Assembly (NCBI GenBank): GCA_015492075.1
Contig: WGFU01000019.1
Coordinates: 1 to 64,000, forward strand
Direction of reading: 5' to 3'
Source: Gammaproteobacteria bacterium
Lineage (GTDB): Bacteria > Pseudomonadota > Gammaproteobacteria > GCA-2400775
DNA: 64,000 nucleotides
A program made the position numbers and the translations under genes. The notes under the pieces were generated by a model. The model was given only the letters and a program-made list of their open reading frames with translations, did not search any database and was not told the origin of the DNA. Below are positions 1 through 64,000 of the stretch, piece after piece; the stretch's first letter is position 1, and each line of letters starts with the position of its first letter.

Positions 1-1
1 A

Positions 2-1135
2 AATGGCGTGGTCGCATCTTTGACTAAGCCTAGTTTTATTGATCATGTGCTAGATTGGTTGCTGCCGACTGCGGCTGCCGATTTAACTGGGATTGCGCCC
101 GTGCCTGGCGGCACAGTAATCGAGTTGGTAAGACTCAACGCGACGGGGAGTTCAGCTTCAGTATTGGCCACCACTGCAACCAATAGCAATGGTCGCTACA
201 GCTTTAATTTGACGAATCTTGGTGTATCGCCGGGGGTTACCCTTGCTGTGCAAATACCGGCTGGTGTCAGCGTACCGTTGAGATCGATCGTCACGAGTAC
301 TGATATTGATATTACACCTGAATCAGAGGTCATTTTTCAGGCAATTGTTGCCGAAGTCTTGGCGGGTGCATTACTAACAGATTTTACTTTGGGAGAGATC
401 ACAACGCTTGTTGCTGGATTGCGGCGCGTCAGCACGGTGAGCGGCGGCATGGCGGGTATAGATATCAGTACGACCCTGGCATCTCTTAATACCGTGCTAG
501 CGGGAAACAGTGATCTCACCAGTTTTATCAGTGCTGCTTCCGCAGCAGGGCAAACGGCGCAAGGGCCAGGCAATAACAATTATGTACCGACAAACTCTGG
601 CGCTGTTTACATCTATGATGGTAGCGTGAGTATCAATGGCGGCGCAACGTCAACTTATTCGAATACGACTACTATCAGTGGTTCGCAAACAATTCAAGGA
701 GTCACCGCTACACGTTTTACATCGACCAATTTTTTCAGTTTAGGTGCTTTTGAGACATTTGTCGCGCCGACTTTGACAGGATTTTTTGATTATACCGATG
801 TGCAAAGTGGCTCAAGCAGTGAGCCAACAGCAATATTATTATTGCCATACATTCAGAACGAAATGACAGTGCTTGATAATAATCTTAGCATTGACGGTGA
901 GTCTTTCAGTGTGACCTACCGAAGTTTTCCTTTGCAGACGCTGACAGTATCCGCCGGGACTTTTAACAATGTTGTTCATACCAAATTATCGGCGATAAGC
1001 AATAGCACTACCAATGAAATCACTGTTGATCGCTATTTTGCGCCAAATATGGGCTTGATTCGCCAGGATATATTTACCAGAGCGAATGGCAATACCTTGT
1101 CAGCCTCCGAGCAAGCATCCAGTATAGTGCTGTAA
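2..1135 (+). CDS. Hypothetical secreted/repeat protein, 5' end truncated by the window
   Basis: Open frame continues upstream of the listed GTG start to the window edge; Thr/Ser-rich beta-type sequence with a carboxypeptidase-regulatory-like segment (VIELVRLNATGSS...TNSNGRYSFNL). Confidence 0.5.
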   Translation, partial: NGVVASLTKPSFIDHVLDWLLPTAAADLTGIAPVPGGTVIELVRLNATGSSASVLATTATNSNGRYSFNLTNLGVSPGVTLAVQIPAGVSVPLRSIVTSTDIDITPESEVIFQAIVAEVLAGALLTDFTLGEITTLVAGLRRVSTVSGGMAGIDISTTLASLNTVLAGNSDLTSFISAASAAGQTAQGPGNNNYVPTNSGAVYIYDGSVSINGGATSTYSNTTTISGSQTIQGVTATRFTSTNFFSLGAFETFVAPTLTGFFDYTDVQSGSSSEPTAILLLPYIQNEMTVLDNNLSIDGESFSVTYRSFPLQTLTVSAGTFNNVVHTKLSAISNSTTNEITVDRYFAPNMGLIRQDIFTRANGNTLSASEQASSIVL

Positions 1136-1141
1136 GTCGAT

Positions 1142-1177
1142 AATGCCGTGGGGCAAGTAATATTGACCCGCGGCATT
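1142..1177. repeat. Hairpin just downstream of the first CDS, possible terminator-like structure
   Basis: AATGCCGTGGG (1142-1152) pairs with CCCGCGGCATT (1167-1177) with one G-T wobble; no clear T tract. Confidence 0.35.
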
Positions 1178-1384
1178 GCCATTGGCGTAGATACTGCGAA
1201 TGTTTCAACGACTAAATGCTTGGCCAGTTGTGAAATTGGTGTGCCAATTACCTGGCCGTAGCCGCCGCAGCGCTACTCTCATAGTAGAATATGGCCGTGT
1301 TAGCTTATCGCAATTGATCTGACTAACAGCCCACGGCTTATTTGCCGCGATAATTGCGCATGTCGAACCCCGTATACTGAGTCT

Positions 1385-2257
1385 GTGTCAAAGATAACGG
1401 TTCTATTATTGGCTGCGCTCGCATTGATCACCTTTGCAGCGAATTCGGTGTTCTGCCGTTTGGCCTTAGATACCTACGCTACAGGCCCAGCCAGTTTTTC
1501 TTTACTGCGTTTAGCATCGGGCGCGGGCGCTTTATTGTTTATCATCTCTTGCTTAAATCATTCTAGAAAATCAGTGCTGCGTGCCAGTGAATGGCGTGCA
1601 TCGATTTTTCTTGCGGTTTATGTGCTCGGTTTTTCTTTTGCGTACATCACGCTTGATGCAGGAGTCGGCGCCTTGATCCTGTTTTCCTCTGTGCAGTTAA
1701 CACTGGTGGCTGTTGCGCTTTACGAGGGCGATTGGCCACATATTATCGAGTGGCTGGGGTGGTTGCTAGCGATAGCTGGCATTGTTGTGTTGAGCTTGCC
1801 GGGCGCTTCGCCACCCTCTGCGTTGGGTGCTTTATTGATGGTGGTTGCAGGTATCGCCTGGGCGGGATATACGCTGCGTGGCCGCGGTGCAACTCGGCCA
1901 CTGCTTGCTACGACTGGAAATTTTGTGTTGGCGACAGGCATTGCTTTGCCGCCGTGCCTACTGTTGCTCAACTTGGAACATCTACCTTGGCAGGGTGTAG
2001 TGTTAGCGCTTTTATCGGGTACGATGGCTTCGGCCGGTGGTTATGCCATTTGGTACGCTGTGCTGCCGCATCTCAGCACAGTGCGTGCAGCGCTATTGCA
2101 GTTGGCTGTGCCGGTATTGGCGGCGGCAGGAGGCGTATTCTTTATTAGTGAGCCAATTACCATACGTTTTGCTATGGCGAGCGCTTTGGTACTATGCGGG
2201 ATCGCCTTGTCGCTTGGATATAAAGAAATACCAAAAAGCTTGAAAAATAAACTATAA
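1385..2257 (+). CDS. DMT superfamily (EamA) transporter
   Basis: 290 aa, about ten hydrophobic helices, EamA-like repeats; GTG start. Confidence 0.85.
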   Translation: MSKITVLLLAALALITFAANSVFCRLALDTYATGPASFSLLRLASGAGALLFIISCLNHSRKSVLRASEWRASIFLAVYVLGFSFAYITLDAGVGALILFSSVQLTLVAVALYEGDWPHIIEWLGWLLAIAGIVVLSLPGASPPSALGALLMVVAGIAWAGYTLRGRGATRPLLATTGNFVLATGIALPPCLLLLNLEHLPWQGVVLALLSGTMASAGGYAIWYAVLPHLSTVRAALLQLAVPVLAAAGGVFFISEPITIRFAMASALVLCGIALSLGYKEIPKSLKNKL

Positions 2258-2454
2258 GTTATTAATTTTTTTAATAAAAATAAATTACTGTGGTGTCAGT
2301 GACGAAGTGGTGGGGCGCTGTTATACACGATATGACAGTGATTAGTGGCAGCGGAAAAGCAGGCTTGATCATTCAAGCTTGAAACAAGCATGGATGATGG
2401 GATGATGGGTAGTTTGAAGGTGGCAATTATGGGTGACGTAATTTTGAATGTGCA

Positions 2455-3357
2455 ATGGCTGAATTGGTACTGCGTGCAACGATGGCTAAGAACAGGCAGT
2501 GTGTCTCAATGCGGCTGATCTTGCTTCTTTCCTGTATAGATAAGCCAGGGCTGGTTTCCCGACTATCCAGCTTTATTTATGAGCATGGCGGCAATATCCA
2601 TAGTCTGGATGAATATGTAGACATTGCTGACGATCGTTTTTTTATTCGTGTGGAATGGGGCGTTGAAGCCGAGCGGGTTTCCCTTTCAGACTTGTCAAAG
2701 AAGTTCGCACCGCTCGCTAGGGAAATTAATGCTGAATGGGTGTTGCGAGACAAAGGCAAGAAATTACGGGCGGCAATTTTCGTTTCCAGATACGACCATT
2801 GTCTGCGTGAAATATTATGGCGTTATGAAGCGGGAGAACTAGCAATTGAAATACCGTTGATCATTTCTAATCATAATGATTTATCTTATATCGCTGATCA
2901 GCACTCGATACCGTTTCACGTTTTTGCCATGACTCACGAGACGAAACCGAAGCAAGAGAAAAAAGAACTTGAGTTACTCTCCAGCCATAATATCGACGTG
3001 ATTATTCTGGCCAGGTATATGCAGGTGCTTTCCGCAGAATTCGTTGGCCATTATTGTCGGCAGATCATCAATATTCACCACTCATTTTTGCCTGCGTTTA
3101 TTGGTGGTAACCCCTATAAACAGGCCCACGAACGTGGTGTGAAAATCATTGGCGCGACTAGTCATTATGTAACGACAGATCTGGATGAGGGACCCATTAT
3201 CGAACAGGATATCGCCCGAATCAGTCACCGGGAAACACGACAAGACTTGATCAGAAAAGGCCGTTATGTAGAACGTCTGGTATTGGCGCGAGCAATTGAG
3301 GCGCATTGTAACCACCGTGTTTTGGTCAGTGGCAGCAAGACCATAGTGTTCAATTAA
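2455..3357 (+). CDS. purU: Formyltetrahydrofolate deformylase
   Basis: N-terminal ACT-like domain (CIDKPGLVSRLSSFIYEHGGNI), C-terminal formyl transferase fold with NIHHSFLPAFIGGNPYKQAHERGVKIIGATSHYVT. Start may be the internal ATG near 2509. Confidence 0.93.
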   Translation: MAELVLRATMAKNRQCVSMRLILLLSCIDKPGLVSRLSSFIYEHGGNIHSLDEYVDIADDRFFIRVEWGVEAERVSLSDLSKKFAPLAREINAEWVLRDKGKKLRAAIFVSRYDHCLREILWRYEAGELAIEIPLIISNHNDLSYIADQHSIPFHVFAMTHETKPKQEKKELELLSSHNIDVIILARYMQVLSAEFVGHYCRQIINIHHSFLPAFIGGNPYKQAHERGVKIIGATSHYVTTDLDEGPIIEQDIARISHRETRQDLIRKGRYVERLVLARAIEAHCNHRVLVSGSKTIVFN

Positions 3358-3657
3358 AGGCCCTTTGAATAAATTATGACTCGTTATCTTGGCGCATAAA
3401 ATGATTCATTTCTGTACCGCTTAAAGTGATTATTGTTAGTGACGCAGACAATTTTCTATCTCAATCTGCTTTACCCCGGCCTGTTTGGAGGCTCCTTCGC
3501 TATTGAATTAGCGGAGGCCATGATATTGAAGACAGTTGTTTGACATGTCAACATTTGTGGAGGCGAGCCATGTTGGCTGTGCAGCTTATCAATTATATCG
3601 GCTATAAAAAGGGCTTTTTATTTGTGCTGACTAGCTGGCTGTATCTGGTGTCGCCTA

Positions 3658-4170
3658 ATGTTAGGTTTTGAGTCTATATTGGATCGCTTTAGCGAACTAT
3701 TATTGTTGCTTATTTTGCTGATAGTGGCTAACGGCGCCCCCATTATTGCACGCAAGCTATTACTCGATGTGGCGGCATGTCCGCTTGATTGTGGTCGCAA
3801 CTTTCTTGACGGAAAGCCTTTGTTTGGCATTTCTAAAACAGTGCGCGGGCTTATTTCATCGTTGCTGTGTACTGCGCTGGCGGCGCCGTTACTCGGCTTG
3901 TCCGTATCTATCGGTTTAACTATTGCGGTTGGCGCCATGTTGGGCGATTTATTGTCCAGCTTTATCAAACGCCGCCTGTCCATTGCACCAAGCAGAATGG
4001 CATTGGGTTTGGACCAAATACCGGAATCGTTGATTCCGTTATTGCTTGTTCAGTCACAACTAAATTTGTGTGCCGAAATGATTGTTTTAATCGTTGTTCT
4101 CTTTTTGATTCTCGAGCTTATCCTGTCACGGATACTCTTTTATATGGGTATTCGAGACAAGCCTTATTAG
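3658..4170 (+). CDS. CDP-archaeol synthase (CarS/DUF46)-like integral membrane protein
   Basis: ANGAPIIARKLL...DCGRNFLDGKPLFGISKTVRGL...GAMLGDLLSSFIKRRL motif set typical of the CarS/CDP-diglyceride synthetase-like family. Confidence 0.75.
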   Translation: MLGFESILDRFSELLLLLILLIVANGAPIIARKLLLDVAACPLDCGRNFLDGKPLFGISKTVRGLISSLLCTALAAPLLGLSVSIGLTIAVGAMLGDLLSSFIKRRLSIAPSRMALGLDQIPESLIPLLLVQSQLNLCAEMIVLIVVLFLILELILSRILFYMGIRDKPY

Positions 4171-4803
4171 CAAACCGCAAGGCCAGTTATTGTTGCCGGC
4201 TTTGCGAGATTATAGCACTGAAGAGTGCCGAATTCGCTATGAAAAGGCAAGCAGGGGTAGCATTGTAATGTGGCTTATATCTAGAGAGGTGACGACAGGA
4301 CAAGGCGATGGTACTTATTTTGATGACGTTAACAGCAGCAGTTAAGTGTCCGCGAAGACGCGTCAATTGACCCTGATGTTGGTGCCACTTGGTAAGTACA
4401 TGCAGCGCTTAACGTACAGCTTTGCCTTTACCCTGATTAGGTGATGAGGTTAAGAACAAGAGGCGCATTCTGTTAAACTACGTCTTGTAATGTGGGTCCA
4501 GAATATCTGGGTATCATTTTGTAATAGTCCTTGTGCCGATGGGTGTATTGTTTATGCTACCGATGGCGGTGGTGTCTTTCGTCTGCGCTTTACGTGAGTC
4601 GCGGTGCTAGGGTGGTTTTCAGTTGGGCTAGATGGGCTTGCTGGGTGTTTAGGTGGCCTCGAAGAGAGGCTCGAGTTTAACTTGCTTGGCCTCAATTTGT
4701 ACCTTGAACTTTTTGATCTCGCTACAGAATTGCCAGGCATTAGTCAAACTGGCTCGCCGGTGCTTGAACACGACGGTATCTTGTATACTAATAATAGTTA
4801 GGA

Positions 4804-5361
4804 ATGATTGCGATAGCTGATATGGAAGAAATTAATAATATTATGAAGCAAGCGGATTTAATCCATTCTTTTGCTGCAATTGATCAAGCAATGACACGCA
4901 TGGCAGGTGAGATTTGTAATAATCTTGCCGACAGTAACCCTGTGGTGATTTCATTACTTAAAGGGGGACTTGTATTGTCAGGGCAATTGTTACCGCGCTT
5001 CGATTTTCCCTTACAGCTGGATTATGTTCATGCGACACGTTACCGTGATCAAACCGAAGGCGGTTCCTTGCACTGGATAGCGCGCCCATCTATGCCTATT
5101 AAAAATAGAACAGTTTTGTTGCTGGATGATATCTTCGATGAAGGCCATACCTTGGCGGCTATCTATGATTACTGTTTGGCAACGGGCGCAAAGGAAGTGC
5201 AGACAGCGGTTCTGCTTGAAAAGCGGCATGATCGCAAAGCCAGATTGATGGTGGATTATGTCGGTTTAACCGTACCGGATCGTTATGTGTTTGGCTTTGG
5301 CATGGACTATAAAGGTTATTTGCGTAATGCTAACGGTATTTATGCAGTAAAGGGACAGTGA
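4804..5361 (+). CDS. hpt: Hypoxanthine-guanine phosphoribosyltransferase
   Basis: PRPP-binding motif VLLLDDIFDEGHTLAAI; PRTase length and fold. Confidence 0.88.
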   Translation: MIAIADMEEINNIMKQADLIHSFAAIDQAMTRMAGEICNNLADSNPVVISLLKGGLVLSGQLLPRFDFPLQLDYVHATRYRDQTEGGSLHWIARPSMPIKNRTVLLLDDIFDEGHTLAAIYDYCLATGAKEVQTAVLLEKRHDRKARLMVDYVGLTVPDRYVFGFGMDYKGYLRNANGIYAVKGQ

Positions 5362-5368
5362 GGTAATA

Positions 5369-6109
5369 ATGAGTCGTCTAGGAATTATCGGTGGCAGCGG
5401 GCTGGCCAAGCTGGACAATCTTGAGATTACAAAACGAGAAATGGTGCAAACGCCATTTGGTGAGCCGTCAGGTCCTTTAATCACCGGCATGCTTTCAGGT
5501 CACGAAGTGATTTTTTTGGCTCGCCATGGTTATGGTCATACCATCCCACCACATAAAATTAATTATCGTGCAAATATTTGGGCATTTCAGGAGTTAGGCG
5601 TCAAAAAAATCATTGCAGCGGCTGCCGTCGGCGGCATTAGCAACAACATGGCGCCTGGTCGACTGGCGGTGCCGGAGCAGTTGATTGACTATACCTATCG
5701 GCGTGAAGGCAGTTATTTTGAAGGAGGAGAGAGTGGTATAGAGCATATCGATTTTACTTTCCCTTATTCGCAAAGCCTACGCGAAGTACTGATTCTCGCC
5801 GGAGAAAAGGCCAATATAGATATTGCTCAGGGCGGTATATATGGTGTGACAGAGGGGCCACGCCTGGAAACGGCAGCGGAAGTGAATAAGCTGGCGCGCG
5901 ATGGTTGCACTATCGTCGGTATGACTGCCATGCCAGAAGCCGCACTGGCGCGAGAGCTGAATCTGGATTACGTCACCTGCGCTTTTGTCGTTAACTGGGC
6001 AGCGGGACGCGGCGACAGCATCATCGATATGAAAGACATTGAAAAGTATATGCAGGTGGGGACACAGCAATTGCGCCAGCTATTGGCGGCGGTGCCAGCG
6101 CTATTGTAG
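5369..6109 (+). CDS. S-methyl-5'-thioinosine phosphorylase / MTA phosphorylase family
   Basis: LGIIGGSGL, HGYGHTIPPHKINYRANIWAF, TEGPRLETAAEV, TIVGMTAMPEAALARE motifs; next to hpt. Confidence 0.88.
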   Translation: MSRLGIIGGSGLAKLDNLEITKREMVQTPFGEPSGPLITGMLSGHEVIFLARHGYGHTIPPHKINYRANIWAFQELGVKKIIAAAAVGGISNNMAPGRLAVPEQLIDYTYRREGSYFEGGESGIEHIDFTFPYSQSLREVLILAGEKANIDIAQGGIYGVTEGPRLETAAEVNKLARDGCTIVGMTAMPEAALARELNLDYVTCAFVVNWAAGRGDSIIDMKDIEKYMQVGTQQLRQLLAAVPALL

Positions 6110-6913
6110 CGGTAGCGTTGTTGGCGGATTGTTATCGTTTGCTGGTAGTGTTTCAATTTTTAGTTGTTTGTCCTGCTCTATGACATTGGCAGTGGCAGTA
6201 CTTTCTACTGGCGTGATCAAGGCAATAACACCAAATGCCGGATGATCAAAATAATGCGCCTGCTTGCTGCGCATGCGTCGTGATTCGCTCATTTTGAAAC
6301 TGATAATGTCACTATCCAAAGATTGATAGATGGCACGTACCTGATCGTTATCCTTGCTGTTTAATGGACGGTTAAAATCCAAATTAAGCTCCAGATGCAG
6401 ATAGCGTTTTAGCGTTACCGCTGCGCTTCCACTGAGTTCGAATAGGGGTCCGTTTGCTGTGGTTTCGGTGTCGTCACTGCTAAAACTACCGCCAAACTTT
6501 TTATTGAAGCGATTAGCAGATCTTAAGAAGGGGTCAGCCTCTTTGACAATAACCTGATTGTCAAAATAAACAGGGGTAGCGATCTCATCACGTACCAGTC
6601 GCTGACGCCAAGCAAGGTAAAGTAAGGGTCGATATTGCCAGTGTTTAGCCATTTTTGCGACACTGCCGAGTAGTTGCTTGTCTGATTCAGCGACCGCTTC
6701 AAATGGATAAAGGCTGTCAGCGATGGCTTCCTCCAAGGTTAGCGGGCTGATTGTAGAGGTTTGTTGCGAACCAGGCGTGCGCCAACGTTCGCCAGTTAAT
6801 GCGTAGGCGCTATTATTAGCAAAAATAAGCAACTCTATTTGATACCAGCGCTCATTGGCGTGTAACGGTGTACTGAGTAACGCGATGGATAACAGTGTGA
6901 AAATGATCTTCAT
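6101..6913 (-). CDS. csiV: CsiV family protein
   Basis: Signal peptide then RWYQIELLIFANN; C-terminal RRMRSKQAHYFDHPAFGVIALITP; same neighbourhood as mfd. Confidence 0.75.
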   Translation of the reverse strand: MKIIFTLLSIALLSTPLHANERWYQIELLIFANNSAYALTGERWRTPGSQQTSTISPLTLEEAIADSLYPFEAVAESDKQLLGSVAKMAKHWQYRPLLYLAWRQRLVRDEIATPVYFDNQVIVKEADPFLRSANRFNKKFGGSFSSDDTETTANGPLFELSGSAAVTLKRYLHLELNLDFNRPLNSKDNDQVRAIYQSLDSDIISFKMSESRRMRSKQAHYFDHPAFGVIALITPVESTATANVIEQDKQLKIETLPANDNNPPTTLPLQ

Positions 6914-6996
6914 TTAATACAACAACATTAGGACAAAAGCCCGGTAAATGACATATTATTATAGTTGAGGTTTCTATTCGAGGAGTTTTAACAATC

Positions 6997-7533
6997 ATGT
7001 CGGTACGACAGGTGTTACGCATGGGGGCACCGGGCTTGCTCGAGGTGTCTTCTTCTGTTACAGAGTTTGATAGTGATGCCTTGCACCAGCTGGTTGCTGA
7101 TATGTTTGACACTATGGCGTCTTATAGTGGCGCCGGGCTTGCCGCGCCGCAGATTGGTGTAAACCAGCGTGTGGTCATATTCGGTGTTGAAAAGAACCCG
7201 CGTTATCCTGATATTGAAGAAGTGCCGACAACGGTACTCATTAATCCCGAGATCGAGTTTCTCAGTGACGAGACTGAGCTAGGCTGGGAAGGCTGCTTGA
7301 GCGTGCCCGGAATGCGTGGCGCTGTCGAGCGTTGCACGCATATTCGCTATCGTGGCTACGATGAATACGGTCGCGAGATAGATCGTCAAGTCAAAGGCTT
7401 TCATGCCCGTGTTGTACAACATGAGGTCGATCACCTTGACGGCATTTTATATCCCATGCGCATCGATGATATGAGCTTATTCGGTTTTGAAAAGGAACTC
7501 TTCGCTGAAAGCGAGCAAGATCAGGAGTCGTAG
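6997..7533 (+). CDS. def: Peptide deformylase
   Basis: GLAAPQIGVNQRVV, EGCLSVPG, QHEVDHLDGILY motifs. Confidence 0.96.
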   Translation: MSVRQVLRMGAPGLLEVSSSVTEFDSDALHQLVADMFDTMASYSGAGLAAPQIGVNQRVVIFGVEKNPRYPDIEEVPTTVLINPEIEFLSDETELGWEGCLSVPGMRGAVERCTHIRYRGYDEYGREIDRQVKGFHARVVQHEVDHLDGILYPMRIDDMSLFGFEKELFAESEQDQES

Positions 7534-8324
7534 AAATCCTTGATCAGTGACCAAAAATCAATCTCTTTACTGTTGCTGATATCATTATGACCACTGTCAC
7601 CGGCAATAATAAATTCTTTGTTTTTATGGGCAATCGCATCAAAAAGCAATTGCCCTTGCGCTAGCGGCACCACCTGATCGTATTGACCATGTAAGATTAA
7701 AACGGGTGATTCAATATCCTTTGCTTTGGCAAGATTATCGAAGACATCTTTTGCCAGCCAGTCAAACCAGCCGAAACCCATTTGTTTCGCCATATCACGA
7801 CCTGATGACAGCGGTGCTATCAAGACGACTCCAGCGACTTTGTTACGGCTAGCCAATTCAACGGCAGCTGTCGATCCGATCGAGCGTCCATAGAGGTAGA
7901 TGTTGCTTTGTTCGAAGCCTTTGTTATGCATGAAGAGGTAAGCAGCGTGGGCGTCCAGATAAAGTCCTTGCTCACTAGGTGAGCCTTCGCTTTTTCCATA
8001 ACCGCGGTAATCAATCAGTAAAACATTAAACCCCATGTTACGCAGAAGCAGTGCGTTAGGCAGACGGCTATAGGCATTTCCCGCGTTACCATGAAAAAAT
8101 AATAACACCCGATCACTGTGGTTATTTCTCAGGTAAAATCCATGAATATTGATGTCATCCTGGGTGGTGATCCAGATTTCCTCGATATCGGTAGCAGCAA
8201 TGGTGGGGTAGCTGTCCACCTTTTCCGGCAGAAAAGCAAGTTTCTCCACCAGATAATCCCTACAGCCTCCCATTAACAATAAAGGCAGCCCCAGAAGAAT
8301 CGTTTTATAGACAGTTAATCGCAC
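7521..8324 (-). CDS. Alpha/beta hydrolase (BEM46/YfhR-like), lipoprotein signal
   Basis: LLFFHGNAGN, DYRGYGKSEG, YGRSIGSTAAVELA, LILHGQYDQVVP motifs; GGC lipobox near N-terminus. Confidence 0.85.
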   Translation of the reverse strand: MRLTVYKTILLGLPLLLMGGCRDYLVEKLAFLPEKVDSYPTIAATDIEEIWITTQDDINIHGFYLRNNHSDRVLLFFHGNAGNAYSRLPNALLLRNMGFNVLLIDYRGYGKSEGSPSEQGLYLDAHAAYLFMHNKGFEQSNIYLYGRSIGSTAAVELASRNKVAGVVLIAPLSSGRDMAKQMGFGWFDWLAKDVFDNLAKAKDIESPVLILHGQYDQVVPLAQGQLLFDAIAHKNKEFIIAGDSGHNDISNSKEIDFWSLIKDFYDS

Positions 8325-8551
8325 GCTACTCGTTCGTTCACAGTTCCCGCATCACCCATGCCAGCTAATGTCGGCTGATTCTCTCTAAAAGTGTGATGTG
8401 GTTCACGTTTTATCAATATCGGTTTGTCTGATAAATTGCGGGGCATCATCCCAGCTGGAACCACGTTGCTAACATTATAAACTATGCCAGCGAGGGTCAA
8501 AATTATACTCTGGTTGTTCGCAGGGATGGTAAGCCAATGTAAGAGGCAGAA

Positions 8552-11500
8552 TTATTTTTCAGACAAGCACTCAATTAATTGCGTAACACAGCTGAAACGC
8601 GCCTCTTCGTCTTCCATATTGTCTTTGAAGCGCAATGTCCCGGGACCATCCATTCGATAATTTCCGTTAGAGGACTGCATTAACTTGATAATCGCCATTG
8701 GGTCAATATCAGGTTCAGGGTTGAACAAAACGCGTCCGCTGCTGGCACCTGCTTCTATCTTACGAATGCCCAACAATTCAGCCTTGATTTTGATCTCACT
8801 AATACGAAATAGCGTTTTTGCGCTATGCGGCAGCAAGCCAAAACGATCAATCATTTCGACCTGTAGCTCATAAAGAGCCTCGGCGCTATTGGCATTGGCT
8901 ATTCGTTTATACATGACCAAACGGGTGTGAACATCTGGCAAATAATCTTCTGGTATCAAGGCAGGAAGGCGTAAGTCAATTTCACTGCCGTGCTTCAGTG
9001 GCTTGTCGAAGTCTGGCGTTTTACCCGATTTAAGGTCATTCACCGCACGTTCGAGCAGCTGTGAGTACATCGAGAAGCCGATTTCCTGGATTTGTCCACT
9101 TTGTTCGCTGCCGAGCAATTCCCCGGCGCCACGAATTTCAAGATCATGGGTCGCCAGGGTAAACCCAGCGCCAAGCTCTTCCAGCGATTCAATCGCCTCC
9201 AGTCGTTTTTGTGCGTCTGGCGTAAGGGCTGATTTCGATGGTACTAAAAGGTAGGCATAGGCGCGATGATGTGAGCGACCGACGCGACCACGTAATTGGT
9301 ATAACTGAGCCAGGCCAAAGCGATCTGCGCGATGGATGATAATGGTATTGGCACTGGGAACGTCAATACCCGTTTCGATAATGGTGGTGCAAACCAGCAC
9401 ATGAAAACGCTGGTGGTAAAAATCGAGCATGACTTTTTCTAATTCGCGCTCGCGCATTTGTCCGTGTGCTACTTCAACTTCTGCTTCAGGTAGCAGCGCT
9501 CTAACCTGGTGTGCCACGCGCTCAATGTCTTCTACTTTATTGTGGACGAAATAGATTTGGCCGCCGCGTTTTATTTCGCGCCACATGGCCTCGCGCAAAA
9601 GCTGACTATTCCATTCACTGACAAAGGTTTTTATGGCTACACGTTGTTTCGGCGGTGTGGCGATAATCGATAGATCGCGCATACCAGCCAAAGACATATT
9701 GAGCGTGCGTGGGATCGGTGTTGCGGTTAGCGTGAGAACATCGACCTCGGATCGCAATGCCTTGAAGCGTTCTTTCTGACGCACACCAAAGCGATGTTCC
9801 TCATCGATAATCACTAAACCAAGCTGCTTGAACTTGATCGATTCCTGTAACAGTTTATGGGTACCAATAACAATATCGACAGTGCCGTTGGCAAGGCCCT
9901 CAATAATTGAGGCATGGTGTTTGGTGCCAAAGCGTGACAGTACCTCAATGCGTAACGGTGTGTCAGCAAAGCGATCACAGAAATTTTGATAATGCTGTTG
10001 TGCCAGTAAGGTTGTTGGCACCAGTACCGCTACTTGATGATGGCCATGGGTTGCCATAAATGCTGCACGCATGGCCACTTCGGTTTTACCAAAGCCAACA
10101 TCACCACAGACCAAGCGGTCCATAGGCTGCGAAGAGACCATATCATTAATCACAGCATCAATAGCACTGGCCTGGTCAGGTGTTTCCTCAAATGGGAAAG
10201 CACTGGAAAAAGCCGCATAAGCATCATCTGGTGCGGGAAAGGCATGGCCTATGCGCGCCGCACGTCGTGCATAGACGTCGAGCAGCTCGGCCGCAACATC
10301 ACAGGCACGTTGCGCTGCTTTTTTCTTTGCTTTTTGCCATTGTTCGGTGCCAAGCTTATGTAGCGGGGCATTTTCAGCTGAGGTGCCACTGTAGCGACTG
10401 ACCAAGTTTAATGCCGATACGGGGACATAAAGTTTATCTGCATCAGCGTACTCAAGGAGTAAAAACTCCGTCGTTACTCCGCCGATGGTTAGCGTTTGTA
10501 GCCCGCGATAGCGACCGACACCATGATCTTCATGGACCACAGGTGTGCCGATCTGAAGCTCGGACAGGCTCTTGATGACGGCGTCGCTATCACGTGATCG
10601 TTCCTTGCGACGACGCTTTTGCAGCACCTGTTCACCAAAAAGCTGTGGCTCGGTGATGACGGCTAACGCAGGGTTGCGTAACATCGCCCCGTGTTCCAGT
10701 GGCGCAACGGTAATACTTACGCGGCTATCGCTTTGACAGAATTGCGCCCAGTTTTCCACTGCAGAAGGAAAAATATCATGGCGATGCAGCAGTTCCAGCA
10801 TGGCCTCACGTCGACCGGCACTTTCCGCGACGAAAAGAATGCGGCCGTTAAAACCATGTATAAAGGTTTTCAGGGCGCGTTCGGGCTGCTCGTCACGGTG
10901 ATTGAAATAAAGCTTCGGCGGTGACTGCGTCAGATAGTTCAGCGCATTGTCAGCAGTTTGCTTGACAGCTTTTAGGTTCAGGCGGGCCAGACTGCGACAT
11001 TGTTGCTGCAAACTGTCTGGAGGCAAAAACAATTTTTCAGGTGATAACACGGGCCGTTGAATATCGTGGCACACTTGTTGGTAGCGTTCGTTTACCTCCT
11101 GCCAGAATTCCATCGCTGCCGCTTCACAGCCATCGAGCTCTATATACAGACTGTTAGCGGGCAAATAGTTAAACAGCGTGGCGGTTTCTTCAAAGAACAA
11201 GGGCAGGTAATATTCGATACCGGATGGCGCGTTACCCTGGCTGACCTCGCGATATATAACGGTTTCACTGGCATTGCCTTCGAATTCGTTACGGTAGCGC
11301 TGACGAAAACGCGTGATGCCATTCTCATCGAGCGGAAATTCGCGAGCAGGTAGCAAACGTAGTTGCTCGAAAGTTTGATCGGAGCGTTGGTCTTCAGGAC
11401 TAAAACTGCGAATGCTTTCTATTTCATCGTCAAATAAATCGATACGGTAGGGCTGGTTGCTGCCCATGGGAAACAAATCAACGAGACTGCCGCGCACAGC

Positions 11501-12022
11501 GAATTCACCATGTTCCATCACCTGTGATACACAGCGATAGCCGGATTTTTCAAAACGCATACGCATTTTTTCGATATCGAATTGTTGGCCAACATTGAGA
11601 ATAAGGCTGTTGGCATTAAGATAGCTGCGTGGGGGCAGTCGCTGTAACAAGGTGGAGATAGGTACGATAACGATGTTTTGTTTGGCTTGAGGAAGCTGGC
11701 AGAGTGTAGTTAGTCGTTCAGAGACAATATCCTGATGAGGAGAAAAGGCATCGTAAGGCAGTGTCTCCCAGTCTGCAAATAGATGGCTTGGAATTGTTCT
11801 ATTGTAAAAACGTACTTCATCCAACAAACGGTAAGCACTGCGCGCATCGGGGGTGACGACGATAACAGCGGATGAATGTTGTTGCGCAATGGTGCTGATC
11901 AGTAGGCCTGTGGCACTGCCGTAAAGTTGTCCACACTGTAATTCTGTTCCGGCATCCGCAATGGTGGGAAGCAAAATATTAGGTTCGGGATTGTTTTCCC
12001 GGGAAATTAATGCAGAGGCCAT
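8552..12022 (-). CDS. mfd: Transcription-repair coupling factor
   Basis: About 1156 aa; GDVGFGKTEVAMRAAF, IIDEEHRFGVRQKE, LTATPIPRTLNMSL, RGRVGRS helicase motifs. Start taken at MASALISREN rather than the longer ORF start at 12073. Confidence 0.96.
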   Translation of the reverse strand: MASALISRENNPEPNILLPTIADAGTELQCGQLYGSATGLLISTIAQQHSSAVIVVTPDARSAYRLLDEVRFYNRTIPSHLFADWETLPYDAFSPHQDIVSERLTTLCQLPQAKQNIVIVPISTLLQRLPPRSYLNANSLILNVGQQFDIEKMRMRFEKSGYRCVSQVMEHGEFAVRGSLVDLFPMGSNQPYRIDLFDDEIESIRSFSPEDQRSDQTFEQLRLLPAREFPLDENGITRFRQRYRNEFEGNASETVIYREVSQGNAPSGIEYYLPLFFEETATLFNYLPANSLYIELDGCEAAAMEFWQEVNERYQQVCHDIQRPVLSPEKLFLPPDSLQQQCRSLARLNLKAVKQTADNALNYLTQSPPKLYFNHRDEQPERALKTFIHGFNGRILFVAESAGRREAMLELLHRHDIFPSAVENWAQFCQSDSRVSITVAPLEHGAMLRNPALAVITEPQLFGEQVLQKRRRKERSRDSDAVIKSLSELQIGTPVVHEDHGVGRYRGLQTLTIGGVTTEFLLLEYADADKLYVPVSALNLVSRYSGTSAENAPLHKLGTEQWQKAKKKAAQRACDVAAELLDVYARRAARIGHAFPAPDDAYAAFSSAFPFEETPDQASAIDAVINDMVSSQPMDRLVCGDVGFGKTEVAMRAAFMATHGHHQVAVLVPTTLLAQQHYQNFCDRFADTPLRIEVLSRFGTKHHASIIEGLANGTVDIVIGTHKLLQESIKFKQLGLVIIDEEHRFGVRQKERFKALRSEVDVLTLTATPIPRTLNMSLAGMRDLSIIATPPKQRVAIKTFVSEWNSQLLREAMWREIKRGGQIYFVHNKVEDIERVAHQVRALLPEAEVEVAHGQMRERELEKVMLDFYHQRFHVLVCTTIIETGIDVPSANTIIIHRADRFGLAQLYQLRGRVGRSHHRAYAYLLVPSKSALTPDAQKRLEAIESLEELGAGFTLATHDLEIRGAGELLGSEQSGQIQEIGFSMYSQLLERAVNDLKSGKTPDFDKPLKHGSEIDLRLPALIPEDYLPDVHTRLVMYKRIANANSAEALYELQVEMIDRFGLLPHSAKTLFRISEIKIKAELLGIRKIEAGASSGRVLFNPEPDIDPMAIIKLMQSSNGNYRMDGPGTLRFKDNMEDEEARFSCVTQLIECLSEK

Positions 12023-12026
12023 AGTG

Positions 12027-12569
12027 TCAGCGTTTTTGCTTGAGCAAGACGTAAACAGCGCCAGTGCCACCATCGATTTGTCGTGCTGAGTTAAAGGCCA
12101 CTACCGCATCGGAGCGGCGTAGCCAGTGATTGATTCGTGTTTTCAGTACTGGTTGTTGGTTACGTGAACGATAGCCTTTACCATGAATGATCTTGACACA
12201 GCGTTTACTACTAACTTGGGCCTGATAAAGAAATTTGGCCAATACCGGCTTCGCTATGGCGACAGTCATACCATGCATGTCAAGTTCGGCTTCAATTGCA
12301 TATTGGCCACGCCGCAGTTTGCGCATAATACTCTGTTGCACACCAGTGCGCGCATAAGATAATGCCTCTTCAGTATCGGCTTCTATGTGTTCTGGATCAA
12401 AATCAGCAGAAAACATGTCTTCAAGGACTTGCTGCTCGTCTTGCCAGCGTTGCTTCGGTAGTGGCCTCGGTTTCGCGACCGGATGAATAATACGATTGGT
12501 CTTAATGCGTTTTACAGGACCGATAGCATTGCGAAATAATGAGGTGTCGGGGTCGTCGGAAGAGGTCAT
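12027..12569 (-). CDS. smrA: Smr domain endonuclease-like protein
   Basis: ELDMHGMTVAIAKPVLAKFL...CVKIIHGKGYRSRNQQPVLKTRINHWL. Confidence 0.85.
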   Translation of the reverse strand: MTSSDDPDTSLFRNAIGPVKRIKTNRIIHPVAKPRPLPKQRWQDEQQVLEDMFSADFDPEHIEADTEEALSYARTGVQQSIMRKLRRGQYAIEAELDMHGMTVAIAKPVLAKFLYQAQVSSKRCVKIIHGKGYRSRNQQPVLKTRINHWLRRSDAVVAFNSARQIDGGTGAVYVLLKQKR

Positions 12570-12687
12570 GGGTTTAGAGTATCTGCTTTGTTAATTCGCG
12601 CACGCTATTCTATGCGTATCGCAAATAATTATCACTTGAAATCACTGTCATTTATATAGCCATATAGAAATTAAGTTAATTTGGAGA

Positions 12688-13152
12688 GTGCCGATAGTAC
12701 AATTATCGAAAATAACACGGGAGAGTGAAAAAGTGGAATTTCAAGAGATTAGAACAAGCATGGGTCGAGCGATTACTCATGGCGATGTATTCGGTCGTTT
12801 TTACGATATTTTTCTCGACAGCAACCCAAGGATTCGTCCCATGTTCAGCGATGTAGATATGGAAAAACAAAAAGCCTTACTACGGCAGGGGGTCAATTTG
12901 GCTCTTATGTTTGCTGAAGGGCGCGCTATAGGTCGATCGGCGATGGATCGCTTACGCAATAGTCACAGCAAGTCGAATATTGGTATAGAACCATCGATGT
13001 ACCGTTATTGGCTGGATAGTTTCATGAAAGCATTGTCCGAGCTGGATCCGGATTTTGATGCCAATCTGGAAAAACAATGGCGCGCAGCGCTGGGCAAGGC
13101 GATAAATCACATTGCGGGCGGTTACGATGAGGCAAGCACCAAGTCAGCCTAA
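12688..13152 (+). CDS. Globin-like protein
   Basis: Helical protein with FYDIFLDSNPRIRPMFSDVDMEKQKALLRQGVNLAL...; globin family pattern. Start could be GTG 12733. Confidence 0.65.
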   Translation: MPIVQLSKITRESEKVEFQEIRTSMGRAITHGDVFGRFYDIFLDSNPRIRPMFSDVDMEKQKALLRQGVNLALMFAEGRAIGRSAMDRLRNSHSKSNIGIEPSMYRYWLDSFMKALSELDPDFDANLEKQWRAALGKAINHIAGGYDEASTKSA

Positions 13153-13203
13153 TGTGTTTGATTGGGTAGTAGCAAACGGGTCGATATTTACTGCTTTCTT
13201 AAT

Positions 13204-13279
13204 TGGCTCCCCGGGACGGACTCGAACCGCCGACAAAGTGATTAACAGTCACCTACTCTACCAACTGAGTTACCGGGGA
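13204..13279 (-). tRNA. tRNA-Asn(GTT)
   Basis: Reverse strand TCCCCGGTAACTCAGTTGGTAGAGTAGGTGACTGTTAATCAC...GGTTCGAGTCCGTCCCGGGGAGCCA; cloverleaf and encoded CCA. Confidence 0.96.
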
Positions 13280-13365
13280 ATTACGCTGGAAAGCGCGATA
13301 GTTTAGCGATGCGCTCTATAGCGGTCAATAGCCTTGGGGGGGAATTAGTCTTGATATAGGCTAAA

Positions 13366-13911
13366 TTAGCCTAGACAGTTTATTTCTCGACCGTTGGCTT
13401 GACGTGATGCGGTACGCAGGCGGCCTGTGTTAGACAGAATGAGCGCGCGTTTATAATTGCCGTGAGTTTTGTGACAGAAACTGAAGGTGCCGTTGTATTG
13501 CGTTGAGCCAGTGGCCTGGAAGCGGATGTAGTTGTCGACGGGGCGGCCGTTATAGCGAATAAGGGTTTGCTCAGCGAATGCATTTTTACGACGTATTATC
13601 GATTCTCCATGGTCGCGGCGGCGGTTGCCGTCACGATCATGGTAAATCATCCACCCCTGTTGCCAGCGGTCGCCCTTGTTGCAATTTACACCATCGTTAG
13701 TGATGCAAATGACGATTTCTGTGCCGCTTTTTATTGCCTCGCTACGCGCAAAATTCATGTCATTAACCAGCGTATTGATGGCTGTTATCAATTGATTGCG
13801 CTGGATCAGGCTGCCAAAGCCAATACTGAGGGTAACAAGAACGGCGGCAATAGCCAATGTAGCCATCAGCTCGATTAGGGTAAACCCTCGGGCACGTTGA
13901 AGGATATCCAT
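13366..13911 (-). CDS. GspH/FimT family type IV pilin-like protein
   Basis: RGFTLIELMATLAIAAVLVTLSIG prepilin motif; NDMNFARSEAIKSGTEIVIC FimT/GspH signature. Confidence 0.9.
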   Translation of the reverse strand: MDILQRARGFTLIELMATLAIAAVLVTLSIGFGSLIQRNQLITAINTLVNDMNFARSEAIKSGTEIVICITNDGVNCNKGDRWQQGWMIYHDRDGNRRRDHGESIIRRKNAFAEQTLIRYNGRPVDNYIRFQATGSTQYNGTFSFCHKTHGNYKRALILSNTGRLRTASRQANGREINCLG

Positions 13912-14051
13912 ATCACTTCCCGGTTTGGATTGTCGGTCTTGATTTGGCAGCCATCCTGGCCGCCCAGTTCATTATTACAGGTTTAGCCGGCTAACAAAGC
14001 CGGTAGAGTGTGATAGATGATGTAGGTTTTTGCCTATTTATCAGCGGCTCC

Positions 14052-15236
14052 TTAGTTAAAGCGTTTGGCGATGCGCGCTAAGGCGTCTTTTAAGGTCGAC
14101 AGGTCGGTGGCAAAGGATAAGCGCATATAACCGGGTGCACCAAAGACACTACCCGGTACCAAGGCGACGCCCAGCTCACTGATCAGATAATCAGCCAGCG
14201 CCACATCATCATTGACGCCATCTACCGCATCAATCAGTCCCTGCACACTGGGAAAGGCATAGAAAGAGCCTGTGGACTGAATGCAGTGTATGCCGCGAAT
14301 GGAATTAAGCATGGCAACGACATAGTCGTGCCGTTCCTTAAATGCCTTAACCATTATGCCCAGCTCACCGCTGGAGCAGTTGAGCGCGGCAGTAGCAGCG
14401 GCCTGAGAGATCGAGCTTGGGTTGGAAGTGCTTTGTGACTGGATCGTTTTCATTGCGTCAATGAGTTCTTTTGGCCCAGCGGCATAGCCAATGCGCCAAC
14501 CGGTCATGGCATAGGCCTTGGACACACCGTTGATGACGACCGAGCGATCGATCAGTTCAGAGCAAACGTTGACGATATTACAAAATGGCTGGTCTGCCCA
14601 AAAGATATGTTCGTAGATATCGTCGCTGAGAATAACGACTTTTGGATAGTCGAGTAAAACCTCTGCCAATGCGCGTAACTCGGATCGACTGTAGACCGAC
14701 CCGGTGGGATTGCTGGGGCTGTTAAGTATGAGCAAGCGTGTGGCATTAGTCAGCGCGCCCTTTAACTCTTTTGGCGTGATTTTGAATTGTTGCTCAATCT
14801 CGGTGTGGATAATAACGGGTGTGCCATCGGCCAGTTGCACCATATCAGGATACGAGACCCAGTAAGGGGCTGGAATAATGACTTCATCACCGCAGTCCAG
14901 TAGTGCTTGGCATACATTATAGATGCTGTGTTTAGCGCCCACCGAGACGAGAATTTGATCTGGCTTATACGATAGTTGGTTTTCACGTTGAAACTTATCA
15001 CAAATAGCCTGGCGTAGCTCGATCGTGCCAGCGACGGCTGTGTACTTCGTCATCCCCGCATTGATTGCGTCAATAGCGGCCTGCTTGGCAATCTGCGGGG
15101 TGTCGAAATCAGGTTCGCCGGCGCCAAGGCCAATCACATCCTCGCCTGCGGCTTTAAGGGCATTGGCTTTGGCAGTAATAGCGAGGGTTGGTGAGGGTTT
15201 GATCTTCTGCGTGCGGTGCGCGAGCTTGATGGTCAT
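14052..15236 (-). CDS. Pyridoxal phosphate-dependent aspartate aminotransferase (class I)
   Basis: LGAGEPDFDTP, NSPSNPTGSVYS, SDDIYEHIFW, GVSKAYAMTGWRIGY motifs. Confidence 0.93.
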   Translation of the reverse strand: MTIKLAHRTQKIKPSPTLAITAKANALKAAGEDVIGLGAGEPDFDTPQIAKQAAIDAINAGMTKYTAVAGTIELRQAICDKFQRENQLSYKPDQILVSVGAKHSIYNVCQALLDCGDEVIIPAPYWVSYPDMVQLADGTPVIIHTEIEQQFKITPKELKGALTNATRLLILNSPSNPTGSVYSRSELRALAEVLLDYPKVVILSDDIYEHIFWADQPFCNIVNVCSELIDRSVVINGVSKAYAMTGWRIGYAAGPKELIDAMKTIQSQSTSNPSSISQAAATAALNCSSGELGIMVKAFKERHDYVVAMLNSIRGIHCIQSTGSFYAFPSVQGLIDAVDGVNDDVALADYLISELGVALVPGSVFGAPGYMRLSFATDLSTLKDALARIAKRFN

Positions 15237-15339
15237 CTGAGTGGGCTACAAGGCTGGGTTTCGTTATGAATTTATCGGAAACGGTTGTTGTCAATAATAG
15301 CTTACATAATAATGCATGAATTGAAATGCGCAACAGTAG

Positions 15340-17409
15340 TTGATGATGGTAGTACAGAGTAAAACAAAACCGCGGCACAGCAAACGCTTTGAACTGGTCT
15401 CAAAATTCTCGCCCGCGGGCGATCAACCAGCGGCGATAAAACAGCTTGCAGAGGGCTTGAACGATGGTTTGGCCAGGCAAACCTTATTGGGTGTTACCGG
15501 ATCAGGTAAGACGTTTAGCATTGCCAAAGTGATCGAAACGGTGCAACGGCCAACCATGATACTGGCGCCAAACAAAACCTTGGCAGCTCAGCTTTACGGC
15601 GAAATGCGTGAGTTTTTCCCCAACAATTCGGTTGAATACTTCGTTTCTTACTACGATTATTACCAGCCCGAGGCCTATGTGCCAGCCTCTGACACCTTTA
15701 TTGAAAAAGATGCCTCGATTAATGAACACATCGAGCAAATGCGTTTATCTGCCACCAAGGCCATTATGGAACGCCAAGACACCATTATCGTGGCGTCGGT
15801 ATCGTCGATATATGGTCTGGGTGACCCCAAAGCCTATTTGAGTATGGTGTTACACCTTGTCCGTGGTGACATGATTGAACGGAGCACCATTTTGCGCCGC
15901 CTGGCGGAGTTGCAATATAAACGCAACGATACCGACCTCTATCGCGCCACTTATCGCGCACGTGGCGATGTCATCGATATTTTTCCAGCAGAGTCTGATA
16001 GTGAAGCCATACGTATCAGTATGTTCGATGATGAGATCGAGTCATTAGCATGGTTTGATCCACTGACGGGTGAGATCTTGCGTAAAGTACCTCGCCTGAC
16101 GATTTATCCCAAGTCGCATTACGTCACGCCACGCGAACGCCTGCTTGAAGCCATCGAGCACATTAAAGACGAGTTGCTCGAACGGCTGGGGCAATTGCGC
16201 GACAATAATAAGTTGGTTGAAGCCCAGCGGCTGGAGCAACGCACGATCTTTGATATCGAGATGATACGAGAGCTGGGCTATTGCTCTGGTATCGAGAACT
16301 ATTCACGTTATTTGTCTGGCCGCAACCCCGGTGAACCGCCGCCAACCTTGTTTGATTATCTACCGGGTGATGCCTTGTTAGTCATCGACGAAAGTCACGT
16401 GACGGTGCCGCAATTGGGCGCCATGTACAAAGGCGATCGAGCACGTAAAGAAAACCTGGTTGAGTATGGTTTTCGTTTGCCATCGGCCTTGGATAATCGC
16501 CCCATGATGTTCGAAGAGTTCGAGAAGCTGTCGCCGCAAACCATTTATGTTTCAGCCACCCCTGGGCCTTATGAGCAAGAGCATGCTGAGGATGTTGCTG
16601 AGCAGCTGGTGCGTCCAACCGGCCTGGTCGACCCTGAAATCGAGATCAGGTCCGTCGCGACGCAGGTGGATGATGTCATGTCTGAAGCCAATAAACGTGC
16701 AGCGATAGGCGAGCGTGTGCTAATCACGACGCTGACCAAGCGCATGTCGGAAGACCTGACGGAATACCTGAGCGAACACGGCGTGCGCGTACGTTATTTG
16801 CATTCCGATATCGACACGGTTGAACGTGTCGAAATCATTCGTGATCTGCGCCTGGGTAAATTCGATGTGTTAATTGGCATTAACTTGCTGCGGGAAGGTT
16901 TGGATATCCCGGAAGTGTCACTGGTAGCTATTCTTGACGCTGACAAAGAAGGTTTTCTTCGCTCAGAGCGATCATTGATTCAGACCATTGGTCGTGCTGC
17001 GCGCAACCTCAATGGCCGCGCCATACTCTATGCCGACCGTATCACCGGCTCCATGAAACGCGCGATAGATGAAACCGAGCGCCGCCGCAATAAACAGATT
17101 CAGTTTAATATTGACCATGGTATTACTGCCAAAGGGATTGAGAAATCAATCACCGATATTATGGAGGCGGCTTATCCCGGTGCACCTTTATCGCCTAAAA
17201 ACTATGCCAAGGTGGCAGAAGATATGCTCGAATACGGCGATTTGGGCAGTGATAAGCTCAACCATAAAATCAAAGAGCTCGAGAAGAAAATGTTCAAACA
17301 CGCACAAGAGCTTGAGTTTGAGCAGGCCGCCAAGATACGTGATCAAATTCGCAAGATCGAAGAACGTGCTATGGGCATGCCGGAATTGCAGATTATTAAT
17401 CGTAAATAG
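15340..17409 (+). CDS. uvrB: Excinuclease ABC subunit B
   Basis: [37 protein letters not shown]-terminal UVR motif. Confidence 0.98.
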
Positions 17410-17532
17410 CGCCGTTTATTCGCCCGAGTGGTTCGAAACTCCTGATTTTGTTGGAGAAAACCGCGATTGCGCTTGTAAGAGAGGGCGCTATTCCTGTATT
17501 CTTGCCCCCGGTTAGTCTGTCAGAGATTTTGC

Positions 17533-17610
17533 AGGCGCGTAGCTCAGCTTGGTTAGAGCACCACCTTGACATGGTGGGGGTCGTTGGTTCGAGTCCAATC
17601 GCGCCTACCA
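17533..17610 (+). tRNA. tRNA-Val(GAC)
   Basis: AGGCGCGTAGCTCAGCTTGGTTAGAGCACCACCTTGACATGGTGGGGGTCGTTGGTTCGAGTCCAATCGCGCCTACCA. Confidence 0.95.
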
Positions 17611-17675
17611 ACACCTATAACGGATTTCTTAAATAACATCACGTGGCCTCTCGTAAGGGTCACCACTGAGAGAGC

Positions 17676-19598
17676 ATGCCAGAAATTACACTCCCGGACG
17701 GTAGTAAGCGTCAATTTGATCATCCCGTAACAATTATGCAAGTGGCCGAGGATATAGGTCCCGGTTTAGCCAAGGCGACCATTGCCGGTCGCATTAACGG
17801 TGAGCTTGCTGATGCTTGCGTTACTATTGAAAATGACGCCACACTTGAAATCATTACCTCGAAGAGTGAAGAAGGTGTTGAGATTATTCGTCACTCCTTT
17901 GCCCATTTGATGGGACATGCGGTCAAGCAGTTGTATCCCACTGCCAAAATGGCGATAGGTCCGGTCATTGAAAATGGCTTCTATTACGATATTGATTATG
18001 AGCGCACGTTTACGCCGGAAGATATCGACGCCATCGAAAAGCGTATGAACGAGCTGATTAAAAAAGACTACGACGTTATCCGTAAAGTGGTGACGCGTGA
18101 TGAAGCGTATGAAGCTTTTAAGTCACGTGATGAAGAGTACAAAATGGAACTGGTCGAGAATATTCCTGACGGCGAGACCATAGCGCTCTATCATCACGAA
18201 GAATATACCGACATGTGTCGTGGCCCACATGTACCGAATACGCGTCATCTGCGCGCATTTAAACTTACTAAACTAGCAGGCGCGTACTGGCGTGGCGACT
18301 CAAATAATAAAATGCTGCAGCGTATTTACGGTACGGCATGGGCGGATAAAAAAGCGTTAAACGCCTATTTGCGGCAGTTAGAAGAAGCAGAAAAGCGTGA
18401 TCACCGCAAGCTCGGTAAGCAGCATGATCTGTTTCATTTGCAGGAAGAAGCGCCTGGGATGGTATTTTGGCATCCTAAAGGCTGGACGATTTACACCACT
18501 ATCCAAGAATACATGCGTAAGATTCAGCGTGATAATGGTTATCAGGAAATCAATACGCCATTGCTGGTTGATCGCACCCTATGGGAAAAGTCGGGGCACT
18601 GGGATAAATTTCGTGACGGGATGTTTACGGTTGAGTCTGAGCACCGTGACTATGCGGTCAAGCCCATGAACTGTCCTTGCCATGTCCAGGTATTTAATCA
18701 AGGCTTGCGCAGCTATCGTGATTTGCCTTTGCGACTGGCCGAGTTTGGTAGTTGCCACCGCAACGAGGTCTCTGGCACGCTGCAAGGTATTATGCGCGTA
18801 CGCGGCTTCACCCAGGATGATGCGCATATCTTTTGTACCGAGGCGCAAATTCAGGACGAGGTAGCGACCTTTATTGATCTGCTTTATTCCGTCTATGCCG
18901 ATTTTGGCTTTAATGACGTGCTCATCAAGCTTTCGACAAGGCCGGAGCAGCGCGTAGGCTCGGATGAGAACTGGGATAAGGCCGAGCAAGCCTTAACCGA
19001 TGCGCTGAATGCAAAAGAGATTGCGTTCGATATATTGCCGGGCGAAGGGGCCTTTTATGGTCCGAAGATCGAGTTCTCGTTGAAAGATTGCATTGGCCGC
19101 GTTTGGCAGTGTGGCACGATTCAAGTGGATTTTTCGATGCCTGGGCGCCTCGATGCACAGTATGTTGCCGAAGATGGTTCGAGACAAACACCGGTCATGA
19201 TTCATCGCGCCATTTTGGGTTCATTAGAGCGCTTTATCGGGATTTTGATAGAGCAGTATGCGGGAATATTTCCACTCTGGTTGGCGCCCATTCAGGCCGT
19301 TGTCATGAACATTTCGGTCAATCAGGGCGAATATGTGCGAAAAGTTGAAAAAACGCTTAAAAAACATGGGTTCAGAGTCGATTCGGACTTGAGAAATGAG
19401 AAGATCAGCTTTAAAATCCGCGAGCACACCTTGCAGCGTGTTCCATATATGCTGGTCGCAGGCGACCGCGAGATGGAAAACGATACCATCGCGGTACGAG
19501 CGCTTGACGGCAAAGACCTAGGGTCAATGCCGTTAGAGGCGTTTGTTGCAAAGATGAAAAGTGAAATTATGGCGCTTGGCCGTAATACGGAGGATTAG
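17676..19598 (+). CDS. thrS: Threonyl-tRNA synthetase
   Basis: TGS domain, [40 protein letters not shown]. Confidence 0.98.
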
Positions 19599-19601
19599 AG
19601 T

Positions 19602-20117
19602 ATCGCTGCTGATAAAAGAACTCGTCTAAACGAGGCGATCACATCGCCCAAAGTACGTTTGATTGGGGTTGATGGGGAGCAAGTTGGGGTTTTAGCTATC
19701 GCTGATGCATTGAGCTATGCTGTAGAACACAGCATGGATCTGGTTGAGATCGTACCGAATAGCGATCCACCTGTTTGTCGAGCGATGGATTACGGTAAGT
19801 TTATATTCGAGGCCAATAAAAAACGTCAAGCGGCCAAGAAGAAACAAAAGCAGACCCAGGTTAAAGAAATCAAGTTTCGTCCTGGTACTGATATTGGGGA
19901 TTACAATATTAAGTTGCGTAATCTCAAGCGCTTCTTGGATGATGGTGACAAAACCAAGGTGACCTTACGTTTTCGTGGTCGTGAAATGGCCCATCAAGAA
20001 CTGGGTCTACAATTACTGCAACGCGTAGCAAAAGATCTGGAAGAGCATGGCGTGGTCGAGCAGCATCCTAAACGCGAAGGTCGTGTTATGACCATGGTGA
20101 TCGGGCCGAAAAAGTAG
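19602..20117 (+). CDS. infC: Translation initiation factor IF-3, ATC start
   Basis: In-frame extension [27 protein letters not shown] upstream of the ORF-track start (19659); GGAGG at 19589-19593 eight nt before ATC 19602. Confidence 0.93.
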
Positions 20118-20169
20118 TTTTTTGTTTTATATTTTATCTATATTAATAGTGTTTATCGAGGAGTAATCG

Positions 20170-20367
20170 ATGCCAAAAATGAAGTCAAACAGCGGTGCCG
20201 CCAAACGCTTTAAGCGTAACGGCAGCGGCAACTTCAAACGTGGGCAGTCATTTCGTCGTCATATCCTGACCAAAAAGAGTGCCAAACGTAAGCGTCATCT
20301 CGGTGACCCTGCTCAAGTTCACGCATCCGATACAGCGGCGGTTTCCCGCATGCTCCCGTATGCCTAA
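20170..20367 (+). CDS. rpmI: 50S ribosomal protein L35
   Basis: [24 protein letters not shown]...; position in operon. Confidence 0.98.
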
Positions 20368-20385
20368 ATATTTAGGAATCCAATC

Positions 20386-20751
20386 ATGCCTAGAGTAAAA
20401 CGCGGCGTTGTTGCACACGCCAGACATAAAAAAATCCTTGAGCAAGCCAAGGGTTACCGGGGTCGTCGTAAGAACGTCTTTCGTGTTGCCAAGCAGGCAG
20501 TAACAAAAGCTGGCCAGTATGCTTACCGTGATCGTCGTCAGCGTAAGCGTCAGTTCCGCGCGCTATGGATTGTTCGTATTAATGCTGCTGCACGTGAATT
20601 CGGTTTAAGCTATAGCCGTATGATCGATGGTTTGAATAAGGCTGAGGTCGAAGTTGATCGTAAAATTTTGGCTGACCTGGCTGTGCATGATAAGGCCAGC
20701 TTTGGTGTCTTGGCAGAAAAAGCCAAAAGCACACTAGCCGCCGCAGCATAA
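20386..20751 (+). CDS. rplT: 50S ribosomal protein L20
   Basis: [39 protein letters not shown]. Confidence 0.98.
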
Positions 20752-20787
20752 ACGACAACGGTTTACCGTTGCTTTGCTATGCTGACA

Positions 20788-21876
<1,089 letters not shown>

Positions 21877-21905
21877 TAGAAGTTTGTCTGGCAGAGAGAT
21901 GACTT

Positions 21906-24272
21906 ATGCTAGTCAGTGAAAACTGGTTAAGAGAATTGATTGTAGCCGATATTGATACGGAAGACTTGGCGCATCAAATCACCATGGCCGGGCTTGAAGT
22001 TGAAGCTATAGAAGAGCTGAAGCCTGAGTTTAGTAAGGTGGTGATAGGCCTGGTTGAAAGCACCGATACTCATCCCAATGCCGATAAGCTCAAATTGACC
22101 AAAGTCAATATTGGTGACCAAGTATTGGACATTGTTTGTGGTGCAAGCAATGTTGCAGCGGGCATTAAGGTACCTGTTGCACTGGTGGGCGCCAAGTTAG
22201 CCAATGGTATGAAGATTAAAAAGGCCAAGGTGAGAGGTGAAGTTTCTTTTGGCATGTTGTGTGCTGAAGCGGAACTGGGTTTGGCCGTGGAGTCTGACGG
22301 GCTAATGTTGTTGCCTGCAGAGGCTCAAATAGGGCAGGGGCTCGCCGACTATCTGCAATTAAACGATCATATTATTGAAGTGTCACTGACTCCAAACCGT
22401 GGCGATTGCCTAAGCGTTTTGGGTGTAGCGAGAGATATCGCAGTGCTTAACAAGGTCGACTTGACACCACCGCCGTCTAAGGCGGTGTACGCCACTATAG
22501 AAGATCAGATTGACGTGCAACTTAATGCCGGTGATGCTTGTTCGCGTTATTGTGGCCGCATCGTGCGCGATGTTGATCTGTCCAAGCCGACTCCCATTTG
22601 GATGTCGGAGCGCTTGCGCCGTGCTGGTGTACGTAGCCTTAACCTGGTTGTCGATATCACTAACTATGTCATGTTAGAGCTTGGCCAGCCGATGCATGCT
22701 TTTGATTTAGATAAGCTCGATAATGGCATACAAGTACGCTTTGCTCGGCAAGGCGAGAAGATCACCTTACTTAATGATGAAGAAGTTGAGCTTTCGATAG
22801 ACACAATGGTGATCGCTGATAAGGCCAAACCTCTAGCTATTGCCGGGGTTATGGGTGGCCTTGACAGCTCGGTGCAAGCAGGCACCCATCATATCTTTTT
22901 TGAAAGCGCATTTTTTCATCCTGATGCGATTGCGGGCCGAGCGCGCCAGTATGCCCTGCATACCGATTCATCGCATCGCTTTGAGCGTGGTGTTGATTTT
23001 GAGTTGGCGCGACAAGCGATTGAACGCGCAACCAGTTTATTGCTGGATATTACTGAGGGTAAGCCGGGCCCCATCACTGAGGTGGTGAATGAGCACGATT
23101 TACCTCAGCGCAAGCCGATATCATTGCGGCTTAGGCAAATCGAACGTTTACTTGGTCTTAATCTAGCTCCCGATGAAATCGTTAACATTCTTTGTCGGCT
23201 TGGTATGGACGTCGCGGTTGAACAGGATGGCGAATGGAGTGTAACGCCTCCCAGTTATCGTTTTGATATCGAAATAGAAGCCGATCTTATTGAAGAGATT
23301 GCGCGTATTCATGGTTACCATCACATTGCTCCGGTAGTGATGAAAGGCGCTCTTGAAATTAAGCCTCAAACAGAGACCAAAATCAGTAAACGACAGATGA
23401 GTCAGTTGTTAGCGGATCGTGGTTATCAGGAAGCCATTACCTACAGTTTTATTGCGCCGAATATTCAAGCGCTTATTAACCCAGAACTCTCCCCTGTTGA
23501 ACTAGTGAACCCTATCTCTGCTGATATGGCAGTGATGCGTACGAGCCTTTGGCCAGGGCTGATACAAGCGGCTTCACGCAACCTCGCGCGTCAGCAGGAG
23601 CGTGTGCGTTTGTTTGAAAGCGGTGCCTGCTACTTCAAGGAGGGTGCATATCGGCGCGAACAAAAGCGGGTAGCCGGGATTGTGTCGGGCAGTACCTTGC
23701 CGGAGCAGTGGGGCACTAAAACCACTTTGCACGACTTTTATGACGTGAAATCAGACCTGGAAGCCCTATTATCGGGATCTAAGGCACGCTTTGTAGCAGA
23801 TGGCCATCCGGCTTTGCACCCTGGCCAAAGTGCCAGGGTCGTTGCTATAAGTGGCGAAACTATCGGTTGGCTCGGTAGCCTGCACCCTCAGTTACTGCAG
23901 CAACTTGATATCAAGGCGGCGACTGTTTTCGAGCTTAAGCTTGATGCTGTTCTCGCGCATGACATAGCGAGTTTTGAGCCTTTATCGCGTTTTCCCGCTA
24001 ATCGTCGTGATATTGCGGTTATCGTTGATCAAGATATCAGTGCCGACGCTTTGCTTGATTGTGCCAGGAATGCGGCTGGAGAGCTCCTTAAGCAGGTCGA
24101 TATCTTCGATGTATACCAGGGCGAAGCCATTGATTTAGGACGAAAAAGCGTTGCTATGGGCTTGACCTTACAGGATTTTTCCCGCACTCTTACCGACGCA
24201 GATATCGAGAGAGTGGTAGCGGATGTGGTATCTGCATTAACCAATCAATTCAGTGCAAGCTTGAGAGATTAG
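21906..24272 (+). CDS. pheT: Phenylalanyl-tRNA synthetase beta subunit
   Basis: tRNA-binding EMAP-like N-terminus, B3/B4, B5 and FDX-ACB domains; follows pheS. Confidence 0.97.
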   Translation: MLVSENWLRELIVADIDTEDLAHQITMAGLEVEAIEELKPEFSKVVIGLVESTDTHPNADKLKLTKVNIGDQVLDIVCGASNVAAGIKVPVALVGAKLANGMKIKKAKVRGEVSFGMLCAEAELGLAVESDGLMLLPAEAQIGQGLADYLQLNDHIIEVSLTPNRGDCLSVLGVARDIAVLNKVDLTPPPSKAVYATIEDQIDVQLNAGDACSRYCGRIVRDVDLSKPTPIWMSERLRRAGVRSLNLVVDITNYVMLELGQPMHAFDLDKLDNGIQVRFARQGEKITLLNDEEVELSIDTMVIADKAKPLAIAGVMGGLDSSVQAGTHHIFFESAFFHPDAIAGRARQYALHTDSSHRFERGVDFELARQAIERATSLLLDITEGKPGPITEVVNEHDLPQRKPISLRLRQIERLLGLNLAPDEIVNILCRLGMDVAVEQDGEWSVTPPSYRFDIEIEADLIEEIARIHGYHHIAPVVMKGALEIKPQTETKISKRQMSQLLADRGYQEAITYSFIAPNIQALINPELSPVELVNPISADMAVMRTSLWPGLIQAASRNLARQQERVRLFESGACYFKEGAYRREQKRVAGIVSGSTLPEQWGTKTTLHDFYDVKSDLEALLSGSKARFVADGHPALHPGQSARVVAISGETIGWLGSLHPQLLQQLDIKAATVFELKLDAVLAHDIASFEPLSRFPANRRDIAVIVDQDISADALLDCARNAAGELLKQVDIFDVYQGEAIDLGRKSVAMGLTLQDFSRTLTDADIERVVADVVSALTNQFSASLRD

Positions 24273-24275
24273 TGA

Positions 24276-24587
24276 ATGGGGACAACACTGACCAAGGCTG
24301 ATTTAGCCGAAAAGTTGTTTGATGAGCTCGGTCTCAATAAAAGAGAGGCCAAGGAGTTTGTCGAAATCTTCTTTGAAGAAATACGGCAAATGCTAGAAGG
24401 TGACCAACAAGTGAAATTGTCTGGTTTTGGTAACTTTAATCTTCGCATCAAGAATGAAAGGCCCGGTCGCAATCCGAAAACTGGTGAAGAGATTCCAATC
24501 TGCGCACGTCGTGTCGTCACCTTTCACCCGGGCCAGAAACTAAAGGCAAGGGTTGAGGCCTACCATGGTCCAGACGACTCCAAGTAA
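24276..24587 (+). CDS. ihfA: Integration host factor alpha subunit
   Basis: [32 protein letters not shown]...[22 protein letters not shown]. Confidence 0.97.
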
Positions 24588-24930
24588 AGAGCAAGCAGCA
24601 GTTCCGAATAAACGTTACTTTAGTATTGGAGAAGTTGGTCAGCTTTGTGAATTAAAACCCCATGTGTTGCGTTATTGGGAGCAAGAGTTTCCGCAATTGA
24701 GCCCCGTCAAACGACGCGGTAACCGGCGTTATTATCAACGTGAAGATATTCTACTGATACGCCGCATACGCACCATGCTCTATGACGAAGGGTTTACCAT
24801 CAGCGGCGCCAAGCAACAATTGAAGGGCAGTCATGCCAAAGAAGTAAAGCAAGAGATATCTGAATCGAAGCAAACGATTCGCGAAATCAGAAAAGAGTTG
24901 GAAAATATCCTTTCAGAATTAAAGGATTAA
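24565..24930 (+). CDS. MerR family transcriptional regulator
   Basis: [48 protein letters not shown]; overlaps the ihfA 3' end. Confidence 0.92.
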
Positions 24931-24934
24931 TCAT

Positions 24935-25012
<78 letters not shown>

Positions 25013-25217
25013 TAACTGTAAAAAACCTTAAAAATAAGGACTCGGGATTGCCAGCCCGCAAGCATAGCTTACGGGCGTTCGACTCGCACGAAGTAACACC
25101 TCGCATGCGGCACAGATCTGGCACTCTGGCCGCCGATCAAAAAAACTTTACGCCGCAATCGGTTTTTATCGTGTTTGGGAGCTCGTTAGCCTTGTCCATA
25201 TTAGTTGCTTTGGCGAC

Positions 25218-25682
25218 ATGTTTTTTATGCTTGATGGTAAACACATTATTGATAAGCAGGTTAATCCATCTTTGATTAGGCAGGCATTACGTTTTTGGTT
25301 GATCGGCTTGGCCGGGTTCTTGGTCGATGCTGGCATTCTGTATTTATATAGAACTGTTTTTGATGTCGACTTATTTTTAGCTAGAGGGTGTTCACTTTCT
25401 ATTGCCATGACGGTTAGTTGGTATTTGAACAGAAAATGGACTTTTCCCAGCCAAAATAACCGTCATGCGATCAATGAATGGCTTTGCTATTTGGCAGTGA
25501 ATAGCGCTGGTGCTGTTGTGAATTATTCATTATTTATATGGCTGGTGATGAGCAATAACAACTTCTCCAAGCATCTGCTCATTCCTTTGGCCATCTCATC
25601 TGGCCTTGCTGCAGTTGTTAGTTTTGTACTGTCCAAATACCTGGTATTTCGTAACGCCAGCCTCGTCGCCGCCAAAGACTAA
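25218..25682 (+). CDS. GtrA family membrane protein
   Basis: RFWLIGLAGFLVDAGILYLYR...SWYLNRKWTFPSQN, four TM helices. Confidence 0.9.
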   Translation: MFFMLDGKHIIDKQVNPSLIRQALRFWLIGLAGFLVDAGILYLYRTVFDVDLFLARGCSLSIAMTVSWYLNRKWTFPSQNNRHAINEWLCYLAVNSAGAVVNYSLFIWLVMSNNNFSKHLLIPLAISSGLAAVVSFVLSKYLVFRNASLVAAKD

Positions 25683-25818
25683 GATAAGGCTGTGATCAGC
25701 GTTTGCCTGGGCTATGTACGGCTCTTGTCACGTTACTTGTGTGGTGCCCGCTGTTTTGACGAAGTATGCATTCTTTCGCTTGCTTGTCGCTGTTATTATT
25801 CGTGTATTGATATTATCA

Positions 25819-26703
25819 ATGGAGCCGCGTATGCGTTGGATAGTCGCCGCTTGGATTGCCTTGACGTTGTCAGCGTGTTCTGGCGCCATCGCTTTTAAAG
25901 AACACAAAGACTTTGTTCAAGAAGATGTACTGAATAATCCCAACATGACGACCTACTATATCGAGACAAGAGGGTTTCAGCTTCATGTAAAAGAAATCGG
26001 TGCCGCCAAGAAAGCAATAGTGGTTTGGATTCATGGTACACCTGGGGATTGGACTAACGGTTCCTATTTACTTCGTGACGAGAGTTTCATATCTCAGGTG
26101 AAACTGGTGATGCTGGACAGACCGGGATGGGGCCAGTCGCAGTATCGAACTGACCCGCGTGCAGTCACTTCTTTTAGCGAAATTAGCCGTTTGATTGCGC
26201 CACTTTTGCGCCAACTCAAGGAATCCCATCCAAAGCTGCCATTGCTCTTGGTCGGGTTTTCCTGGGGCGGGTCGGTAGTGCCCTCTATAGCGATAGATTA
26301 TCCTGAATGGGTCGATGGCGTATTGGTTCTGGCTGGCGGGCTGGATCCCGAATTGACCAAGCCGCGTTGGTACCACAAATTAGCTGATACTACTTTGGGT
26401 CGGGCAGTGATAGGCGCAAACATGCGCAAGGCCAATACCGAGATGCTTGCCTTGAGTCCGCAATTGTCGATACTGGCTTCCCGTTGGCCTCAATTGTCAC
26501 AACCAGCCATCGTTGTCCAAGGCACAGGCGACAGCTTGGTTGACCCGAGAAACGCCGATTTTGCAGCAGCAGTGTTGGCAAAAAAACAGTCTCGTGTATT
26601 GAGATTGGACGGCCAAGGTCATTTGCTACAGCTCGAACGGATGGGACTTATAGCGCGCTGTATTATAGCCTTGGTAGAGGGTGAGTTGAACCAATGTGCC
26701 TAA
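25819..26703 (+). CDS. Alpha/beta hydrolase, probable lipoprotein
   Basis: Lipobox-like TLSACSG; VVWIHGTPGDW, LVGFSWGGSV, DGQGHLLQLE. Confidence 0.82.
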   Translation: MEPRMRWIVAAWIALTLSACSGAIAFKEHKDFVQEDVLNNPNMTTYYIETRGFQLHVKEIGAAKKAIVVWIHGTPGDWTNGSYLLRDESFISQVKLVMLDRPGWGQSQYRTDPRAVTSFSEISRLIAPLLRQLKESHPKLPLLLVGFSWGGSVVPSIAIDYPEWVDGVLVLAGGLDPELTKPRWYHKLADTTLGRAVIGANMRKANTEMLALSPQLSILASRWPQLSQPAIVVQGTGDSLVDPRNADFAAAVLAKKQSRVLRLDGQGHLLQLERMGLIARCIIALVEGELNQCA

Positions 26704-26835
26704 AGACATCTTGCGGCATGGTGGCACTGTTTTGTTTGCCATAAAGCCTGTTGATCAGCAAGAGATGACTGGAGGACAATAATCGGCGGCACTATGTTTT
26801 GACAGTGTGTTCGGGGCCACCGCTTGTTAAGTTTT

Positions 26836-27276
26836 CTATTGCACCGTAATCGTAATTTTTTCAGACACGATTGGCTCGGCATGTTGCATGTGCGAATGAT
26901 CACCGATTAATAGCTGCAGAGTGTGTTCACCAGGAAGCAGTTCGATCACTGCTTCTGTTTGTCCTTTGCCGAAATGGTGGTGGTGTGCATCCGATGGAAT
27001 CGCCTGCGCAGCAGGAGGTATGTCAGTATCAATAAGTAAATGATGATGGCCGGTATGTTCTTTATCGACGCCTGCCGGCGCAATACCCATACCTTTTAGT
27101 CCAAATATTACAGTAACCGGGCTGGTTACTGTCTCACCATTTTTAGGTGAGATAATATAGACCTCAGCATTGTTTTTCATTGTGGCGGTGGCATGTGCTT
27201 GTTCATGGTCGCTGGCGAAGACGGCGTGGCCGTTAACGAATATAAATAGTGCTAGTATTGCCATGACTTTATTCAT
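26836..27276 (-). CDS. DUF4399 domain-containing periplasmic protein
   Basis: Signal peptide, VYIISPKNGETVTSPVTVIFGLKGMGIAPAG...GHHHLLID...HHHHFGKGQTEA. Confidence 0.85.
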   Translation of the reverse strand: MNKVMAILALFIFVNGHAVFASDHEQAHATATMKNNAEVYIISPKNGETVTSPVTVIFGLKGMGIAPAGVDKEHTGHHHLLIDTDIPPAAQAIPSDAHHHHFGKGQTEAVIELLPGEHTLQLLIGDHSHMQHAEPIVSEKITITVQ

Positions 27277-27314
27277 TTATATATCCTCGATATGTTAGGC
27301 AATTGTAACCATAA

Positions 27315-27950
27315 TTAGCTTTGTTCCTTGCCCCATAGTTGTTTGAGACGTTCATCTCGACCACAGCTCCAGCGATAGAACTTGTAGCGCGTGCTGTTAC
27401 GCTTGTAATAATCTTGGTGGTATTCCTCTGCAGGATAAAAGGTCGATGCCTTTGTTATTTCAGTTACAATCTCTGCCTTAAAAGGTTTGATTTGGTTTAA
27501 TCTGGCCAAGGATTCTTCAGCCATCTGTCGCTGCGTGTTATTGAGGTAGAAAATCCCAGTCCGATATTGTTTGCCTTTATCACAAAATTGACCGTCGACC
27601 TGAGTAGGATCGATGGTGCGCCAAAAATATTCAAGCAAGTCACTATAGCTGATTTTACTTGGATCGTAACGCACTTCAACCGCTTCGGCATGGCTGGTGC
27701 GATGAGCGGATACCTGGGCATAGGTGGGGTTTTTTTCTGTGCCGCCGGTGTAGCCGGAAATAACGTCAACGACACCATCTAGTTTTTCGAAATCTGCTTC
27801 GCTGCACCAGAAGCAACCACCAGCAAATATAGCAGTCTCAAGGCCAGTGGAATCGTTGAGTTCGGCGTCTGATGCACAAGCAGAGAAAATAAAGAAAATG
27901 CTGGCCAGGCTGATTAGTCCAGCGGCGATGGATAAGGTGAGGGTTCTCAT
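27315..27950 (-). CDS. msrA: Peptide-methionine (S)-S-oxide reductase
   Basis: ETAIFAGGCFWCSEADFEKLDGVVDVISGYTGG; signal/lipoprotein-like N-terminus. Confidence 0.95.
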   Translation of the reverse strand: MRTLTLSIAAGLISLASIFFIFSACASDAELNDSTGLETAIFAGGCFWCSEADFEKLDGVVDVISGYTGGTEKNPTYAQVSAHRTSHAEAVEVRYDPSKISYSDLLEYFWRTIDPTQVDGQFCDKGKQYRTGIFYLNNTQRQMAEESLARLNQIKPFKAEIVTEITKASTFYPAEEYHQDYYKRNSTRYKFYRWSCGRDERLKQLWGKEQS

Positions 27951-28094
27951 TGTCGTACCTGTGGTGATTAAGCTGGCTATAGTGAAGCATATCATCTTCA
28001 CTATTCTATGAAGCTAATCTGCCATTTTAGTGTAATAAAATAAAAAAGGCGTAAAAATCAAACAAATCTGCTCAAGCCTGGATAAAATAGCGAG

Positions 28095-28727
28095 ATGAAT
28101 GATTTCGATCTGAATTGCCGTGATTGTCCACGGTTGGCTACTTTTCTTGATGATGTCAAAGACCAATACCCCGATTATCATGCGCGCCCGGTCGCCCCGT
28201 TTGGCGTGGCCAGACCGAGGGTGTTGATTGTTGGGCTTGCGCCGGGGATGCACGGTGCCAATGCTACAGGTCGCCCGTTTACCGGCGATTATGCGGGAAT
28301 CTTGCTCTACAAGGCCTTACATCAATATGGCTTTGCCAGCGCACAGGAATCACTTTCGCAAGACGATGGTTTGAAATTGATTCAGTGTAAAATTACTAAT
28401 GCAGTCAAGTGCTTACCGCCTGAAAATAAGCCAATTACTGATGAGATAAAGCAGTGTAACCGCTTTCTCAAGGCCGAACTGGAGGACTTAAAAAAAGGCT
28501 CTGTCGTATTCACATTAGGCGGGATTGCACATAATGCAGTGCTGCGTGCTTTGCAGTTGAAGCTTAAAGAGTATCCTTTTGGTCATGCCGTTGAATATGA
28601 TCTGCCGACGGGACATCGCTTGGTGACGTCCTATCATTGTAGCCGTTATAACACCCAAACACGGCGCCTTACCGAAGACATGTTTATGCAAGTGATGGCA
28701 CGCATTAGGGCCTACATCGATACGTGA
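28095..28727 (+). CDS. Uracil-DNA glycosylase superfamily (family 5-like)
   Basis: CRDCPRLATFL, VLIVGLAPGMHGANATGRPFTGDYAG, SYHCSRYNTQTRRLT. Confidence 0.88.
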   Translation: MNDFDLNCRDCPRLATFLDDVKDQYPDYHARPVAPFGVARPRVLIVGLAPGMHGANATGRPFTGDYAGILLYKALHQYGFASAQESLSQDDGLKLIQCKITNAVKCLPPENKPITDEIKQCNRFLKAELEDLKKGSVVFTLGGIAHNAVLRALQLKLKEYPFGHAVEYDLPTGHRLVTSYHCSRYNTQTRRLTEDMFMQVMARIRAYIDT

Positions 28728-28740
28728 TACGGATTTTGAA

Positions 28741-30636
28741 ATGCATCCGAAAGTAAAAAAACGGGCTGTTATCAGTGAGCCAGCAGGGTTCACTGATGAA
28801 TCATCGACAGTGGCCAAACAAGCCTTTGACGGCAAGGCCTTTGTCAAGCGCTTGGCTAATGCTCCAGGTGTTTACCGTATGCTGGATGCAGCTGGCAAGG
28901 TGCTTTATGTGGGTAAGGCACGTGATTTAAAAAAACGGGTTGGCAGTTACTTTAATCGTTCGGGGCTGGCGCCCAAGACACGCGTTCTGATTGCGCATAC
29001 TCGCAATATGGAAGTGACGGTCACGCATACTGAGAACGAGGCACTGATTCTTGAGAACAACCTGATTAAGGAATTACGGCCGCGTTACAACGTTCTTTTT
29101 CGTGATGACAAGAGTTACCCATATATTTTTGTTTCTTCAAAGCATAGCTATCCACGTCTATCCTTTCATCGTGGTGGGCGTAACAAAGACGGTCGTTATT
29201 TTGGGCCGTATCCCGGCGCAGGAGCGGTAAGAGAGACGCTAAATCTATTGCAAAAGGTTTTTCAGGTGCGTCAGTGTGAAGACAGCTTTTTCAGCGCTCG
29301 CTCACGCCCCTGTTTGCAATACCAAATCAAGCGCTGCACGGCACCATGTGTCGGCCATATTTCGCAAAGTGATTACGCGCAAAGCGTTAAACACACCATG
29401 ATGTTTCTGGATGGCAAGAGCCAGCAGGTGACCGAACAATTGGCGATGCGTATGGAACAGGCTTCGCATCGCCTGGATTTTGAGAATGCTGCACGCTATC
29501 GTGACCAAATTGCTAGCCTACGTCACATACAAGAACGTCAATATGTCGATATCGATCAACGCGATGTCGATGTGGTCACCAGCGCGATAAAAAATGGCGT
29601 CGCCTGTGTCCAGCTTATTTTCTTTCGTGATGGCCGCCATTTAGGCGATAAGACATTCTTTACCAAAGTACCTAGCGATGCCAATGTAGCTGACGTGTTG
29701 AGCGCGTTTTTACCACAATATTATTTGGGGCGTGCTATTCCAACTGAACTGATACTGGGCCACGAAATATCTGATAAAGAATTGCTGAGTAACGCCTTCG
29801 CCGACCATGCGGGACATAAAGTGCATCTGGCGACTAATGTGCGCGGCGAGCGTCGACGCTTGCTTGATATGGCTAACGTCAATATTGAGCAAGCATTAAA
29901 CCGTCGCTTAAATAGCGGTGGTGAAATGCGTCAGCGTTTAGAGGCGCTAAAAGAAGCCTTTAATCTCGATGAGCTACCGCAGCGCATAGAGTGTTTCGAT
30001 ATCAGCCATACTATGGGCGAGGCTACCGTTGCCTCCTGTGTTGTGTTTGATCGAGAAGGGCCGCGTAAATCCGACTATCGACGTTTTAATATCGAAGGCA
30101 TCACTGGTGGCGATGATTATGCGGCCATGAATCAGGCCATACAGCGACGCTACAAAAAACTAAGACAGGGTGATGGCAAAATTCCTGATATCCTCTTTAT
30201 CGATGGCGGTAAAGGCCAGTTGCATGAGGCGCAAAAAGTGCTGGAAGAATTACAAGTCAGCGATGTCATATTAATTGGCATCGCCAAAGGGCCCCAGCGC
30301 AAAGCCGGGGCGGAGACGATGTTTGTCGCCGGTGATGAAACACCGATTGAGCTCGCACCGGATTCATCCGCCTCGCATTTGATCCAGCAAATTCGCGATG
30401 AGGCCCACCGTTTCGCCATAACAGCTCATCGCGCTCGACGCGCTAAGGCGCGCACCAGCTCGCCATTGGAAGGTGTAGAGGGAATCGGCCCAAAACGTCG
30501 CCGCGCGTTACTACAACACTTTGGTGGCATTCAGGGTATTGAAAGGGCGGGTGTGGAAGACTTAAGCTCTGTGCCGGGAATAAGTCGAGATCTGGCACAA
30601 CGGGTTTACGGTTTGTTTCATCAGGATACCTATTAA
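28741..30636 (+). CDS. uvrC: Excinuclease ABC subunit C
   Basis: GIY-YIG domain (PGVYRMLDAAGKVLYVGKARDLKKR), UVR motif, RNase H-like DGGKGQL, HhH C-terminus. Confidence 0.97.
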   Translation: MHPKVKKRAVISEPAGFTDESSTVAKQAFDGKAFVKRLANAPGVYRMLDAAGKVLYVGKARDLKKRVGSYFNRSGLAPKTRVLIAHTRNMEVTVTHTENEALILENNLIKELRPRYNVLFRDDKSYPYIFVSSKHSYPRLSFHRGGRNKDGRYFGPYPGAGAVRETLNLLQKVFQVRQCEDSFFSARSRPCLQYQIKRCTAPCVGHISQSDYAQSVKHTMMFLDGKSQQVTEQLAMRMEQASHRLDFENAARYRDQIASLRHIQERQYVDIDQRDVDVVTSAIKNGVACVQLIFFRDGRHLGDKTFFTKVPSDANVADVLSAFLPQYYLGRAIPTELILGHEISDKELLSNAFADHAGHKVHLATNVRGERRRLLDMANVNIEQALNRRLNSGGEMRQRLEALKEAFNLDELPQRIECFDISHTMGEATVASCVVFDREGPRKSDYRRFNIEGITGGDDYAAMNQAIQRRYKKLRQGDGKIPDILFIDGGKGQLHEAQKVLEELQVSDVILIGIAKGPQRKAGAETMFVAGDETPIELAPDSSASHLIQQIRDEAHRFAITAHRARRAKARTSSPLEGVEGIGPKRRRALLQHFGGIQGIERAGVEDLSSVPGISRDLAQRVYGLFHQDTY

Positions 30637-30640
30637 ATAT

Positions 30641-31234
30641 ATGACACTGCCAACACGACTGACATTGCTACGCATTTTTTTGATACCCATTTTTATTGTG
30701 GTATTTTATTTACCCTATGAATGGAGCCCGGTCATCAGTGCGGCAATATTTGGTCTGGCAGCGATTACCGACTGGCTCGATGGTTTTCTCGCACGCAAGC
30801 TTAATCAAGCTTCAGCGCTGGGGGCATTTCTTGACCCAGTTGCGGACAAGTTGATGGTCGCAGTTGCATTGGTGTTGCTGACACAAAAACACCCGACACT
30901 CTATTTTGCTATTCCTTCTGCGGTCATTATTTGTCGCGAAATCGCGGTGTCAGCATTGCGTGAGTGGATGGCAGAGTTGGGTGAGAGTGCCTCGGTGGCA
31001 GTATCTATGATGGGTAAAGTGAAAACCACCGCGCAGATGATCGCTATTCTGCTGCTTTTATATGCGCAACCTATTGCGGGTATCGACAGTTTTTATGTTG
31101 GCTATGTCTTGTTTTACGTGGCTGCCGTGCTCACCTTGTGGTCAATGGTGCTCTATATTAACGCCGCCTGGCCCATGCTTATGCGCCATAAAGGGGTTAC
31201 GTTGGATAACGATGTTAATCGCAATAATCAGTGA
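30641..31234 (+). CDS. pgsA: CDP-diacylglycerol-glycerol-3-phosphate 3-phosphatidyltransferase
   Basis: CDP-alcohol phosphatidyltransferase motif TDWLDGFLARKLNQASALGAFLDPVADK; downstream of uvrC. Confidence 0.95.
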   Translation: MTLPTRLTLLRIFLIPIFIVVFYLPYEWSPVISAAIFGLAAITDWLDGFLARKLNQASALGAFLDPVADKLMVAVALVLLTQKHPTLYFAIPSAVIICREIAVSALREWMAELGESASVAVSMMGKVKTTAQMIAILLLLYAQPIAGIDSFYVGYVLFYVAAVLTLWSMVLYINAAWPMLMRHKGVTLDNDVNRNNQ

Positions 31235-31306
31235 TTGATAAGTTAATGATCAGCTTGACAAAATCTCGCTGCGCTCTACAATGGGCGCCCTCACCAAATA
31301 AGATTT

Positions 31307-31382
<76 letters not shown>

Positions 31383-31442
31383 AAATTGCGGTTTTTTTGG
31401 CGCTAAAAAATCGCTTAGATCTCTCTTCAAGCGACCACGTAT

Positions 31443-31516
31443 GGCTGGGTGGCAGAGTGGCTATGCAGCGGCCTGCAAAGCCGTGTACGCCGGTTCGATT
31501 CCGGCCTCAGCCTCCA
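31443..31516 (+). tRNA. tRNA-Cys(GCA)
   Basis: GGCTGGGTGGCAGAGTGGCTATGCAGCGGCCTGCAAAGCCGTGTACGCCGGTTCGATTCCGGCCTCAGCCTCCA. Confidence 0.97.
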
Positions 31517-31672
31517 AGTAAATCCTGATTTATATGATCCGTACCGTAGCCCGATTTTGTTCGCTTTGATGCAATGGATTCATGTAGAATGTCACGGCTC
31601 AACCTGTGCGTACGCATGGGGAGTGTTAAGAAGTTCATGAGGTCAACAGCCTGCCTCGGCTTCATAGCCTAC

Positions 31673-31759
31673 GCCCGGGTGGCGAAATTGGTAGACGCAA
31701 GGGACTTAAAATCCCTCGGTGGAAACACCGTGCCGGTTCGATTCCGGCCCCGGGCACCA
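31673..31759 (+). tRNA. tRNA-Leu(TAA), integration target
   Basis: GCCCGGGTGGCGAAATTGGTAGACGCAAGGGACTTAAAATCCCTCGGTGGAAACACCGTGCCGGTTCGATTCCGGCCCCGGGCACCA; long variable arm. Confidence 0.97.
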
Positions 31760-31762
31760 TTA
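31736..31762 (+). repeat. attL-like direct repeat (tRNA-Leu 3' end)
   Basis: GTTCGATTCCGGCCCCGGGCACCATTA, matches 36375-36401 at 25/27. Confidence 0.85.
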
Positions 31763-31892
31763 TCAAAAATCAATGATTTGCGCTTCTTGCCGCTTTTTGA
31801 CACTTCTTACAGTAAAACAGTTACTTAACATGTAATCCCTCTTTTTCTTCCCGCGCGTTACCCCTCTTTTCACCGCTTGATGTATGATTTCC

Positions 31893-31921
31893 TTACGCCA
31901 TATTTACGCCATTGGCGTAAA
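31893..31921. promoter_or_regulatory. Candidate integrase arm-type sites, left end
   Basis: TTACGCC at 31893 and 31904 (11-bp period) plus inverted GGCGTAAA at 31914-31921. Confidence 0.5.
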
Positions 31922-31937
31922 TCAAAGGGGGGCATAC

Positions 31938-32042
31938 ATGGCCACATTCAGAAAACGAAACGGCGGCTGGCGCGCCGAGGTGTGTATCAAGGGCACGCGC
32001 ACATCGGCGACCTTCACCACCAAGCGGAAAGCCCAGGCCTAG
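31938..32042 (+). pseudogene. Truncated tyrosine-type integrase N-terminus
   Basis: MATFRKRNGGWRAEVCIKGTRTSATFTTKRKAQA* ; typical integrase N-terminal DNA-binding segment, then stop and loss of homology. Confidence 0.75.
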
Positions 32043-32123
32043 GCGGCGGGCCGGGGCAAACTGAAAAAGCTGGCGCGGGGGGTGCTATGCCTCGGTACCG
32101 CCCGGGGTGGATGCTGCGAAATT
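32043..32123 (+). pseudogene. AbiEi gene fragment fused to the integrase remnant
   Basis: About 80 bp almost identical to 34528-34607 inside the abiEi gene (about 4 mismatches, 1 indel). Confidence 0.85.
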
Positions 32124-32352
32124 ATATTACTGTCAGTCAAGTTTTTTATTCAATGGCGCAAATGATTAAAGATTGGTTGTGAAATAATATTTATAAAACA
32201 ATGACTTGTTTGTTTAAGTCTTTAACTGGGCAGGCTTTTCAACACGTCCGCTAACAAGTAATAGTAGCAATAGGTTGAAATAATCCTATAATAGCCGATA
32301 ATTAACAATATATTGTCAATTTGCGCTTATAAAGCGTTATTTGGGTGCTGTC

Positions 32353-33549
32353 ATGCTTCATAAATACCGATTCAAGAACTTTTTCTCGTTTGCTGGCGAG
32401 ACGGAGGTTTCCTTTTTGCTGAACCGCCAGACTCCAGTAACGGACCTGATCTTCGAGAGTCCAGGTGGCGCCCGCCTATCGAAGGTGCTGGCCGCTATCG
32501 GTCCTAATGCCTCCGGTAAAACCAATGTGTTAAAGCCGCTGGCTTTCCTGAGTTGGTTTGTTGCCCATTCGTTTACTGCCAGCAAACCGGAAGAGGATAT
32601 TCCGGTGCAGGCTCATTTTTTCTCAGACAAGGCGGACTGCGAGTTTGAAATTGAGTTCGAGAACGAGGGTCAGCATTACCGTTATTCGCTTATTGTAAAT
32701 CCAGAACGGGTCGTGCACGAATCCTTGCATCTCAAGACCAGCAAGTTTTTCAGCTTTATTTTCCGGCGTGACTGGTCGGAGCAAGACTCGGGCTACGACA
32801 TACGCCAGCAAAAATTTGGTTTTGCCACTAGAGAAGCAGAAAAAGTACGTCCAAATGCCTCCCTGATTGCGACGGCCGCCCAGTACAATGTGCCATGCGC
32901 TCGTGCACTGGTCAGCTACTTTTCCCGGTTTTATACCAATGTGAACTACGGTGGCAGGGATCACTTCAAGACCAGCGATGTGTTTGACGCTACAGAATTC
33001 TTTCATGGTCGACCGGCTTTGCGTGCGCAGATGTCTGTGCTCTTGAGTCGACTGGATCTCGGTCTCTCAGAGGTTATCATTGAATCCCGCAAGGTTGTGG
33101 AAAAGGAATCAGGCAAGAGCGAAGAGGCCAATATCCCCGTTGGTGTGCACAGAATGAGTGAGCAGGTACAAAAGTTGCCATTCTGGTATGAATCCAGCGG
33201 CACTCAGGCGGCATTTGTGTTGCTTGAGAAGATTCTGCCGGCATTGGAACACGGTGGTATTGTTATCATTGATGAAATGGAGGCAGATCTGCATCCAGAG
33301 ATGATTACCGCGATGCTTGATCTGTTTATTGATCGCGAACGCAACCCACATAATGCGCAAATTATCTTCACCTGCCATGCGCATGAAGTGTTGAACGACT
33401 TGCAGAAAGATCAGGTATTGCTCATAGAGAAGGATACGAATGGATTCAGCGAGGCATGGAGATTGGGCGATATGAAAGGTATCCGGCGGGATGACAACCT
33501 GTACGCTAAGTATCGTGCGGGCGCATATGGCGCCGTACCAAATCTTTGA
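32353..33549 (+). CDS. AAA15-family ATPase, AbiLi/RloA-like defence protein
   Basis: Walker A IGPNASGKTN, NFFSFAGETEVSF N-terminus, Walker B GGIVIIDEMEADLHPEM, C-terminal IIFTCHAHEVLNDL. Confidence 0.85.
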   Translation: MLHKYRFKNFFSFAGETEVSFLLNRQTPVTDLIFESPGGARLSKVLAAIGPNASGKTNVLKPLAFLSWFVAHSFTASKPEEDIPVQAHFFSDKADCEFEIEFENEGQHYRYSLIVNPERVVHESLHLKTSKFFSFIFRRDWSEQDSGYDIRQQKFGFATREAEKVRPNASLIATAAQYNVPCARALVSYFSRFYTNVNYGGRDHFKTSDVFDATEFFHGRPALRAQMSVLLSRLDLGLSEVIIESRKVVEKESGKSEEANIPVGVHRMSEQVQKLPFWYESSGTQAAFVLLEKILPALEHGGIVIIDEMEADLHPEMITAMLDLFIDRERNPHNAQIIFTCHAHEVLNDLQKDQVLLIEKDTNGFSEAWRLGDMKGIRRDDNLYAKYRAGAYGAVPNL

Positions 33550-33560
33550 TGGCATAACAA

Positions 33561-34076
33561 ATGCCAACTCGCAAACGCCGTTCCGTTTCTCATACCGTAC
33601 TATTGGTTGGTGAGGGCGCAACCGAGCAGGCCTTTCTGAAACACATAAAGTCCCTGTACATAAGTCGGGGTTGTGGTGTGGGTGTCACTATCCGCAATGC
33701 TCACGGTAAAGGTCCTGATCATGTGGTGGATTATGCCATTGGGCAGTGCCGCAATGCAGCTTACGATCGAGTTGCGGTGCTTTTGGATACCGACCTGGAA
33801 ATGTCAGCGGCGGCGCGCAGGCGGGCAGGAGCAAACAAACTCCAGATCATCGGAACATCGCCCTGTATTGAAGGCCTGTTGCTCGCAATTCTTGGAGAGC
33901 ATGTGCCGGGAAGCAGTGCAGAATGTAAGGCGCGGTGTGGTGGGATACTTCCCGCTCGGCTGACGTTACCGGAGGACTATCGATCGTATTTTCCAAGAGA
34001 TTTGCTGGATGAGCGGCGGGATGAGGTACCTGAGCTCGGGGAATTGCTGAATAGTCTGACATTTGATGATCGTTAA
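33561..34076 (+). CDS. RloB/AbiLii-like TOPRIM-type protein
   Basis: LLVGEGATEQAFLKHIK, RVAVLLDTDLE, GTSPCIEGLLLAILG motifs; immediately downstream of the AAA ATPase. Confidence 0.7.
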   Translation: MPTRKRRSVSHTVLLVGEGATEQAFLKHIKSLYISRGCGVGVTIRNAHGKGPDHVVDYAIGQCRNAAYDRVAVLLDTDLEMSAAARRRAGANKLQIIGTSPCIEGLLLAILGEHVPGSSAECKARCGGILPARLTLPEDYRSYFPRDLLDERRDEVPELGELLNSLTFDDR

Positions 34077-34358
34077 CCCCAAATTCTTCGCTACAAACTG
34101 TCAGCATGGTCATTCATAGTATGAAGGGTGAGTTGGGTCGGACCTATCTAACTCGCTGAAAAAATGGCAAATCATTGAAAATTGTCCATAAATCCGTGCT
34201 TAAATGACGCATTTCATGGGCGAAATATATGCTTTAAGTCAGGTTACGCAGGATTCCTTTATCACGCTCTGCTCCCGGTAGACCCTCACGCAGATCGCGC
34301 TGAACACGTATACGAAGGGGAGATGGGTGGTTTTCGGATAACACTTGATATTAATGTT

Positions 34359-34387
34359 GGATATAGGGGAATATAACCCCTATATCC
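34359..34387. promoter_or_regulatory. Perfect inverted repeat, candidate AbiEi operator
   Basis: GGATATAGGGG-aatataa-CCCCTATATCC, 11-bp arms, 29 nt upstream of the abiEi ATG. Confidence 0.7.
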
Positions 34388-34416
34388 GCAAATAATGACA
34401 AGTTATTGGCTAACCC

Positions 34417-35220
34417 ATGGACACCAGCACATTTCTGCAAACACATCGGGTTTTCAACCTTGATGAAGCCGTACAGGCCCTGGCCCCGTCCGGGGGGCGC
34501 AAGGCGACGCTGGAGCGCCTGAACTATGCGGCGGGCAGGGGCAAACTGAAAAAGCTGGCGCGGGGGGTCTATGCTTCGGTTCCACCCGGGGTGGATGCTG
34601 CGAAATTTCAGCCGGATCGCTTTCTTGTGGCGGCGGCGCTGCGGCCGGATGCGGTCTTTTCCCATCACTCGGCGCTTGAACTGCTGGGTGCGGCGCATTC
34701 CGAATGGCGGTTATGCACCGCCTACAGCGCTCGGCGATCGCAGCCGTTCGATGTGGATGGTCTTGAACTGCGCTTTTTGTCCTACCCGCAATCGCTGGTG
34801 CGTCATCAGGCGGTTGACTTAGGTCTACGCGCCGTCCACCGGCTTGATCGTGAACTGCATGTGACCGGACCTGAACGTACCTTGATCGACGGTTTCCGCC
34901 GGCCGGATCGGGTGGGTGGGCTTGCGGAGTTTGTCGAGTCGGCGGCGGGATTCTCTGTGCTGGAGCTGCCATTGTTGTTTGAGCTTCTGGACGTGTTTGG
35001 GCAGAAAGGCTTGTGGGCCGCGGTTGGCTGGTTTCTCGAAACCTACCGTGCCACCTTTTATGTCAGTGATGATGACTTCACAGTCATCGACAAACAGGTT
35101 CCAAAGGCACCGCTTTATCTTGCCAGGGATCAGCGTGGTGGTGTGCTGGTACGGCGTTGGAACCTGATCGTCCCTGATGAACTTGTAACGGGCAAGGAGC
35201 CGGATGAACCTCAGCGCTGA
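34417..35220 (+). CDS. abiEi: Type IV toxin-antitoxin AbiEi family antitoxin
   Basis: N-terminal winged-helix (RKATLERLNYAAGRGKLKKLARGVYASVPPG), FSHHSALELLGAA, TGPERTLIDGFRRPDRVGG. Confidence 0.88.
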   Translation: MDTSTFLQTHRVFNLDEAVQALAPSGGRKATLERLNYAAGRGKLKKLARGVYASVPPGVDAAKFQPDRFLVAAALRPDAVFSHHSALELLGAAHSEWRLCTAYSARRSQPFDVDGLELRFLSYPQSLVRHQAVDLGLRAVHRLDRELHVTGPERTLIDGFRRPDRVGGLAEFVESAAGFSVLELPLLFELLDVFGQKGLWAAVGWFLETYRATFYVSDDDFTVIDKQVPKAPLYLARDQRGGVLVRRWNLIVPDELVTGKEPDEPQR

Positions 35221-36161
35221 ACACATTGAAAGACTGGTGACAGAGACCGGCTTCCGTCCGGAGACGCTGGAGAAGCTAATCCGCCTGGGCGAATTTGCGG
35301 CAGACGCCGGGCGTCATCCGCTGCTGTCGCGTGTGCTGGCCCTGAAGGGTGGTACAGCGTTGAACCTGATGTTTGGTTCTCCGGCCCGGTTATCGGTTGA
35401 TCTCGATTTCAATTACATCGGGCAGGCCGACCGGGTGGGTATGCAGGCCGAGCGCCCGGAGGTGGAACGGGCCATTGCGATCATCGGAGAATGGCAGGGA
35501 TACCGTGTGCAGCAGTCACGCGACGCCCATGCCGGCCGGAAGATCTATCTTTCCTACACCAGCTCGGCCGGTACGCCTGACCGTATCGAGGTTGATCTGA
35601 ATTTTCTGTTTCGCATACCGCTCGGGGAAATCATAACCCGGCCACTCTGGCAACCACCGGGAATCGCGCGCCCGGAGATTCGGGTCGTGCCGCTGGAAGA
35701 GTTGTTTACCGGAAAACTGCGTGCCACCCTGGGTCGGGCGATGCCCCGCGATTTGTTCGATACCATTCGTTTGCCCGAATACGGGGCGGGTATCTGGGGA
35801 AGTCGGCGATTGCGCCGGATTCACGTGACGCTGGGTGTTGCACTGGTTCTACCAATACGGACGAGATCGCTTTGAGCGTGTGACCAACAGAAGTATCGAG
35901 GAGCAGCTCTTGCCCATGCTTCAGGCTAACGAGCAGCCAGTGGCAAGCGAGTTAAAGGAACAGGCGTGGGCCGTGATGGAACCGCTGGTTATGCTTGATG
36001 AGGCCGAGCGGGAATATGTGGATCGAGTACATGCCGGTGAACTGTCGCCGGAATTGCTGTTTCCCGATGACGAGGCACTGGCTGATCGGCTGGTACGGCA
36101 TCCGGTATTGCTGTGGAAGATCGAAAACGTGAGACGGCATCTTTCCAGATCACGCCGGTAA
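35204..36161 (+). pseudogene. abiEii: AbiEii nucleotidyltransferase toxin, frameshifted
   Basis: N-terminal part 35204-35875 (LKGGTALNLMFG...RLSVDLDFNYI); C-terminal part continues in another frame at 35835-36161 (HWFYQYGRDRFERVTNRSIEEQLLPML). Break near 35825-35840. Confidence 0.8.
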
Positions 36162-36319
36162 GATGCGCGGTTTTTTCGTGTAGGACTTATACAGGATTGA
36201 GTTCTGTATCGTCCTGCGTTGCCAGGTAAAAAAAGCGCGTGATCTAGTGAGGCGAAGTTAAGGATTGTATACTCAGGTTGCATGAGCCGGCCGGTGGCGG
36301 AACTCAAATTGCTGAGCAA

Positions 36320-36343
36320 TTACGCCAGTTTTACGCCTACGCC
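36320..36343. promoter_or_regulatory. Candidate integrase arm-type sites, right end
   Basis: TTACGCC at 36320 and 36331 (11-bp period), then TACGCC at 36338. Confidence 0.5.
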
Positions 36344-36374
36344 ACGCAAAGGTAACTATTTGTTTATAAATGGC

Positions 36375-36401
36375 GTTCGATTCCGGCCCTAGGCACCATT
36401 A
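36375..36401 (+). repeat. attR-like direct repeat of tRNA-Leu 3' end
   Basis: GTTCGATTCCGGCCCTAGGCACCATTA. Confidence 0.85.
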
Positions 36402-36845
36402 ATTTCAATGGGTTGTGCATTGTTTCTAGAAATATTCTAGTCTTGTTTGCCGACTTTCCTTGCCGCAGCATAATAGTGTCGATGTCTCATCTTATGGCCG
36501 CCGCGCCTAGATTTAACGCGAGCACGTCTACATTTTTCTGGCGCGCTGCCTTGGGTAGGCGGTCCGACATGGCTGTCGATCCAATCAATTGGGTGGATAG
36601 TTTCAGTACGCTATGTCGTGCTCATGCTATTTGGCCCGGCAGGCGAAAAATGCCAGCTTGCGTTGTCATTGTGGCAGAGGCCACTTTATCTGCACGCTAC
36701 TAAAAGCAGACACCAGCTTCACAGTAAAATGACAGTTTGGCGATCAGTTTTTAACATTTTAGAGCCTATACTGTGTGTTAGCGCCATTTAACGCATATTT
36801 ACAGCCGGGTTGATGGCGGTTTTTTATACTACCGCTGGAGATTGA

Positions 36846-38084
36846 TTGTGTCAGCGCATTTTTTATCAAAAATATGACGACATGCTCATGAACCGTAGCG
36901 GTATAGCTGCTAAAATCTCGCCATCTTTCTCCAATCTATGTAATTCGGATGCTTCCCACACAATGAGTCGAGCTGTAATGCCTGATCGCAGTTACGTAAC
37001 ACCTGGCATGCCTCCCCTTGATAGCTCTGCTCAAGCGGTTTCTTTTTTTGAGTTTTGGCCCGCCTGGCTAATGTATGGTCCCGTTGTATTGCAGTGGCTG
37101 GCGCTGTCGCTCTATTACCGATCATTGTCGCTGCCCTTGATTGCAAATCCTAATATGCCTAGTGCTGGCATGGTGGGTTTTTCGAAAAGTGATTTTTTGG
37201 CGCAAGCACAGGCAAATAGCCAGTCCTGGATATTGCCATGGGTGCGCCATACCATGAGCCAGGAGTCGGTGGTCTCTCAGGGCGATCAGCTCGCGTCCAA
37301 AATGATCGATGCTGGCTTGTCATTTCCCATTGTCGGCAAGCCGGATATGGGTTGCCGTGGTGTTGGGGTCAGGCTCATCGGGACGCAAGCCGAGTTGTAT
37401 GATTACCTATCGCATTACCTAGTGGGCAGTACCTTAATGTTACAGCAGTTGGCAGACTGGGAGCCAGAAGCGGGCGTGTTTTATGTTCGTCACCCTGACG
37501 AAGAGAAGGGGCGTATTGTCTCGATGGCATTAAAATATTCGCCTTATGTGGTTGGCGATGGGGTCAGTACGCTACGCCAGTTGTTGCTAGCCGATAGCCG
37601 TGCGCGTCAGATCATGCACTTGTATGCGGCACGTCATCAGGATAGGTTCGAACAGGTGATTGCCGAAGATGAACCGTTTCGACTGGTGTTCGCAGCCAGT
37701 CATAGCTGTGGCGCGGTGTTTCGCGACGGTCGGCAGTATATTACGGACGCATTAACCGACCGTATTAACGAGATTATGTCGGGCTTTCCCGAGTTTTATT
37801 ATGGGCGGCTAGACATTAAATTCAAGACGCTTGAGCAGATGATGAGGGGCGATGAGTTGGCCATTATCGAGGTCAATGGCGCCAGCTCTGAATCGTTGCA
37901 TATCTGGGATAATCAGGCGCGGTTGCGAGAAGCATGGTCAGTATTGTTTAGTCAATATAACACTTTGTTTAAAATTGGCGCGATGAACAAAAAACGTGGT
38001 TATCGGCCACCAGGATTGATGAGCTTGTGGAAAGCTTGGCGCACAGAACAGGCCTTATCAAGTCATTATCCGGCGACAGATTGA
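36846..38084 (+). CDS. ATP-grasp domain protein
   Basis: GLSFPIVGKPDMGCRGVGVRLI, YYGRLDIKF, LAIIEVNGASSESLHIWD. Exact start uncertain. Confidence 0.78.
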   Translation: MCQRIFYQKYDDMLMNRSGIAAKISPSFSNLCNSDASHTMSRAVMPDRSYVTPGMPPLDSSAQAVSFFEFWPAWLMYGPVVLQWLALSLYYRSLSLPLIANPNMPSAGMVGFSKSDFLAQAQANSQSWILPWVRHTMSQESVVSQGDQLASKMIDAGLSFPIVGKPDMGCRGVGVRLIGTQAELYDYLSHYLVGSTLMLQQLADWEPEAGVFYVRHPDEEKGRIVSMALKYSPYVVGDGVSTLRQLLLADSRARQIMHLYAARHQDRFEQVIAEDEPFRLVFAASHSCGAVFRDGRQYITDALTDRINEIMSGFPEFYYGRLDIKFKTLEQMMRGDELAIIEVNGASSESLHIWDNQARLREAWSVLFSQYNTLFKIGAMNKKRGYRPPGLMSLWKAWRTEQALSSHYPATD

Positions 38085-38085
38085 T

Positions 38086-39843
38086 ATGAGTTACGAAAGT
38101 TTGGTTAATCCATTTCAGCTGCCCATCAAAAACCGGATTCTTGCTGCAATGCTTGAATCGGTGCTAGGTTTGAAGCCGCTGGCAGAGCATTATGCCCATC
38201 GTCCGCGTGATATCGCTGCGGATTCCTTTCTTGATTACACCTTGCAGTCTTTGGGTGTCGACGTCCGGGTGGAGCCAAATAACATGCTTGGGGAGACACC
38301 GCGCACCGGCCCAGTGTTGGTGGTGGCCAATCATCCTTTGGGTGGACTAGAAGGTGTCGCTATCGCGCAAATATTGTTGAAAGTGCGCCCCGACCTGAAA
38401 GTTATGACCAACCAAATACTGACTCGTATTCCCGAGTTGCGCGATATTTTTATCGGTGTTGACGTGCTGTCGGAAAATGCAGTGAAACAAAACTTGCGTG
38501 GCGTGCGAGAGGCGATGAAGCATTTGCGTGATGATGGCATGTTGCTGGTGTTTCCGGCAGGCCAGGTTTCTGCTATCAATGTTAGATCCAAGCGGATCGA
38601 AGACCGGCCGTGGGATCGTCTGGTCGGTCAGTTAGTCAAACGCAGCAAGGCGGTTTGTGTACCGATCTATGTTAAGGGAAAGAACAGTAGCTTGTTTTAT
38701 ATCTTGGGCTTGATTCACCCGCGTTTACGTACTCTGATGCTGGCACGTGAATTTGCCAATAAACGGGGCTGGAGGCTTGATTTAAAAATCGGTAATCCCA
38801 TCACCCCGAGTGAGATTCGGCAACTGGATGATGAAGAGTCCATTACCCATTACCTGCGCATGAGTACCGACTTGCTCGGTCTCGAGTCAATAGTAATCAA
38901 TCAGTCTGATCGCAGCCAAACACAAGAAATAAAACGCCCCAGCGCTGAGCTATTTCATGATATTCAGCAGCTCAGTGAATTTAAAATCAATGAGTCAGGA
39001 TCATTCGACGTCTATATCGCCCCCTATGATCGCCTTGGAAGTATGATGGAGCGCATAGGCATCGCGCGCGAAATCACATTTCGCGCGGCCGGAGAAGGCA
39101 CCGGCAACAGCGTTGATATCGACCGTTTTGATCCGCATTACCTGCACCTGTTTTTATGGGATAGGGAAAGACAGATGGTTGCTGGTGGCTATCGTATTGG
39201 ACGGGTGGATGAGATTGTAAAAAATCACGGCATCGACGCCTTGTACGGACGCACACTTTATCGCTTTGATGAAGCCTATCTGGCGCGCATTGGCAAAGCG
39301 CTGGAAATCGGTCGGTCGTTTGTTCATCCGGATTACCAGCGGCACCCCGCCGCACTGGATTTACTGCTACGCGGTATTGGTGCATACGTTGCTCAATATC
39401 CTGAATATCCGACCTTGTTTGGTGCAGTGAGTATTTCACGTGATCATTCTGATATGGCACGTGCACTGATAGCTGAAAGTATGCTGGAATCATTTCGGGC
39501 TGAGCAACGATATATTGAAAATGTGAGACCGGTGACACCGTTTCGAGTCGCAGGCAAGACCTGGACCGACGAAATGCTGGCTTCTTTGAATAAAGTGTCA
39601 GTACTTAACAAGCTGGTAGGCCGTTGTGACCCGGGCAAGACCTTGCCAACACTATTGCGCCACTATTTGGCTTTAAATGGAAGGTTTGTCTGCTTTTCGG
39701 TGAACACGGTATTTAATGATTCTTTGGATGGCTTGATATTGGTTGATTTTCGTAAAATGCCACGCCGTTATGCCACCCGCTATCTCGGAAAAGAAGGCGT
39801 TGAGCGCCTTAAAACAATGTGGAAAGATAAATGCAAGCATTAA
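38086..39843 (+). CDS. OlsF-like bifunctional acyltransferase (PlsC-type N-terminus + OlsB-type GNAT C-terminus)
   Basis: VVANHPLGGLEG, LVFPAGQVS in N-half; REITFRAAGEGTGNSVDIDRFDPHYLHLFLWD, GRSFVHPDYQRHPAALDLLLRGIG in C-half. Confidence 0.82.
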   Translation: MSYESLVNPFQLPIKNRILAAMLESVLGLKPLAEHYAHRPRDIAADSFLDYTLQSLGVDVRVEPNNMLGETPRTGPVLVVANHPLGGLEGVAIAQILLKVRPDLKVMTNQILTRIPELRDIFIGVDVLSENAVKQNLRGVREAMKHLRDDGMLLVFPAGQVSAINVRSKRIEDRPWDRLVGQLVKRSKAVCVPIYVKGKNSSLFYILGLIHPRLRTLMLAREFANKRGWRLDLKIGNPITPSEIRQLDDEESITHYLRMSTDLLGLESIVINQSDRSQTQEIKRPSAELFHDIQQLSEFKINESGSFDVYIAPYDRLGSMMERIGIAREITFRAAGEGTGNSVDIDRFDPHYLHLFLWDRERQMVAGGYRIGRVDEIVKNHGIDALYGRTLYRFDEAYLARIGKALEIGRSFVHPDYQRHPAALDLLLRGIGAYVAQYPEYPTLFGAVSISRDHSDMARALIAESMLESFRAEQRYIENVRPVTPFRVAGKTWTDEMLASLNKVSVLNKLVGRCDPGKTLPTLLRHYLALNGRFVCFSVNTVFNDSLDGLILVDFRKMPRRYATRYLGKEGVERLKTMWKDKCKH

Positions 39844-40337
39844 TCAGCGCCAATATCGATGCCTTAGAACAATTACTGGCTCTCATTGAAATAGCACCGG
39901 ACAAGTGGTATAAAAATGTTCCCGAAGGCATGACATCAGCTGTTGGTCGTCATGTACGCCATGTATTGGATCACTACACTGCCTTGCAGTCAGGTATGGC
40001 AGATGGCGAGATCGATTACGACCAACGTAATCGGGACAGTGTCATTGAAGCAGACCCAGTGCTAGCACTGGAGCAGATCAAAGGTTTGATTGCATGGTTG
40101 CGCATCAGTATTCGTCTGGACGCACCCATAAAAATGAAAACCGAGATATCTATGAGTTGCCAAGAGTCGCGAATAGTGGATAGCACACTGCAGCGCGAAT
40201 TGATCTATTTACTCAACCACACTGTGCATCATGTGGCATACATTACCTTGGTGCTGCGAACTTTGGGTATTAATATCGCCTCCTATATTGGCGTAGCACC
40301 TGCGACCCAAAGTTATTTACGATCTAGTGCGGGTTAA
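39831..40337 (+). CDS. DinB family protein
   Basis: GRHVRHVLDHYTAL...LLNHTVHHVAYITLVLRTLGI His pattern. Confidence 0.75.
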   Translation: MQALISANIDALEQLLALIEIAPDKWYKNVPEGMTSAVGRHVRHVLDHYTALQSGMADGEIDYDQRNRDSVIEADPVLALEQIKGLIAWLRISIRLDAPIKMKTEISMSCQESRIVDSTLQRELIYLLNHTVHHVAYITLVLRTLGINIASYIGVAPATQSYLRSSAG

Positions 40338-40339
40338 GT

Positions 40340-41116
40340 ATGTGTACCATAAGTATATTACGTGATAATAATGGCTTGACCGTGACATCAAACCGCGATG
40401 AAGTGCGTACTCGTAATGAAGCAGGTATGCGGCAGGAGTTAGCAGAGGCAACACTGCGGATTTACCCGCTTGACGCACAAGCCAAAGGCACATGGGTGGG
40501 GACAAATAATTACGGCATCGTTGCCAGCTTGCTCAATATGTATGAAGTCGATTATCAAGGCAGTTTGAGCCGCGGCCTGATCATCCCGCGTTTACTTGAA
40601 TTTCGTTGTCTTGCTGATGTTAGAAAATGGTTGACTCAAGCGTTCGAACCGATTTTGTACAGTGCGTTTGTGTTATTGGTTATGAACAAAGACGAGCTTT
40701 ATCGTTATCGCTGGGATGGCTTAAATTTTAATGAAGAGTTAATCGAGTTTTCGCGCTTCTTTCTTGAATCTTCCTCTTCAGTAGATTTAGCAACAACCGT
40801 AGAGTATCGGCAGCGACTGTTTAAAGACTGGCAAAAAAACGGTCATGCTGAAGAAGACATTTTAGCCTTTCATTGCCAACGTGATGAGGCCAATGCGAGC
40901 CAGGCAGTGTGTATGGCACGTGAACATTCTCATACCAAGAGCGTCAGTCAAATCAGAGTTGGCACCAGCCATGTCGAATTCCACTATCTTTCACCTGAGC
41001 GCCTCGAGCCTCTGGTCAATACGGATATCGAACTCAATCAATTGGCAAGCGTTCGATGCCAATTATTAACGCATACACGGCCGGATGAGGTCTCAGCCGA
41101 GATTGATACTGGTTGA
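40340..41116 (+). CDS. NRDE/TANGO2 family protein
   Basis: MCTISILRDNNGLTVTSNRDEVRTR with Cys2 and NRDE motif; GTWVGTNNYGIVASLLNMY. Confidence 0.88.
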   Translation: MCTISILRDNNGLTVTSNRDEVRTRNEAGMRQELAEATLRIYPLDAQAKGTWVGTNNYGIVASLLNMYEVDYQGSLSRGLIIPRLLEFRCLADVRKWLTQAFEPILYSAFVLLVMNKDELYRYRWDGLNFNEELIEFSRFFLESSSSVDLATTVEYRQRLFKDWQKNGHAEEDILAFHCQRDEANASQAVCMAREHSHTKSVSQIRVGTSHVEFHYLSPERLEPLVNTDIELNQLASVRCQLLTHTRPDEVSAEIDTG

Positions 41117-41127
41117 TTGTTAAGAAA

Positions 41128-41292
41128 GTGATTGTTGATTTTTGCATTATACTGCTGGGCTTTAGTGCCTCGGTCGGCGCCTATATTGCCAGATACCAAC
41201 AAGTGCTTGAGTTGGCCAGTCTCGAGCAATCTGTGCAAGATAAAATCGCTAGTGTTTTTACCCGCCTGAAAAAACAAAACATAAGCTCATGA
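41128..41292 (+). CDS. Small single-TM protein (54 aa), GTG start
   Basis: VIVDFCIILLGFSASVGAYIARYQQVLELASLEQSVQDKIASVFTRLKKQNISS*; overlaps the next ATG as ATGA. Not in ORF track. Confidence 0.5.
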   Translation: MIVDFCIILLGFSASVGAYIARYQQVLELASLEQSVQDKIASVFTRLKKQNISS

Positions 41293-41891
41293 TCAAGGCA
41301 CTGGTCTTTGATCTCGGCGGTGTGTTGGTAGAGCTGGCGCCAGTACAGACAGTATTTTCTCACTCTGCCCATGAAGATGAAGCGGAGTTTTGGCGATGCT
41401 GGTTACATTCGGACACTGTTCGCCGTTTCGAGACAGGTCAATCGTCTCTATTTGACTTTATTTCAGACATTAAAGCCGAACTCAAACTGGAATTGAGTTA
41501 CGAGGAGTTGGTTCAGCGCCACCGTAGTTTTGTTCAAGGCGTCTATCCGGGTGTCTTTAAATTGCTCGAACGATTACGCAGTCGCTACACTTTGGTGAGT
41601 CTGAGTAATAATAACCCCGTGCACTGGCCGATCATGATGTCCGATTATGGTTTCGAACCGTATTTTGATTACCACTTTCCGTCGCATATTACTGGTTTTA
41701 TCAAGCCCGATGGCGATGCCTTCGAGAATGTAATCAGCCAACTGGAACTGGCACCGGAGCAGATCATTTTTCTGGACGATAATATTATTAATGTTGACGC
41801 CGCTCGACAAGCTGGGATGCAAGCGTTCGAGGTGAAAGGTTTTGCTGCGGCTCAAGCCTTGCTTAAGGAACGACTTCAATTCATTGCATAA
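41289..41891 (+). CDS. HAD-IA family hydrolase
   Basis: LVFDLGGVLVEL, VSLSNNNPVHW, GFIKPDGDAF, IIFLDDNIINVDAARQAGM. Confidence 0.93.
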   Translation: MIKALVFDLGGVLVELAPVQTVFSHSAHEDEAEFWRCWLHSDTVRRFETGQSSLFDFISDIKAELKLELSYEELVQRHRSFVQGVYPGVFKLLERLRSRYTLVSLSNNNPVHWPIMMSDYGFEPYFDYHFPSHITGFIKPDGDAFENVISQLELAPEQIIFLDDNIINVDAARQAGMQAFEVKGFAAAQALLKERLQFIA

Positions 41892-41948
41892 ATCTGTCTG
41901 CCATTGTTATGCTGTGCTTGGCGCTATAAAAAGATCAACGGAGTCACA

Positions 41949-42485
41949 ATGAACAAACTGCTAGGTATGTTTTTATTGCTGATGGTCGCATCGTTACTGG
42001 CCATTGCCGATGACGAAGTGCCTGATACATCGTCTGTGATGAGCAATGACAGACTGGCCACATTGGTTCATCGGCTTGACGAGGAAGCGCAAGGCCGGCC
42101 GGGTTTTTGGCTGATGCAGATCGATGAATATGAGGTTTACGTGGCCACCGATGAGCGTGCAGGGCGTATGCGCGCCATGGTGCCAATATTGCCGTCGGCA
42201 GAGGTTGAGCCAAACGTCTTAGAACGACTGATGCAAGCGAATTTTGATTCAGCCCTGGATGCGCGTTACTCCTTTGCCAAGGATACTTTATGGGCGGTTT
42301 TTATCCATCCCCTACGCGACTTGTCAGATGAATTGTTTTTTTCCGGTGTCGCACAAACCGTCAACCTGGCAGCGACCTATGGTACTACCTACAGTTCCGG
42401 TGCCTTGGTGTTTAACGGTGGCGATAGCGCTGAGCAACAGCGCAGCTATTACCAGGATATTGTCGACCGTGCGAATGCCATCTAG
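41949..42485 (+). CDS. Hypothetical secreted protein
   Basis: Signal peptide MNKLLGMFLLLMVASLLAIA; no recognised domain. Confidence 0.7.
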   Translation: MNKLLGMFLLLMVASLLAIADDEVPDTSSVMSNDRLATLVHRLDEEAQGRPGFWLMQIDEYEVYVATDERAGRMRAMVPILPSAEVEPNVLERLMQANFDSALDARYSFAKDTLWAVFIHPLRDLSDELFFSGVAQTVNLAATYGTTYSSGALVFNGGDSAEQQRSYYQDIVDRANAI

Positions 42486-42504
42486 CCAATATTAGCGATA
42501 GTGG

Positions 42505-43776
42505 ATGCGATATCGCATGGCCCGCCCAAGCATACTGGCTACCGAATTTCGTTCATGGCTGGCCGTAGCGCTATGGATAATCATTTTACTGCTAACGATC
42601 CCGTTTGCACGCACATTTCAAGCCATTGTCCGTAATACCCTGGGCGATAATTCGTTTGGCTATTTTGTCGTCGCTGTTGTTGTTATATCCGTACTGTATC
42701 TGATCCTCAAACTGCGCTCAGCGGCGATGGCATTACCGGCGGTGAACATTGGATGGTTGCTGCTTTGTGCCGCCTTTATTATTGCCTATACGTTTCGGCT
42801 TTGGGGGAACCCGGTTGAGGCCGTCCATTTCGTTCAATACGGATTGTTAGCGGCACTGCTGTTTAACGCATTTTTATGGCGCCATAAGAACTATTTAGTT
42901 TATGTTGCGGTGGTGTTAGCGGCTGCCGCAGTGGGAGTTATTGACGAATTCCTGCAATGGCTGACGCCTGGCCGCGTTTGGGGCCTGAGTGATATTACGA
43001 TCAACAGCCTGGCCGCTTTGGTCGTATGCGTGGCGATAGCAAAAGGTATCCGGCCGCAATCTATCAATCAGATTCCTAACAGGGCAAGCAAACGACTAGT
43101 GGTACGTCTGGCGCTAACGTGTCTGCTTTTATTGCTTATCAGTTTTGCCAATACGCCCGATGTAATAAAAGCATATAGCGCTAAAATTGCGCCGCTGACC
43201 TTTCTTGCTGAAAATGGGCATCTTATGTCCGAATATGGTTATCGTTATGAAGATAAGGAAATCGGTGTATTTCGTTCCCGTTTCAGTTCGGATAGTTTGC
43301 AGCTGCAAGACAAAGAGCGTGCATTCGATGCAGCGCAAAAACTAGATGCGGCACCATCACTGAGTGACTACGGGGAGTTTATTCGGCGTTACTCACCCAT
43401 GACCGATCCTTTTTTACATGAGTTACGTGTACATTTGAATCGCCGCGATTACTATCTTAAAACTGGTTTGCAAGCAGCACGTTATGCCCATGCTGAGCGG
43501 CAGCGACGTCTACAAATTGCTTTTTTTGAAAACCGTATCGTAGAAAAGTATTTTTCCAACACATTGGCGCAGTCATCTTTTGGCCTGGAGCATGATATGC
43601 AAGTTTTATTAGAGGCAAGTGTTGATAAGGGGCAGCGCTATGAGAGTCCGGTCAGTGAAAACCTGATTACCTTCCTAAGCAAGCCCCAGCTGTTGCTACT
43701 ATTGCTAGGCGCGATAGCGGTTTTATTGTTATTCAGCTGGCGATTGCGCACCAGGGCTGACAATGCCCTTGTTTAA
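42505..43776 (+). CDS. VanZ-like family membrane protein with long C-terminal extension
   Basis: EAVHFVQYGLLAALLFNAFLW...GVIDEFLQWLTPGRVWGLSDITINSLAALV VanZ signature. Confidence 0.82.
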   Translation: MRYRMARPSILATEFRSWLAVALWIIILLLTIPFARTFQAIVRNTLGDNSFGYFVVAVVVISVLYLILKLRSAAMALPAVNIGWLLLCAAFIIAYTFRLWGNPVEAVHFVQYGLLAALLFNAFLWRHKNYLVYVAVVLAAAAVGVIDEFLQWLTPGRVWGLSDITINSLAALVVCVAIAKGIRPQSINQIPNRASKRLVVRLALTCLLLLLISFANTPDVIKAYSAKIAPLTFLAENGHLMSEYGYRYEDKEIGVFRSRFSSDSLQLQDKERAFDAAQKLDAAPSLSDYGEFIRRYSPMTDPFLHELRVHLNRRDYYLKTGLQAARYAHAERQRRLQIAFFENRIVEKYFSNTLAQSSFGLEHDMQVLLEASVDKGQRYESPVSENLITFLSKPQLLLLLLGAIAVLLLFSWRLRTRADNALV

Positions 43777-44683
43777 CCGGCGTCGCTGGTTGCTTAGCAG
43801 TGGCGCACTGGTTGCGGCCAGTTATATAGGTGGCTGTGCAGACCTTACTGTACGACGGAAACGATCCAGCCTGCGCTTGGTATTTTATACCGATGTGCAT
43901 GCGATGCCGGCGCGCGGTGCGGCAGACGCCGTGTTGATCGCGGCGGAAGCCATTAATCAGTCGCGGCCTGACCTGATTATCGGTGGAGGAGATTATATTG
44001 ACGGTGGTTTCAATGCTGGTAGCGTGTCCATGACACGACACTGGAATATCTATATGCGCATGCATCGTGCAATGCATGCCGATATATATCCTGCCATCGG
44101 TAATCATGACCTGGTCGGCGTGCAACCGAAAGATGGCAGCCCGCCAAATATCGAACCACGCTCTGATTATCTTCAACGTATGGGCTTATCCCGCACTTGG
44201 TATTCGTTTGATGAGGCGGGTTACCATTTTATTATGCTTGACAGTATGAGTATTGTCGGCGGCGATGTTGGCTACGAAGGTCATTTGAATACAGAGCAAA
44301 TGGCATGGTTGAAAGAAGACTTATCTGGTATCGGCTTTGATACTCCAATAGTCGTTACTCTGCATATGCCATTGCTGACAAATGTGTATTCTGCGACCAA
44401 GGGCAACATGGAAGGGGTGCCTGTTAATCGTGCCATGATAGATAACGTTGAAATACTCGAACTGTTTAATCAGCATAATTTGATATTGGTATTGCAGGGT
44501 CATTTACATGTCGCCGAAGTGATACGTTGGCGCAATACGACGTTTATCACCGGTGGGGCGATCTGTGGCAGTTGGTGGCGAGGGCCACGCTTTGGTACAG
44601 AAGAGGGCTATTATGTGATTGAGCTCGATGGCGATAAGGTGAATTGGCAATATGTCGATTATGGTTGGAACGCAATTGTTTAG
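43763..44683 (+). CDS. Metallophosphoesterase, probable Tat/lipoprotein signal
   Basis: NRRRWLLSSGALVAASYIGGC; VFYTDVHA, GGGDYIDGG, IGNHDLVG, LQGHLHVAEV. Confidence 0.88.
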   Translation: MPLFNRRRWLLSSGALVAASYIGGCADLTVRRKRSSLRLVFYTDVHAMPARGAADAVLIAAEAINQSRPDLIIGGGDYIDGGFNAGSVSMTRHWNIYMRMHRAMHADIYPAIGNHDLVGVQPKDGSPPNIEPRSDYLQRMGLSRTWYSFDEAGYHFIMLDSMSIVGGDVGYEGHLNTEQMAWLKEDLSGIGFDTPIVVTLHMPLLTNVYSATKGNMEGVPVNRAMIDNVEILELFNQHNLILVLQGHLHVAEVIRWRNTTFITGGAICGSWWRGPRFGTEEGYYVIELDGDKVNWQYVDYGWNAIV

Positions 44684-44696
44684 AGGGGCTTGTTTA

Positions 44697-45614
44697 ATGA
44701 AGAAGTTTTTTTGCCATGGTTTCGCTGTTTTGTTCTCATTGTTGCTGTCAGTTACTTCTGTGCTGGCAGCCAGTTCAGATAAGCCTTTCCTTTGGCGAGT
44801 TAGCTCTGATACGGCGACGGTCTATTTGCTCGGTTCCTTGCATGCAGCAACCATTGATATGTATCCACTGCCAGCGCCTCTCTATAAGGCCTTTGACAGT
44901 TCCAGTTACCTGGTAGTGGAGATTGACAACCGGCGTACCAGCCCGCAGCAACAGCTGGCAATGACACAGAGATACGGTATCTATCACGATGGCACGACTA
45001 TAGATCAGCATATAGCAAAAAAATCATGGAAAAAATTGCAAGCCTATCTGCAACAGCGCCATATGCCGGAGGCGCTTATCAAAACCATGAAACCGTGGTT
45101 GATCAACCTGACTATCACTATTAACGAATTTACACGGCTTGGCTATGACACAGCCTTGGGTATCGACCAGCATTTTTTGAACAAGGCCGCTGGCAAACCC
45201 GTGCTTGAGCTTGAAACTTTGGAACAGCAACTGAAGATATTAAGCGCTGCCAGTGATAAACAGCAAGAGATCGACTTGCTCGCCACCCTGGATAATCTTG
45301 AGGATTTTGCTGATGTCATGACGACGATGCGCACACTTTGGCAACAAGGTGATGCAGAGCAACTCTATGATGCCATGCAATTGGAGGCAGAAAAATACCC
45401 GAACTATAAAAAGCAATGGAAAGCCTTGCTGGATGAACGCAACACCAATATGGCCAGGAAAATAACAAGTTATCTAAAAGGCAATGCCACTTATTTTGTG
45501 ATTGTTGGAGCCCTGCATGTCGGCGGTCAAAATGGCCTGCTCGATTTATTGGGCAAGAAACATTATAAAATCGAACAGGTGCTTAACCAGGAAGCCGCTG
45601 AATCAGTTCATTAA
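44697..45614 (+). CDS. TraB/GumN family protein
   Basis: FLWRVSSDTATVYLLGSLHAATIDMYPLP...ERNTNMARKITSYL...YFVIVGALHVGGQNGLLDLL. Confidence 0.92.
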   Translation: MKKFFCHGFAVLFSLLLSVTSVLAASSDKPFLWRVSSDTATVYLLGSLHAATIDMYPLPAPLYKAFDSSSYLVVEIDNRRTSPQQQLAMTQRYGIYHDGTTIDQHIAKKSWKKLQAYLQQRHMPEALIKTMKPWLINLTITINEFTRLGYDTALGIDQHFLNKAAGKPVLELETLEQQLKILSAASDKQQEIDLLATLDNLEDFADVMTTMRTLWQQGDAEQLYDAMQLEAEKYPNYKKQWKALLDERNTNMARKITSYLKGNATYFVIVGALHVGGQNGLLDLLGKKHYKIEQVLNQEAAESVH

Positions 45615-45749
45615 ATGGATAATGGCGAGGCAAAAGGAAGCGGTTTACATCGGGTCAATGGCCTTTAAGCTTCATTGCTTGGGCACGCCCTTGAAGGGTG
45701 CACGTGGACAGCGCTGCTTCAGAGGCTTGCTCAGAGCCTGCCCCTAGAG

Positions 45750-47156
45750 TTACGCGTTTTTACTAAAGTAATCTCGCGTAATTTTTAATACAATAGGGCT
45801 GAGCATAGCGAGCGCAATGAGATTAGGCAATGCCATCAAGCCATTCATCACATCGGAAAATACCCAGACTATTTTCAAGCTGCCAATTGCCCCCAGCGGT
45901 ATGGCAATAACCCAAAGTAATCGATAGGGCAGAATTGCTTGACTGCCGAACAGATATTCCGCACAGCGTTCACCGTAGTAGCTCCAGCCGAGTAAAGTGG
46001 TAAAGGCAAATATAACGAGGCCGACAGCAATGATGTCGCTGCCGGTGTCACCCAGAACACTGTTAAAGGCAAGATTGGATAAGGCATGGCCATTCTCGCC
46101 ACTGGTCCAGGCACCGGTCAGTAGAATTACAAATGCCGTCATCGTACAAATAAGCAGTGTATCGATAAAGGTTCCTAATATACCGATAAAGCCTTGTTTG
46201 ACTGGATGATTGGTTTTGGCGGCGGCATGCGCGATAGAACCACTGCCCAGTCCCGCTTCGTTAGAAAATACCCCACGGGCAACGCCGAATCGAATTGCCG
46301 CCCACACAGCCGCACCCGCAAAGCCGCCTGTTGCTGCGGTGCCGGTAAAGGCCGACTCGATAATCAGCATAAATACTGCGGGAATATCTTGTAAATGGGT
46401 GCCAATAACGATTGATGCGCAGGCAATATAGCCGACCGCCATGAAAGGAACCAATTTGGCGGCGACGGCCGCGATACGTCGTATACCGCCGATAATGACG
46501 AAGCCAACGAGTGCGGCAAGAATAATACCACTGAACCAGGCAGGCATATTGAAAGACGATTCCATGGCGTCGGCAACGGAGTTGGCTTGTACCATATTAC
46601 CGATGCCCAAACCGGCGATGGCACCGAACAGGGCGTAAGCAGCTGCCAACCAGTGCCAGCGTTTATGCAAACCGTTTTTAATATAATACATCGGGCCGCC
46701 AACATGTTTACCATTTGCACCAAGCTCGCGAAAACGTACCGCAAGCAAGACTTCAGAATATTTGGTGGCCATGCCAAACAATGCGGTCACCCACATCCAG
46801 AAAATCGCACCCGGTCCGCCCAGCGCTATGGCGGTGGCAACGCCGACAATATTGCCTGTGCCCACTGTGGCGGAAAGGGTGGTCATCAGCGCCTGAAACG
46901 GGGTGACATCACCGGGTGCAGTAGATTGCGCACCGCGGATTAATAGGCCTACTCCATAAGGAAGCCGGCGCCAGGGTAAAAAGCGCAAGCTCAAAGTGAG
47001 ATATATGCCAACACCAAGTAATAAGGTGAGCAATACGGGAATCACGATGCCACTGTCACCCCAAGGTATCCCTGCCCAAATATAGCCGCTTAAGGTGCCA
47101 AGAAAGCTTTCCAGCTCAGTGAGTAGTGCGTCGACGGTGTCCATGAGAGAAGGCAT
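45750..47156 (-). CDS. Sodium/alanine (AGCS) symporter
   Basis: PFQALMTTLSATVGTGNIVGVATAIALGGPGAIFWMWVTALFGMATKYSEVLLAVRFRE; GWSYYGERCAEYLFG. Confidence 0.95.
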   Translation of the reverse strand: MPSLMDTVDALLTELESFLGTLSGYIWAGIPWGDSGIVIPVLLTLLLGVGIYLTLSLRFLPWRRLPYGVGLLIRGAQSTAPGDVTPFQALMTTLSATVGTGNIVGVATAIALGGPGAIFWMWVTALFGMATKYSEVLLAVRFRELGANGKHVGGPMYYIKNGLHKRWHWLAAAYALFGAIAGLGIGNMVQANSVADAMESSFNMPAWFSGIILAALVGFVIIGGIRRIAAVAAKLVPFMAVGYIACASIVIGTHLQDIPAVFMLIIESAFTGTAATGGFAGAAVWAAIRFGVARGVFSNEAGLGSGSIAHAAAKTNHPVKQGFIGILGTFIDTLLICTMTAFVILLTGAWTSGENGHALSNLAFNSVLGDTGSDIIAVGLVIFAFTTLLGWSYYGERCAEYLFGSQAILPYRLLWVIAIPLGAIGSLKIVWVFSDVMNGLMALPNLIALAMLSPIVLKITRDYFSKNA

Positions 47157-47337
47157 TCATTGTTTTTATTTTCTGCACCCTAGCATAATTGCTGGCTTTG
47201 TTGTGAAGTCGGTTTGTCACAATAAAGAAAATGCGCAAATAAAACCAAGGTGCGCCTGTTTATATGACAGTGCTTTTCCTGTAATTTCTATTATTTCAGA
47301 AACAATCATTTTGTTTGTTCGAGAACAAAGGGACATT

Positions 47338-47784
47338 ATGCTTAGCGCTACAGGTTTCGCCCGGGTTGTACGCGACACACCGTTGGTATCGATTGATCTG
47401 GTTGTCTTACACAATAGTAAGGCATTATTGGGTAAACGCTGTAATGAACCAGCCAAAGGATATTGGTTTGTACCCGGCGGTCGTATCCGTAAAAACGAAT
47501 CTATTAATAAAGCATTCTATCGTCTCACCGGCAACGAATTGGACATGCAAATACCTGTTTCCGACGCGGAATTTTTGGGTGTTTATGAGCATTTCTACGC
47601 CACCAATTTTTCTGAAAGCGGAGACTTTGGTACACACTACGTAGTGTTGGCCTATACCATTCGCTTGGCCAGCCCGCTGACTGAGCTGCCGACACAGCAG
47701 CACAGTGATTACCGTTGGTTTGAGATAGACAAGATCAAAGAAGAGGTGCGTATACATCAACACACCAAGGCCTATTTTCGTTAA
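47338..47784 (+). CDS. GDP-mannose mannosyl hydrolase-like NUDIX protein
   Basis: VSIDLVVLHNSKALLGKRCNEPAKGYWFVPGGRIRKNESINKAFYRL...; ATG 47338 is more plausible than the longer ORF start. Confidence 0.85.
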   Translation: MLSATGFARVVRDTPLVSIDLVVLHNSKALLGKRCNEPAKGYWFVPGGRIRKNESINKAFYRLTGNELDMQIPVSDAEFLGVYEHFYATNFSESGDFGTHYVVLAYTIRLASPLTELPTQQHSDYRWFEIDKIKEEVRIHQHTKAYFR

Positions 47785-48028
47785 TACGTAAAAGCTAAGT
47801 GTTGGAAAAATGGTCGCTGTTGAGCCTGGTTATTATCCAGGTGGATAATCGCGCTTAAAAAGCAGTGTTTGGTACTGTATTGGAGACTCTGCCGGAATGC
47901 AGGGCAGACATATGTGAAGACCACTTGCATCTATATCGAGTATGGAAGTCGCTTACTCAGCCGCAGCTAAAATCGCAAGCAAAAATTTCAGGTAAAAACC
48001 TGGCCGATATCAGAGCGAGAGCAGCGGT

Positions 48029-48643
48029 TTATCGATTATCCGGGTGCCATTGGCAATCGATAGTATGGTCTACAATGAGGCCGGCGGCCTGCAGGTAGGC
48101 ATAGATGATTGTGCTGCCGGTAAATTTAAAGCCGCGCTTTTTCAGCTGTTTTGACAGTCTGTCGCTCAGCTCGGTACTGGCCGGGACGTCGGACATCTTG
48201 CGCCAGCGATTGATAATCGGCTTATGCTCGACATGGGCCCAGATATAGTCATTGAACGAGCCGAACTCAGCTTGTACTGCCAAAAAGGCCATCGCGTTGC
48301 TTCGTACCGAGTAGACCTTTAAGCGGTTGCGAATAATCCCCGGGTCTGTAAGCAGTTTTTCAAGGTAGGCATCGCTAATATTGGCGCAGCGCTCAATGTC
48401 GAAGTGATGGAACACCTGGCGATAACGCGCGCGTTTTTGCAGCACGGTATTCCAGCTTAAGCCGGCCTGAGCACCCTCAAGGCAAATTAACTCGAAGTGG
48501 TCCACATCATTGGTAACGGCTTGCCCCCATTCGTGGTCATGATAGTCAACATAGTAGGCTGGCATATTCTCGACCCAGGCACAGCGTTTTTTAGCGGATT
48601 TTGCCGGAATGACGTCGTGATCCATACTGTTTGTCCTGTTCAA
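48029..48643 (-). CDS. tag: DNA-3-methyladenine glycosylase I
   Basis: CAWVENMPAYYVDYHDHEWGQAVTNDVDHFELICLEGAQAGLSWNTVLQKR; GFKFTGSTIIYAYLQAAGLIVDH. Confidence 0.95.
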   Translation of the reverse strand: MNRTNSMDHDVIPAKSAKKRCAWVENMPAYYVDYHDHEWGQAVTNDVDHFELICLEGAQAGLSWNTVLQKRARYRQVFHHFDIERCANISDAYLEKLLTDPGIIRNRLKVYSVRSNAMAFLAVQAEFGSFNDYIWAHVEHKPIINRWRKMSDVPASTELSDRLSKQLKKRGFKFTGSTIIYAYLQAAGLIVDHTIDCQWHPDNR

Positions 48644-48683
48644 GTCATTTATAATAGCGCTTTAACCATTATTTTGAACGATT

Positions 48684-49619
48684 ATGAATATTGTTATCGC
48701 CGCCCTTTATCATTTTACCGCGCTCGATGATTATCGCGCGCTTAAATCACCTTTGCTGCAACTGTGTGAGTCGCAAGGCATTAAGGGCAGCCTTTTGCTC
48801 GCCGCCGAGGGTATCAACGGTACTGTCTCTGGCAATCGAAATGGCATTGACGCACTGATCGAATGGTTTGCCCGCGATGCTCGGTTCGACGGCATCAGCC
48901 TTAAAGAGGCTTATGCTGACGAACAACCTTTTTATCGGATGAAGGTCAAGCTGAAAAAAGAGATTGTCACGATGGGGGTGCCTGGAGTGTCACCGGTCAG
49001 GCAGGTAGGCACCTATGTCAGCCCTGAAAAATGGAACGATATCATCAGTGATCCGGAAGTTTTACTGATCGATACGCGTAATGAATATGAAGTTGCAGTA
49101 GGCAAGTTTGCCAACGCTGTCGATCCCCACACAGAGACCTTTCGTGAGTTTCCGGATTACGTTAAGCAAAATATCGATTCAAAAAAAATCAAAAAAGTTG
49201 CTATGTACTGTACAGGTGGCATACGTTGCGAAAAGGCCAGCTCCTATATGCTGAGCGAAGGCTTCGATGAGGTATACCACTTGCAAGGCGGCATACTTAA
49301 ATATCTCGAGACAGTGCCTCAGGAACAAAGCCTATGGCAGGGAGAGTGTTTTGTTTTTGACAACCGCGTGACGGTTAACCATGCGCTGGAGCCGGGTTCC
49401 TATAGTCAATGTTATGGCTGTCGCCGCCCCATTTCAGAACAAGAGATGCAGTCCCCTTATTATGTAAAAGGCGTTTCCTGTCCGCATTGTTATCGGCAGC
49501 TTAGCGAGGAACAAAAAGCACGCTTTCACGAGCGCCAGCGCCAAATAGAGTTGGCCAGGGCACGAGGCGAGACCCATATTGGTGATAAGGCCACCGCCAG
49601 TGCAATAAAGGTGCAATAA
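48684..49619 (+). CDS. trhO: Rhodanese-like tRNA uridine(34) hydroxylase
   Basis: [45 protein letters not shown]. Confidence 0.93.
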
Positions 49620-50147
49620 AAGACTGACTATTGCCATTAACCCGCTTTTTGTTTTCTTGTTTACGCTAACGGCGTCTTGTTTCTTATTCTTCTCTACCAC
49701 TAATTCGGCGCGTTTTTTAAATCTCGTAGGCTGACTCCCGATCGACAGTCTTGTCGTATTTGCGAGGATAGGAGTGTTCTTGATAACTTTTTTGTTCGGT
49801 GTCTCTGGCCAGACCGAGTCGTGACGATGGCGCTCGTATCAAGCAAGGTAGGTTCGCCGGACACTGGGTATGCCTTTTTTGCAAGGTTGACACCAGAGCT
49901 TCGCCGACCCCAAGCTCGGTAATCACATCGTGTCGAGAATTTGACAGAAAAAATGAAAGCAGTTAATGCCGAGAAAAAACTGGTTCGCGCTCTACCTAGT
50001 AGTAAGCTGGTCAATGATTGGGTCAGCCAGGCCAAGTCAATGGTAGCGGTGATCATTTATTAGTTCAAGTCTTTAATCAGGCTATTTATTTGGTATGCAG
50101 AATAGACCGGTCTGCATTGATAGAGAGTGTTGTTTTATATTCTGGCT

Positions 50148-53084
50148 TCAAATAATCAACCTGTTTGGTGATCGAAATAGTTGTGTCAGTTCATCGGCTG
50201 GCACGGGAGGGCTGTATAGATAGCCCTGGATGACATCGCAGTTATGTTTGCGCAAGAAATCCAATTGTGCTGGGGTTTCTACACCTTCTGCAATCACTTC
50301 AATATTGAGACTGTTAGCCATGGTAATCATGGCCTTGACCAGCGAACGAGCATCATCATCCTTATCGAGGTCGCAAATAAAAGAGCGATCAATTTTCAGG
50401 ACATCAACCGGGAAGCTTTTGAGATAGCTCAGAGACGAGTAGCCGGTTCCGAAGTCATCAAGCGAGATCTTCAACCCCATTTCATGCAGCTTGTTGAGAT
50501 TATCCATCGAAACCTGATTATTTTGCATAAAAACGCTCTCGGTTATTTCTATCTCAATCATATCGGGTCTGAGCTTGTAGTTTCTTAAGGTGGTACTAAC
50601 ATGATCAATTAAATCAAGGTCATGGAACTGGCGACTGGAGAAGTTTACTGCCACTCGAAGTTTATCGATGCCACCTGCCTTCCATTTGGCTACCTGTTTA
50701 CATGCAGCATCGAATACCCATTTCCCGGTTGGTACAATGAGTCCTGTTTCTTCCAGCATAGGAATAAACCGGGCTGGGTTCATGAAACCAAACTCGGGAT
50801 GTTGCCAGCGAATAAGGGCTTCTGCACCAATAATTTCGCCATCGCTAAGACTGACCTGGGGTTGGTAGTATAAAAAGAACTCGTTATTGAGTATTGCTCG
50901 ATGCAAGTTGCTTTCAAGAGTGAGTCGCTCATACGCTTGCTCGCCCATTTCAGCGGAATAATATTCGTAGCTATTACGTCCCTTTTCCTTGGCACGATAC
51001 ATTGCAGTATCGGCATGTTTGATCAGTGTGCTGGCATCTGGAGAATGATCCGGGACATGATCTGGGATATGAGTGATGCCAATACTGATCGTCATGAACA
51101 GCTCGTGTCCGTTAATAATAAAAGGCCGCGCTGTCGCGCTGAATATTTTCTTTACAATGATCAATAAAGTACTCTTTACGTTTATATTCTCTATCAGTAC
51201 AGCAAACTCATCACCACCAAAACGAGAAAGAGTATCTTCGGAGCGCAAGCAGTCTTTGACACGGCCTGCGAGCTGTTTTAAGAGCTCGTCACCATGGTCG
51301 TGGCCAAGTGTGTCGTTCACCGCTTTAAATTGGTCTACGTCAAAAAACAACAAGGCGGCTTCGTTGTGCTTATCTCGCCGACGTAGTAATGCCTGTGAAA
51401 GACGATCCATGAACAATGCCCTGTTAGGCAGTTCGGTAAGAATGTCATGATAGGCAAGATAATGTAGCCGCTCCTGATCCTGCATACGCTCTGTGATATC
51501 TTTTCCGGTAGAGATAAAGTGGGTAACTTCACCATGGCGATTCTTTAATGGCGTAATGGTTTTCTCTTCATAATAGAGTTCACCATTCTTTTTCCGGTTT
51601 ATCAGCACATCACTATAGGCGTCGCCATTGAGAATGCTTTGCCACAAGTTTTTATAGAAATCATTGTCATGGCTTTCTGACTTCATGATATTTGGGGTTT
51701 TACCTACTGCTTCCAATGAAGAGAAGCCCGTAACCTTAGTAAAGGCCTTATTGACATATTCAATAATTCCGTTGCGGTCAGTGATGAAAACGGAATCTGC
51801 GCTTGACTCTACTGCGCCTGAAAGCTTGCGCATCTTTGCTTCAGTTCGGTAGCGTTCTCCTCGTTCCATTACCAAGGCGATAATATCGCTCATTGATCCG
51901 GCGAACGCCTCTTCATCTGCCGCCCATTGTCTGGCTGAGCCAATGTGTTCATGACATAAGACACCAATTAGTTGACCTGACAAACGCAATGGTGTATCCA
52001 GCATTGATATAATACCGAGAGGTTTCAAATAGCTTTCTGTAAATTCGCTGGTACGGATATCACTCTGTGCGTCATGGGCTGCAATTACCCTCCCTTCGCT
52101 AATGGCGCTAATGTAATGAGGGAAGTCTTTGAGAGTAAGGGTATGTCCGCTGGAATGACTATCTACCCCTGATTCATAAAGATCCAGACAAACCAGCTCG
52201 GTATTTTCCTTATTGAATATCCAGATGCTGGCACGATCCACCCGTAATGCGCGAGAAGATATTTCTGTGATACGTCGCAGGGCGGGAGAAATATCTTCAT
52301 CGACATCCCATTTTTGGGTGGTAAGTTCTAATAAATTGGATTGCTGGATTTTTAACCGTTCGGCTACATTTTCTCGCTGTTTAACCTCAAGTCTGAGCGA
52401 ATTTCTTTCGTCTTCAAGTTCTAGAGTGCGCGATTCGATTTGATCTGCCATACGATCAAAGGCCATGCCCACGGTTGCAATCTCATCGCGTCCTGTAAAA
52501 TGTGTCCGCACCTTGAAATTGCCGTCACTCATCTCGCGTGCTGCCGAGGCAAGCTTGTCGAGGCGGCGGGTTAGAAAAACCCCTGTTAACAAGCCTGCTG
52601 TGGCGACAACAGCCATGCCGATTATCGCGATTGTAATACCAAGATTTCTTATTTTGTTGTAATCGGATATAAATTTAGCGTTAGAGAATTTTATTGCAAG
52701 AACCCCGAGTATTTCAGCAGTGTTGGAGATTGTTTGCGTGCGCCATGTGTGGCTATCACTTTGTCTTAGACCGGGTAGGGCCTGGCCAATTCTATTACGG
52801 TCAGAACTAACGACAATATGACCACTATAATCAGTTAATATTATTTCTTCTATGTCGGGGTCTGACGTAATTTCGTCAAAATGGTGCTGCAACTGTGGGT
52901 ATTCCTCAGTAATCAAAGAGTTATAGCTGAGATTTGAGAGTAATTCGAGCGTGACATGTTCCTTTTGCGTGATGTTTTCACGGCTGATTTCTATCGATGA
53001 CGAGAGTGTGAACCAAAGTACTGTTGCCATCATGGCAAGTTCAAGAATCAGAACCATCAGTACGATGCGGTATTTGAGAGACAT
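50148..53084 (-). CDS. Membrane sensor with periplasmic domain, HAMP, GAF, PAS, GGDEF and EAL domains
   Basis: Two TM segments, HAMP, PAS (VFITDRNGIIEYVNKAFTKVTGFSSLEAVGKTPNIMKS), intact FGGDEFAVL and GAEALIRWQHPEFG. Confidence 0.93.
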   Translation of the reverse strand: MSLKYRIVLMVLILELAMMATVLWFTLSSSIEISRENITQKEHVTLELLSNLSYNSLITEEYPQLQHHFDEITSDPDIEEIILTDYSGHIVVSSDRNRIGQALPGLRQSDSHTWRTQTISNTAEILGVLAIKFSNAKFISDYNKIRNLGITIAIIGMAVVATAGLLTGVFLTRRLDKLASAAREMSDGNFKVRTHFTGRDEIATVGMAFDRMADQIESRTLELEDERNSLRLEVKQRENVAERLKIQQSNLLELTTQKWDVDEDISPALRRITEISSRALRVDRASIWIFNKENTELVCLDLYESGVDSHSSGHTLTLKDFPHYISAISEGRVIAAHDAQSDIRTSEFTESYLKPLGIISMLDTPLRLSGQLIGVLCHEHIGSARQWAADEEAFAGSMSDIIALVMERGERYRTEAKMRKLSGAVESSADSVFITDRNGIIEYVNKAFTKVTGFSSLEAVGKTPNIMKSESHDNDFYKNLWQSILNGDAYSDVLINRKKNGELYYEEKTITPLKNRHGEVTHFISTGKDITERMQDQERLHYLAYHDILTELPNRALFMDRLSQALLRRRDKHNEAALLFFDVDQFKAVNDTLGHDHGDELLKQLAGRVKDCLRSEDTLSRFGGDEFAVLIENINVKSTLLIIVKKIFSATARPFIINGHELFMTISIGITHIPDHVPDHSPDASTLIKHADTAMYRAKEKGRNSYEYYSAEMGEQAYERLTLESNLHRAILNNEFFLYYQPQVSLSDGEIIGAEALIRWQHPEFGFMNPARFIPMLEETGLIVPTGKWVFDAACKQVAKWKAGGIDKLRVAVNFSSRQFHDLDLIDHVSTTLRNYKLRPDMIEIEITESVFMQNNQVSMDNLNKLHEMGLKISLDDFGTGYSSLSYLKSFPVDVLKIDRSFICDLDKDDDARSLVKAMITMANSLNIEVIAEGVETPAQLDFLRKHNCDVIQGYLYSPPVPADELTQLFRSPNRLII

Positions 53085-53248
53085 GATTATGTTCTATGTT
53101 TTACGAGCATCTGGCGAAGACAACACATTGCATTACCCTGACACCTTTATCGGCTTGCTTGTTGGGATATGAGAATTGGGAGAAACTGATCATTCCTGCA
53201 ATGTATATACGGTTGATAATGTGTCAAAGTTGACATAGTCTGTCAACT

Positions 53249-54151
53249 ATGATTAGTAATGTGCGAACCATAGGCGCTAGCCTTACCTCTGTGACGAGGC
53301 TGATAGCTATTTTCAGTTTGGGCATTGTTGTTCTCTTTTTGTGTCTACGAACAGTGAGCGCGGCACATCCTGGTCATGGCGACCAAAGTTTTAGGTATAC
53401 GCTGGGCATCTTTCCTTTCGTGTCATTACCCCATGTCGAGGAACTGTTTATTCCTGTTGTTCTGCGGATGCGCCAATCGCTAGGCAAGGGGGTATCTCTT
53501 CGTACTAGCTCTAGTTTCGAAAAATTTATGCAAAATCTTACTGATGCAGAATATGACATAGCCTTTATTCAGCCATTTGACTTTGTACGCATCGCCACCA
53601 AGGCGGGTTATCTGCCTCTGGTTGCACTGGAAAGGCCCCCTTCAGCAAATATAGTTGTTAAGGCAAATAGCGAAATCAAAGATCTAACAGGATTGAGAGG
53701 GAAAGTGCTTGGTATGCCACCCGCCGTTGCAGCGGTCAGTTACCTAACCAAAGTGGCATTAATGAACTCGGGTATTGACCTTGATAAGGATATAGAGTTG
53801 CACTATCTAAGAACCCATGACGACTGTATAGAAGAACTGGCGGCGGGGCGGGTGGACGCATGCGCTATGGCCTTATTGCCACTGAGACTAGCTCAGTCCA
53901 GAATCAGTATTAGCTTGCGTCTTATCAAACAAACTTCATCCATTAGTTCGCCCTTGTTTGTTGCGCATATGAGAGTGCCAAAGCATGATCGAGATATAAT
54001 CAAGCGCGCGTTACTTAATTTTGACCAAACACGGGCGGGGCGCGAAACCTTGCATTTTAAGCCGGTAAATGAATCTGATTACGCAGACGTCAGAGAATAT
54101 TTGAGGCAACTTAGAGAGCTGGAAGATGATGATATGCTGAAGGTGCCTTAG
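53249..54151 (+). CDS. PhnD-like phosphate/phosphonate-type substrate-binding protein
   Basis: FRYTLGIFPFVSLPHVEELFIPVVLRMRQSLGKGVSLRTSSSFEKFMQNLTDAEYDIAFIQPFDFVR. Confidence 0.85.
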   Translation: MISNVRTIGASLTSVTRLIAIFSLGIVVLFLCLRTVSAAHPGHGDQSFRYTLGIFPFVSLPHVEELFIPVVLRMRQSLGKGVSLRTSSSFEKFMQNLTDAEYDIAFIQPFDFVRIATKAGYLPLVALERPPSANIVVKANSEIKDLTGLRGKVLGMPPAVAAVSYLTKVALMNSGIDLDKDIELHYLRTHDDCIEELAAGRVDACAMALLPLRLAQSRISISLRLIKQTSSISSPLFVAHMRVPKHDRDIIKRALLNFDQTRAGRETLHFKPVNESDYADVREYLRQLRELEDDDMLKVP

Positions 54152-54291
54152 CGATGTATGGATATCAGGCTATAGATGTAATGGTAGAGTCAGAAGATGA
54201 TTGGGGTGATAAGTTAGTGCTTTGATCAATCATAGGCGGTTAGAAGGACCGATCGTTGGTGAGCAGAAAGTAGAGTAGGAGTAATTCTCTG

Positions 54292-55206
54292 ATGAAAATG
54301 CTTGATAAGGCTTATATTCATCTAGTTAAAAAGCATACCTCTGTTATTCGATTGATAATGGCCGCGGTATTCGTTCTCGGTTTTTTTGGCGTAGGCGCGC
54401 AAGCAGCAGACGCTCAAAGTAATTTTGATCAAGAAGGTCACTACACTTTGGGTGTGGTACCGTTTGTTTCTCTCAGCCATCTTGCGGATAGTTTCGCGCC
54501 GGTTATTATTAATATGCGGCAAACATTGGGGAAACCAATATTACTTCGAAGCAGTTCTAGTTTTGGCACGTTTATGGAAAATCTGAAAAATGAGAGGTAC
54601 GACATTGCCTATATGCAGTCCTTGGACTTTGTTCGGTTGGCACATAATGCCGGTTATGTACCGATAACAACCTCAGATGCAGGGGTATTCGTTGTTCTCG
54701 TGGTAGCTTCGGCAAGCGCATTTTCCCGACTCGATGATTTAAAAGGAAAAACGGTAGGCTTAGCGTCTGAAGTTTCTGCGCTGAGCTATATGACGAAGTT
54801 TACAATGAAGAGTCGTGGTATAGATCTCGATAACGAGATCGAGTTTGTTTATTTGAGTAATAACGGCGCATGCCTTTTTGAATTATTTGTTGGTGGTGTA
54901 GATGCATGCGCAATGTCAGTAACTGCATTGAATTCTTTTCAGAAAAAACCAGGACATGAAATTAAGGTGCTTGCGCATATGCACCCAGTCACACCTCCGT
55001 TGCTGGTTGTTCATTCTCGCATGAGTGAATTTGAAGGTGAACGCCTTTATAAAGGGCTCCTTAGAATGTCGATTAACAATCTGTACGACAACAGCACTAC
55101 GCAAGGGTCTGATTTCAAACTGTTCAGCCCGTTAGACGGTCACGACGATGATGACCTTAAGGCGTATTGGGAACAGATTGATAGCCAAGTCCTTGATTTG
55201 CTGTGA
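54292..55206 (+). CDS. PhnD-like substrate-binding protein, tandem paralog
   Basis: YTLGVVPFVSLSHLADSFAPVIINMRQTLGKPILLRSSSSFGTFMENLKNERYDIAYMQSLDFVR; clearly related to the previous CDS. Confidence 0.85.
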   Translation: MKMLDKAYIHLVKKHTSVIRLIMAAVFVLGFFGVGAQAADAQSNFDQEGHYTLGVVPFVSLSHLADSFAPVIINMRQTLGKPILLRSSSSFGTFMENLKNERYDIAYMQSLDFVRLAHNAGYVPITTSDAGVFVVLVVASASAFSRLDDLKGKTVGLASEVSALSYMTKFTMKSRGIDLDNEIEFVYLSNNGACLFELFVGGVDACAMSVTALNSFQKKPGHEIKVLAHMHPVTPPLLVVHSRMSEFEGERLYKGLLRMSINNLYDNSTTQGSDFKLFSPLDGHDDDDLKAYWEQIDSQVLDLL

Positions 55207-55461
55207 TCAGCAAGAGTGTAGGCACATATCAGTGACAGTGGTTTGTTTGGACAGGAAAATAAGTGGCTATTAAATGAGGTCTTGTACTTGATCGATACGA
55301 AGCCGGTGCCGATACACAATAAATGTTTTAAAGGGCTTATGGCAGCGAGAAGTCCTACAGGGCAGATGTGAGAGAAGGTGGGCAACCACTGGTGTCACGG
55401 TTTGCGCCGTCAAAGTTTGATCAGAAGATAACGGCCTGGCCAAGGAGGCTAATTTAATAAT

Positions 55462-55484
55462 AAAATGTTATGATATAACTTAAC
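55462..55484. promoter_or_regulatory. Zur-box candidate
   Basis: AAAATGTTATGATATAACTTAAC, GTTAT-N3-ATAAC core as in the gammaproteobacterial Zur consensus; upstream of the metal ABC operon. Confidence 0.7.
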
Positions 55485-55592
55485 ATGCAGGCGATGTGCC
55501 ACTTTTGACCATGGAGCCTGAGCAAAAGCATAAGCGTCACCTAATCCACAGGCGACTTAGATATTTTACTGATCCTGAAATGGGCTAACACA

Positions 55593-55703
55593 ATGTGTTT
55601 TAAAGAGTCTTCCGCACTGCTTTCAAGCCTGTTTACGCGCTTTTTACAGGCCATGCTGGTGTTGGCCATTTTATGGCTGAGCGTGTTCTGGGCCTTGCAC
55701 TAA
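55593..55703 (+). CDS. Small membrane protein (36 aa)
   Basis: MCFKESSALLSSLFTRFLQAMLVLAILWLSVFWALH*; between the Zur-box candidate and the ABC ATPase. Not in ORF track. Confidence 0.5.
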   Translation: MCFKESSALLSSLFTRFLQAMLVLAILWLSVFWALH

Positions 55704-55712
55704 GGAACTATT

Positions 55713-56477
55713 GTGACAAAAACATTACTGCATTTTAACAATATTACGCTGGGCTATGATCGCCATCCAGCGGTACACCATCTGGATATTGAGATTGGTC
55801 GTGGCGAGCTGTTGGCTATTGTCGGCCCGAATGGGGGCGGCAAGTCCACCTTGCTAAAAGGCATCGCGGGGACTATTGCGCCACTGGAGGGGGAAATCAG
55901 TCTCGCTGTGGCCCGATCACATATCGCTTATCTGCCTCAGCAAGCAGATATCGATCGCAGTTTCCCGATTAGTGTCACCGATATGGTAGCCATGGGACTG
56001 TGGCACCGTCATGGCGCCTACGGTGGGTTTAGTCATAGCTGTCATAGGGAAATAGAGCGGGCATTGGCTCGTGTCGGGCTGCAAGGGTTTGAAAAAAGGC
56101 CCATAGGTACTTTGTCTGGGGGCCAATTACAGCGTGCCTTGTTTGCGCGCTTGATTTTGCAAAATGCCGAATTAATGCTGCTCGACGAACCCTTTTCTGC
56201 CATTGATGGCCGGACAGCTAATGACTTGATTAATCTCATTATTGAGTGGAACAAAAGTGGCAAGACAATTCTTGCCGTGACACATGATATGCATCAGGTG
56301 CGTAAATATTTTCCACAGACATTGCTACTGGCGCGGGAATTAGTGGCGATGGGTGATACAGAGAAGGTATTGTCAGCGCAAAACCTGTTGCGCGCACGTG
56401 CTCTAACAGAGGCATTTGATAATCGGGCTCATGTCTGTGAGCGTGAACATCTGCCTCATCATGGTGAAGCCGCTTGA
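55713..56477 (+). CDS. Metal (zinc) ABC transporter ATP-binding protein
   Basis: Walker A GPNGGGKSTLLK, LSGGQLQRALFARLIL, MLLDEPFSAID; GTG start. Confidence 0.93.
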   Translation: MTKTLLHFNNITLGYDRHPAVHHLDIEIGRGELLAIVGPNGGGKSTLLKGIAGTIAPLEGEISLAVARSHIAYLPQQADIDRSFPISVTDMVAMGLWHRHGAYGGFSHSCHREIERALARVGLQGFEKRPIGTLSGGQLQRALFARLILQNAELMLLDEPFSAIDGRTANDLINLIIEWNKSGKTILAVTHDMHQVRKYFPQTLLLARELVAMGDTEKVLSAQNLLRARALTEAFDNRAHVCEREHLPHHGEAA

Positions 56478-57343
56478 TATTCGACCTGCTGATTTCCCCC
56501 TTTATTGAATTCGGTTTTATGCGGCGAGCATTAGTCGGCTGCCTGGCGCTAGCATTAGGGGCAACACCGATAGGGATATTTTTAATGCTGCGGCGTATGA
56601 GCTTGGTGGGGGATGCAATGGCACATGCTATCTTGCCCGGTGCAGCCTTCGGTTATCTTATCTCCGGCCTGTCGGTAGGTGCTATGACCGTAGGGGGTAT
56701 TGCTGCCGGCCTGATTGTGGCATTGCTATCCGGCATTGTTGCGCGTGCAACAGTGTTGCGCGAAGACGCGAGTCTGGCTGCATTTTATTTGATTTCTCTG
56801 GCATTGGGAGTATTGATTGTCTCACTGAGCGGAAACAGCATTGATTTACTGCATGTATTGTTTGGTAGTGTACTCGCGCTGGATAATGCAACGCTCTATC
56901 TCATCGCCTCTATTACAAGCATTACAGTTTTGGCGATGGCGTTGATTTATCGCCTCTTAGTACTGGAGTGTGTCGATGCAGGCTATTTACGCAGTGTCAG
57001 TGGTTTAAGCCCGGTGGCCCATTACGGTTTTCTGATATTGGTCGTTATTAACCTGGTCGGTGGATTTCACGCCTTGGGAACACTGATGGCAGTGGGGGTG
57101 ATGGTGTTACCTGCGGCTGCGGCGCGTTTCTGGGCGAGGAATATCGGCCGCATGCTGTGTATTGCCGTCCTGATGGCATTGTTGGCGGGTTATTTCGGTT
57201 TACTGTTGTCTTATTATGCCGGCGTGCCGTCTGGTCCGGCCATTGTCTTAATGTTGGGCGCTACCTATCTTCTGTCGATATTGTTCGGGTTTGAGGGCGT
57301 TATCACCCGGCGATTGCGCGCAATGCGTCATTTGGAAGCCTGA
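56474..57343 (+). CDS. Metal (zinc) ABC transporter permease
   Basis: ABC-3 family: GATPIGIFLMLRRMSLVGDAMAHAILPGAAFGYLISG. Confidence 0.93.
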   Translation: MIFDLLISPFIEFGFMRRALVGCLALALGATPIGIFLMLRRMSLVGDAMAHAILPGAAFGYLISGLSVGAMTVGGIAAGLIVALLSGIVARATVLREDASLAAFYLISLALGVLIVSLSGNSIDLLHVLFGSVLALDNATLYLIASITSITVLAMALIYRLLVLECVDAGYLRSVSGLSPVAHYGFLILVVINLVGGFHALGTLMAVGVMVLPAAAARFWARNIGRMLCIAVLMALLAGYFGLLLSYYAGVPSGPAIVLMLGATYLLSILFGFEGVITRRLRAMRHLEA

Positions 57344-57349
57344 GCTGTT

Positions 57350-58279
57350 ATGTTACATATGTTGCGGTATGGAGTCATTCTCGTTGCTTGTCTGCTAGCT
57401 ATAAGTCCGGTCTTGGCTAAGGCAGCAACACCAGAGCGCAAGCTTCAGGTTGTCACCTCGTTTAGTATTTTGGCCGACATGACCCGCGTTATAGGCGCTG
57501 AGCATGTTGATGTGTATTCACTGGTCGGACCAGAAGAAGATGTTCACGTTTATCAGCCGCGACCGAAAGATGCGCAACGGCTGGCAGAGGCAGATCTGCT
57601 GGTATTAAACGGTCTTGGTTTTGAAGGCTGGATAGAACGTTTGATCGAGGCCTCTGGCTATCAAGGTCCCGTCGTTACGGCCAGCGACAATATCCCCTTG
57701 TTGCTCTCGAGCAATCAAAATCACAATCACGGTTCCGAGGCGGATGGGCATGATGACCCGCATGCCTGGCAAAGCATTGCCAACGCCAAGGTCTATGTGA
57801 ACAATATAGCCCATGGCTTGGCGCGAGCTGATGAGACACACAACCAGTATTATTTTTCCAGGCGAGACAGTTATCAGCGAGAACTCGATACCCTTGATCA
57901 ATACATCACACTGCAGCTGTCAAAAATCCCTGAGAATCGGCGAAAACTGCTTACCTTGCATCGCGCTTATAGTTATTTTGAGTCTGCCTACGACATTGAG
58001 TTTGTGGGCGCTCGGGGAATTAATGCCAGCGCTGGTGTCTCAGCGAGAGACCTTGCCAGCTTGATTAGGCTGATTAAGGCAGAGAATATCGCCGCCGCTT
58101 TTTTTGAACGTAGCAGCAATCCGAGCTTGCTGCGCCAGCTCACCCGTGAGACCGGGAGCCATATTGTTGGTAATCTTTACGCTGATTCGTTATCAAAACC
58201 TGCAGGCCCGGCATCTACTTATATCACGATGATGCGCTATAATGCCAATTCGTTGTTCAAGGCCTTGTCGCAATACTGA
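57350..58279 (+). CDS. Metal (zinc) ABC transporter substrate-binding protein
   Basis: VVTSFSILADMTRVIGAEHVDVYSLVGPEEDVHVYQPRPKDAQRLAEADLLVLNGLGFEGW; His-rich loop NHNHGSEADGHDDPHAW. Confidence 0.93.
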   Translation: MLHMLRYGVILVACLLAISPVLAKAATPERKLQVVTSFSILADMTRVIGAEHVDVYSLVGPEEDVHVYQPRPKDAQRLAEADLLVLNGLGFEGWIERLIEASGYQGPVVTASDNIPLLLSSNQNHNHGSEADGHDDPHAWQSIANAKVYVNNIAHGLARADETHNQYYFSRRDSYQRELDTLDQYITLQLSKIPENRRKLLTLHRAYSYFESAYDIEFVGARGINASAGVSARDLASLIRLIKAENIAAAFFERSSNPSLLRQLTRETGSHIVGNLYADSLSKPAGPASTYITMMRYNANSLFKALSQY

Positions 58280-58510
58280 CAATTCACGTCTGCACGGCAA
58301 ATAGTCAGACTATTGACTTGTTTAATAGTTTTTACGATCAATCACTTATGTGAGAAAAGTAAGACTTTACAACCGCAACGTCGAAGTGATTCTCGCGATA
58401 TAGCGCCACAGTAACCGAGTTGGCCCTATGAGCCAGCCTTTAGCACGTTAAAGGATGCCATGGACAGGTCGACAGAGCTTGCAGAGTCGTTACTTATTTG
58501 GATTAAGTCT

Positions 58511-59041
58511 ATGAAAGCTTTTGCACTTGTTCTAATGGCAGTGTTTACCTTGGCGAGTTGTGTCTCCGTGCCGAAACAATCCGCCTGGCCGAACGATATC
58601 CCTGCCTATTCGTTTTACATCGACAAGTATCATAGCGACTTGGATAATCAGCATCAGCAACGCCTGGATGAGTATCTGAAGTGGGTGATCGGCTTTTATT
58701 ACGGCACAGAACTCTATAGTAATGGCTGGCTCCGAGTCACCCAGGAAGCTATCGAAGCTATCGAGGATCCAGCCGAAAGGGCGCTTGCACGAAACAAATT
58801 GGATTGGATTGGGCAACATGTCTCAGCGGAGTGGGCCAAATCAAATGCCTTGCGCGTCATTAATAGCCGCCATGTTTCTATTTGGGCGTTGTCACTTGAT
58901 GAGGCCATTGCACGTGGTGAGGCCTTATCCTATATAGACGAAGTAGTACGCGATATTGATGCCATCCTCGCGGGGCTTATCGAGCCTGATGATATCACCG
59001 ATTATAGATACTTTACAGAAAGCGAAGATTTTTTCTTCTAG
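58511..59041 (+). CDS. Hypothetical lipoprotein
   Basis: MKAFALVLMAVFTLASCVSVPK lipobox; no recognised domain. Confidence 0.75.
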   Translation: MKAFALVLMAVFTLASCVSVPKQSAWPNDIPAYSFYIDKYHSDLDNQHQQRLDEYLKWVIGFYYGTELYSNGWLRVTQEAIEAIEDPAERALARNKLDWIGQHVSAEWAKSNALRVINSRHVSIWALSLDEAIARGEALSYIDEVVRDIDAILAGLIEPDDITDYRYFTESEDFFF

Positions 59042-59418
59042 TGGATTGGCTTGATAATGGTATCCATACCTCCTCCCGCAAACCTCATCGCTCAATCTTT
59101 CTTGCCATTGCGCATCTTCGAGTTTTGCTAATATAGCTACAGCTCCGATAAAACCAGGGAATGTATTCTAGATCGGCGTATTGCATTGGCCAATGATGAC
59201 AAAAGAAGCTCCAAGCCTCTACCACGAATTAGCCATACCACCCAAACTAGCCCTCCTGACAGAGCGAGAACGTGCCCCATTTCTCTACATATTCTCTGAA
59301 TATGGCAATACCTTAAGTTCTCTATTAATGGACCGATAATTGAGTTAACGGTGTTTCCGTTGCAGCAAGATTTTGATGGGATGGACTCCTGGCTTAACGA
59401 CTACCCAAGGTGGTACCG

Positions 59419-60834
59419 ATGGATTTGGATGTAACCTTGCTTTCAAGGGTGCAGTTTGCATTTACTGTGTCCTTCCATATTATTTTCCCCACGCTCTCAT
59501 TGGGTCTAGCGCTATTACTCGCCATCATTGAGGGGATATGGCTTAAAACAGGTAAAGAGGTTTTCTACTTTCTTTATCGTTTCTGGGTAAAAATATTCGC
59601 GCTGACCTTTGGCATGGGAGTTGTGTCCGGCATCGTATTGGCATTCCAATTCGGCACCAATTTCAGTCGCTTTGCTGAGTTTGCCGGCCCCGTATTAGGC
59701 CCTTTAATCAGTGTGGAAGTGTTAACGGCATTTTTTCTGGAAGCGGGCTTTCTGGGCGTTATGCTGTTTGGCTGGAGCAAGGTTGGCCCGCGACTGCATT
59801 TTACCGCAACGCTGCTAGTAATGTTAGGTACAATGAACTCCGCATTTTGGATTGTCGCTGCTAATTCGTGGATGCATACCCCGGCCGGTGTGATCGTGGA
59901 AGCAGGCAAAGTAATTGTTGTTAATTGGTGGGATGTGGTATTTAACCCGTCATTTCCTTACCGCTATTTCCATATGTTATTTGCTTCTTATCTAACTTCT
60001 GCGACAGTAATGGCGGGTATCTCAGCATGGTATTTACTAAAGCACCAGCATATCAGTGTGGCAAAAAAAGGGCTTTCTATCGGCTTGTTAGGAATGGCGA
60101 TATTAGCCCCCACACAGGTGCTTGTTGGTGATATGCATGGTTTGCAAGCATTAAGGGACCAGCCTGCAAAGGTCGCTGCTATGGAAGGTATTTGGGAAAC
60201 ACAAAAGGGTGTGCCGATGTTGCTGTTTGCGCTACCTAATCAAGAAGAGGAGCGAAACGATTTTGAAATTGCCATTCCCAAGCTGGCTAGCATTATTCTC
60301 ACCCATGATATGAATGGCGAGATTAAGGGCTTAAAGGAATTTGCGCCGGAAGACCGGCCCTACGTGCCAGTGGTGTTTTGGAGTTTTCGCATGATGGTTG
60401 CCAGTGGCGTGGTGTTGATTGCTATAGCAATGTTTGGCATGTATTGTCGTTATCGCAAAACATTATTCAGCAATCAGTTTTTCCATAAATCTTGTGTCGC
60501 GGCATTACCTCTTGGTTTTATTGCCACACTGGCAGGCTGGTTTACCGCAGAAGTGGGGCGACAGCCTTATACAGTAACAGGGTTATTACGCACCGCCGAC
60601 AGTGTGTCACCGATTGATCCGTATTCGGTTGCTATTTCTTTAACATTATTTGTTGTGATCTATAGCATCTTGTTTGTCGCCTACCTTTATTATCTGACGA
60701 AATTGATTCGTAAAGGCCCCCGGTATGAACCTCCTGTTGCATATGTTGTTGAACATATAGAACCACCAACATTGCGTGATAGGGTCGACGGAGAATTTAT
60801 TGATCGTGAGGAGGGTAAATACAATGGAGCTTGA
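59419..60834 (+). CDS. cydA: Cytochrome bd-type quinol oxidase subunit I (short Q-loop, CioA-like)
   Basis: LSRVQFAFTVSFHIIFPTLSLGLALLLAI, GVVSGIVLAFQFGTNF, AGWFTAEVGRQPYTVTGLLRT. Confidence 0.94.
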   Translation: MDLDVTLLSRVQFAFTVSFHIIFPTLSLGLALLLAIIEGIWLKTGKEVFYFLYRFWVKIFALTFGMGVVSGIVLAFQFGTNFSRFAEFAGPVLGPLISVEVLTAFFLEAGFLGVMLFGWSKVGPRLHFTATLLVMLGTMNSAFWIVAANSWMHTPAGVIVEAGKVIVVNWWDVVFNPSFPYRYFHMLFASYLTSATVMAGISAWYLLKHQHISVAKKGLSIGLLGMAILAPTQVLVGDMHGLQALRDQPAKVAAMEGIWETQKGVPMLLFALPNQEEERNDFEIAIPKLASIILTHDMNGEIKGLKEFAPEDRPYVPVVFWSFRMMVASGVVLIAIAMFGMYCRYRKTLFSNQFFHKSCVAALPLGFIATLAGWFTAEVGRQPYTVTGLLRTADSVSPIDPYSVAISLTLFVVIYSILFVAYLYYLTKLIRKGPRYEPPVAYVVEHIEPPTLRDRVDGEFIDREEGKYNGA

Positions 60835-61837
60835 TTTTGCCTTGATTTCCGTTGCCGTGATTGGTTTTGGTCTGATTATGTACGTTATTTTGGATGGTTT
60901 TGACTTGGGAGTCGGAATTTTGTTTCCCTTTGCCAATAATGAGCAGGTACGCGACAGCATGATAAACAGTATCGCTCCGGTGTGGGACGGCAATGAGACC
61001 TGGTTGGTAATGGGAGGCGCCATATTGTTTGCAGCCTTTCCGCAGGCCTATGCCATTATTCTATCCGCCTTGTATGTACCCATTATGCTGATGTTGTTTT
61101 CCTTGATTTTTCGCGGTGTTGCTTTCGAGTTCAGAATGAAAGCCAACGAAAGTAAATTCTTGTGGACTGCGGTATTTTTTGCCGCCTCATTTATGACTGC
61201 TTTTAGTCAGGGTTTATTATTGGCTGGGCTGATTACAGGCATTAACGTCAGAGACGGACAGTTCGCGGGCGGTCCCTTTGACTGGGTGTCACCGTTTGCG
61301 TTGATAGTCGGCTTGGCAATGGTATGTGGTTATGCCTTACTGGGGGCGACCTGGTTAATTAGGAAAACAGAGGGTGATTTACTCAATATGTCGTTCCGCG
61401 GTTCGATGTTTTTTTTGCTGGCAATTATGGTTTTCATGGCCATTGTCAGTGTCTATACCCCACGCTTAGCTCCGGAAATAGAAGTACGCTGGTTTTCCGG
61501 AGAAAATGTATTCTACCTGTTACCGGCACCGATACTTGGTTTGATTTGTGCCTGGCGGCTTTGGCACGATCTGCGAATTCGGCGAGAGGATTCCCCATTT
61601 TTCTGGGCCATTGGTTTATTTCTAACCGGTTACCTCGGTCTTGCTGTTAGTTTCTGGCCCTATATTATTCCATTCGAAGTCACGATTTGGCAGGCTGCAT
61701 CACCCGATTCTTCACAATTATTTTTGTTAATACCTATACTGTTTATCATGCCTATAACACTTGCGTACAGCTGGTATAGTTATCGAGTATTTCGTGGCAA
61801 GGTCACCGATGTTAGTGGCTACTCAGCCCATAAATAA
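60824..61837 (+). CDS. cydB: Cytochrome bd-type quinol oxidase subunit II
   Basis: YVILDGFDLGVGILFPF, IAPVWDGNETWLVMGGAILFAAFPQAYA. Confidence 0.95.
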   Translation: MELDFALISVAVIGFGLIMYVILDGFDLGVGILFPFANNEQVRDSMINSIAPVWDGNETWLVMGGAILFAAFPQAYAIILSALYVPIMLMLFSLIFRGVAFEFRMKANESKFLWTAVFFAASFMTAFSQGLLLAGLITGINVRDGQFAGGPFDWVSPFALIVGLAMVCGYALLGATWLIRKTEGDLLNMSFRGSMFFLLAIMVFMAIVSVYTPRLAPEIEVRWFSGENVFYLLPAPILGLICAWRLWHDLRIRREDSPFFWAIGLFLTGYLGLAVSFWPYIIPFEVTIWQAASPDSSQLFLLIPILFIMPITLAYSWYSYRVFRGKVTDVSGYSAHK

Positions 61838-61967
61838 TGACGCCGCCAAAAATCACCCAGGGCAACGCCTGGTATGGTTTTTCACACTATGGTTGTGCTC
61901 GGTTATCGCCTTAACCATGTTGGTCTGGCCATTGCGCTGGCTATTTTCCATGCTTTTGAATTATTAG
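61809..61967 (+). CDS. DUF2474 small membrane subunit of bd oxidase
   Basis: MLVATQPINNDAAKNHPGQRLVWFFTLWLCSVIALTMLVWPLRWLFSMLLNY*, overlaps cydB 3' end. Confidence 0.7.
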   Translation: MLVATQPINNDAAKNHPGQRLVWFFTLWLCSVIALTMLVWPLRWLFSMLLNY

Positions 61968-62129
61968 ATCGCAACTTCTACTCTATTTTAGAACGGGTAT
62001 TTCCGCCATCGATAATCGGAGTTAATGGTAGAGGTCAGGCCGCCATATCTAACCAAGTGCTAAGCTAGCACAAACTCCCCCGGAAGGAAGGCCAGTCATA
62101 GGCAGAGAATTTGGCAGTATACTAAAACC

Positions 62130-62195
62130 ATGAAGAAGTCGAAGTTCAGCGACACGCAGATTGTGTCTTCTTAGAAAGAAGCGGAAGCAGGCATG
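62130..62195 (+). pseudogene. IS3-family OrfA transposase remnant
   Basis: MKKSKFSDTQIVSS*KEAEAGM resembles MKKSRFTEEQIIAILKEAEAGM of IS3-group OrfA, with stop and truncation. Confidence 0.7.
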
Positions 62196-62331
62196 CGGGG
62201 GAAAGAAGTGGATGCGGAAAGTGTATTTTTGGCTCCAGAATATCCGGCGGGTATTTTCCCGGATGATGGGTCCCATAGCGCAATGGCAGTGATACCATAA
62301 AAAATAAGTTTTTCAGGATCGACCATATTAA

Positions 62332-62931
62332 ATGATTGATAATAAGCTGTTTTCTCAAGCATGTGAGAACAATAAGCAGCCCATTGCCGAACTATTGCAG
62401 ACTGTGTTCAGTGAGCCTGGCTTGATTGTAGAGATTGGTAGCGGCAGTGGACAACATGCTGTGTATATGGCGTCTGTACTGCCACATGTCATTTGGCAGC
62501 CGACCGATATGGCTGAAGCCTTGCATAGCGTCGAGGCGTACCGGCGCGAATCCGGTCTGAGCAATATTAAACCCGCATTGGCGATGAATGTGTTAGACGC
62601 GACTTGGCCAATCACCGAGGTGGATGGCGTGTTTTCAGCGAATACCGCACATATAATGTCTTGGCCAGCCGTTGAGGCGATGTTTAGAGGTGTTGCCGGG
62701 CTGTTAGCGCAAGACAAACCATTTTTGCTATATGGGCCGTTTAATTATAGCGGTGAGTTTACATCAGAAGGGAATATTCGGCTGGACGCCTGGGCACGGT
62801 CGGTTTATCCGGGCGCCGGCATTCGTGATTTCGGTGAGGTTTGCGATTTCGCCGAACAATGCGGGTTTACGTTGCTACAAGACCACACGATGCCGGCGAA
62901 CAACCGCTTACTGCAGTTTTCTAAGCAATAG
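62332..62931 (+). CDS. DUF938 SAM-dependent methyltransferase-like protein
   Basis: IVEIGSGSGQHAVYMASVLPHVIWQPTDM...FSANTAHIMSW...LLYGPFNYSGEFTSEGN. Confidence 0.92.
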   Translation: MIDNKLFSQACENNKQPIAELLQTVFSEPGLIVEIGSGSGQHAVYMASVLPHVIWQPTDMAEALHSVEAYRRESGLSNIKPALAMNVLDATWPITEVDGVFSANTAHIMSWPAVEAMFRGVAGLLAQDKPFLLYGPFNYSGEFTSEGNIRLDAWARSVYPGAGIRDFGEVCDFAEQCGFTLLQDHTMPANNRLLQFSKQ

Positions 62932-62980
62932 CTTGAATTATCACAGGGTGAAAAAAGCTGAATACCGCAAGCCGTAGGAT

Positions 62981-63112
62981 CTAGTTTTCTTCAGGCTCAA
63001 ACCATTTGTCTTTGAAATAAACCATGGCGATAAGAACGCACAATAGTATGCTGACGCCGATACTGATCCAAAGTACCATCTGAGTAATGAGATCTTCAGT
63101 TAAAAAGTCCAT
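62981..63112 (-). CDS. Small membrane protein (43 aa)
   Basis: MDFLTEDLITQMVLWISIGVSILLCVLIAMVYFKDKWFEPEEN*. Not in ORF track. Confidence 0.55.
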   Translation of the reverse strand: MDFLTEDLITQMVLWISIGVSILLCVLIAMVYFKDKWFEPEEN

Positions 63113-63435
63113 TGCTTAGCCCCTGTTGCTACATAATAAGCGGATTTCAAGAAGCGCATAGTCTACCATCTTGGCATAGAAGCACAATCCCCAGTATATG
63201 ACCGAGATACTTCCCTCATGCTAAATTTATAACATGTTGAAATAAAGAGAAATTGTTGGAATAGTTGTGAGCTGTTCGAGCTGCTGCTTGCGTGCAGGGG
63301 ATAACGCAGCCCGTTACCATCAGGACATAAACTGGCTCCAATAAGAACAGGCAACTCAGCTGATTTGTTACAGCGCCGCCACGCTGATCGCGGTGGATAT
63401 TTTCATGGATATGTGCGACATGGCGGCAATGATGT

Positions 63436-63711
63436 CTAGGATTCAAGCTCGGATGGGGTATAGGCCTTAATGCTTAAGGCATGAATCTCGTTTTGCATGG
63501 CATCACCGAGCGCGTTGTAGATCAAGCGATGACGTTGAATGAGTGATTGGTCGGCAAAGGCGGCGGCGACAATATGCACGGTGAAGTGACCGCCGCCATT
63601 GGCCGCGCCCGCGTGGCCAATGTGTTGATGGCTGTCGTCAGTTATGTCTAGCGAGACTGGCGACAAGCTTGTCGTGAGCCGTTCACGAATCATGTCTACA
63701 CGATTTGTCAT
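63436..63711 (-). CDS. BolA family protein
   Basis: [50 protein letters not shown]. Confidence 0.93.
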
Positions 63712-63998
63712 GGTAATACATACTTAAAAGGTTTGACGGTGACATTGGCGTAGACACCTGCGGCACAGTAGGGGTCGCTATCGGCCCAGCTTTTGGCCTC
63801 ATCAAGCGAATTAAACTCGGCAATAATGACACTGCCACTGAAGCCAGCCGGGCCGGGGTCGACATTGTCGATGTTGGGGCAGGGACCGGCGACTAGCAGG
63901 CGGCCGCAGTTTTTCAAGATTTGCAGGCGCTCCAGATGAGCGGGGCGGGAGGCCAGGCGTTGGTCGAGACTGTTCTCGATGTCCTCAGCAACGATCAC
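63708..63998 (-). CDS. YciI family protein
   Basis: [24 protein letters not shown]...[42 protein letters not shown]; may extend to window edge. Confidence 0.9.
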
Positions 63999-64000
63999 AT

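Follow-up and report, generated by a model that had tools for sequence, protein, structure and literature searches.

A small composite island with AbiL- and AbiE-type genes at the 3' end of tRNA-Leu(UAA) in an uncultured gammaproteobacterial lineage

Introduction

Defence islands at Escherichia coli hotspots include elements that target the 3' end of a tRNA gene, and the toxin AbiEii of the type IV toxin-antitoxin system AbiE has been reported at just a few of these hotspots (PMC10121019). A further family of systems couples an AAA ATPase to a TOPRIM-type partner. RloB, the second component of AbiL-type pairs, has been linked to OLD_TOPRIM, and AAA antitoxins paired with TOPRIM_OLD toxins have been reported (PMC10440598). 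One AbiLii, from Fusobacterium and assayed in E. coli, was toxic and was not neutralised by its AbiLi (PMC3985639).

Here, we describe a locus at which both types of system meet behind a single tRNA gene. It lies in a 64,000-nucleotide stretch (the window) that is part of contig C19 of a 1.65-Mb draft genome, 80% complete. Very probably, an element with a phage-type integrase entered at the 3' end of tRNA-Leu(UAA), the integrase was later lost and the island became fixed, with an AAA-RloB pair as its likely functional cargo and a decayed AbiE operon.

Results

The target gene comes third, after tRNA-Gly and tRNA-Cys, in a local gene order that we take, by eye, to be uvrC-pgsA-tRNAGly-tRNACys-tRNALeu. 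This order and the hosts of close gene relatives point to Gammaproteobacteria. Three features define the site and the outer limits of the island:

31673–31759, forward strand: tRNA-Leu (UAA), corresponding to leuZ, the integration target (ARAGORN)
31736–31762, forward strand: left att-like direct repeat at the tRNA 3' end, identical to 36375–36401 at 25 of 27 positions
36375–36401, forward strand: right att-like direct repeat at the island end; homology to genome G151 ends at 36402

The 27-bp direct repeats described in an earlier note on this DNA are borne out. The left copy comprises the last 24 bases of tRNA-Leu and three more, and on both strands of the 64 kb the runner-up outside tRNA genes matches at 17 of 27 positions; the T-arm origin of the repeat accounts for weak matches in other tRNAs. 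A degenerate second tRNA at 36375 was considered and rejected, since ARAGORN sees no tRNA body there.

Between the repeats, the island opens with the remains of an integrase gene and is framed by short repeats:

31893–31921, forward strand: TTACGCC repeats, putative left integrase arm sites; a similar pair precedes related phage integrase genes
31938–32039, forward strand: integrase N-terminal stub of 34 codons (phage integrases match at 65% identity, E 1e-6)
36320–36345, forward strand: TTACGCC repeats, putative right integrase arm sites; the array is longer in G151

The integrase start noted earlier beside the tRNA is thus real, although short. Its frame begins MATFRKRNGGWRAEV with an ATG at 31938, and its TAG stop at 32040 is supplied by AbiEi-derived sequence. 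The 65% identity to annotated Pseudomonas phage integrases starts at residue 1; the stub also resembles integrases borne on plasmids, and its 34 codons gave no Pfam match. Contig C19 has no integrase-family match, the three of this genome sitting on C4, C10 and C22, which, like the reduction to a stub, supports the proposal that the island is immobilised. The sequence TTACGCCANNTTTACGCC occurs without mismatch in exactly two copies in the window, at 31893–31910 and 36320–36337, one per island end. Similar TTTACGCC pairs are found directly upstream of the matching integrase frame in Pseudomonas phage Lodos and in a P. aeruginosa plasmid, a likeness from which we infer that the TTACGCC repeats at both ends are integrase arm sites.

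Among 369 genomes of the class searched for AbiEii, G151, a member of a different family, encodes a protein of 94% identity. Its contig C40 matches window positions 34309–36402 at 94% nucleotide identity, and the match runs a single base beyond the right repeat. G151 has the 27-base tRNA end in its exact form, and its TACGCC array is longer than that at the right end of the island. The gene before AbiE, in place of AAA-RloB, encodes a protein of 304 aa whose OLD-like TOPRIM match is weak. This comparison covers the right end of the element, as C40 breaks just upstream of the 304-aa gene; leuZ of G151 lies on another contig (C29), to which C40 is not joined, and is followed by a P4-type integrase. 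The right boundary is therefore supported by an independent sister element, while the left boundary rests on the repeat and the integrase stub. Taken together, the repeats, the stub and the end of G151 homology uphold the integration at the tRNA-Leu 3' end and the boundaries that had been proposed for it.

The same-genus search for an empty site covered four congeners (G001–G004), none with an assembled leuZ/ATP-grasp junction. The leuZ of G001 is interrupted, at a contig end, by another element; in G004 (L041:1–3040), unrelated sequence follows tRNA-Gly where tRNA-Cys and tRNA-Leu are expected; and G002 and G003 showed neither a pgsA orthologue nor a tRNA-Leu(UAA) match. No island was seen at leuZ of two further genomes, G313 and G115. 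The P4-type integrase after leuZ in G151 and the third element that interrupts leuZ in G001 indicate that leuZ is a used site in the class.

Several side observations concern these genomes. The tRNA-Leu of G001 is broken at the anticodon loop and followed by a reverse-strand frame that by eye resembles an integrase C-terminus (L008/L040:1–290), and the sequence after tRNA-Gly in G004 may belong to a further island at this tRNA cluster. Repeat-like matches on G001 contigs C80 and C178 were rejected, both being tRNA-Phe sequence. Elsewhere in G001, a tRNA-Phe 3' half without its 5' half (L099:4037–4120) is a probable remnant of another tRNA island boundary.

The genes could also have accreted at leuZ or been inherited vertically, with no site-specific integration and the right repeat being a decayed tRNA or resembling a T-arm by chance. 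T-arm sequences do recur among tRNAs, no same-genus empty site is available, and the GC content of AAA-RloB is near that of the flanks. We nevertheless regard such a history as highly implausible: the agreement between the two repeats stands far above the 17/27 of the next non-tRNA match, 36375 has no tRNA body, G151 homology stops immediately behind the repeat, and an integrase stub is accompanied by paired repeats at both ends.

As for the cargo, the earlier note's description of it as purely defensive holds for the recognisable genes, which a PADLOC search matched to AbiLi, AbiLii, AbiEi and AbiEii. The first two form the AAA-RloB operon:

32276–32335, forward strand: promoter of the AAA-RloB operon with an AACA-N6-TGTT palindrome, both conserved (alignment of 11 loci)
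32353–33549, forward strand: AAA ATPase of AbiLi type, 398 aa, intact (PADLOC AbiLi, 9.4e-75; PF13304)
33561–34076, forward strand: RloB/AbiLii, predicted TOPRIM-like effector, 171 aa, intact (PADLOC AbiLii, 1e-16; PF13707)

Both proteins keep their conserved motif residues, namely Walker A, Walker B and signature residues in the ATPase and the GEG and D-x-D (predicted TOPRIM acidic) residues in RloB. The dN/dS of the AAA gene between loci is about 0.05 (strong purifying selection), which shows that the family is maintained by selection. The ATPase also matches AriA (PADLOC, 7e-34) and, among solved structures, gave only weak matches, to PtuA. RloB has a weak GajA match beside its RloB/AbiLii matches; its structural model is confident, with a mean pLDDT of 87, and OLD nucleases are among the top fold matches, none at E ≤0.001. 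Relatives of the ATPase were absent from viral contigs; two Stenotrophomonas phages encode it at 37% identity, and plasmids only at 33% or less. Upstream of the ATPase gene, the -35/-10 elements and the AACA-N6-TGTT palindrome are kept in 11 loci, the most distant of which has 44% protein identity. This conservation points to possible autoregulation of AbiL-type operons.

Ten relatives of the AAA-RloB pair were recovered at 62–90% identity. RloB adjoins the ATPase gene in all ten, and none of their loci carries a convincing AbiE. Counting the window, 10 loci could be scored, and at 6 of them the pair lies within 1.6 kb of a tRNA gene (Leu, Val, Phe, Ala, Asp and SeC), against 8% of sequence in a rough control (P ~4e-5). 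As tRNA genes are general island hotspots, we make no claim of a dedicated AAA-RloB mechanism. At L029 (9815–11775), the 3' end of phoB carries an insert of 1.86 kb that consists of AAA-RloB alone, is bounded by a 52-bp direct repeat and leaves no room for an integrase; in the relatives G387 and G389, phoB adjoins a convergent lipoprotein gene, and these look like the empty site. At L028, in G375, the pair follows tRNA-SeC, which the relative G401 joins straight to the downstream gene. L023 appears to be a tandem island, in which an integrase-like frame follows a second tRNA-Val repeat. We consider it doubtful, though conceivable, that the AAA-RloB genes and their conserved promoter/operator make up a non-autonomous mobile defence cassette of two genes. 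Such a cassette would land repeatedly at the 3' ends of tRNA and protein genes; lacking its own integrase, it would rely on integrases acting in trans or on recombination with the target.

The surroundings of these and other loci are varied. In G375 (L028:9880–14140), tRNA-SeC is followed by AAA-RloB, a HigBA-like pair, an HD-domain gene and a TetR-like gene (the last two recognised by eye); the same slot holds a different insert in G374, starting with a DUF1778-like frame (by eye), and is empty in G401. After tRNA-Thr at L026 (3541–11721) come a retron-type reverse transcriptase, a Y1-transposase-like gene (by eye) and AAA-RloB, whose RloB stops 3 bp before an epimerase-like gene. In G313 (L063:4683–17247), an integrase, a candidate defence ATPase (PDC-S06), an intact AbiE and a Wadjet-like SMC operon (by eye) occur together.

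The AbiE operon and the trace of another gene occupy the right part of the island, and a fragment of a second AbiEi lies on the left, next to the integrase stub:

34285–34314, reverse strand: ribbon-helix-helix gene remnant between RloB and AbiE (93% over 30 bp to L025)
34343–34403, strand not assigned: inverted repeat before AbiEi that may act as its operator; the core is also in G151
34417–35220, forward strand: AbiEi antitoxin/repressor, intact (PADLOC AbiEi, 1.7e-64; no indels relative to G151)
35204–35875, forward strand: gene for the toxin AbiEii, whose frame shifts near 35848 because 8 bp present in G151 are missing; what remains, as far as 36161, is out of frame
32040–32123, forward strand: pseudogene fragment of a second AbiEi, nearer to the AbiEi of G151 (96% identity) than to the local copy (91–92%)

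The counterpart of the ribbon-helix-helix remnant in L025 is an RHH_9 gene beside AAA-RloB. AbiEii was assigned at 2.5e-62, and its nucleotidyltransferase domain was matched; its frame encodes 223 aa here and 321 aa, intact, in G151. Searches for AbiEi relatives in viral contigs and plasmids, and for AbiE matches among solved structures, returned none. Judged from its reading frames, AbiE is decayed, with the antitoxin/repressor intact and the toxin broken, and the 8-bp deletion leaves one of the two systems likely functional in place of the two stacked defence systems previously proposed. AbiEii could instead be functional through frameshifting, or the lesion could be an assembly error, so that both systems work. 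The remainder of the toxin is indeed readable in another frame, with 96% nucleotide identity to G151; the lesion, however, is an 8-bp deletion and not a homopolymer slip, and we judge this improbable.

The partial AbiEi copy also bears on how the island was assembled. A fragment that is closer to the AbiEi of G151 than to the local gene, and that is fused to the integrase stub, shows the island to be composite and speaks against a single clean insertion. An alternative origin for this arrangement is that AAA-RloB inserted by itself into an existing AbiE island, the AbiEi fragments being target-derived flanking repeats comparable to phoB in L029. AbiEi-derived direct repeats do flank the pair (32040–32123 and 34524–34607), L029 offers a precedent in its AAA-RloB insert of 1.9 kb, which has a 52-bp repeat, and AbiE in G151 has no adjoining AAA-RloB. 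This course of events is unlikely, though it deserves some weight, because the repeats do not resemble one duplicated target: the left fragment is nearer to the G151 gene than to its supposed twin, and its counterpart on the right is a whole gene.

Discussion

We favour a history in which a small element encoding a tyrosine integrase of phage type would have inserted at the 3' end of tRNA-Leu(UAA), its own att copy restoring the tRNA. The simplest reading of the second AbiEi is that two related AbiE elements then recombined at leuZ, probably with loss of the integrase beyond its first 34 codons, after which the island would have become fixed. AAA-RloB would be the most likely functional cargo, as an AbiL-type abortive-infection pair. 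By analogy with AbiL, PARIS and OLD systems, the AAA ATPase may sense infection or restrain its partner (sensor/antitoxin), and the TOPRIM-like RloB may be the toxic effector released on infection.

On a small scale, the locus illustrates how defence cargo at a tRNA hotspot is swapped and later becomes fixed. The island and its sister in G151 share an AbiE block and att end but differ in the AAA/TOPRIM-type gene that comes before; in the island, the integrase has been lost, and one system has decayed while one has been kept. The occurrence of AAA-RloB beside several tRNA genes and behind phoB, in two cases with empty-site relatives, makes testable whether integrase-less minimal insertions share a common route.

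Each component has a described counterpart. The AAA-RloB pair shares with AbiL (AbiLi/AbiLii, equivalent to RloAB) the two-gene order of AAA_21 and RloB; it differs in being chromosomal and gammaproteobacterial rather than on a lactococcal plasmid, and in its short RloB (171 aa). PARIS (AriA/AriB) and other AAA/OLD-TOPRIM pairs have the same general architecture, and the ATPase matches AriA, but the effector here is of RloB/AbiLii type and not AriB (DUF4435), and the AbiLi match is far stronger than that to AriA. The AbiE genes resemble the characterised type IV toxin-antitoxin system (PMC3985639) in their overlapping AbiEi-AbiEii operon, promoter inverted repeat and nucleotidyltransferase domain, whereas the toxin of the window is frame-shifted. 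The sister element in G151 (L062) agrees with the island, at 94% identity, in its AbiE operon, its right-hand arm-like repeats and its att; it differs in the weak OLD-like TOPRIM gene that replaces AAA-RloB and in its intact AbiEii. With the E. coli hotspot islands (PMC10121019), the locus shares a tRNA 3'-end target, att repeats, a tRNA-adjacent tyrosine integrase and defence cargo, and it is set apart by its very small size (4.6 kb), its integrase stub, its composite structure and its uncultured lineage. It is an ordinary, well-supported example of the known tRNA-integrated kind.
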